A model generated the notes under the pieces. The model was not told the origin of the DNA and searched no databases. It saw only the letters and a list, made by a program, of their open reading frames with translations. Source: Planctomycetota bacterium (GTDB taxonomy: Bacteria > Planctomycetota > Planctomycetia > Gemmatales > Gemmataceae). From it: a stretch of DNA of 36,650 bases. This document shows, piece after piece, positions 1 through 36,650 of this stretch (positions within the stretch are counted from its first letter, which is position 1; each line of letters starts with the position of its first letter). Where the stretch lies: the NCBI GenBank assembly GCA_016191165.1, contig JACPPF010000064.1, positions 1 to 36,650 on the forward strand, read 5' to 3'. The position numbers and the translations under genes were made by a program.

Positions 1-32
1 GTCCAGAAAGCCAGTTGGTCCTGCTCGCACAT
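1..32 (-). CDS. 5' start of a gene running off the left edge (partial)
   Basis: On the minus strand an ATG at 32-30 opens a frame reading MCEQDQLAFW to the window edge. It is preceded, 6-7 nt upstream, by a purine-rich AAGGGGGA stretch that would make a good ribosome binding site. Only ten codons are visible, so no function can be given. The call rests on start plus Shine-Dalgarno alone. Confidence 0.35.
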   Translation of the reverse strand, partial: MCEQDQLAFW

Positions 33-124
33 GACAAATCCCCCTTGACGATGCGTGATCCTTGACGATGGGCGGCCAGCTGCTACTTTAGCAAGTTAAC
101 GCGACACCGACCAAATCAGCAAAC

Positions 125-973
125 TTGGTGCAGAGCCGTTTCTTTATCATTCCGTATTTGACCGGCAGTATTTGGCCCAAAGATCCGTCGACTTTGTATT
201 TGAGCATCGCCACCGCCAGCACTCTTGTATCGGCCACGATTCTCTGCCTTGTGAATTTCTTTTGGCATTCTCGCGATCAGAAGAGAATTCACACGCTGCG
301 ATCTGTGTTGAAAAAAAACCGCGACCGAATTTCGGAGGCCGAAGCGAAACTCGCCGACGCGCAACGCCGCGCGGCATCAGCCGATTTTGAGGCACAACAA
401 TTCAAACGCCGTACGGAAGAGGTTGGTCGCCAAAGTGACGAGGAACGAAAAAAAGCAGAGGAAGCGCATCGCGACGCTGAGGAGGCGGCTGCATTGATCT
501 ACGCCGCACACCGGAGCGCGCACCAAGCCCAGTTGATCGCGGAACGGGAAAAACGATGGCGCACCAATAGGGCCCTGCTGGTGGGGCACTGGGAGCGTGT
601 GGAATTCTCAACGCGGTACAGAACTGATCGCGAATCAGAGCTGGAAGTGTTCACGGAGGCAAAAAAAAACAGAGACATCCTGGTCTTTGGCGCGGATGAC
701 CATTTCATATTTCTACACCCGGGTCAACCAAAAGGATTCCTCGAGAAAATCCAGGCCATCTTTCAAGAATGTGCGCCGGAAAAAGCTGATTTTCCGATTG
801 AAAGACGTGGCCGATGGAGCCTCAATCCCGCCGGCGATACCATCCAAATAGCATATTCGGATGGGAAGGGCAATGAGGTGCTCAAGGTCGAGGCGGTGAA
901 TGGGGTACGGCTGATAATCGACAAAAGCAATGGTGAGTGGGAACAGTACCAACTCTGGATCAAGATACCATAG
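125..973 (+). CDS. Hypothetical membrane-anchored coiled-coil protein
   Basis: A 282-aa protein I do not recognise. Residues about 23-46 form one hydrophobic segment (LYLSIATASTLVSATILCLV). Residues about 55-150 are rich in Glu, Lys, Arg and Ala with a heptad-like pattern, as in a long coiled coil. The last 130 residues look globular (beta-rich, ending WEQYQLWIKIP) and resemble small domains that score a value against a stored property, but no family could be named. The start is uncertain: the frame opens at TTG 125 with an adjacent GTG at 128, there is no internal Met before the membrane segment, and no convincing ribosome binding site is seen. It is divergent from the edge gene at 1-32. Confidence 0.6.
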   Translation: MVQSRFFIIPYLTGSIWPKDPSTLYLSIATASTLVSATILCLVNFFWHSRDQKRIHTLRSVLKKNRDRISEAEAKLADAQRRAASADFEAQQFKRRTEEVGRQSDEERKKAEEAHRDAEEAAALIYAAHRSAHQAQLIAEREKRWRTNRALLVGHWERVEFSTRYRTDRESELEVFTEAKKNRDILVFGADDHFIFLHPGQPKGFLEKIQAIFQECAPEKADFPIERRGRWSLNPAGDTIQIAYSDGKGNEVLKVEAVNGVRLIIDKSNGEWEQYQLWIKIP

Positions 974-1159
974 CTCCCGGAGACCCCTATCTCAGCAACT
1001 CGAAGAACCGCCGAATCGCTGAGGCTCGGTGGTCTCGAGCGGCGCTGGCGCACCCTTCGGCATGCGGGTAGACACCAGAGCGCGACCTGCCGCCCAGCGG
1101 GATGCGGCATGATGAGATGCTGAAGGCGTGAACCAGGCGTGCGCAGCGTCCGGCCATTT

Positions 1160-2173
1160 TCACTTCGCCAGATACTCCGCCGGGATGCCTTCGCGGTGGT
1201 CAGGTTCCAGTTGCAAGGCGCGAGCGAAGTCCGCGCGGGCTCGGTCGCGATCTTTCAATTCGTGATACGCCCAGCCGCGGTTGCGGTACGCCGACGCGAA
1301 CTCCGGGGCCAGTTCGATCGCGCGGGCGAAGTCGGCCGCGGCGTTCGTGTGATCTCCCTTCGCGCCGTAGGCGCTGCCGCGATTGTTGTAAAGCTGCGGA
1401 TCGCGGCTCTCCAGCCGTATGGCGGCGTTGAGGTCGGCGATGGCCTGGTCAAATTTCTTGAGCTGCGTGTAGGCGTTGCCCCGGTTCCCCACCGCCAGGG
1501 CGCTGGTCGGCGCGAGCTTGATCGCGGCGTCGAAATCCTTCACCGCTTCCTGGAATTTCATCATGCGATGCAGGCAGTAGCCGCGGTTGATGTAGGCGTC
1601 GGCGTATTGGCTGTCCAGCTCGATGGCTTTCGTGAAATCAATGTGCGCGCGATTGAGCATATTGACGCTGAGGTAAAGGAGGCCCCGATTGAGCGAAACG
1701 GTTGCGTCCTTGGGGTCGAGCTTGATCGCCTCGGTCAAGTCCTCGATCCCTTGCGCGGTCTTGCCCAGGCGATGCAGCAACAGACCGCGATTGATATAAG
1801 GAGACGCCGCCTTGGGCTCGAGCTTTATGGCGGTGCTGTAATCGGCCAGAGCCGCGTCGAACAGGTTCTTCGCCATGTGCGCCACGCCGCGATTGAAGTA
1901 CGACTTGGCGTCTTCCTTCGCCTCGATGGCCGCCGTGTAGAATGCGATGGCTTGATCGGGATCGCCCTGCGCAAGCAGGTCATTGCCGCGCTGCCGGAGA
2001 TCGACGGGATCCTTGGGATCGGGCTCCTCCTTCGCCTGCGGGACGCCGGGGGCGGGGTTGTCCAGGATCGTCTCGATTGGATTGATCGGCTGGTTGTCTA
2101 CAGGTTCCTTGTCGGTGTCCTGAGAACACCCGGCAAACGACACCAGAACGATCAAGATGAGGAGTTTGCGCAC
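1160..2173 (-). CDS. TPR-repeat lipoprotein
   Basis: A 337-aa protein with a lipoprotein signal: MRKLL, a hydrophobic core and the lipobox SFAGC, giving Cys at about residue 16 as the lipid anchor. A Pro/Asp-rich linker to about residue 60 is followed by roughly eight consecutive tetratricopeptide repeats with the usual pattern (for example AYINRGYCLHRMMKFQEAVKDFDAAIKLAP-type units) filling the rest of the chain. TPR arrays are protein-binding scaffolds; the partner is not shown by the context. The GTG start at 2173 is supported by AAGGAAGG about 7 nt upstream. It is probably attached to a membrane facing the periplasm. The neighbouring PAP2 gene is co-directional but about 110 nt away. Confidence 0.85.
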   Translation of the reverse strand: MRKLLILIVLVSFAGCSQDTDKEPVDNQPINPIETILDNPAPGVPQAKEEPDPKDPVDLRQRGNDLLAQGDPDQAIAFYTAAIEAKEDAKSYFNRGVAHMAKNLFDAALADYSTAIKLEPKAASPYINRGLLLHRLGKTAQGIEDLTEAIKLDPKDATVSLNRGLLYLSVNMLNRAHIDFTKAIELDSQYADAYINRGYCLHRMMKFQEAVKDFDAAIKLAPTSALAVGNRGNAYTQLKKFDQAIADLNAAIRLESRDPQLYNNRGSAYGAKGDHTNAAADFARAIELAPEFASAYRNRGWAYHELKDRDRARADFARALQLEPDHREGIPAEYLAK

Positions 2174-2286
2174 GGCAGGCCTTCCTTGACGAGGCGAGGA
2201 AAATCGGGTCCATCGTTAGAATCGGCAAAATCGGCGCGACAGTTTAGCCGCTTGCGGCACGGCGTTCACCTGGCGCCGCGCTGATA

Positions 2287-2985
2287 CTAAGCCGTGGGTG
2301 GCTTGACATGGCGCAGCCGGCGCCGTTCCAGTAGGCCGATGCAAAGAAAAAGCCAGGCCAATCCCATCGCCCAGCCGGCGATCACGTCGCTGAACCAGTG
2401 GGCGCGTAGGTAAATTCTGCTAAAACCGATCGTGACCACGATGCCAGTCAAGAGGATCAAGGTCGCCACGCGGCGCGGCTTTCGGCGTTGGGGCAAAAGC
2501 AGGGCGTAGCCGAGCATCCCGTAGCCGATGGTGCTGCCCATCGCGTGTCCGCTGGGGTAGCTGAAGTTGCGTTCGAGGGCGGCGCGGTCGCGCAGTTCGG
2601 GTCCGGGGCGTGGGCGCTGGAATAGCGCTTTGAGACCTTGATTCGGAAAGGCGCCGCCAAGGACAACGAGGAACCAGGCGACGGCAAGGAAGCGATGGTT
2701 GATGCCCGTCTGCCAGATCGCCCCCATGACGACGAGAAGCGCCATGGCCGCGACGCCGCCGAGATCGGTCATGTAGACCATGAACGCCCAGCCGGGAGGA
2801 GATTTCGCGTACCGCTCACTGAAGTCGTGCCAGAATTGGGCGCAGGAGAGATCGAAGGCGTCGAGAGCATGGTCGTGGACAAACCAGGTCCAGCCGACCG
2901 AGAATATCAGAAGCACAAGGGCGGCAGCGAAAAAGAAACGCGGCGGCGGAAACGCTGGCGCGGGATTCGTCGCATCGGGTTGCAT
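2287..2985 (-). CDS. PAP2 superfamily membrane phosphatase
   Basis: An integral membrane protein of about 232 aa with all three PAP2 (type 2 phosphatidic acid phosphatase) signatures: K-x4-RPRP (KALFQRPRP), PSGH (SYPSGHAMGS) and SR-x5-H-x3-D (SRIYLRAHWFSDV). The two conserved His and the Asp form the phospho-transfer site. Five to six hydrophobic segments surround the motifs. Family members dephosphorylate lipid phosphates or undecaprenyl pyrophosphate; the exact substrate cannot be read here. I place the start at the ATG at 2985 because AAAAGG lies 6 nt upstream; an in-frame GTG at 3024 would add 13 residues. Confidence 0.88.
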   Translation of the reverse strand: MQPDATNPAPAFPPPRFFFAAALVLLIFSVGWTWFVHDHALDAFDLSCAQFWHDFSERYAKSPPGWAFMVYMTDLGGVAAMALLVVMGAIWQTGINHRFLAVAWFLVVLGGAFPNQGLKALFQRPRPGPELRDRAALERNFSYPSGHAMGSTIGYGMLGYALLLPQRRKPRRVATLILLTGIVVTIGFSRIYLRAHWFSDVIAGWAMGLAWLFLCIGLLERRRLRHVKPPTA

Positions 2986-3180
2986 AACCATCCTTTTCTT
3001 TGCCTTCAACCGGTAGAGCCCCACGTCGAGCGCCGCCAGGCGGTTTTGGACACCTCTCGCTTTGGACCTCTCCGATCCTAATCGGTAGCCGCATCGTTTT
3101 GCAATTGCTAATTGTCAATTCCCCACAATCCGCTTAAACTTGATCCATTGACACACCCCAGTCTCGCCAGGAATATCCCC

Positions 3181-4122
3181 ATGAACCGTTTCGCAGGAGC
3201 GTTGTTCGTTTGGCTGTTCGCCGCCCTTCTTGCGGATGCCCAGCCCGCGAAAAAAGGAACCGCCGTGGATACCACGTATCTTCGCACGCTGGCGCAGACG
3301 CGCAGTTTTCAGCTTGGCCGGCCCGTTCGCCCCGTGGTGACACCGGACAACAAGGCCGTGCTTTTCCTGCGTTCCGAGGCGCGCTCGGCAAAGCTGAGCC
3401 TGTTTGAATTTGACATCGCCACGGGCAAGTCACGCGAGCTCTTGACGCCGGCCCAGGTGCTCAAGGGTGCGGAGGAAAAGCTCTCACCCGAGGAAAAAGC
3501 GGCCCGCGAACGCATGCGGGTCAGCGTCGGCGGGTTCACGAAGTTTCAACTCAACGACACCGGCTCACTCATCCTCCTCAGCCTCTCCGGCCGATTGTAC
3601 ACCGTTGTGCGCGCCACGAACAAGGTCACCGAACTGCCGACCGGCAAGGGCTTCCTGCTCGATCCCAAGTTCTCCCCTGATGGCAAGAAGGTTTCCTACG
3701 TTCGCGATCACGATATCTACGTCCTGGATCTCGCCACGCAAAAGGAAGCACGCGTCACCATCGGCGGCACCGCCTTGACGCCGCATGGCGTCGCCGAGTT
3801 CGTCGCCCAGGAGGAAATGGGTCGTTTCACCGGATACTGGTGGTCGCCCGACAGCACGCAGATCGCGTATCAAGAAACCGATCACAAGGATGTCGAGGTC
3901 TGGCACGTCGCCGATCCGATTCGACCCGAAAGCAGACCGCAGCCGTTCTACTATCCGCGTCCCGGCAAGAAGAACGCGGGGGTGAAGTTGGGGGTCGTCA
4001 CCATCCCGTCGCCGTCCAAGGGCGGTGCGGGCGGTGCGGGCGGTGCTGGCGGTGCGGGCGGTGCGGGCGGTGCGGGCGGTGCGGGCGGTGCGGGCGGTGC
4101 GGGCGGTGCGGGCGGTGCGGGA
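3181..4122 (+). pseudogene. S9 family (DPP4-like) serine peptidase, N-terminal beta-propeller part; frame broken at tandem repeat
   Basis: Begins with a signal peptide (MNRFAGALFVWLFAALLADAQ) at an ATG preceded by AGGA about 8 nt upstream. The following 290 residues match the DPP4 N-terminal beta-propeller: repeated SPDGKKVSYVRDHDIYVLDL-type blades, QEEMGRFTGYWWSPDS, and YYPRPGKKNAGVKLGV. The frame then enters a run of Gly-Gly-Ala codons (4024-4122). Past the run this frame stays open to 4935 but encodes only shadow sequence; the authentic peptidase sequence continues in the +1-shifted frame (next entry). From memory of the family, about 35 residues of propeller expected here are absent and the repeat sits in their place. 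It could be a real frameshift or a sequencing/assembly error in the repeat. Confidence 0.7.
4024..4122 (+). repeat. 9-bp tandem repeat (GGTGCGGGC, 11 units)
   Basis: Eleven head-to-tail copies of GGTGCGGGC; the third unit is GGTGCTGGC and the last ends in A. In the upstream frame it encodes Gly-Ala-Gly triplets, in the downstream peptidase frame Val-Arg-Ala. The unit length is a multiple of three, so copy-number change alone cannot explain the frame change across it; a 1-nt loss or 2-nt gain in or beside it is required. Confidence 0.95.
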
Positions 4123-5389
4123 GCTGGCAGCCGACTTGAAGACGGGAAAGACCACGCTCCTCCTGGCCGAGAAGAGCTCTACCTGGGTGAATCTGCGTCA
4201 AGAGGTCCCGCGCTGGCTCCCCAAGGGGGACGGGTTCCTGTGGGTCAGCGAAAAGGACGACGTGCCACGTCTGGAACTTCGCGCTCGCAATGGCAAGTTT
4301 CGCCGCGTCCTCATCAATGCCGATCTGGGATACCAGGGCCTGGTCAGCGTGAGCCAGGACGGCGAGGAAATTGTCGTCAACGCCAGCAAGGATCCAACCG
4401 CGTCGCAGCTTTTTCGCTATGCGATCAATCACCCGTTCAACGAAGCGGAGCCGATCACCAAGGAGTTGGGACTGCACGCCGGCGTCTGTTCGGGCGATCA
4501 CGCCATCCGGGTCATCACCAGTCGAACGATGAAGGGCATGCCGATCACGCGCGTCTACCGCAAGACGGGGACGCTCATCGGCGAACTTCCTTCCGTCGCG
4601 GAAAACCCGAAGACCGTCCCCGTCGTCGATTTGATCAAGGTCGGCGGCAAGGAGCGGATGTTCCACGCGGCCGTGGTGTTGCCACGCGATTACGACGTGA
4701 AAAAGAAATACCCCGTGATCGTCGACGTGTACGGCGGCCCGCACCACCTGCACGTCCTGGCTGCGCAGAACCGCTGGCTGCTCGATCAATGGTATGCCGA
4801 TCAAGGCTTCATCGTCGTCGCCATCGACGGCCGCGGCACCCCCGGCCGCGGGGCGGCGTGGGAGCGGGCCATTTATCAAAAATTCGGCTCCGTTCCGCTC
4901 GACGATCAGGTAGCCGGCTTGAAGAAACTTGCTGAAAAGTATCCGATGATGGACTTGAATCGCGTCGGCATCGACGGCTGGTCCTTCGGCGGCTACATGT
5001 CCGCCCTGGCGGTCATGCGCCGGCCGGATGTTTTTAAGGCCGGGGTCGCCGGCGCCCCGGTCTGCGACTGGTACGACTACGACACCCACTACACCGAGCG
5101 CTACCTCGGCGTTCCTCCCAAGGACGCCAAGGCGTATGACGAAGGTTCGCTGCTCACCTATGCCAAGGACCTCACGCGCCCGCTCATGATCCTGCATGGC
5201 ACCGCCGACGACAATGTCTATTTCCGTCATTCACTCAAGATCGTTGACGCGCTGTTTCGAGCCGGCAGGGATTTCGAGATGGTCCCGCTATCGGGGCTCA
5301 CGCACATGGTCCCCGATCCGCTCGTGATGGAACGCCTTCATGGCCGGATCGCGACGTTCTTTCAGCGGCAGCTGGGTCGCCCGGAGTAA
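4025..5389 (+). CDS. S9 family (DPP4-like) serine peptidase, C-terminal propeller end plus alpha/beta-hydrolase domain
   Basis: The open frame spans 4025-5389, but true homology begins at about 4121 (ELAADLKTGKTTLLL). It holds the end of the propeller (RWLPKGDGFLWVSE) and then a full prolyl-oligopeptidase catalytic domain from about 4660. The triad is visible: Ser in GWSFGGY (codon 4982-4984), Asp in GTADDNV (5207-5212) and His in GLTHMV (5303-5305). The oxyanion region VIVDVYGGPHH and the tail resemble planctomycete S9 peptidases. It has no start codon or ribosome binding site of its own, so it is the second half of the gene starting at 3181, one frame apart. If the break is real, the enzyme is not made as one chain. 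Confidence 0.75.
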   Translation: MRAVRAVLAVRAVRAVRAVRAVRAVRAVRAVRELAADLKTGKTTLLLAEKSSTWVNLRQEVPRWLPKGDGFLWVSEKDDVPRLELRARNGKFRRVLINADLGYQGLVSVSQDGEEIVVNASKDPTASQLFRYAINHPFNEAEPITKELGLHAGVCSGDHAIRVITSRTMKGMPITRVYRKTGTLIGELPSVAENPKTVPVVDLIKVGGKERMFHAAVVLPRDYDVKKKYPVIVDVYGGPHHLHVLAAQNRWLLDQWYADQGFIVVAIDGRGTPGRGAAWERAIYQKFGSVPLDDQVAGLKKLAEKYPMMDLNRVGIDGWSFGGYMSALAVMRRPDVFKAGVAGAPVCDWYDYDTHYTERYLGVPPKDAKAYDEGSLLTYAKDLTRPLMILHGTADDNVYFRHSLKIVDALFRAGRDFEMVPLSGLTHMVPDPLVMERLHGRIATFFQRQLGRPE

Positions 5390-5396
5390 GTTGATG

Positions 5397-5431
5397 AAGC
5401 CCGCGGGTGAGCGCAGCGAACCTGCGGGCTT
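5397..5431 (+). repeat. Palindromic REP-like element, core TGAGCGCAGCGAA (single copy)
   Basis: Stem AAGCCCGCGGG pairs with CCTGCGGGCTT around the 13-nt centre TGAGCGCAGCGAA, with one G-T wobble. It lies just after the S9 peptidase stop. The same centre with different stems recurs at 23082-23160, 32108-32136 and 33990-34068, and degenerate at 9665-9696. Confidence 0.8.
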
Positions 5432-5471
5432 CGTGGCGTGAACCGTTTGAACATGGAGAAGGAAGCCGCGA

Positions 5472-5777
5472 ATGCCGCCCGAAAACGCGAACCGTCGACC
5501 TTTTTGGTGGGAACCTGTCTGGGAGCTCGTGGTTCACATTATCGTGGGATCACTCCTGTTCGCGATTATTTTCGCACCTGCCGTCGCTCTCGATTTTTTG
5601 GTACAATGGCTCAGGAACGCTCTGAACGTAAGCGAATTTCTCGCCGTGCTGTTGACGGGAACGAAGATCGCGATCGCTGTTCTTGACGTCACGCTATATC
5701 TTACTTTCATGCTTCGCATGGCGTGGCTTTTTCTGGTCAAGATATGGAGTCCGGAAACCAATGAAGAACCCAAATGA
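5472..5777 (+). CDS. Small hypothetical membrane protein
   Basis: A 101-aa protein with two strongly hydrophobic stretches, residues about 18-42 (ELVVHIIVGSLLFAIIFAPA) and about 58-90, so probably two or three membrane passes with short ends outside. The start ATG follows GGAGAAGGAAGCCGCGA, a good ribosome binding site. No family recognised. Its 3' end overlaps the next small gene by 17 nt, suggesting translation from one message. Confidence 0.65.
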   Translation: MPPENANRRPFWWEPVWELVVHIIVGSLLFAIIFAPAVALDFLVQWLRNALNVSEFLAVLLTGTKIAIAVLDVTLYLTFMLRMAWLFLVKIWSPETNEEPK

Positions 5778-5955
5778 TTTTTGGGGCATCACCCGCGAAG
5801 CCGCCGGGTTCTCGGTGCGCCAGTATTTTTGGCCGTTCACGGCGATCTGGGCTTATTTCAATTATCGATCGCAAGTCAAGAGCCGTCCGTCCGTGGCTAG
5901 TGAGGAGTGTCAAAAGTCGGCCGATGCGCCGAGCCATCCAATTCGAGGTTCTTGA
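5761..5955 (+). CDS. Small hypothetical protein overlapping the preceding membrane protein
   Basis: A 64-aa frame starting MKNPNDFWGITREAAGFSVR. It has an aromatic stretch (YFWPFTAIWAYFNYR) and a polar tail. The ATG lies inside the 3' end of the upstream gene, with GGAG about 12 nt before it. The gene order and overlap favour a real gene, but there is no recognisable domain and the chain is short. A longer reading from 5683 exists but would overlap the neighbour by 95 nt. Confidence 0.45.
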   Translation: MKNPNDFWGITREAAGFSVRQYFWPFTAIWAYFNYRSQVKSRPSVASEECQKSADAPSHPIRGS

Positions 5956-5976
5956 AAAAAAACGGCAACTAACCAC

Positions 5977-6933
5977 ATGCCCCTCCCCACCACCCCGCAA
6001 AAGCCAACCAGCGTCCAACCCGGCGGCGGCACCTGCATGGCGATCGAACTTGCCTGGGCGCGGTTCCGCAAGTTCTGGCTGCGCAAGCTACGCCCCGGCT
6101 ACGTCCAGGCGATGCAGGCCAAACGCCAGGGTGAATGCGCCAACTGCCCGCACGACATCATCGATGCGCGCGATCTCAAATTCACGCGCAACGTGTGCGG
6201 CTACTCCTTCCGTCCGGAAGACGATCTTTACGCCTATCGCAACCGCCTCCCGTTTGCCCGGCACGGTTTTGCCGAGTTGTTGCTATTTTCCCTCGTTTAC
6301 CTGATTCTCGCTGGCGCCTGTGTTTGGGCAGGACTTGCGATCCACTGGCTGTTCTGGATTCTGGTGGCGGGGCTGTCGCTGGTCGAACTGGAAATCGTCA
6401 CGTTCTTTCGCGATCCGGAGCGAGTGATTCCCGCGGATACCGAATCTCTCGTCAGCCCCGCGGACGGGAGAGTCACGCACGTCGAGGAGGTCGAAGAGCC
6501 AGAGTTCGGCAAGGCGCTGCGGATCAGCATTTTCCTGTCGATCTTCAACGTCCACGTCAATCGTTGTCCATTCGACGTCGAGGTGGTGGACGTTCGTTAC
6601 TTTCCAGGCGAATACCTGGATGCCCGTAATTCAGACAGTGCCGTGCGAAACGAACAACTTTGGATCGACCTGCTCGATCCCGCCACGCGGCGACCCATGC
6701 GCGTCAAGCAAATCTCGGGGGCAATCGCGCGCCGAATCGTCTGCTGGCTGAAGCCGGGCGATCTGGTGAAAAAGGGGGAACGCATCGGCATGATCAAGCT
6801 TGGTTCGCGTACCGATTTGCTGATTCCATCGGGGAGCGCCGCGGAGGTATGCGTCAAGGTGGGAGACGCGGTAAAGGGGGGGGCCACGATCCTTTTGAAG
6901 TTTGCTCATAACCACCCGCCTACCAATTCCTAA
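5977..6933 (+). CDS. psd: Phosphatidylserine decarboxylase (archaeal/type-A-like)
   Basis: A 318-aa protein converting phosphatidylserine to phosphatidylethanolamine. The decarboxylase core occupies residues about 140-310, with FFRDPER (143-149), SPADGRV (160-166), SIFLSIFNVHVNRCP (184-198) and the self-cleavage site LGS at 275-277, where Ser277 would become the pyruvoyl group. Two hydrophobic segments at about 100-140 anchor it to the membrane. The first 95 residues are an extension with Cys54, Cys57 and Cys74 (CANC...VCGY), not part of the usual short enzyme; what it does is unknown. The start at 5977 lacks a clear ribosome binding site; ATG 6037 is an alternative. Confidence 0.88.
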   Translation: MPLPTTPQKPTSVQPGGGTCMAIELAWARFRKFWLRKLRPGYVQAMQAKRQGECANCPHDIIDARDLKFTRNVCGYSFRPEDDLYAYRNRLPFARHGFAELLLFSLVYLILAGACVWAGLAIHWLFWILVAGLSLVELEIVTFFRDPERVIPADTESLVSPADGRVTHVEEVEEPEFGKALRISIFLSIFNVHVNRCPFDVEVVDVRYFPGEYLDARNSDSAVRNEQLWIDLLDPATRRPMRVKQISGAIARRIVCWLKPGDLVKKGERIGMIKLGSRTDLLIPSGSAAEVCVKVGDAVKGGATILLKFAHNHPPTNS

Positions 6934-7195
6934 TAGGGTGTCGTCGCCCATCGGCTATCAGTTTCGCGCATTCAAAAGAAGGCTGAATTTTCAAACCCCA
7001 TTTGCCGATGGTGGTGAGAGGAAGTGATGTATTCCAAAGCGCGGGCATTTTGATCTAGCTTCTTGCCCGTGTCATCACGTATAGATAGTTTTCCGCCGGA
7101 AAAATGCTCCGGATTGCCGCCGGGCGTGACGCAACATCGGACGTTGCGAATTGGTAGGAACGCCGCCACGCCACCCAAGGGACTGGGGGTCCTGT

Positions 7196-8014
7196 ATGTC
7201 CTTGCCGTCAGGTTGCCGCATTCATCCAACCGCCGTGATTTCTCCGGAAGTCCAACTTGGCGAAAACGTCTCGGTCGGCGCCCACGTCATTATCGACGGC
7301 CAGGTTGAGATCGGCGATGACTGCGAATTGCGGCCTGGGGCCTACCTGTTCGGCCCGCTCAAGATGGGTCGGGCCAATCGAGTCTTCCCCGGCGCCATCC
7401 TGGGCGAAGCCCCGCAGCACCTCAAATACAACGACGAGCCAACCAGCGTGGAAATCGGCCACGGCAACATTTTTCGCGAACACGTGACCGTGCACCGTGG
7501 GACCACGCATTCCATGAAAACGGTCATCGGCAACGACAACTTCCTCATGGCCAACAGCCACGTTGCCCATGATTGCGTCCTGGGCAATCGTTGCGTCCTC
7601 GCCAACGGCGCCGTGATCGGCGGGCATTGCACGCTCGAGGACGGCGTCATCCTGTCGGGCAACTCGGCGGTTCATCAGTTCGTCCGCATTGGCCGCCTGG
7701 CCATGATCAGCGGCTGTTCCGCCACAAGCAAGGACGTGCCCCCCTTCATCCTTCAACAGGGGGTTAACGGAGTGGTCGGCATCAACGTCGTGGGCATGAA
7801 ACGCGCTGGCATGTCGCGCGATCAGATGAACAGCGTCCGCATTGCTTTCAAGATTCTCTTCCGCGAAGGTCTCGGCCTGCCCGCCGCCATGGCTCGCCTG
7901 GAGCGCGACCTCGGGCAGTACGACGCCGTTCAGGAAATGCTCACCTTCCTGCGCGGCTGCACCAATGGCATCAACTTCTTCCGCCACCGCTTCCACGAAG
8001 AAATGGCGGCCTGA
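7196..8014 (+). CDS. lpxA: Acyl-ACP--UDP-N-acetylglucosamine O-acyltransferase (LpxA)
   Basis: A 272-aa left-handed beta-helix acyltransferase, the first step of lipid A synthesis in the cytoplasm (transfer of a 3-hydroxyacyl chain from ACP to UDP-GlcNAc). Hexapeptide repeats run from residue about 8 to 190 (VISPEVQLGENVSVGAHVI, IGDDCELRPG). The LpxA-specific block is clear: ANSHVAHDCVLGNRCVLANG with the catalytic His of AHDC, then GNSAVHQFVRIG and SKDVPPF. The C-terminal helical domain (GINVVGMKRAGMSRDQ) also matches. The ATG at 7196 is preferred over an in-frame codon at 7151: it follows GGGGGT and gives the family-typical N-terminus. It stands alone here, without lpxD or fabZ next to it. 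Confidence 0.93.
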   Translation: MSLPSGCRIHPTAVISPEVQLGENVSVGAHVIIDGQVEIGDDCELRPGAYLFGPLKMGRANRVFPGAILGEAPQHLKYNDEPTSVEIGHGNIFREHVTVHRGTTHSMKTVIGNDNFLMANSHVAHDCVLGNRCVLANGAVIGGHCTLEDGVILSGNSAVHQFVRIGRLAMISGCSATSKDVPPFILQQGVNGVVGINVVGMKRAGMSRDQMNSVRIAFKILFREGLGLPAAMARLERDLGQYDAVQEMLTFLRGCTNGINFFRHRFHEEMAA

Positions 8015-8160
8015 GACGGAAGCTCCTTCGCAGGCAACTGGATCATGTGAACCCTCTCTGTCCCATCGAAAGCGAAAAAGTACCAGCACGTTACAACGTC
8101 CTTGTTGATCGCTGTTCGGCCTGGTTCAAATCCATCGATTTTAGCGTAACAAACAATCCG

Positions 8161-8234
8161 CGAGCCGCCGGGCTTGTCCCGGCGGTGAACCAAGCCGAAT
8201 CGGATTGCACCGCCGGGACAAGCCCGGCGGCTCG
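8161..8234. repeat. Double palindrome: 27-bp perfect inverted repeat whose arms are themselves hairpins
   Basis: Left arm 8161-8187 and right arm 8208-8234 are perfect 27-bp reverse complements separated by 20 nt. Each arm also folds on itself: CCGCCGGG-CTTGT-CCCGGCGG. This nested layout resembles head-to-head REP pairs (REPINs). It lies in the gap after lpxA. Confidence 0.85.
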
Positions 8235-8601
8235 CTTTGACCTTTACTTGAACCAGGCCTGCTGTTCACCAGACGTGGGTGATAACCCATGCGGGATGTC
8301 GGCCGGTTTCTCCTCAAGGACAGGCTGGAGTTCCTGAGTTGACCGGAGTTCGGCCTGCCACCTCCAGCAGGAACTTCGCCCGCCCGCCAAACTTGATGGC
8401 ACCCCCCGTTTCCTTACAGGCTAGAGAGCCTGTTCCAATGCGATAATGGGCAAACCTGGGAACATCTGCCGGCGTTGGGGAAGAAAACGAAAACGCCGAA
8501 GGCAATCGCCGCGACTTTGGTTTCAACTGCGCAAGGGTTAATGACGAAGATAGAAGTAAGTGCAACTATCGCGCGGCACGAGTCGAAGATACACGCGCGC
8601 C

Positions 8602-8626
8602 GGCACGATCGAAATCGTGCCCTTTT
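8602..8626 (+). terminator. Possible intrinsic terminator or hairpin upstream of ABC ATPase gene
   Basis: GGCACGAT-CGAA-ATCGTGCC forms an 8-bp perfect stem followed by CTTTTG. The T run is short, so termination is uncertain. It sits 24 nt before the start of the ABC ATPase gene. Confidence 0.3.
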
Positions 8627-8649
8627 GAAGTAGGCCAGGAGATTTTCGC

Positions 8650-9648
8650 GTGGCCGAGAACTCCAGCGACCTGGTGGTTGAAGCGTATCAGTTGACGAAG
8701 ATTTATCAGAACCGCCAGATTGCGCTGAACGATGTGAACCTGAAGCTGGAACCTGGCTGTGTCCTGGGCCTCCTGGGGCACAACGGCGCGGGCAAGACCA
8801 CCCTTCTGCGCCTGATTCTCGGTTTGCACATCCCGACGGCCGGCTGGGTGAAGGTGTTTGGCAAGAAGATGGGCCCCAATGCGGCGAGCCTGCGCTGCCG
8901 AATCGGCTATATCCCGACCAATCCGCAGTTTCCGCCTGGCATGACGCCGATCACGTATCTGGATTACATCGCCCGGCTCTTCGGATTGCCGGCGGAGGTG
9001 CGCAAGCCGCGCCTCGCATCGCTAATTCGCGCGGTCGATCTGCTGGGTGCCTCGGGCGATCGGGTGGAGAATTTTTCCAACGGCATGATCGCCCGCCTGG
9101 CGGTGGCGACGAGTCTCCTCAACGAACCCGACCTGTTGATCTGGGACGAGCCGACGCTGGGTCTGGACCCGGAAGCGCGGCGCAGCATGTTGGACTTGAT
9201 CAAAACGCTGGCGCGCGACAAGACGTTGATCATCGCGAGCCACAACCTGGGCGACATCGACGAGGTGTGCAATCACGCGGCGGTGCTCAGCGACGGGCAT
9301 TTGATCTACTTCGGTTCGTTGCAAGACCTCAAGGGCCGCATGAAGCGGAATCACTTCGAGTTCGATCTGGAGGGTGATCAGAAAGCCATCACGCGGGCCA
9401 TGCAGGCGCTAAAAACCATGAGCGAGTTCAAGTACGTGAATCTCAAACAGCGCCGGCTGGAGATTCGCATGAGCGAAGAGATCAACAACAGCAACGCCCT
9501 GGCCAACGTTTTCATGACGCTGGCGGACAACAAGGTGACGGTCATCAGCATCCGCTCCGTCGGCATGGCGACCGAGGCCGCGTTCCTCGACCTGGTCGAG
9601 CAAGAGGAATCGCGCGGGTTCGCGCGGGCCTACAAAAGCGCGGCCTGA
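8650..9648 (+). CDS. ABC transporter ATP-binding protein
   Basis: A 332-aa nucleotide-binding subunit. Walker A GHNGAGKT is at residues 43-50; the signature motif is degenerate (FSNGMIARLAVA instead of LSGGQ); Walker B plus D-loop is DLLIWDEPTLGLD; the switch His is in IASHNLGD. The last ~100 residues form the extra domain common in ATPases of ABC-2 type exporters. The GTG start at 8650 follows AGGAG by about 8 nt. It is paired with the permease at 9717, so the two should make one exporter; the cargo cannot be told from sequence. Confidence 0.92.
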   Translation: MAENSSDLVVEAYQLTKIYQNRQIALNDVNLKLEPGCVLGLLGHNGAGKTTLLRLILGLHIPTAGWVKVFGKKMGPNAASLRCRIGYIPTNPQFPPGMTPITYLDYIARLFGLPAEVRKPRLASLIRAVDLLGASGDRVENFSNGMIARLAVATSLLNEPDLLIWDEPTLGLDPEARRSMLDLIKTLARDKTLIIASHNLGDIDEVCNHAAVLSDGHLIYFGSLQDLKGRMKRNHFEFDLEGDQKAITRAMQALKTMSEFKYVNLKQRRLEIRMSEEINNSNALANVFMTLADNKVTVISIRSVGMATEAAFLDLVEQEESRGFARAYKSAA

Positions 9649-9664
9649 TCATTCACGCCGCGAT

Positions 9665-9696
9665 CCCGCAGTTTCGCCGCGCTCGCCTGCGGGCTT
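9665..9696 (-). repeat. Degenerate copy of the TGAGCGCAGCGAA palindrome
   Basis: Read on the minus strand: AAGCCCGCAGG, then CGAGCGCGGCGAA, then ACTGCGGG. The stem is as at 5397-5431, but the centre has two changes (T to C, A to G). It lies between the ABC ATPase and permease genes, where it could modulate their relative expression. Confidence 0.6.
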
Positions 9697-9716
9697 CAAG
9701 GATTTGGGAGGCACTC

Positions 9717-10502
9717 ATGGACGCAACCACTCCCGCTGCCGCTGTTCCTCGTTTGCGGATTAACCGCTTTTTGCCCTACTGGGCGGTGCTTCAATCGGAC
9801 CTCAAGGCGACTTTCAACAGCTGGCTTTATCGCGGCTGGGTCGTGTTGTCGTTCGGGGTCGCGGTCGGGTATCTCTTGTACCGCTTCGGCGCGACGCGCG
9901 TCTCGGGCATGATTCAAAACGCCCCGGAAACGATCGGCGATTTGCTGCACTGGGTTGTTTACGGCAGCGTGACGCTGATCATCGCTCTGACGTCCGGCGC
10001 CATTTGCGCCGAGCGCGGCACGGTGGCGGATTCGGTCCTGAGTCGCGGGATCAGTAGATATCAGTATTTCCTGGGCAAGTGGCATTCGCGGCTGGCCCTG
10101 ATGCTGGGCACGTATTTCCTGCTTGCAGGCCTGGCGCTTGGCGGAGGGTACTATATGTTGCACAGCGACGCATTAACCCTCGATGGCTGCGCCGTGGCCA
10201 TGCTCATTGTCGCGTCGATGCTCGTCTTCGTCATCACGTTCGGCGTCACGGTCAGCGCCATGTCGAGCAACGCCATGGTCAGCATTGCCGTGGTGTGGAT
10301 CACACTATACGGCGGCGGATTCTTGTTGACGCAGCTGCCGGGGTCGATTCCATCACCCGAGCGGGCGCTGCAAAATCTTCCCAACGTGATGAAAGGCTTC
10401 TACAACTGGGATGCGTTGAGCCGAACGATGCTGATCAGCTTCGCGGTCTCGATAGGCACCGCGCTGGTTGGCATGATCAGTTTTTCGCGGCGGGATGTGT
10501 GA
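9717..10502 (+). CDS. ABC-2 type transporter permease
   Basis: A 261-aa membrane protein with about six hydrophobic segments (for example WVVLSFGVAVGYLLY, LALMLGTYFLLAGLALGGG, VASMLVFVITFGVTVSAM). A soluble N-terminus precedes the first segment, and the segment ALTSGAICAERGTVADSVLSRGISR is typical of ABC-2 permeases. The ATG follows GGGAGGCACTC. It lies 68 nt after the ATPase gene with a palindromic repeat between; together they form one exporter. Confidence 0.85.
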   Translation: MDATTPAAAVPRLRINRFLPYWAVLQSDLKATFNSWLYRGWVVLSFGVAVGYLLYRFGATRVSGMIQNAPETIGDLLHWVVYGSVTLIIALTSGAICAERGTVADSVLSRGISRYQYFLGKWHSRLALMLGTYFLLAGLALGGGYYMLHSDALTLDGCAVAMLIVASMLVFVITFGVTVSAMSSNAMVSIAVVWITLYGGGFLLTQLPGSIPSPERALQNLPNVMKGFYNWDALSRTMLISFAVSIGTALVGMISFSRRDV

Positions 10503-10518
10503 ACAGCCCATGCGAGGT

Positions 10519-10719
10519 TCATTTCTCGGGCCTGGCGTGTTCGTAGGTGCGTTGCCCGTTGGCGTCGATCTTGGCGATGAAGCCGTTGCAATCGGACTTG
10601 CCGATGGGCGCGTCGCCTGGCGATGGCTGCCTCGCGGAGAGGGCCTGGTACAACTCGCGTGCGTTGAGCCCTGCCTTGCGGCCGCGGTCGAGCATACGGC
10701 GATAAGAACTGTTGGACAT
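10519..10719 (-). CDS. Small hypothetical protein
   Basis: A 66-aa basic protein starting MSNSSYRRMLDRGRKAGLNA, preceded by a strong ribosome binding site (GAGGTGG, about 4-5 nt before the ATG at 10719). It has a helical, Arg-rich N-terminus and a C-terminal half with NGFIAKIDANGQRTYEH. No family could be assigned. It is convergent with the permease gene and downstream of pyrF on the same strand. Confidence 0.6.
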   Translation of the reverse strand: MSNSSYRRMLDRGRKAGLNARELYQALSARQPSPGDAPIGKSDCNGFIAKIDANGQRTYEHARPEK

Positions 10720-10870
10720 GGTCCACCTCGATTCCTTCGGGAAGCACAACCACGTCAAACGTAGCTTATTTTTTGGGTACGCGATTTTTTTTTCGATGGC
10801 GCAGTTCGCAATCCCGCCAGGCAAGGCAGGTGAAAGCTTTCGGCGGAATAGGTGCATCGGGACGGGGAGC

Positions 10871-11791
10871 CTACCCCTTGAGCGCCTTCATCAGAGTGGA
10901 TTGGGTCAGATCGTGAATGGCGGCGCGGGTGGCGCGCTCGACGGCCGATTCCCATTGAACCTCATCGGGCTTGAAACAGGCGGTGAGTCCGCGCGAGCTA
11001 TTGATGACGGCGGCGGCGCCGTCAGCGCGAAACGCCCCGGCGGTGTCGGCGGCGCTGCCGCCCTGGGCGCCGTAGCCTGGCACGAGGAATACAACGTGCG
11101 GCAACCAATGGCGCACGGCGGCCAGTTCGGCGGGATGAGTCGCGCCGACGACGGCGCCGACATCGCCCAGCCCGCAAGCGCCCAGGTTTTCGGCCGCCCA
11201 TTCACCCACCGCTTCCGCGACGTGTTGATAAAGCGGCTTGCCGTCGCAATTCAAATCCTGAAACTGCTTCGCCCCCTTGTTGCTGGTTCGCACCAGCACG
11301 AACACGCCGCCGCCGCACTTGCGCGCGCTGGCCAGGAACGGCTCGACGGCGTCGCGGCCCAGATACGGATTGATCGTCAAGGCATCCGCCGACCACACTT
11401 CGTGCCGATGGCCGTTCCAGTGGGTTCCCGCGAGCGCGGCGTCCGCGTAGGCCTCGGCCGTCGTCGCAATGTCGCCGCGCTTGTTGTCGAGGATCGTGAT
11501 CAACCCGAGCGAGCGTGCCTTCTGCAAAACGCGCTGCTGGGCGAGCATGCCCGCGGGACCGCACGCTTCAAAAAAGGCGCTTTGCGGCTTGATGATCGGC
11601 ACGAGCGGCGCGACGATGTCGAGTACGCGCAGGCTGAACTCCTCGATGGCCGACGCCATCGCGCCGAGCGTTCCACCCGCGTGGCGGTTGCGAATGTCCA
11701 GCGGCAGCTGGTCCCAGCGCGGGTCAATACCGGCGCAAAGGGCGTTGCCTTTTTTGCGGCAAGCGTGCAGTAATCGGTCGGCGAAGTGCAT
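10871..11791 (-). CDS. pyrF: Orotidine 5'-phosphate decarboxylase, type 2
   Basis: A 306-aa enzyme converting OMP to UMP, the last step of pyrimidine synthesis. Length and signature fit the type-2 (Mycobacterium/Myxococcus-like) subfamily: ALCAGIDPRWDQLP near the N-terminus and the catalytic block ILDNKRGDIATTAEAYADAA, with the Asp-Lys pair of the active site. FLVPGYGAQGG is the phosphate-binding end of the barrel. The ATG at 11791 is preceded by GGAGGCCCCCCTG. It is first in line with trmB upstream on the same strand. Confidence 0.93.
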   Translation of the reverse strand: MHFADRLLHACRKKGNALCAGIDPRWDQLPLDIRNRHAGGTLGAMASAIEEFSLRVLDIVAPLVPIIKPQSAFFEACGPAGMLAQQRVLQKARSLGLITILDNKRGDIATTAEAYADAALAGTHWNGHRHEVWSADALTINPYLGRDAVEPFLASARKCGGGVFVLVRTSNKGAKQFQDLNCDGKPLYQHVAEAVGEWAAENLGACGLGDVGAVVGATHPAELAAVRHWLPHVVFLVPGYGAQGGSAADTAGAFRADGAAAVINSSRGLTACFKPDEVQWESAVERATRAAIHDLTQSTLMKALKG

Positions 11792-11841
11792 CAGGGGGGC
11801 CTCCTGTCAATGCAAAACGATTGCGCGGCATCGCGCGAGCG

Positions 11842-12507
11842 CTAAACGCAGGCCTGATTTTTTTCGTAACGCGCGCGATGGATCGCGCGTCCCTCCAGGC
11901 GATATTTGCGCTCGAAGTTTGTTAGATACCCATCTCCTCCGTCCTCGCTGTCAGCGGGCTGGAGGGTCGGAATCTGTTTCAGCATCCCAATCGTCTCGGT
12001 GAAATAGTCCTCCACGTCGGTGGCGAAGTGAAGCCCGCCTCCATTTTTCAGGACCCGCGCGCACTGCTCCGCGAATTCGCGTGTGAAGAGTTTGCGCTTG
12101 CGGTGGCGTGTCTTCCACCACGGGTCCGGGAAATAGACGTGCAAGGCAGAAACGACGGCGTCGCGCACCCGTTCCTTGAGGAACCAGCGCGCGTCCGTAC
12201 ATGCGAGCTTCACGTTGGCAAGGGATAGCCGAGCGACGCGCGTTGCCGTCAGGAGGGTGTACTTGCGTTCGATCTCGATGCCGAGGAAGTTCGTGTCGGG
12301 CCGGGCCTGCCCTTGAGTCGTCAGAAACAACCCCTTGCCGAAGCCGACTTCAAATTCGATGGGATGTTCATTGCCGAAAAGGCATGCCCAGTCGATGGGA
12401 GCGGACGGCTCCAGTATGAGCGCATCCGGCGGCAGGAAGCCCGGATGGGGCACGTCAAGGAGGTAAGGCGCCAGAGCATCCAGGGGCATTCGGCACGCGG
12501 CACGCAC
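11842..12507 (-). CDS. trmB: tRNA (guanine-N7-)-methyltransferase
   Basis: A 221-aa SAM-dependent enzyme making m7G46 in tRNA. EFEVGFGKGLFL is the SAM-binding motif I (usually EIGFGKG), NFLGIEIERKY is motif II, and the family-defining YFPDPWWKTRHRKRK plus FATDVEDYF are present. The GTG at 12507 has GAGGAG 6 nt upstream, and that site lies inside the end of the upstream dehydratase gene, whose stop is only 3 nt before, so the two are translationally linked. ATG at 12489 is an alternative start. Confidence 0.92.
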   Translation of the reverse strand: MRAACRMPLDALAPYLLDVPHPGFLPPDALILEPSAPIDWACLFGNEHPIEFEVGFGKGLFLTTQGQARPDTNFLGIEIERKYTLLTATRVARLSLANVKLACTDARWFLKERVRDAVVSALHVYFPDPWWKTRHRKRKLFTREFAEQCARVLKNGGGLHFATDVEDYFTETIGMLKQIPTLQPADSEDGGDGYLTNFERKYRLEGRAIHRARYEKNQACV

Positions 12508-12510
12508 GGG

Positions 12511-13002
12511 CTACTCCTCGCCGCGTTTGAGCGGCACACCGATGATGTCGCCATGGAAGACCATGCGATCGACAACGAAGCCCTGAACGTTGAAGATCAT
12601 CTGCCGGCGGTTGAAGCGTAATTCCTTGGCGACCAGGATCAACCGTTCCCCGGGTCGCACCGGGCTGCGGAAGCGAACGTTCTCCAGGCCGCTGAAGCCG
12701 AGGAAATCCCCCGGAATCTCGTGCTGGGTCATGGTGTAGTAGCTGCACAGCTGCGCGGACGCCTCGCACATCAAAACGCCAGGCAGGAGCGGGTAGCCGG
12801 GCATGTGGCCGCGGACCCAGAATTCATCGTACCGAACATCTTTGTATCCGACGATGAGCTTGTTTGCGTAATCGAGCAGGACGACGCCGTCGATCTGTTC
12901 CATCTCATGGCGTTGTGGATTGACTTTACGTATGGCGTCCAGGTCGGCAACGACGTTGCTGAAGTCGAGTTGAGCCAGGTCAAAATGCAAATCCGGCGGC
13001 AT
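12511..13002 (-). CDS. 3-hydroxyacyl-ACP dehydratase, FabZ-like
   Basis: A 163-aa hot-dog-fold protein. The FabZ helix motif is VRGHMPGYPLLPGVLMCEASAQL; His66 and Glu80 correspond to the catalytic pair. FSGLENVRFRSPVRPGE is the second family block. It probably dehydrates 3-hydroxyacyl-ACP in fatty acid synthesis, though the ~40-residue N-terminal part (DLAQLDFSNVVADLDAIRKVNPQ) makes it longer than classic FabZ (~145 aa), and planctomycetes carry several paralogues. The start is chosen at ATG 13002; a longer frame to 13083 would overlap the upstream gene. It is 3 nt from trmB. Confidence 0.85.
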   Translation of the reverse strand: MPPDLHFDLAQLDFSNVVADLDAIRKVNPQRHEMEQIDGVVLLDYANKLIVGYKDVRYDEFWVRGHMPGYPLLPGVLMCEASAQLCSYYTMTQHEIPGDFLGFSGLENVRFRSPVRPGERLILVAKELRFNRRQMIFNVQGFVVDRMVFHGDIIGVPLKRGEE

Positions 13003-13069
13003 GCGAAAGTTCCAGGCGTTCGCCTCGCGTCCAGCGGTGAGCGTCGGGTGAGCGCTGACCCGCGTGCAA

Positions 13070-14023
13070 TTAGTTTCCCACAATCTCGGTGATCTGCATC
13101 AGCTCAGTCATCAGGGCGTCCGGGCGCGTCGCGGGATCTTTTATTTCTTCCCGCGTCGCCTGCAGCGATTCCTTGTCGCCGGCAAAAAGGGCGGTCCGCA
13201 TGCCCAGCTTTTTTGCCGGCGCCAGATCAAGCATCAACCGGGAACCGACGTGCAACACCTGCGCCGGCTGAATGCCGAGGGTCGCCAGTTGGGCCAGCGC
13301 GTGCTTGAAGAGGCGCTCGGATGGCTTCTGGGACCCGACCTCGCAGGAAAGAGTTCGCAGCGAACGGGGAAACAGTAGATCGCCCAGGACCGCGCAGCGC
13401 TGTGCCGTCAAACCTCGTTGTAATTGTACGAAGCTAAAGCACTGGGCGTCCGCGAGAAGTCCCTGTTTCAAGCCGGACGCGTGCACGAATTCCACTGCGG
13501 ACCCCGCGCCGGATTGACAGGCTGTCCCCTGAAGACTGGCATGAAAGAAATAGGCGATTTTTTGGCTGAACTCGCCGAGGGGACCGTAGGCCACCGCATC
13601 GAACTTGTAATCTTTTTTTTGCAATTTCTTGACGATTTCTTCCCAGATTCGCTCTGCCAGAATCTCGGGGTGTTTTTCCTTGGGCGAAGGGGCCATGCGA
13701 AGGTCGGCGATGACACGGCGGTACAGTTCGCCGAGGTACTCCGCCGGCTGCCCTGGCTTGCGCGTCATCGACCCCCACATCTTGAATTCTTGCACGGTCT
13801 TGTCGAGCGCGATCTCCATGACGAATTTTTGCGGATGCTCAAGAAGAAGTTGGCCCCCGGAAATGTTAAGCAACGTGCCGTAAAGACTCCACATCACGGC
13901 GCGCACCTCAGGCATTCGCACCAAGTGCGGCCTGGCCTTGGCCGCGCGCGGCTCAGGCGGCGCGGGCCAGATCAGGTCGCGTGCATCCAAGGAGTTGGCG
14001 TATTGTTCCAGCGTCATCGGCAT
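13070..14023 (-). CDS. HAD-superfamily-like protein lacking the nucleophile Asp
   Basis: A 317-aa protein with the layout of a haloacid-dehalogenase-like hydrolase. Motif I reads VMWSLYGTLL (residues 43-52), where hydrolases have F-D-x-Y/D-G-T; Ser46 occupies the nucleophile position. Motif III has SQKPSERLF, and motif IV reads VLHVGSRLMLDLAPAKKLGM, where the usual VGD is VGS but the later Asp is kept. Two of the acidic residues are therefore missing, so phosphatase activity is doubtful and a binding or regulatory role is possible. The ATG at 14023 (MPMTLEQYANSL) is chosen; the frame extends upstream to 14239. It stops 68 nt before the FabZ-like gene. Confidence 0.75.
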   Translation of the reverse strand: MPMTLEQYANSLDARDLIWPAPPEPRAAKARPHLVRMPEVRAVMWSLYGTLLNISGGQLLLEHPQKFVMEIALDKTVQEFKMWGSMTRKPGQPAEYLGELYRRVIADLRMAPSPKEKHPEILAERIWEEIVKKLQKKDYKFDAVAYGPLGEFSQKIAYFFHASLQGTACQSGAGSAVEFVHASGLKQGLLADAQCFSFVQLQRGLTAQRCAVLGDLLFPRSLRTLSCEVGSQKPSERLFKHALAQLATLGIQPAQVLHVGSRLMLDLAPAKKLGMRTALFAGDKESLQATREEIKDPATRPDALMTELMQITEIVGN

Positions 14024-14153
14024 CGAGCGGCGTCCATGTGAACCGGCCGCGCGGAGCAAGGCGCGCGGCAATAGGGCATCCCTTGCCTGGATTGCTACGG
14101 ATGATTTAGTAAAACCAACAGAAATGTCCGTTTCCGTCTTTTGGTACGTCAAA

Positions 14154-15089
14154 ATGGCCTCCGAATCCACTAACGATGGGCCTGCCGCTACTCCGAGTCC
14201 CGGGCTGCCGCCGGTGCAGCCGCCGTCGGGGCGGTTCATCGTTCAACTCTTTGTCGTGCCCGGCCTGATCATCGCGGCGGTCGTACTCGTCGTGTTGCTG
14301 CTGAATTTCGCCGTGCGCAGCAGCCGCGATCCGGCCTATTTCCTTCAACAACTCGACAGCGACAACGCCGACATTCGCTGGCGCGGGGCCAGCGATCTGG
14401 CCCAGATTCTCAAACGAACCGAGCCTGCCACGCTGCGCTGGAAGACCGATCCCAGATTCGCTCTCGATCTCGCGGAACGACTGGACGCGACTTTCAAGCG
14501 TCTTTGCAACGAAGAAAAGGCCCTTGCCGATAAAGCCGTGGCCGGCGGCGAGGAAAACAAAAAGCTGATCTGGCGGAAGCTGAACAAGGACCGAGACCTG
14601 CTCGCCTTTCTCGCGGCGGCGCTGGGTGAGTTTCACGCACCGGTGGGCGCGCCGGTCTTGTGTGAGATTCTGAAACACGACAATTCACCTGACTTGATCG
14701 GCAATACGCACCAACGCCGCCAGGCGCTGGCGGCCCTCATGAACATGGGCGGCCACGTCAGAGCGATCGGAGAGCTGCCCGCGGAATCCCGCGCACGTAT
14801 GATCACGGGTCTCAAGGAGGAATCCGCCGGCGATTCGGCGCGTGCGGCCTGGGCTCGAACCGCGCTTTACTACCTTGACAAAAATGCGCTGCCAACCAAA
14901 GCAGAGCAAAACGTCGAACTGGTTGACGCAACGCTGGCACGCTGTGCGGCTGACCCCGACCGCTTCCTGCGCAAGCTGACCGCGATGGCTTTCACCTTCT
15001 GGGACGGTCCGCTGGCGGAGCCCACCCTACTCAAGTTGGCAAACGACGACGGCTGGGGCACCCTGCTCGAAGACGACGCCCGCGAGTAG
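14154..15089 (+). CDS. Hypothetical membrane-anchored helical-repeat protein
   Basis: About 311 aa. It has a Pro-rich cytoplasmic lead (about 30 residues) and one transmembrane helix (FIVQLFVVPGLIIAAVVLVVLLLNF). The alpha-helical remainder has HEAT-like repeats: PAYFLQQLDSDNADIRWRGASDLAQIL is a typical unit, and others follow (PVGAPVLCEILKHDNSPDLIGNTHQRRQALAAL). HEAT repeats bind proteins; the partner is unknown. ATG 14154 is preferred; ATG 14124 is possible. It is divergent from the HAD-like gene and followed 82 nt later by another single-pass protein of similar design, probably one operon. Confidence 0.7.
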   Translation: MASESTNDGPAATPSPGLPPVQPPSGRFIVQLFVVPGLIIAAVVLVVLLLNFAVRSSRDPAYFLQQLDSDNADIRWRGASDLAQILKRTEPATLRWKTDPRFALDLAERLDATFKRLCNEEKALADKAVAGGEENKKLIWRKLNKDRDLLAFLAAALGEFHAPVGAPVLCEILKHDNSPDLIGNTHQRRQALAALMNMGGHVRAIGELPAESRARMITGLKEESAGDSARAAWARTALYYLDKNALPTKAEQNVELVDATLARCAADPDRFLRKLTAMAFTFWDGPLAEPTLLKLANDDGWGTLLEDDARE

Positions 15090-15171
15090 CGCGGCGAACT
15101 GATGTTTTTGGTGCAGGCAAGCGGATTGCCGCACAAACGAGGCGAGGCAAACCTTGGTCCGGTAACAACGT

Positions 15172-15669
15172 ATGGCGCAAGAAGACAAAGGCCTGGTGGT
15201 TCGCGGACTCCTGCTTTTCGCGGGGATCAGCACGCTGGTGGCCATCGTGTTGTTCATCGTGTTTTTGCGTGATCGGCCGGAGCCAGCGCTGGCGCCGGAG
15301 CACGACCTTCCCGCCAGCCCCGCCGGGCACGACATCCGCTACAATGCCGCGGCGACGCTGGCCCGGCGCGGCAGTTCCCAGGTTCCCTGGCCGCTCATTC
15401 GCGAAATGCTGGACGAAAAACTTCAGCTGCGCAACAATCGCGTGCGACTTCCGGACGGCAGACAGGTTTATGATGAGATGGCCGCGCGCGCTCACGTGAT
15501 CGTTGCGCTGCGTGCGCTGTCCGTTTGGCACGATAAACGCGCCGACCTCAAAGCATCGCCGCCTGCGGCGTTGCTCGCGATCTATCCGGTCGTGGATCGA
15601 TTGGCGGCCAATTCGATCGGAGAACTCAAGGCCCAGGCCGAAAAAGCCAGTGAGAAGTTTTTTCGGTGA
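15172..15669 (+). CDS. Hypothetical single-pass membrane protein
   Basis: A 165-aa protein with one N-terminal membrane helix (LLLFAGISTLVAIVLFIVFL, residues about 13-32) and a helical domain outside the membrane. The stretch DIRYNAAATLARRGSSQVPWPLIREMLDE resembles a HEAT-type repeat as in the upstream gene, with which it is probably co-transcribed. No family name can be given. Confidence 0.7.
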   Translation: MAQEDKGLVVRGLLLFAGISTLVAIVLFIVFLRDRPEPALAPEHDLPASPAGHDIRYNAAATLARRGSSQVPWPLIREMLDEKLQLRNNRVRLPDGRQVYDEMAARAHVIVALRALSVWHDKRADLKASPPAALLAIYPVVDRLAANSIGELKAQAEKASEKFFR

Positions 15670-15752
15670 TTACGCCGTGCGCACCCTGTTCGGCTTCGAG
15701 AAGCGCAGCCGTTCGTGGATTCCCGGCCCGATTTTTTTGCCCTATTTCTCAT

Positions 15753-15780
15753 TGTTTCCTTTCTCGCCATGCGGTAGACT
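15753..15780 (+). promoter_or_regulatory. Candidate sigma-70-like promoter for the secreted Lys-rich protein
   Basis: TTGTTT (15753-15758) and TAGACT (15775-15780) are separated by 16 nt, about 50 nt upstream of the ATG at 15829. It is a plain pattern match, with no further support. Confidence 0.3.
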
Positions 15781-15828
15781 ATTCTCGTGTGGGTTAAAGT
15801 TACCTTTCGCCAAACATGGGTGCTTGCC

Positions 15829-16608
15829 ATGAAACGTTTCGGCATGATCCTCGGATTCCTGGCGGTCTTGGTTCTGACCATGCCCGCGCTGGTCGCACAG
15901 GACAAGAAGAAAACGGACAAGACGGAAAAGAAAGCCGCCGATGATGAGAAGGGAAAAAAGGCCGCCAAAGATGACAAGGAGGCCAAAAAGAAAGAGCCAC
16001 CCGCCAAAAAGGAAAAGCTCGTCTTCGGTGCCAGATTTTATACCAAGGTTCTGAGTATCAAGGCTGATACCACCCGGCAATTCCTGATCGAAACCAAGGA
16101 GATCGATCCGCAACGCTTGTTCGATCTCAAAAACTGGCAAGCTCAGCGCTTGCAGCAGCTGGCGCAGCAGCAATTCAACGCATTGAAGCAGACCAACCCG
16201 CAGACGCGTTTTCAGCAATTGCAAGCCTACCAACGCGATGTTTTCAACTTCCAGAAGGAACTCGTCCAGCGGCAGGGTGGCATCTATCGTTCCAAGCCCG
16301 TCGAGGTGTTTGCGACCGAGAATGCCAAGGTCCGCACGATTGACCCCCCCATCGAATTCGACGATCAAGGCAATCAAAAAAAATGGACCAAGAAAGAACG
16401 TGATGCCTTCCGCGATAAAACCGGGCTGCCTGGGTTTCAGGCCGAATTTGACGCCATCAGGCCCGGCCAGATCATCGAAATCTACATGAAGAAGGTTCCG
16501 CCGCGACCGAAGGGCAAAAAGAAAGGCCCCAGCGACGACGACGTGCCGATGGAAGAAATGCGGCCTGAATTCGTCCTGGTCGTCATACAGGCGACTGGCA
16601 AAAAATAG
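15829..16608 (+). CDS. Hypothetical secreted protein with Lys/Asp-rich linker
   Basis: A 259-aa protein. It has a clear signal peptide MKRFGMILGFLAVLVLTMPALVAQ, then about 45 residues dominated by Lys, Asp, Glu and Ala (low complexity), then a Gln-rich helical part (residues about 95-145, QAQRLQQLAQQQFNALKQ) and a globular end with a second basic stretch. No family recognised. The start at 15829 places the signal peptide at the N-terminus; the open frame extends upstream to 15787 without a better signal. A strong terminator follows 17 nt after the stop. Confidence 0.75.
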   Translation: MKRFGMILGFLAVLVLTMPALVAQDKKKTDKTEKKAADDEKGKKAAKDDKEAKKKEPPAKKEKLVFGARFYTKVLSIKADTTRQFLIETKEIDPQRLFDLKNWQAQRLQQLAQQQFNALKQTNPQTRFQQLQAYQRDVFNFQKELVQRQGGIYRSKPVEVFATENAKVRTIDPPIEFDDQGNQKKWTKKERDAFRDKTGLPGFQAEFDAIRPGQIIEIYMKKVPPRPKGKKKGPSDDDVPMEEMRPEFVLVVIQATGKK

Positions 16609-16625
16609 AACCGATCATTCACAAG

Positions 16626-16656
16626 GCCCAGGGACGCCGGTCCCTGGGCTTTTTTT
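16626..16656 (+). terminator. Rho-independent terminator
   Basis: A perfect 10-bp stem GCCCAGGGAC/GTCCCTGGGC with loop GCCG is followed by seven T. It ends the transcript of the secreted Lys-rich protein and lies 3 nt from the convergent aldolase gene. Confidence 0.92.
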
Positions 16657-16658
16657 GG

Positions 16659-17456
16659 TTAGTATTTTGCCATTTCCACCTTCTTCGTGGCCGTGGGCAA
16701 CTTTTGCACCTCGGCGGCGGCGCCATTGAGCATCATCTTTAACTCGCTGGTAATGGCAATGAACTGCCAGCCCTCTTCAATGCGCGCGTTGGCCTCGTCC
16801 GCGCCGCCCGTGTGCAGCCCGGGCGCGACGCCGTATTTCTTGCACGTCGCCAGAATATGATCCATGGCCTCCCTGGTCGCCTTGGCGCTGGGTGGTTTGT
16901 TGTCCTTGCTTCTCATGCTGGCGGCCAGGTCGTTCGGGCCAACAAAGATGGCGTCAATTCCCGGTACGGAAAAGATCGCATCCGCGTTTTCGACCGACTT
17001 GATATGTTCGCATTGTAAAACGACGAGCAACTCCTCGTTGGCGTGTTCGTAATACTCATTCGCTGTCGCACCGAAATTGAGGGCGTGAACGCTGCCGCCA
17101 ACGGAGCGGTTGCCGAAAGGCGGATAGAGCATGGCGGCGACGGCGTCCTCCGCCTCCTGTCGGCTGTTGACCATCGGCACCACAACGCCCATGGCGCCGT
17201 TATCGAGGACGCGCTTGATGTGATCGTGCCGATTGCCAGGCACCCGCGCCAGGGCCGTGCACCCCGCGTCGGCGACGGTGCCGAAGATGTGGGCCGCGGT
17301 TTCCCAGCCGACGAGGCTGTGTTCGATATCGACGGTAAGCCAGTTAAAGCCCGCACGGGCCATGAAACGGGCCGCCGTGATCGAACCCAGCGACAGCCAG
17401 GTGCCCACTGCGGGCTGGCCGGCCTTGAGTAGTTGCTTTACCGCATTGCGACGCAT
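16659..17456 (-). CDS. HpcH/HpaI family aldolase
   Basis: A 265-aa TIM-barrel class II pyruvate aldolase or citrate-lyase-like enzyme. Family blocks: VGTWLSLGSITAARFMARAGFNWLTVDIEHS, GAMGVVVPMVNSRQEAE, the metal-site Glu region LLVVLQCEHIKSVENAD, IFVGPNDLAASM, and GLHTGG near the end. Relatives cleave 2-keto-4-hydroxy acids (HpaI-type) or act as 2-dehydro-3-deoxyglucarate aldolases; the exact substrate is undefined. The ATG at 17456 is preceded by GGAGAGGGATC; a longer frame starts at 17474. Confidence 0.88.
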   Translation of the reverse strand: MRRNAVKQLLKAGQPAVGTWLSLGSITAARFMARAGFNWLTVDIEHSLVGWETAAHIFGTVADAGCTALARVPGNRHDHIKRVLDNGAMGVVVPMVNSRQEAEDAVAAMLYPPFGNRSVGGSVHALNFGATANEYYEHANEELLVVLQCEHIKSVENADAIFSVPGIDAIFVGPNDLAASMRSKDNKPPSAKATREAMDHILATCKKYGVAPGLHTGGADEANARIEEGWQFIAITSELKMMLNGAAAEVQKLPTATKKVEMAKY

Positions 17457-17480
17457 GATCCCTCTCCGTTCCAAAAAATG

Positions 17481-17678
17481 TTAATCTTCATAATACCGTG
17501 GCCGCGGCGGCGGACGACGCGGAGCCTTCTTCTTCCGAGGGACCGACACGTTGGCACCGCCCGAGGGAAGCTCGTCGTTGACGATATCCGCCTCCTCGTC
17601 GTGATAATGCGCGTCCTGATATTCGTGCTCGGGAGTTGCCGTGAAATCTTCGGGCATTTCATTCGGTGGCTCGACCAT
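17481..17678 (-). CDS. Small hypothetical acidic/basic-tailed protein
   Basis: A 65-aa frame (MVEPPNEMPEDFTATPEHEY) with an acidic His/Glu/Asp-rich first half and a basic Pro-Arg tail (PRKKKAPRRPPPRPRYYED). It is low-complexity, so probably disordered. It sits 24 nt upstream of the aldolase gene on the same strand. No strong ribosome binding site. It may be a real small planctomycete protein, but support is modest. Confidence 0.4.
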   Translation of the reverse strand: MVEPPNEMPEDFTATPEHEYQDAHYHDEEADIVNDELPSGGANVSVPRKKKAPRRPPPRPRYYED

Positions 17679-17833
17679 GATTTGTCTCGCGAAAGCCTGA
17701 TTTCTCCGGCGCGAAAAATCCACCGCCCGCGCCCACTGCCAGGCGGCTCTTCACGCCTGTAATATAAAATCATGGCGCGGCCGGGCAGAGTCAAGCGAAA
17801 AAAGCCTTCGCCGCGAAAGCCCCGGAATAACCC

Positions 17834-18823
17834 ATGAATGACGACCTTCGAGAGCGGGACCGCCAGGTGCAAACGATTCGAGGCCGCCTCGACCCGCTGT
17901 ACGCGCAGGTCGCGCGCGTCATCATCGGTCAACGTGAACTCGTGGATCGCCTCGTCCTCGGCTTGCTCACCGGCGGGCACATGCTGCTCGAAGGCGTCCC
18001 AGGCCTCGCGAAGACGCTCGCGGTGCGCACCCTCGCTCAAGGCCTGCACCTGACGTTCCAGCGCATCCAGTTCACGCCGGACCTGCTGCCCGCCGACGTC
18101 ATCGGAACCCAGATTTACAATCCGCGTTCGGGCGAGTTCACGATCAAGAAGGGGCCGGTGTTCGCCAACTTCGTCCTCGCTGACGAGATCAACCGCGCCC
18201 CCGCCAAGGTGCAAAGTGCCCTTTTGGAGGCGATGCAGGAAAAGCAGGTCACGATTGGCGACCATACCTATGCCCTGGAGCAGCCCTTCATCGTGCTCGC
18301 AACGCAGAATCCGATCGAGCAGGAGGGGACCTATCCGCTCCCCGAGGCCCAGGTCGATCGTTTCATGCTCAAGTTGCACTTGACCTATCCGAGCAAGCAG
18401 GAGGAACTGGCGATCCTGGACCGCATGGCCCAGATTGAGCCGGATGTCGCCGTGACGCCGGTGCTGTCGGCTCAGGATATTTTTGAGCTCCGCACCGCGA
18501 TTGACGGCATCTACCTCGACGACAAGGTGAAAAAGTACATCGTCGAGATCGTTCACGCGACACGTAGGCCGAAGGATTACGGCCTGAATCTGGAGTCATA
18601 CATTCAATACGGCGCCAGTCCGCGCGCGACGATTTTTTTGACGCGCGGCGTCAAGGGGCAAGCATTCCTGGAAGGCCGCAGCTATGTCACCCCGCAGGAT
18701 GTGAAGACGATCGGGTATGACGTGTTAAGGCACCGCGTCACCATCACCTATGAAGCGGAAGCCGAGGACATGACCTCGGAACATTTGTTGAAGAAAATCT
18801 TCGATCAGGTGAAGGTGCCTTGA
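17834..18823 (+). CDS. MoxR family AAA+ ATPase
   Basis: A 329-aa ATPase. Walker A GVPGLAKT lies at residues 54-61, Walker B VLADE at about 114-118, the sensor I region is FIVLATQNPIEQEGTYPLPEAQVDRF with the arginine-finger segment EAQVDRF, and the C-terminal lid includes YGASPRATIFL. MoxR proteins act as chaperone-like ATPases, usually with a DUF58/VWA partner encoded next door; no such partner follows here (the next gene is the cytochrome/WD40 protein 326 nt away). Confidence 0.92.
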   Translation: MNDDLRERDRQVQTIRGRLDPLYAQVARVIIGQRELVDRLVLGLLTGGHMLLEGVPGLAKTLAVRTLAQGLHLTFQRIQFTPDLLPADVIGTQIYNPRSGEFTIKKGPVFANFVLADEINRAPAKVQSALLEAMQEKQVTIGDHTYALEQPFIVLATQNPIEQEGTYPLPEAQVDRFMLKLHLTYPSKQEELAILDRMAQIEPDVAVTPVLSAQDIFELRTAIDGIYLDDKVKKYIVEIVHATRRPKDYGLNLESYIQYGASPRATIFLTRGVKGQAFLEGRSYVTPQDVKTIGYDVLRHRVTITYEAEAEDMTSEHLLKKIFDQVKVP

Positions 18824-19149
18824 GTTCTCGCTCAAAGCAAGCGGCCGAAAAAAAACGGCCGTGAAACGCCCGAGGCACAGCACGAGTTCGTTTGCGATGC
18901 TATTCATAATCCGTAGGTTCTGCCTGTTGGTGCCGCCGGGTTGGCCGAGGGTGCAAGCGGTGGCTTGAAAATCGCTGAGGATTGCAATGCTTCTGACCTG
19001 ACATGCCGACAATCGACACGGGGAAAATTTTCTTCTCGCATTCCCTATCACCTTGTTTATAATGCAACGTAGTCACCCGCCTGCGCGCAAGCGCCGTTTG
19101 GTAAACAATCCCGCCGCCTTGGCTTCACGTTTCTTGCAGGAGTTTCGCA
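18824..19149. other. 326-bp intergenic gap before the cytochrome c/WD40 gene
   Basis: No gene seen. It contains a small hairpin CGGCCG-A8-CGGCCG (18842-18861) shortly after moxR and a TATAAT at 19058-19063 that could be a -10 element for the downstream gene, without a clear -35. Confidence 0.45.
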
Positions 19150-20640
19150 ATGGTTCGGCAACGCTTTTCTTGTTACTGCATTCTGTGCGTCGCGTTGGGG
19201 CTGGCGCTGGCCTGGTTGTTGTTCGTGTCGCCTTCGTCCGTGCACGCGCAAGGCGTGAAAGGGCCGATCAGCTTCATCAACGACGTTGCGCCGATCCTGC
19301 AAAAAAATTGCTTCGCCTGCCATGACGCCAAGAAGAAGAAGGGCAAGCTGGAAATGACGACCTATGAAACGTTTCGCAAGGGCGGCAGCAAGGATGATCC
19401 GATTTCGCCGGGCAAGTCGAAGGAAAGCCTCTTGATGGATTTGCTGATTTCCAAGGGGAAAGACCGGATGCCGCCGCTGGATGCGGGGGATGCACTCAAG
19501 AAGGAGCAGATTGCCATCATCGCGAAGTGGATCGACGAGGGAGCCAAACTCGACAAGGGGCTGGACGCCAAGGCCGACCTCGTGCGTGAATTGCGCGTTC
19601 GATACGTGCCGCCGCTGCCGTTTGTGTCGTACAAGTTTCCCGCCCTCATCAACGCTCTGGCGTTCACTCCGGACGGCAAACGCGTCGTCGTGGGCGGCAA
19701 CCATGAACTGACGATCTGGGAAGCGCAGACAGGCAAACTGGTGCGCCGCGTCTTCACCCGGGCCGAACGGGCTCACGCCATGGCGTTTCTGCCCGATGGC
19801 AAGCTCGTGGTCGCCGGTGGACGACCAGGCCAGGAAGGCGATGTTCGCATCTACAACATCGATGCTGGCACACCGAAGATGTATGGCGGGGTCCCGGCCG
19901 TCGATGGCGTTAACGACCCGGTGGTCATGCTCAAGGATCTCATCCAGGTCGAGGATTCGATCCTTGCCCTGGCCATCAGCAAGGACGGCAAGAAAATCGC
20001 CTCCGGCGGCACCGACCGCATTGTCCGCGTATTCGATGTCGCCACCGGCAAGATGGAACACGCCGTCGAGAATCACGCCGACTGGATTCTCGGCGTCGCG
20101 TTCACGCCGGACGGTAAGGGCATCGTGACGGCAAGTCGCGACAAGACCGCCAAGCTCTGGAACCTCGAAACCAAGGAATCGATGCTGACTTTCCCAGGGC
20201 ATCAAAACATCGTCAACAACGTCGCCATCACGCCGGACGGCAAGTTCGGGCTTTCCGCGGGTGAGGACGGCTCCATTCGCAGCTGGCAGGCGGATGACAA
20301 GGCCAAGAGCATTGGCAAACAGGCCAAGGCAATGACCGGGCACAGCAAAGCCGTGTTCCGCCTCGCAACCTCGTTCGGCGGCAAGGTTCCCATTCTCGCC
20401 TCATGTGGGCAGGACATGACCGTGCGCCTGTGGAACCCGGTTTCGGGCGCAGCGATCAAATCAATGACCGGGTTGACCGACTGGGTCTACGCGGTCGCCC
20501 TGAGCAACGACGGCCAGTTCGTCGCCGGCGGCGCCGCCAATGGCGAAGTGCGCGTGTGGAAAACCGATGGCACAGCGGTCAGCAACTTCAACGCGACGCC
20601 GGGGTTTGTGGCGCCGAAGGTGGAGGTCAAGAAGAAGTAG
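19150..20640 (+). CDS. Secreted cytochrome c (PSC1-type)/WD40 repeat fusion protein
   Basis: A 496-aa protein with an N-terminal signal or anchor (CILCVALGLALAWLLFVSPSSVHAQ). Residues about 40-130 form a planctomycete cytochrome C domain with the haem site CFACH and a downstream RMPP that may supply the axial Met. About six to seven WD40 blades follow (VNALAFTPDGKRVVVGGNHELTIWE-type, GVAFTPDGKGIVTASRDKTAKLWN, NNVAITPDGKFGLSAGEDGSIRSW). AGGAG lies 6-7 nt before the ATG. This fusion is characteristic of planctomycetes; its electron partner and task are unknown. It is probably periplasmic. Confidence 0.9.
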   Translation: MVRQRFSCYCILCVALGLALAWLLFVSPSSVHAQGVKGPISFINDVAPILQKNCFACHDAKKKKGKLEMTTYETFRKGGSKDDPISPGKSKESLLMDLLISKGKDRMPPLDAGDALKKEQIAIIAKWIDEGAKLDKGLDAKADLVRELRVRYVPPLPFVSYKFPALINALAFTPDGKRVVVGGNHELTIWEAQTGKLVRRVFTRAERAHAMAFLPDGKLVVAGGRPGQEGDVRIYNIDAGTPKMYGGVPAVDGVNDPVVMLKDLIQVEDSILALAISKDGKKIASGGTDRIVRVFDVATGKMEHAVENHADWILGVAFTPDGKGIVTASRDKTAKLWNLETKESMLTFPGHQNIVNNVAITPDGKFGLSAGEDGSIRSWQADDKAKSIGKQAKAMTGHSKAVFRLATSFGGKVPILASCGQDMTVRLWNPVSGAAIKSMTGLTDWVYAVALSNDGQFVAGGAANGEVRVWKTDGTAVSNFNATPGFVAPKVEVKKK

Positions 20641-20661
20641 ATGGCCGATACCCGCACGCTA

Positions 20662-21390
20662 TCACTCCAGCACTTTCCGCCAACGCTGTGGAATATTTGA
20701 GAATGAGGCCTGATAGGTCGTCTCTAGCGGGACAAGGACATGGTTGTCCGGCTCCACGAACAGCGGCATGTCCGGCAGAGAATCGCCGACAGCGATGGGC
20801 TCGATGTAGGCCCGTGTCATCATGCCGGCTTCGTAGGCAACCAAAGTTAGGCGCTTGTCGGCCGGCAGGTGAAATGGTTCGTCCTGAAGTTCTTCCCAAA
20901 TGGCGCCATGAATGCCATTCGGGTCGCGCCGACCCGGAGGGTAAGGGTCGACGATCAGCAGGTGGATTTGACTATCCAAAAACTCAAACGCCTTTTCCAA
21001 AAAATCTGGGAATGCCTTTCGGCTCGACTTGTTTCCAAGGGACATGATTTCCAGCAACGCGACAAAACGGTCGCCGCTCACGTGGCGAATGGCAATCGAA
21101 CTCTTTTTTCGCCGATAGAACTCGGCATCGGGAACCTGGGCCACGAAACGCGTGGCGGGACGCGTTCGCGTGAGAATGCCGCCAGCACGGGGTGGATCCC
21201 GTTCGTCGGAGTCTGGGGCCTGCAAGGTAAGGATGGCAGGGCCAAACCCAGCCGCCTGTTGTTCGGCAAGCGCGTAGTATTCCGACGGCAACAGCCCACG
21301 ATTCAGGGCGCGCGCAAGCTCGGTAATCCAATCGTGGTGAAACGCGTGAAAAATGCCCGCATCAACGCGAGTCCAATCGTGCATCGGCAT
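20662..21390 (-). CDS. DUF4058 family protein
   Basis: About 242 aa beginning MPMHDWTRVDAGIFHAFHHD, the characteristic opening of the DUF4058 family common in planctomycetes. Later family-like stretches are RRKKSSIAIRHVSGDRFVALLEIMSLGNK and VDPYPPGRRDPNGIHGAIWEEL, and the C-terminal VLVPLETTYQASF. Parts (RFVALLEIMS.NK) recall a PD-(D/E)xK-like fold, but no activity is established. The ATG at 21390 follows GGGGGG; the frame stays open upstream to 21663, where it would run antisense through the riboswitch. It is divergent from the riboswitch operon. Confidence 0.82.
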   Translation of the reverse strand: MPMHDWTRVDAGIFHAFHHDWITELARALNRGLLPSEYYALAEQQAAGFGPAILTLQAPDSDERDPPRAGGILTRTRPATRFVAQVPDAEFYRRKKSSIAIRHVSGDRFVALLEIMSLGNKSSRKAFPDFLEKAFEFLDSQIHLLIVDPYPPGRRDPNGIHGAIWEELQDEPFHLPADKRLTLVAYEAGMMTRAYIEPIAVGDSLPDMPLFVEPDNHVLVPLETTYQASFSNIPQRWRKVLE

Positions 21391-21474
21391 GGCAAACCCC
21401 CCGGTGGGATGGCGACCCACAAGGATTATTGTAAGCCAGTTTTGAACATTTCCCTGAAAATTGCCGAAAACCCG

Positions 21475-21503
21475 TTGCCCCTTACCCGGTCGTCGCTTAG
21501 AAT
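21475..21503 (+). promoter_or_regulatory. Candidate sigma-70-like promoter of the SAM-riboswitch operon
   Basis: TTGCCC (21475-21480) and TAGAAT (21498-21503) are separated by exactly 17 nt. Transcription would start near 21510, about 18 nt before the riboswitch P1 stem. Confidence 0.5.
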
Positions 21504-21527
21504 CTCGGTAACAACTTGGTTTTCGGT

Positions 21528-21634
21528 ATCTTATCGAGAGTGGCTGAGGGAAGGGCCCGTTGAAGCCACAGCAACCGGTCGCGCTTTGCGATGCTGGTGC
21601 TAACTCCCCCCGGTTTGTCCGGGAGAGATAAGAT
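21528..21634 (+). ncRNA. SAM-I riboswitch (S-box leader)
   Basis: The conserved S-box elements occur in order. The P1 5' strand ATCTTATC pairs with the 3' strand GATAAGAT (21627-21634). GAGAG, GGCTGAGGGA and GGGCCC form the P2/kink-turn region; TGAAGCC and GCAACC form P3 and the SAM-contacting segment. GGTGCTAACTCC then leads into the P4 stem (CCCGG-TTTGT-CCGGG). All parts fit the SAM-I consensus as I know it. SAM binding would reduce expression of the downstream operon. The cargo starts 177 nt later with a threonine-synthase-family gene, which marks the operon as part of methionine/SAM metabolism. Confidence 0.93.
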
Positions 21635-21658
21635 CGTGCAACGCACGCATTTTTCTCT
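21635..21658 (+). terminator. Possible expression-platform terminator of the SAM riboswitch
   Basis: Directly after P1 comes CGTGC-AAC-GCACG (21635-21647), then CA and TTTTT (21650-21654). The stem has only 5 bp, but its position next to the P1 3' strand is where a SAM-I terminator switch is expected. Control could instead act further down at the hairpins of 21692-21798. Confidence 0.35.
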
Positions 21659-21691
21659 AACAATCCTCCAAGATACCTGCCGGTTCATTAA

Positions 21692-21798
21692 CCAGCCCCA
21701 TGCGCAAGCATGGGGGGGCGTTTAATATGCCTGCCCGTGGGGCTGGTGATGGTGTTCCATAATAGTTTGTCCAACCCCACTCTTGCGCGTGGGACTGG
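21692..21798. repeat. Cluster of CCCCAYGC-type palindromes in the leader
   Basis: The cluster includes CCCCATGC-GCAA-GCATGGGG (21696-21715), then GTGGGGCTGGTGATGGTGTT (from 21737) and a second, imperfect hairpin CCAACCCCACTC-TTGC-GCGTGGGACTGG (21771-21798). The phrase CTGGTGANGRTGTTCCAT occurs twice; its second copy (21794-21811) carries the ribosome binding site GAGGA and the A of the start codon of the next gene. A related hairpin lies at 36103-36122. Confidence 0.6.
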
Positions 21799-21810
21799 TG
21801 AGGATGTTCC

Positions 21811-23073
21811 ATGAGCGATTTCGTCCGCGGTCTCAAGTGCCGACTGTGCGGGAAGGCGTATCCCAAGCAACCCCTCAACTATTGCGAAGACGATTTCGGC
21901 CCCCTCGAAGTCGATTACGATTATGCCGCGATCAAGGAATCGATCCATCGCGGCAAGATTGAGATGCGGCCCTTCAACATGTGGCGTTATCGCGAGCTCT
22001 TGCCCATTGACGGCGAGCCGACGGTCGGCCCGCTCGTTGGCGGCACGCCGCTTGTCAAGGCTCATCGTCTTGCCGAGGCGCTCGGCGTTGCGAACCTTTG
22101 GATCAAGAACGACGCCGTCAACTTCCCGACGCTCTCGTTCAAGGATCGCGTCGTCTCGGTCGCGTTATCCAAGGCGTGTGAGTTTGGTTTCACGACCGTT
22201 GGCTGTGCGTCAACCGGCAATCTCGCGAACAGCGTCGCCGCCAATGCCGCCCAGGCTGGGCTAAATACCTACATCTTTGTGCCAAGCGATCTGGAGACCG
22301 CGAAGATCATCGGCACGACCGTCTACGGCGCGAAGCTGATCGCGGTCAAGGGGACCTACGACGACGTCAACCGCCTGTGCAGCCAGGTTGCCGACCGCTA
22401 CAACTGGGGTCTCGTCAACGTCAACCTGCGGCCGTTCTATGCGGAGGGTTCCAAGACGTTCGGGTTTGAAATCGCCGAGCAGCTCGGCTGGCGCACGCCG
22501 CAGCATGTCGTCAGCCCGATGGCGGGGGGCAGCCTGATCGGCAAGATCCACAAGGCGTTCGACGAACTATATAAGGTCGGTCTGTTAAGCCGCGACCCGA
22601 AGGGGAACGTGAAAATCTACGGCGCCCAGGCGACCGGTTGCAACCCGATCACTGCCGGTATCAAGGCGGGGCAGGATTCCCATCGGCCGGTGCGCAAGCC
22701 CAACACCATCGCCAAGTCGCTTGCCATCGGCGACCCGGCGGATGGCTACTTCGCCATCAAAGTCATGCGCGAAACCGGCGGCTGCGGTGAAGACGTGAGC
22801 GATAAGGAAATCGCCGAGGCCATGTTGTTGTTGGCGCAAACCGAAGGTATCTTCGCCGAGACCGCCGGCGGCGTAACGTTGGCGGTGACGCAAAAGTTGA
22901 TCGCCCAGGGCAAGATTCCACGCGACGAAGAGATCGTCATCTGCATCACCGGCAACGGCCTGAAGACGCAGGACGCCATCGCGGGGATTGTCGAGCAACC
23001 CGTCGTCATCCGCCCCAACATCGACGACTTCGCCGCTGTGCTGGACGGTAAACGCGAACCGGTTCTTGTGTAA
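21811..23073 (+). CDS. thrC: Threonine-synthase-family PLP enzyme under SAM-riboswitch control
   Basis: A 420-aa fold-type II PLP enzyme. The N-terminal ribbon has Cys10, Cys13 and Cys25 (the fourth Cys common in relatives is Asp here). The PLP Schiff-base Lys111 is in LSFKDR; the phosphate/substrate loop is STGNLAN (134-140); the Gly-rich region is SPMAGGSLIGK. By homology it acts on O-phosphohomoserine. The SAM-I leader and the sulfur-carrier genes behind it suggest it may instead make homocysteine (or do so in addition) by adding carrier-bound sulfur; that is inference. The ATG at 21811 follows GAGGA by 8 nt. It stops before a paired palindromic repeat. Confidence 0.88.
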   Translation: MSDFVRGLKCRLCGKAYPKQPLNYCEDDFGPLEVDYDYAAIKESIHRGKIEMRPFNMWRYRELLPIDGEPTVGPLVGGTPLVKAHRLAEALGVANLWIKNDAVNFPTLSFKDRVVSVALSKACEFGFTTVGCASTGNLANSVAANAAQAGLNTYIFVPSDLETAKIIGTTVYGAKLIAVKGTYDDVNRLCSQVADRYNWGLVNVNLRPFYAEGSKTFGFEIAEQLGWRTPQHVVSPMAGGSLIGKIHKAFDELYKVGLLSRDPKGNVKIYGAQATGCNPITAGIKAGQDSHRPVRKPNTIAKSLAIGDPADGYFAIKVMRETGGCGEDVSDKEIAEAMLLLAQTEGIFAETAGGVTLAVTQKLIAQGKIPRDEEIVICITGNGLKTQDAIAGIVEQPVVIRPNIDDFAAVLDGKREPVLV

Positions 23074-23081
23074 TAACTGGC

Positions 23082-23160
23082 AAGCCCAGGGGTGAGCGCA
23101 GTGAACCTCTGGGAAACGCACGCTCCATCTCAGGGGTTCGCTGCGCTCACCCCTGGGTTT
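23082..23160. repeat. Head-to-head pair of TGAGCGCAGCGAA palindromes (REPIN-like)
   Basis: The plus copy at 23082-23112 is AAGCCCAGGGG, centre TGAGCGCAGTGAA, then CCTCTGGG. The inverted copy at 23131-23160 reads, on the minus strand, AAACCCAGGGG followed by TGAGCGCAGCGAA and CCCCTG. Each copy is a hairpin, and the two copies also pair with one another over about 28 nt. It lies between the PLP enzyme and sulfur-carrier genes; the carrier start is 5 nt downstream. Confidence 0.85.
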
Positions 23161-23164
23161 GTTG

Positions 23165-23446
23165 ATGAAACCTATGCCAATCCAAGTTCAGATCCCGCAA
23201 GCGATGCGGCAACATGCCGACGGGCAAGCGTCCGTCGATTTGCCCGGCGCCAACGTCCAGCAAGTGCTCGACGCGCTCGGGGCCAAGTTCCCGAACATCG
23301 TCGGCCGAATTTTCGAGGCCGGCCAGGTTCGCCGCTTCGTCAATATCTACCTCAACGACGAGGACATCCGCTACCTTGACAATCTGCAAAGCGCGACCAA
23401 GGACGGCGACGTCGTCGCAATCATCCCCGCCGTGGCAGGAGGCTAA
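23165..23446 (+). CDS. MoaD/ThiS family sulfur carrier protein
   Basis: A 93-aa beta-grasp protein ending in the AVAGG tail required for C-terminal adenylation and thiocarboxylation. Family features: MPIQVQIPQAMRQHADGQASV, the VQQVLDALGAKFPNIVGRIFE helix, RFVNIYLNDEDIRYLDNL and GDVVAIIPAVAGG. It belongs with the activating enzyme at 24417. CysO of mycobacteria and HcyS of Wolinella are carriers of this kind used for cysteine and homocysteine synthesis. The start is ATG 23165 or ATG 23174; a weak TTG at 23159 is also in frame. It ends 1 nt before the next gene's start. Confidence 0.9.
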   Translation: MKPMPIQVQIPQAMRQHADGQASVDLPGANVQQVLDALGAKFPNIVGRIFEAGQVRRFVNIYLNDEDIRYLDNLQSATKDGDVVAIIPAVAGG

Positions 23447-23447
23447 C

Positions 23448-23837
23448 ATGGCAGATTTTCCCGAGCCCGCGGATGAGCGTGGCGATTCCGCCGAGTCCTG
23501 TTCCGACGTTCCCGACGGCGCCGCCGTCTTCCCCCTAATCCCCGACGAACTCGGCATCCACCCGCTTCTCCTTGCCGTCATTCACGCGGTCGTTTTTTTC
23601 GACGGCTCCGACGTCGAGGTTATTAACGACGCGGCCGCTAACGAAGCCCTCAACTATTTCGCGACTTATTTGCAACGTTTACGCGGCCCTGATCTCATGC
23701 GCATCCGCGAGGACATGGATTGCCTGATCGCGTTCGGCAAACAAGAAGGCTGGCCCAAGGAGGAGATGCAGTTCTTGCAGGGGTTCTTGAAGGAGTTTGG
23801 CGTTGGTCAGGGTAAGGTCCAGCAGGACGTGTTATAA
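23448..23837 (+). CDS. Hypothetical protein in the sulfur-carrier operon
   Basis: A 129-aa acidic protein (MADFPEPADERGDSAESCSD start) with an excellent ribosome binding site (AGGAGG, 6 nt before the ATG) lying in the last codons of the carrier gene. The N-terminal ~25 residues look disordered; residues about 30-120 are mostly helical (LHPLLLAVIHAVVFF-like, then LNYFATYLQRLRGPDLMRIREDMDCL, KEEMQFLQGFLKEF). No JAMM protease motif (HxH-x-D) and no known family seen. Its place between carrier and activating enzyme suggests a role in the same pathway. Confidence 0.75.
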   Translation: MADFPEPADERGDSAESCSDVPDGAAVFPLIPDELGIHPLLLAVIHAVVFFDGSDVEVINDAAANEALNYFATYLQRLRGPDLMRIREDMDCLIAFGKQEGWPKEEMQFLQGFLKEFGVGQGKVQQDVL

Positions 23838-23869
23838 TGGTTCGATGAATGCATTAGGAGGTTTCGACC

Positions 23870-24166
23870 ATGACCAAGATCGTGTTGACGCCGGATCAAG
23901 CCAAGCTTTATCACCAGGCGCGCGAGCCGGTGCAAATCTGCGATTCGCACGGCACAGTGATCTGCACGGTGCCCCCCGTTTTGTCTGCCGAATACATCGC
24001 TGAGCTGGAGCGCCGGACGGCAAGTGAACCGTCCTATTCCGGAGACGAAATTCAGGCGATGTTTCGTTTCCTGGAAGAGTCATGGTCCAAGGAGGGGGCC
24101 TTTGACGAGCAACGCATGAACCAGCTTCTGGACCAGTTCGATGTCCAAAGAAAGCATGACGCATGA
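23870..24166 (+). CDS. Antitoxin-like protein of a putative toxin-antitoxin pair
   Basis: A 98-aa protein starting MTKIVLTPDQAKLYHQAREP after TAGGAGG. The opening, with PVQICDSHGTVICTVPP, resembles small planctomycete antitoxin partners of RelE/ParE-like toxins. The C-terminal half is a charged helix that could neutralise a toxin. Its TGA overlaps the ATG of the next frame by 4 nt (ATGA), the usual coupling in such pairs. The family assignment is by pattern only. Confidence 0.6.
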   Translation: MTKIVLTPDQAKLYHQAREPVQICDSHGTVICTVPPVLSAEYIAELERRTASEPSYSGDEIQAMFRFLEESWSKEGAFDEQRMNQLLDQFDVQRKHDA

Positions 24167-24420
24167 AAACCTATCACGTCCGCTGGGTTCGCTATGCAAG
24201 AACCCTGCTTGCAGCGGCTTGGTTGGCTGCCGTTGATCGTAACGCTGTTACGCGTGCGTAGTATGCCATCGACACCGCTCTTACCAAGAATCCAAAAACA
24301 GAGGGGCGCGAATTGTCCGAAGGCCTTTGGAAGATTGAATGGTCTCCCCTGGTGGCCTTTTACGAAATCGACGACGTCACCGACTCTGTAACTGTCAATG
24401 ATCTGGCACACATACCATGA
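24163..24420 (+). pseudogene. RelE/ParE-like toxin gene with in-frame amber stop
   Basis: The frame starts MKTYHVRWVRYARTLLAAAW and runs 32 codons to TAG (24259-24261), then continues without another stop as YAIDTALTKNPKTEGRELSE to TGA 24418-24420 (85 residues if read through). The pattern (Met-Lys-Thr-Tyr start, a WLAAVDRNAV helix, a KNPKTEGRELSEG turn, a beta strand LVAFYEI and final VNDLAHIP) is that of a RelE/ParE-like toxin following its antitoxin. The amber codon would cut it before the beta-sheet core, so it is probably inactive. Its final TGA overlaps the ATG of the activating enzyme (ATGA). Confidence 0.65.
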
Positions 24421-25457
24421 ATGACCCCACCCTCGAACGTTACAGCCGCCAGATGCGTTTCGGCGGCATCATGGAAAAAGGCCAGCGCAAGCTGCTCGCC
24501 AGCCGCGTCACGCTGTGCGGGTGCGGGGCGCTCGGCACCGTCATCGCCAATGCGCTGGTGCGGGCGGGCGTTGGCTTCGTGCGCATCGTCGATCGCGATT
24601 TCATCGAGAATCACAACCTGCAACGTCAGGTGCTGTTCGATGAAGCCGACATCGCCGCCAACTTGCCGAAGGCGGAGGCAGCGGCGCGGAAGCTGCGCGT
24701 GGTCAACTCGACCGTAACGATCGAACCCGTCGTCACCGACATCGACCGCACCAACATTCTGGAACTTTCGAAGGACGCCGACATCATCCTCGACGGAACC
24801 GATAATTTCGAGATTCGCTATCTCATCAACGACGTCTCGGTCAAGCTCGGCAAGCCGTGGGTCTATGGCGGTTCGATCGGCAGCCACGGGCAGACGATGA
24901 CGATCATCCCCGGGCAGACGCCATGCCTGCGCTGCGTCTTCGAGGCCGCCCCCGCGCCCGGGGAAGCGGGTACGTGCGAAACCGCGGGCGTGCTGGCCCC
25001 GATCGTCAGCATTATCGCAAGCATTCAGGTCGCCGAATGCCTGAAGATCCTGACGGGTCAGCTGGACATCATCAACCGCGAGCTGGTCTACATTGACGTG
25101 TGGGAGAACATCAGCCGCCGCATCAAGATCGCGCCGCTTTTGGGCAAGGTCGATTGCCCCTGCTGTCAGCGCAAGAAATTCGAATGGCTCGAAGGCGAAC
25201 AGGGCTCGCAGACCACCAGCCTGTGTGGCCGAAATGCCGTGCAGATTTCGCATCGCGCCGCGGGTAAGCTCAACTTTGAAGAGATGGCCAGCCACCTGAA
25301 GTTGATGGGCGGCGCCGTGAGTTTCAACCGCTTCCTGCTCAAGTTCACCGCGGAGGAGCACGAGTTCACCGTCTTCCCCGATGGCCGGGCGATCATCAAG
25401 GGGACCAGCGACCTCGACAAGGCGCGGGTGTTGTATGCGAAGTATATTGGGCATTGA
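24417..25457 (+). CDS. HesA/MoeB/ThiF family sulfur-carrier adenylyltransferase (E1-like)
   Basis: A 346-aa E1-like enzyme. The nucleotide-binding loop GCGALG is at 35-40; further features are ENHNLQRQ (64-71), DGTDNFEIR, Cys187 (GTCETAG) as the probable acceptor Cys, and a zinc site Cys170/Cys173 with Cys247/Cys250. Residues about 255-346 form the extra C-terminal domain seen in Bacillus-type ThiF (SLCGRNAVQI, FPDGRAIIKGTSD) rather than a rhodanese. It should adenylate the Gly-Gly tail of the carrier at 23165 for thiocarboxylation. Thiamine synthesis is an alternative role, but neither thiG nor thiH is here and the leader is a SAM riboswitch. The 3' end is duplicated at 25998-26074. Confidence 0.88.
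   Translation: MNDPTLERYSRQMRFGGIMEKGQRKLLASRVTLCGCGALGTVIANALVRAGVGFVRIVDRDFIENHNLQRQVLFDEADIAANLPKAEAAARKLRVVNSTVTIEPVVTDIDRTNILELSKDADIILDGTDNFEIRYLINDVSVKLGKPWVYGGSIGSHGQTMTIIPGQTPCLRCVFEAAPAPGEAGTCETAGVLAPIVSIIASIQVAECLKILTGQLDIINRELVYIDVWENISRRIKIAPLLGKVDCPCCQRKKFEWLEGEQGSQTTSLCGRNAVQISHRAAGKLNFEEMASHLKLMGGAVSFNRFLLKFTAEEHEFTVFPDGRAIIKGTSDLDKARVLYAKYIGH
25381..25457 (+). repeat. 77-bp direct repeat, copy 1 (3' end of the ThiF-like gene)
   Basis: Encodes the last residues of the activating enzyme (GRAIIKGTSDLDKARVLYAK and so on) through its TGA. It is 74/77 identical to 25998-26074. The two copies flank a 540-bp segment holding a toxin-antitoxin-like pair. Confidence 0.92.
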
Positions 25458-25490
25458 TTGTGGTACATTATTCTGAATGGCGAGGCCCGC

Positions 25491-25775
25491 ATGGACGTTC
25501 GCTATTACAAGGATCTCGAAACCGGCTTGCCTCACATTTACAATCACGGAATCCGGGAGGAAGAGGTTGAGGAAGTCCTACGAGGCGCCGGTGACGATTC
25601 CCCGGCCGATCGCGGCTCACGGATGAAGCTAGGGCAAACCAGCGCTGGCCGCTACCTGCAGGTTATTTACTCGCCCGACGAAAACGGCGTTGGCGTGTTT
25701 GTCATTACCGCCTTCGAACTGAAAGGCAAAAGCAAAAAGGCGTTCCGGCGCCGACAACGGAGAAAAGGACGATGA
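25491..25775 (+). CDS. DUF4258-type protein, probable toxin of a TA pair
   Basis: A 94-aa protein starting MDVRYYKDLETGLPHIYNHG. The features HIYNHGIREEEVEEVL, SAGRYLQVIYSPDENGVGVFVITAFEL and a basic tail (KAFRRRQRRKGR) fit the DUF4258/BrnT-like group of small RNase-fold toxins. The ATG at 25491 has GCGAGG upstream; the frame is open from 25458. Its TGA overlaps the ATG of the next gene (ATGA). The pair lies between the two copies of the ThiF-like 3' end, so it looks inserted. Confidence 0.7.
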   Translation: MDVRYYKDLETGLPHIYNHGIREEEVEEVLRGAGDDSPADRGSRMKLGQTSAGRYLQVIYSPDENGVGVFVITAFELKGKSKKAFRRRQRRKGR

Positions 25776-25981
25776 AGAAAAAGGTGAAGCAGAAGTATCC
25801 CCCTGGCTGGGACGACAAGCGCGTTCGTGAAGTGATCGATCACTACGAGAATCAGACCGAGGAGGAACAATACGCCGAGATCGAAGCGTCCTTGAAGGCG
25901 GAAAACATCACCATGATGGCGGTGCCGACCGAGCTAGTTCCCAAGGTTCGAGCGTTGATTGCGAAGAAGCGGAGCGCGTGA
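25772..25981 (+). CDS. Probable antitoxin partner of the DUF4258-type protein
   Basis: A 69-aa protein MKKKVKQKYPPGWDDKRVRE with a helical charged middle (VIDHYENQTEEEQYAEIEAS) and a C-terminal MAVPTELVPKVRALIAKKR, the layout of small antitoxins that follow DUF4258 genes in planctomycetes. It overlaps the upstream stop by 4 nt. The coding end runs to 25981, 16 nt before the second copy of the ThiF-like 3' end. Confidence 0.65.
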   Translation: MKKKVKQKYPPGWDDKRVREVIDHYENQTEEEQYAEIEASLKAENITMMAVPTELVPKVRALIAKKRSA

Positions 25982-25997
25982 TCGCCGCGGTTTCCGA

Positions 25998-26074
25998 ATG
26001 GTCGGGCGATCATCAAGGGGACCAGCGACCTCGACAAGGCGCGGGTGCTTTATGCGAAGTATATTGGGCATTGA
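25998..26074 (+). pseudogene. 77-bp direct repeat, copy 2: remnant of a ThiF-like gene 3' end
   Basis: 74/77 identical to 25381-25457, in a reading frame that still spells GRAIIKGTSDLDKARVLYAK and so on, then TGA at 26072-26074. The three differences are silent (GGC/GGT, TTG/CTT). Weaker homology continues upstream for two more codons (FPN versus FPD) and then ends. It has no start and no upstream gene body, so it is a scar, not a gene. Confidence 0.85.
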
Positions 26075-26097
26075 GCTTCTTTCATGCAGAGTCAATC

Positions 26098-26493
26098 ATG
26101 GTACGCACCTTAGCGAGTTTCAAATGGGACGTTCCGTTTGCAGCAGATGAGCAACAACCCTTCGCTAAGGCCGACGTCGCCAACCTGGTTGCAGGTTTTC
26201 GAGCAGGTGGCATTGACGTGACTCAACCGGAAGATGCCGAGTATGCCTGGGATTTCTTCGCTAGACTCCCGCACATTGGGATGGACTGCCACCTCGGTCC
26301 CGTTGGAAATGATCAACATTGGTTACGGGAATGTTACCCTGTGCGCGGCTTAGTGAATTGGCTTCTCCGACGTTGGTGGGTGGAAGAGCAAGAGGGATTT
26401 GTGAATCGGTTGGACGAGACCTTGCGGGCTGATAAACGCATCTCCGACGTGCGCTGGCACACCCGGGAAGAATGGGATCGCAACGGGGTCTGA
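26098..26493 (+). CDS. Hypothetical protein
   Basis: A 131-aa protein from ATG 26098 (MVRTLASFKWDVPFAADEQQ). Rich in Trp (7) with segments WDFFARLPHIGMDCHLGPVG and YPVRGLVNWLLRRWWVEEQE. No family recognised. The longer open frame from 25978 includes the 77-bp scar read in a different frame, so it is not the true start. It follows the second TA pair and may have come with it. Confidence 0.55.
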   Translation: MVRTLASFKWDVPFAADEQQPFAKADVANLVAGFRAGGIDVTQPEDAEYAWDFFARLPHIGMDCHLGPVGNDQHWLRECYPVRGLVNWLLRRWWVEEQEGFVNRLDETLRADKRISDVRWHTREEWDRNGV

Positions 26494-26568
26494 GGCCGTA
26501 CCGCTTTCCGCGATTTGTTTCCCATAGGATGACGTGGACCCGTTTACAACCCATCCAGGAGACAAGTC

Positions 26569-28167
26569 ATGAACGCGAAACCGTGGCTCCTCGTCATCGT
26601 GTTGGCGTTGCTTCCCATCCCCGTCCGCGCCCAGGAGTCCGTGCGGAATCTCAAGGGCACCGGGCAATTCGGCGCCTTCCTCACGCCCGGGCAAATCGAT
26701 CGCTGGGTCTTCGATGGCGAGAAGGGCGAGACGATCATCGCCCATGTTTCCACCCGGGAATTCGATCCGATTTTGGAACTGGCGAGAACGCTCGGCAAGA
26801 ACGACAAGGATGACAAGATTCTCCTCGAAGTGGATGACCCCGGCAGCGAGAGCCGATACATGATCCGGTTGCCGGAAAAGGGCCAATACAAGATTCGCGT
26901 CCGGGCGTTCAAGGGGCAGGGGGGCGGAAATTACAAGCTCCAGGTGCGGCGCTTTCACGCCAGGCCCCTAACTTTGGGTACGGCGCTCGTGGGAAGTTTT
27001 GATCGCGCGGGCGCCAGTCATTACTACTTCCAGGGAGTGAAGGACCAGATCCTGATTCCTGAGTTGAAAGGAGCGCCAGCCCGCGCGTGGAGTCTGCTCG
27101 ATTTCAAGGGCCGGGCCTTGAGCAACTGGGCCGGCGCCGTTCACCTACCGGAAAGTGGCGAGTGCTGCCTGATCGTTACCGGCCAGCCGGATTTTCGCTT
27201 CGACCTCGTGGTGCGCGAGGCGCAGCAGAAGAAACTGGCCGTCGGCAAGGAACAGGCAGGCAACCTGCTCCCGGGGGAACTTGACGCGTTGAGCTTCCAG
27301 GGCAAGCCGGGCGAATTCCGTGTCCTGGAAGTGGAGAAAAAGGGCGATCTGACATCGCGCTTGTTGTTCGCGCCGCTCGACAAGAAAGGCGAGCAGCGCC
27401 TCACCGGCGCGAACGACCTGCCGGAGATTCAGTTCCTCCCGATGGCCAGCCGTGGGGGCCGACTGCGTTTCGCGGCGATCCTGGGCCGTGAGGGTCGGTA
27501 TCAGCTTCAGCTGCTGGCTGAGACGTCTGCGTCATACAAGTTAACCGCGCGTGATCCCAGCGTGCCGATCTCGATTGGCAAGGAGGCGCTGGGCAGCCTG
27601 CCCGTGGGTGGGGCGGTGTTTTATCGCTTCCAGGCAAAGCCGGGGCAACTCTTGCAGGCCAGCCTTGCGTCGCAGAAATTCGTACCGCTCTTGCGTCTTT
27701 ACGATGCCAATGGAACCCACGTCGCCACGAGCGATAGTGACGCCGACGCTTTGGAGGGGCGCATCACGCACATGGTCCTGAACGCGGGAACTTACCGACT
27801 GCAGGTCTCCTCGGTGGGCGACGGCGGTGGCGGTGAATATCGTCAAGCTCTCAAGGAAACCAAGCTCAAAGAGTTAAAGATCGGCGCTCGCGGTCAGGGT
27901 GCAATCCAGCCCGGCGCCACCGATTTCTGGGCCTTCTCCGGCAAGGAAGGTCAGACCGTGTTCCTGAACGTCCGCTCCGCGACGTTCGATCCAGCGGTCA
28001 GCCTTCGTAGTCCTGACGGCGTGCGCCTGGTGGCTGACAACCGTGGCAACGCCGGCACCGGTAGCCTGGTCGCGCTCAAACTTCCGAAAACAGGACGCTA
28101 TACCGTGTGGCTCGCATCGAGCCGCGGGGCTGGTGATTACACGGTGCGCCTGATCGATGGGGATTGA
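26569..28167 (+). CDS. Secreted PPC-domain (beta-sandwich) protein
   Basis: A 532-aa protein with signal peptide MNAKPWLLVIVLALLPIPVRA and AGGAG about 9 nt before the ATG. The mature part is about four repeats of a jelly-roll domain of the pre-peptidase C-terminal (PPC) type: FGAFLTPGQIDRWVFDGEKG...FDPILELA...YMIRLPEKGQYKIRV, then GSLPVGGAVFYRF...LRLYDANGTHVATSD, and GAIQPGATDFWAFSGKEGQT...TGRYTVWLASS. Such domains bind sugars or proteins; no catalytic domain is attached. Likely extracellular or periplasmic. Confidence 0.85.
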   Translation: MNAKPWLLVIVLALLPIPVRAQESVRNLKGTGQFGAFLTPGQIDRWVFDGEKGETIIAHVSTREFDPILELARTLGKNDKDDKILLEVDDPGSESRYMIRLPEKGQYKIRVRAFKGQGGGNYKLQVRRFHARPLTLGTALVGSFDRAGASHYYFQGVKDQILIPELKGAPARAWSLLDFKGRALSNWAGAVHLPESGECCLIVTGQPDFRFDLVVREAQQKKLAVGKEQAGNLLPGELDALSFQGKPGEFRVLEVEKKGDLTSRLLFAPLDKKGEQRLTGANDLPEIQFLPMASRGGRLRFAAILGREGRYQLQLLAETSASYKLTARDPSVPISIGKEALGSLPVGGAVFYRFQAKPGQLLQASLASQKFVPLLRLYDANGTHVATSDSDADALEGRITHMVLNAGTYRLQVSSVGDGGGGEYRQALKETKLKELKIGARGQGAIQPGATDFWAFSGKEGQTVFLNVRSATFDPAVSLRSPDGVRLVADNRGNAGTGSLVALKLPKTGRYTVWLASSRGAGDYTVRLIDGD

Positions 28168-28198
28168 ACCCCCGTCGCACCAGGCCATTCACCGAGGC

Positions 28199-28249
28199 GA
28201 AAGCATGAGCGACGGAAAGCCCTCAAGCAGGTCCGTCGCTCACGCTTTC
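28199..28249. repeat. Long intergenic hairpin, 18-bp arms
   Basis: Arms 28199-28216 and 28232-28249 are complementary in 17 of 18 positions (GAAAGCRTGAGCGACGGA) around a 15-nt loop. It lies after the PPC gene stop and before tyrA; it could end transcription, although the T run after it is weak. It differs from the TGAGCGCAGCGAA class. Confidence 0.7.
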
Positions 28250-28340
28250 CGCTCTTGCGTTTTCGGCCAGCATGTCAATCCGGATTGCGCACAATATAAA
28301 ACCACCTTGGTGTAATATTTCGTGAACCGGCGTCATACGG

Positions 28341-29183
28341 ATGCAATGGCATAAAATCACCATCGTCGGCGTCGGCCTCATCGGCGGCTCGATTGGGCTC
28401 GGCGTCAAGAAACGCGGACTCTTTGCGAGGGTGTTCGGCGTCGGTCGTGATGTTGCCAGGCTCGAACAGGCGCAGCGGCTTGGCGCCATTGACGAAACCT
28501 CGCTCGACCTCCCCTCGGCGGTGCGCGAGTCCGACCTCGTGGTTTTCTGCGCTCCCGTGGATCGAATCGCCGAGCAGGTGCTTCGAGCCGCCGCGCATTG
28601 CAAGCCAGGTGCGGTTCTGACGGATGCCGGCAGCACGAAACAGGCGATCGTTCGCGCGGTCGAGTCGGCGTTGCCGGCGGGCGTTGGCTTTGTGGGCAGT
28701 CATCCGCTGGCCGGCTCGGAGAAAAAGGGAGTTGAACATGCCCACGCGGATTTGTTCGTCGATCGCGTGACCGTGCTGACGCCGACGGGGGACACGCCTG
28801 AAGAAACCGTCCACGGCGCCACGGCCCTCTGGAAAGGACTCGGCGGGCGGGTTACCACGATGTCGCCCGAACACCACGATCAGGCGCTGGCGCTGACGAG
28901 CCATCTTCCGCATCTCGTCGCATCGGTTTTGGCGGGATTGTTGCCCGACGACTGGTGCGAATTGGCGGCGAGTGGGTTTCGCGATACGACGCGCATCGCG
29001 TCGGGCGATCCGGGTGTGTGGACGCCGATCTTCCAGCACAATCGCCAGGCTGTGCTCACCGCGCTGGACTTATTTGACGAGCGGATACGCGAATTTCGCC
29101 ACGCTCTGACACAAGACGATCAATCGCGGCTCGACGAATTGTTGACCCAAGGCAAAAAGGTGCGTGATGCTCTGGGAAGTTGA
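28341..29183 (+). CDS. tyrA: Prephenate/arogenate dehydrogenase
   Basis: A 280-aa NAD(P)-dependent enzyme of tyrosine synthesis. The Rossmann motif GVGLIGGS is at residues 10-17; VGSHPLAGSEKKGVEHA is the family's catalytic His-containing block; SPEHHDQALALTSHLPHL carries the second conserved His region; FRDTTRIASGDPGVW matches the C-terminal helical domain. No ACT domain is present, so feedback by tyrosine through that domain is not expected. The start ATG 28341 has a weak ribosome binding site. Its 3' end overlaps purL by 17 nt, so the two are probably translated from the same message. Confidence 0.93.
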   Translation: MQWHKITIVGVGLIGGSIGLGVKKRGLFARVFGVGRDVARLEQAQRLGAIDETSLDLPSAVRESDLVVFCAPVDRIAEQVLRAAAHCKPGAVLTDAGSTKQAIVRAVESALPAGVGFVGSHPLAGSEKKGVEHAHADLFVDRVTVLTPTGDTPEETVHGATALWKGLGGRVTTMSPEHHDQALALTSHLPHLVASVLAGLLPDDWCELAASGFRDTTRIASGDPGVWTPIFQHNRQAVLTALDLFDERIREFRHALTQDDQSRLDELLTQGKKVRDALGS

Positions 29184-32097
29184 AATATTCGCCAAGGGCG
29201 CAGACGCCGAACGTGCGCGTATCGCGGAGGAATACGACCTGCTGACGCATTCCACGGCCGGCGACGAGATCGTTGAGAAGACCTCGCGCGGGTACCTGTT
29301 GCTCGGGGACCTGGATCGTGAGGACGTCGAACGGCTGGCTGCCGATTTGCTCGTCGATCCGGTCGCGGAGTCAGGCGAAATCCACGGCGCCAACGCTCAT
29401 GGGGAAATTGAATGCGCCGGCCCGGCCACGGTTTTGCTCAAGCCCGGCGTCATGGATCCGGCCGCCATGAGCGTCATTCAAACTGCGCGGCAACTTGGCA
29501 TCGCCGTCGAGTCGGCCCAGACGTTTCGCCGCTATTTCTGGACGGGCAAGCCATTCGATCAGGCAGCCATGTTTCGCAAGGTGCTGTGTAACGAGGCCAT
29601 CGAACGCGTTATCGATCATCATCTCACCGAGTCGGCGCTGGGACTAGGCACGCAGTACGCGTTTCGCCGCATCGTCGTGCCGATACGCGCTCTGGACGAT
29701 GCAAGTCTGATGCAGCTTTCCAGGGATGGCCAACTCTCGCTTTCGCTGGATGAGATGAGAACGATCACGGCTCATTTCACCGACCTGGCCCGCGATCCAA
29801 CGGACATTGAACTGGAAACAATCGCGCAAACCTGGTCGGAACATTGCTCGCACAAGACGCTCAAGGGAATCATCGAAATCGTTCACCCTCACCCCAGGCC
29901 TCTCACCTCCGGAGGGACCGAGGAGATTGCACGATACGAAAATCTACTGAAAGAGACGATTTTCGGCGCGACGCAGGAAATTCGCAAACGGCTCGGCGCC
30001 GACGACTGGTGCATCAGCGTCTTCGAGGACAATGCCGGCGTCGTCAAGTTTGACGACGATTTCCACGTCTGTTTCAAGGTCGAGACGCACAATCATCCGT
30101 CCGCCATCGAACCCTATGGCGGCGCCAATACGGGCATCGGCGGAGTGATCCGCGATCCCATGGGCACCGGCATGGGCGCCAGGCCAATTTGCAACACGGA
30201 TGTCTTCTGCTTCGCCCCGCCCGACACGCCGCCCGAGGCGTTGCCTCAAGGCGTGTTGCATCCGAAGAAGGTGATGAAGGGCGTCGTCGCCGGCGTGCGC
30301 GATTATGGCAATCGCATGGGGATTCCGACCGTCAACGGCGCGGTCTGTTTCGATCCGCGCTACCTGGGCAACCCTCTTGTTTTCTGCGGCACGGTCGGCC
30401 TGATCCCCGTCGATAAGGCGTTCAAGTCCGCCAAGGCAGGCGATCTTATCGTTGCCATCGGCGGTCGCACCGGGCGCGACGGCATCCACGGCGCCACCTT
30501 CTCGTCGATCGAGTTGACGCATGAATCGGAAACTGTCTCCGGCGGGGCCGTACAGATCGGCAATGCGATCACGGAGAAAAAGCTGCTCGACGTTTTGCTG
30601 CAAGCGCGGGACTTGAACCTCTACAACGCCGTCACCGATTGCGGCGCCGGCGGGTTCTCCAGCGCGGTCGGCGAGATGGGCGAGAAGATCGGCGCGCGCG
30701 TCGATCTCGACCAGGCCCCCCTCAAGTATCAGGGACTGACTTACACCGAGATCTGGATTTCCGAGGCCCAGGAACGCATGATCCTGGCGGTGCCCCCGGA
30801 GAAATGGAAACGGTTGCAAGCCCTCTGCGCCAGTGAGGAGGTTGAAGGCACGGCAATCGGTACGTTTGAGGCGACCGGCAAATTGCGTCTTCATTATCAT
30901 GGCGAACAGGTTGCCGACCTCGACATGCGCCTGCTTCACGACGGCCGGCCGCAGGTCGTGCGGTTGGCCGCGACGCCGAAGGCGTGCGACGAACCGGCGC
31001 TCGCCTCGACCGATAGCGAGAAACCGGATTTCAACCGGGTGTTGTTGGACATCCTCGGACGGTACAACGTCTGTTCCAAGGAATGGATCATCCGGCAGTA
31101 CGACCACGAGGTGCAAGGCGGTTCCGTCATCAAGCCACTGGTCGGTGTCGGCAACGACGGACCCGGCGACGCTGCCGTGGTCACCCCCGTGCTCGGGAGC
31201 TGGCGCGGACTGGCGATCGGCAACGGGATCTGTCCGCAGCTTGGCGATCTCGATCCGTACCTGATGGCCTGTCACGCCATCGACGAGGCCGTTCGCAACG
31301 TCGTCGCCGTCGGCGCCGACCCGACGCGAATCGCCATACTCGATAACTTCTGCTGGGGCAACACTGCTCGCCCCGAAGTGCTCGGCTCCCTGGTGCGTGC
31401 CGCCGAGGCGTGCCGCGATGTCGCACTGGCCTACATGATGCCGTTCATCTCGGGAAAGGACAGTCTGAACAACGAATTCAACGCCAGCGGCAAGCTAATC
31501 GTCATTCCGCCGACGTTGCTTATCAGTGCCATGGGTCAGGTGCCCGATGTTCGTCGCTGTGTTACGATGGATTTGAAAGAGCCGGGTAATCTCCTGTTCC
31601 TGGTAGGTGTCACGCGATCCGAAATGGGTGGCTCGCATTTTCATCTGGTCACGGGCCGAACTGGCGGCCGGGTTCCGCCCGTTGATCTGAGGAACGCGCC
31701 GCAGATCTTTGCGCGCCTCCACGAGGCGATCCGCACCGGCATGGTGCGTAGCTGCCACGACCTGTCCGAAGGCGGGCTTGCCGTTGCCATCGCTGAGATG
31801 GCATTCGCCGGCGGCGTCGGCGCGGACATCACAAAGCCCGCGATTGAGCGCAACGAAGCCCCGGGGACGACTGACGAAATCCGCCTGTTCGCCGAGTCGG
31901 CGTCGCGCTTCCTCGTCGAGGTTCGCCCGCAACATGCTGACCAGTTTCGCCGCGTCCTGGAACCGATGCCCGTGTCCGAAATCGGCGTCACCGTCAAGGA
32001 ACCACGCCTCCGCATCGCCGCTGCCAACGGCGAATGGAACATCTGGCTTTCCCTGCGGCAAATGAAAGACGCCTGGCAAAAACCGCTCGCCTGGTAA
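29167..32097 (+). CDS. purL: Phosphoribosylformylglycinamidine synthase, PurS-like/PurL fusion
   Basis: A 976-aa protein making FGAM from FGAR in purine synthesis. Residues about 1-170 contain a PurS-like region (LWEVEIFAKGADAERARIAE, GYLLLGDLDREDVERLAADL). The PurL core follows: the catalytic His region TWSEHCSHKT, CFKVETHNHPSAIEPYGGANTGIGG, the ATP/Mg region GGRTGRDGIHGATF, and AVTDCGAGGFSSAVGE. The second half repeats the fold (FISGKDSLNNEF, VRSCHDLSEGGLAVAIAE). There is no glutaminase domain, so a separate PurQ is required. ATG 29167 is chosen; GTG 29164 is adjacent. It starts inside tyrA. Confidence 0.93.
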   Translation: MLWEVEIFAKGADAERARIAEEYDLLTHSTAGDEIVEKTSRGYLLLGDLDREDVERLAADLLVDPVAESGEIHGANAHGEIECAGPATVLLKPGVMDPAAMSVIQTARQLGIAVESAQTFRRYFWTGKPFDQAAMFRKVLCNEAIERVIDHHLTESALGLGTQYAFRRIVVPIRALDDASLMQLSRDGQLSLSLDEMRTITAHFTDLARDPTDIELETIAQTWSEHCSHKTLKGIIEIVHPHPRPLTSGGTEEIARYENLLKETIFGATQEIRKRLGADDWCISVFEDNAGVVKFDDDFHVCFKVETHNHPSAIEPYGGANTGIGGVIRDPMGTGMGARPICNTDVFCFAPPDTPPEALPQGVLHPKKVMKGVVAGVRDYGNRMGIPTVNGAVCFDPRYLGNPLVFCGTVGLIPVDKAFKSAKAGDLIVAIGGRTGRDGIHGATFSSIELTHESETVSGGAVQIGNAITEKKLLDVLLQARDLNLYNAVTDCGAGGFSSAVGEMGEKIGARVDLDQAPLKYQGLTYTEIWISEAQERMILAVPPEKWKRLQALCASEEVEGTAIGTFEATGKLRLHYHGEQVADLDMRLLHDGRPQVVRLAATPKACDEPALASTDSEKPDFNRVLLDILGRYNVCSKEWIIRQYDHEVQGGSVIKPLVGVGNDGPGDAAVVTPVLGSWRGLAIGNGICPQLGDLDPYLMACHAIDEAVRNVVAVGADPTRIAILDNFCWGNTARPEVLGSLVRAAEACRDVALAYMMPFISGKDSLNNEFNASGKLIVIPPTLLISAMGQVPDVRRCVTMDLKEPGNLLFLVGVTRSEMGGSHFHLVTGRTGGRVPPVDLRNAPQIFARLHEAIRTGMVRSCHDLSEGGLAVAIAEMAFAGGVGADITKPAIERNEAPGTTDEIRLFAESASRFLVEVRPQHADQFRRVLEPMPVSEIGVTVKEPRLRIAAANGEWNIWLSLRQMKDAWQKPLAW

Positions 32098-32107
32098 TGT
32101 TTCCATG

Positions 32108-32136
32108 CCCCACCATGAGCGCAGCGAATGGTGGGG
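32108..32136 (+). repeat. TGAGCGCAGCGAA palindrome with CCCCACCA stem (single copy)
   Basis: CCCCACCA-TGAGCGCAGCGAA-TGGTGGGG: a perfect 8-bp stem unrelated in sequence to the stems of the other copies, around the same centre. It is located between purL and the acetyltransferase gene. Confidence 0.85.
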
Positions 32137-32149
32137 ATAGGGTACGCAA

Positions 32150-32704
32150 ATGCCCCTCACTCCCGTCACGACTTACTCCCTGGAAATGCTCGATCCGCGC
32201 GATCTACGGCCCAAGCGCTCGCCGCGCGCCGACGTGGTGCTGGTGCGTATCGATCGGCCCATGCCCGAACTCAATCGTTTCTTTTACACGACGGTCGGCG
32301 CCAGCTGGCACTGGGTGGATCGACTGCCGTGGACCTACCAGCGCTGGCACGACTATCTGAATCGTTCGGATCTCGAAACCTGGATGCTCACCGTCGCCGG
32401 TGTTCCGGCTGGCTATTTCGAATTGGAGGTTCAACCCGAGGCGAACGTCGAAATCGCCTATTTCGGCCTGCTTCCGCAGTTTGTCGGAGCGGGCCTGGGC
32501 GGGCATTTGTTGACCTGCGCCATCGAGCAAGGCTGGGCAACCGGCGCCAAACGGGTCTGGGTGCATACCTGCACGCTCGACCATCCGCAAGCCCTCGCCA
32601 ACTATCAAGCCCGTGGCATGCGCCTATTTAAAGAGGAAACCAAACTCGAAGAAGTGGCCGTGAATCCGATTGGCCCTTGGCCAGGCGCGTTCGTCCCCGG
32701 TTAG
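32150..32704 (+). CDS. GNAT family N-acetyltransferase
   Basis: A 184-aa protein with GNAT features: AGYFELEVQPEANVEIAYFGLLPQFVGAGLGGHLL holds the core strands and the acetyl-CoA loop (Q-F-V-G-A-G-L-G, the R/Q-x-x-G-x-G/A motif), followed by VWVHTCTLDHPQALANYQARGMRLF, the motif B end. The acceptor is unknown. It starts 52 nt after purL behind a palindrome whose last bases lie just before the ribosome-binding region. Confidence 0.87.
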   Translation: MPLTPVTTYSLEMLDPRDLRPKRSPRADVVLVRIDRPMPELNRFFYTTVGASWHWVDRLPWTYQRWHDYLNRSDLETWMLTVAGVPAGYFELEVQPEANVEIAYFGLLPQFVGAGLGGHLLTCAIEQGWATGAKRVWVHTCTLDHPQALANYQARGMRLFKEETKLEEVAVNPIGPWPGAFVPG

Positions 32705-32917
32705 CGACGCCCTGAAGAAACGTCGCCGATCCGTTAAAGGCGGGGCGGATTGGGCAAACTTTGCCGATTATTCCAACCCTGCCGAGTATTCCACCTTGGC
32801 TTCTTGCTCACCTTTTCGACATGTCGCACTGGCAAAACGCCGATGTTACAATTGATTCAATCGGCACAAATGGACTTTTCGACCCAATCGTCAGTCTTGG
32901 CCCGGCAGGAACCTTTC

Positions 32918-33979
32918 ATGCGTCGGCGTGGCCTCGCGATCTCTGGATTTACCTTGTGGCTGCTGTGCGCTTGGCCCTCGCTGGTCGATGCGCAGGATGC
33001 CCAGTTGGCGACTCCACTGATCGGCCCGTCCGGGGGCGATGCAAATCCGCTGGCCATTCCAAAAGATGAAACTAGGAGGAAGGACGGGCAGGCAAAACTG
33101 ACGATCAGCCCAAACACCGCGATGCCTCGCCTGGTAACGGATCAAGAGCCGAGAACGTCCACCATCGCCGATCTGGCCCTGAAAAGCAGTGAGTTTATCG
33201 ATCCGCGCTACATCACGAACTCGCAGCATCCCGATGACCCGGGATTGTGGGAACTGTTCCGATCGGGGAGCGGTGAACAAATTCATCGGCTCTGGCAGGA
33301 CACGAAGAACTTCTACTGGAGCAACAATGTCCTCTACGTCGGCGCCGCGGTCGCCGTGGCTGCGCCCCTGGCAAACACTCATGCCGATCAGGGTATTCGC
33401 AACTGGTATCAAGCCGGTGTCGGTCAGGGCCGTTCCCCCGGACTGGACGAAACGGCGAAGGTCTTCAAAAGCTTCGGCGAATACCAATACGCCATCCCGG
33501 CTTATGTCGCTTTGTCGATCAGCGGTCACTTGTTCCCGGATTACCCAATCGTTGCCGGCTTTGGGCAATTTGGCAATCGCTCGCTGCGCGCCCTGGCAAT
33601 TGGCGCCCCGACGGTCGGCATCCTGCAAGTGGGCCTCGGCGGAGACCGCCCGCAAGCCCAGGATTCCTCCTGGCATCCGTTCCAGTCCAGCCAGGGTGTC
33701 TCGGGCCATGCCTTCGTGGGCGCCATCCCGTTCCTGACCGCCGCATCGATGGTCGAGAGCCGTCCGCTCAAGGCCCTTTTGATTCTTGGCTCGCTCGGCC
33801 CCGCCTGGTCGCGCATTCACGATGACGATCACTACTTCTCGCAGGCGCTGCTGGGCTGGACCATCGCCTACCTGGCCGTGGAAGCGGTCAACCTGACCGA
33901 GCGAGAAAACAGCAACATCCGCGTCGTTCCGTTCGCGGCGCCCGACACGGTCGGCATCGGGATGCAAATTCAGTATTAA
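32918..33979 (+). CDS. PAP2 superfamily protein with secretion signal
   Basis: About 353 aa. It has a signal peptide or anchor (MRRRGLAISGFTLWLLCAWPSLVDAQ) at an ATG with AGGA about 8 nt upstream, then a Pro/Asp-rich region. The C-terminal half is PAP2-like: GLGGDRP for motif 1, GVSGHAFVGAIPF for motif 2 (S-G-H) and SRIHDDDHYFSQALLGW for motif 3 (SR-x5-H-x3-Q, where family members usually have Asp). Motif 1 is shortened and the last acidic residue is Gln, so activity may differ from classical members. The open frame begins at 32750, but the signal peptide supports 32918. Confidence 0.82.
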   Translation: MRRRGLAISGFTLWLLCAWPSLVDAQDAQLATPLIGPSGGDANPLAIPKDETRRKDGQAKLTISPNTAMPRLVTDQEPRTSTIADLALKSSEFIDPRYITNSQHPDDPGLWELFRSGSGEQIHRLWQDTKNFYWSNNVLYVGAAVAVAAPLANTHADQGIRNWYQAGVGQGRSPGLDETAKVFKSFGEYQYAIPAYVALSISGHLFPDYPIVAGFGQFGNRSLRALAIGAPTVGILQVGLGGDRPQAQDSSWHPFQSSQGVSGHAFVGAIPFLTAASMVESRPLKALLILGSLGPAWSRIHDDDHYFSQALLGWTIAYLAVEAVNLTERENSNIRVVPFAAPDTVGIGMQIQY

Positions 33980-33989
33980 CAACCCGCAC

Positions 33990-36459
<2,470 letters not shown>

Positions 36460-36489
36460 CGTGGAGTCTCCAGGGGTGCGTTGGCTCAA

Positions 36490-36650
36490 ATCCGAAATCC
36501 CGATTCTGAATCACTACTGTCCGGTTATATGTCGAATAGTGTCAACTGTTTATGACTGGGCGTTTTTTCCTTCTGTTCGCCGAGTGCGTTTAGCATGGTA
36601 AAAAGCTGGGTTTTCTCGAAAAGCGTGATGCTGAGAATTTGCAAGATCTC
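36490..36650. other. Right-edge region without a recognisable gene
   Basis: An AT-richer stretch than the rest. From ATG 36596 a frame stays open to the edge (MVKSWVFSKSVMLRICKI) but has no good ribosome binding site. The phrase ACTACTGTCCGGTTATAT at 36512-36529 recalls insertion-sequence ends, but I cannot confirm it from 160 nt. Confidence 0.3.

Follow-up and report, generated by a model that had tools for sequence, protein, structure and literature searches.

A (Gly-Gly-Ala)11 repeat at a change of reading frame in a Gemmataceae DPP4-like peptidase gene

On balance, we consider that a Gemmataceae-type S9 DPP4-like peptidase gene has recently been broken by a local DNA rearrangement. The gene lies in a stretch of 36,650 nucleotides from a Planctomycetota genome assembly, hereafter the window. 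Within it, eleven copies of a 9-base unit stand where relatives have part of the β-propeller, and the reading frame changes by +1 at the same place. The first-pass annotation of this DNA had described two DPP4-like halves in different frames, with a Gly-Gly-Ala repeat replacing part of the propeller. Both descriptions are borne out here, the former by the DPPIV_N and Peptidase_S9 matches and the reading frames, the latter by Pfam and by alignment to the relative L040. The features are as follows.

3181..4020, + strand: 5′ half of the S9/DPP4-like peptidase gene (DPPIV_N positions 20–168; 78% identity to L040 residues 1–298, matched over 3112–4005)
4021..4119, + strand: 11 tandem copies of GGCGGTGCG, the third with a final T, encoding (Gly-Gly-Ala)11 in the upstream frame (Tandem Repeats Finder and unit-by-unit reading)
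4118..4135, + strand: right junction, CGG GAG CTG GCA GCC GAC, RELAAD in the downstream frame (relatives: RELLLLEAD or RDLALLAAD)
4124..5389, + strand: 3′ half (+1 frame), running from the end of the propeller through the alpha/beta-hydrolase domain, which carries GWSFGGY, to the stop (Peptidase_S9, E=8.7e-54; 81% identity to L040 residues 342–762)
3181..4935, + strand: open reading frame as written, from the list of reading frames and their translation, comprising the 5′ half, the (Gly-Gly-Ala)11 run and, out of frame, a long tail that ends at the first stop

The array and the two reading frames

The period-9 array is far beyond chance expectation. Its units lie head-to-tail over 99 nt, and all eleven are identical apart from the one change in copy 3. 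Tandem Repeats Finder reports a single array in the window (4020–4121, period 9, 11.3 copies, 97% matches), and the longest stretches of period-9 repetition there run to 65 and 18 bases, against a maximum of 7 elsewhere in the window. The upstream half starts with ATG at 3181, and its frame continues through the array and past it as the out-of-frame tail, to a stop at 4933–4935. The downstream half follows in the +1 frame, with its stop at 5387–5389; both frames are open across the array. Homology to relatives ceases at about 4005, where the five codons 4006–4020 (Pro-Ser-Pro-Ser-Lys) lead into the repeat, and the right end of the array passes into the gene through GCGGGAGCTGGCAGCC.

A search of 59 related genomes found a close orthologue in five of the six congeners, each a single open frame of 742–790 aa; the sixth (G004), without an orthologue, is 74% complete. 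Further single-frame orthologues are present in Gemmataceae and other planctomycete genomes. The closest relative is L009/L040, L040 being a Gemmataceae MAG from Lake Baikal. In frame 1 the match to L040 covers residues 1–298 and ends at 4005; in frame 2 it resumes at 4124 and covers residues 342–762. The intervening residues 299–341 (43 residues, 129 nt) stand as 118 nt in the window. A 9-base unit cannot by itself shift the frame, as had been pointed out in the first-pass annotation, and the exchange of 129 nt for 118 nt at the junctions explains the +1 shift without any frame change inside the array. Neighboring genes at 1163–2188, 2323–2892, 5977–6903 and 7187–8011 each match L040 in one frame, indicating that the region is otherwise soundly assembled. 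The nearest other relative in the same genome is a distant paralogue on contig C46, with 31% and 29% identity to the two halves.

The missing propeller segment

The propeller encoded in the window is incomplete. DPPIV_N (PF00930) is matched by the upstream half up to position 168 and by the downstream half at positions 205–339, so that 36 profile positions (169–204) have no match. Peptidase_S9 (PF00326) matches the downstream half only; thus, the propeller and hydrolase domains are divided between two frames here, whereas in relatives they share one open reading frame. A search of NCBIfam gave nothing above its cut-offs. The first-pass annotation had put the replaced stretch at about 35 residues, a figure close to the 36 Pfam positions and to the 43 residues measured by alignment to L040. 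By our own reading, counting the initial Gly-Gly-Ala and the final 'RE(L)' as retained would bring the missing number to about 34–37. The DNA encodes the catalytic Ser-Asp-His and the Glu-Glu motif: AQEEM lies in the upstream half, GWSFGGY, TADDN and GLTH lie in the downstream half, and these align with invariant columns.

Within the lost segment, six columns are invariant in 14 orthologues (W308, D309, Y315, Q332, R334 and Q336, in L009 numbering), and the segment is also conserved in solved DPP4 enzymes. Intact relatives match the bacterial DPP4-type S9 peptidases dipeptidyl aminopeptidase 4 (PDB 5YP1) and dipeptidyl peptidase IV (PDB 2ECF) over nearly their full length, this segment included, whereas the window copy has neither the segment nor a single frame. 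In the structure predicted for L009 by AlphaFold2 (mean pLDDT 78, about 81–94 around the array region), the array site falls at a predicted hairpin turn between strands 290–297 and 304–306, and the lost stretch would hold strands 304–306, 315–320 and 327–332, together with most of 338–344. Besides the frame shift, then, the window copy lacks a conserved piece of the β-propeller that comprises three predicted strands and some of a fourth. Given the absence of these residues and strands, restoration of the frame would not be expected to give a normal propeller.

This loss bears on two readings in which the gene retains a function. Variation is a classic property of tandem repeats, and copy-number differences inside isogenic populations have been reported for such repeats in M. 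tuberculosis promoters (PMC12817950). A phase-variable or strain-polymorphic locus, whose copy-number or junction variants turn the peptidase on and off, is nonetheless quite unlikely here, because every 9-base unit gained or lost adds or removes three whole codons, such that copy number cannot toggle the frame, and because slippage cannot bring back the lost residues. The array is also absent from all congeners. Programmed +1 ribosomal frameshifting in the repeat, to make a full-length, repeat-containing enzyme, would fit with the open frames across the array and the continued constraint on the downstream half, but we give it even less credence: a frameshifted product would still lack the six invariant residues, the three strands and most of the fourth. 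Moreover, the two-frame arrangement occurs in none of the full-gene orthologues found, and hence lacks the conservation that programmed frameshifting would lead one to look for. As to a downstream restart, the nearest candidate, TTG at 4136 with GGGAG upstream, is not convincing.

Under the reading that we favor, the gene would encode a truncated protein: the beginning of the propeller, then the Gly-Gly-Ala run, then a tail of unrelated sequence, with neither catalytic domain nor serine. It is therefore probable that the sampled strain has no functional copy of this gene and has lost the peptidase.

Origin of the repeat

In the alignment column at which the array starts, the sister-species orthologue L010 reads GAC GGC GGT GCG ACT, which contains a single, exact copy of the unit in the array's frame. 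In L012 and L013 the codons there are GGC GGG GCG, one base off; L009 has GGC GGC GGC; L011 lacks the unit. Exact rotations of the unit occur in only three places across the 14 orthologues (32 kb), L010's being at the array site, which makes a chance match at that site unlikely.

No second array was found anywhere in the organism's own 7.2-Mb genome; a check of other such tracts had been proposed in the first-pass annotation, and the array proved unique. Among 392 genomes sampled from the phylum, a three-copy form is present in one other (G376/L090), as a short C-rich repeat within a gene unrelated to this one. None of 94 other genomes of the family contains a degenerate coding pattern for (Gly-Gly-Ala)5. 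Copying from a dispersed repeat was dismissed on these grounds. A plasmid search with the junction gave no match, and among viral contigs the array sequence had one match, to an unrelated contig. Taken together, the comparisons suggest that the repeat was probably not imported and that native codons were amplified. We propose that Gly-Gly-Ala codons (GGC GGT GCG) in the hairpin loop may have been multiplied by replication slippage. We make no claim for a hairpin or quadruplex formed by the array itself: as single-stranded DNA it folds worse than its shuffles, and the quadruplex option of ViennaRNA changed nothing.

Bacterial repeat units of 6–9 nt have rarely been reported (PMC4692102). The array resembles slippage-derived bacterial coding minisatellites in having a short unit repeated head-to-tail almost perfectly and in frame with the probable source codons, but differs in the loss of some 40 codons and the change of frame. 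Gly-Gly-Ala-rich proteins of the PE_PGRS type contain the repeated tripeptide; here, in contrast, there is no PGRS domain or gene context, and a single array sits mid-enzyme.

Gene break or assembly error

If slippage produced the array, the adjoining 34–40 or so codons would have been lost out of frame in the same event or later, perhaps when the array was joined to a similar stretch of letters downstream (GCGGG/AG). The right end, RELAAD, would fit a join at GCGGG/AG with three more codons lost. Such a break would most likely be an ordinary recent gene-breaking mutation. Lineage-unique changes in the downstream half number 17 at the amino-acid level and 54 at third positions, versus 11 and 31 in L009, with no sign of relaxed selection in that half and no further lesions. 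As the downstream half is still constrained and otherwise intact, the break is recent, strain-specific or artefactual.

The last of these possibilities deserves serious weight, though we hold it to be clearly less probable than a real lesion. The organism's gene may be intact, and the right-hand join, or the whole replaced segment, may be a product of chimeric molecules or of misassembly in a GC-rich part of the metagenome. One assembly is the sole source of the lesion, and a single lesion in a gene under otherwise normal constraint looks like an error as much as a break. The draft is fragmented (183 contigs, some of only 1–2 kb), and tandem arrays stand at the ends of several contigs, implying that arrays trouble its assembly. 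The lengths gained and lost are also alike, a near-equal swap that simple expansion plus deletion does not predict, and the seed codons are exact in one of five congeners, the closest (L009) having GGC GGC GGC. On the other hand, no second array or gene copy is available as a misjoin partner, and the possible overlap at the join to downstream sequence is about 5 bases only. No displaced copy of the missing segment was found elsewhere in the genome, the search turning up only the distant paralogue on C46. The contig re-enters the same gene at a collinear point between intact flanking genes. A short-k-mer assembler is not expected to create tandem copies found in no read, and an array of 99 nt would fit within a typical read. 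The first-pass annotation had set real rearrangement and misassembly side by side with equal weight. Both alternatives stand, but the weights do not: the unit at the same codons in L010, the lack of anything similar in the genome to misjoin and the collinear return tilt the case toward a real event within the gene. In long-read MAGs from lakes, Planctomycetota carry unusually many structural variants, often associated with tandem repeats and mainly intergenic (PMC9426551), which makes a real event plausible.

The similarity of the two lengths could also be explained if a single replication error had swapped about 40 codons for a near-equal length of copies of the adjoining 9-base trio. We think this improbable; if true, such a template-slippage substitution, nearly conserving length, would be a kind of mutation not commonly described for bacterial genes. 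On the favored reading of a real lesion, the gene offers a clear small case in which a coding tandem repeat may arise from a codon trio visible in a sister species, and in which the repeat coincides with gene loss. It also carries a warning for annotation: without reads, this gene should be called neither two genes nor a frameshifted enzyme.

Finally, we note other repeats seen in the same genome in a tandem survey that covered 1.24 Mb. Arrays of 68–77 bp built on a palindromic element, GTAGGTCAGGC...GCCTGACCTAC, occur at L152 16532–16901, L133 18550–18778, L157 1–313 and L129 12827–13024. Two of the four are at contig ends (the start of C61 and the end of C33), and these arrays look like members of one dispersed repeat family, at which the assembly also breaks; another, different array begins contig C14 (L110 1–128). 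A Gly-rich, GGC-based array of 15/30 bp with 83–91% matches lies on C20 (L116 4516–4616). A perfect (TTCC)14.8 tetranucleotide repeat on C67 (L163 9324–9382) is a candidate hypervariable site.
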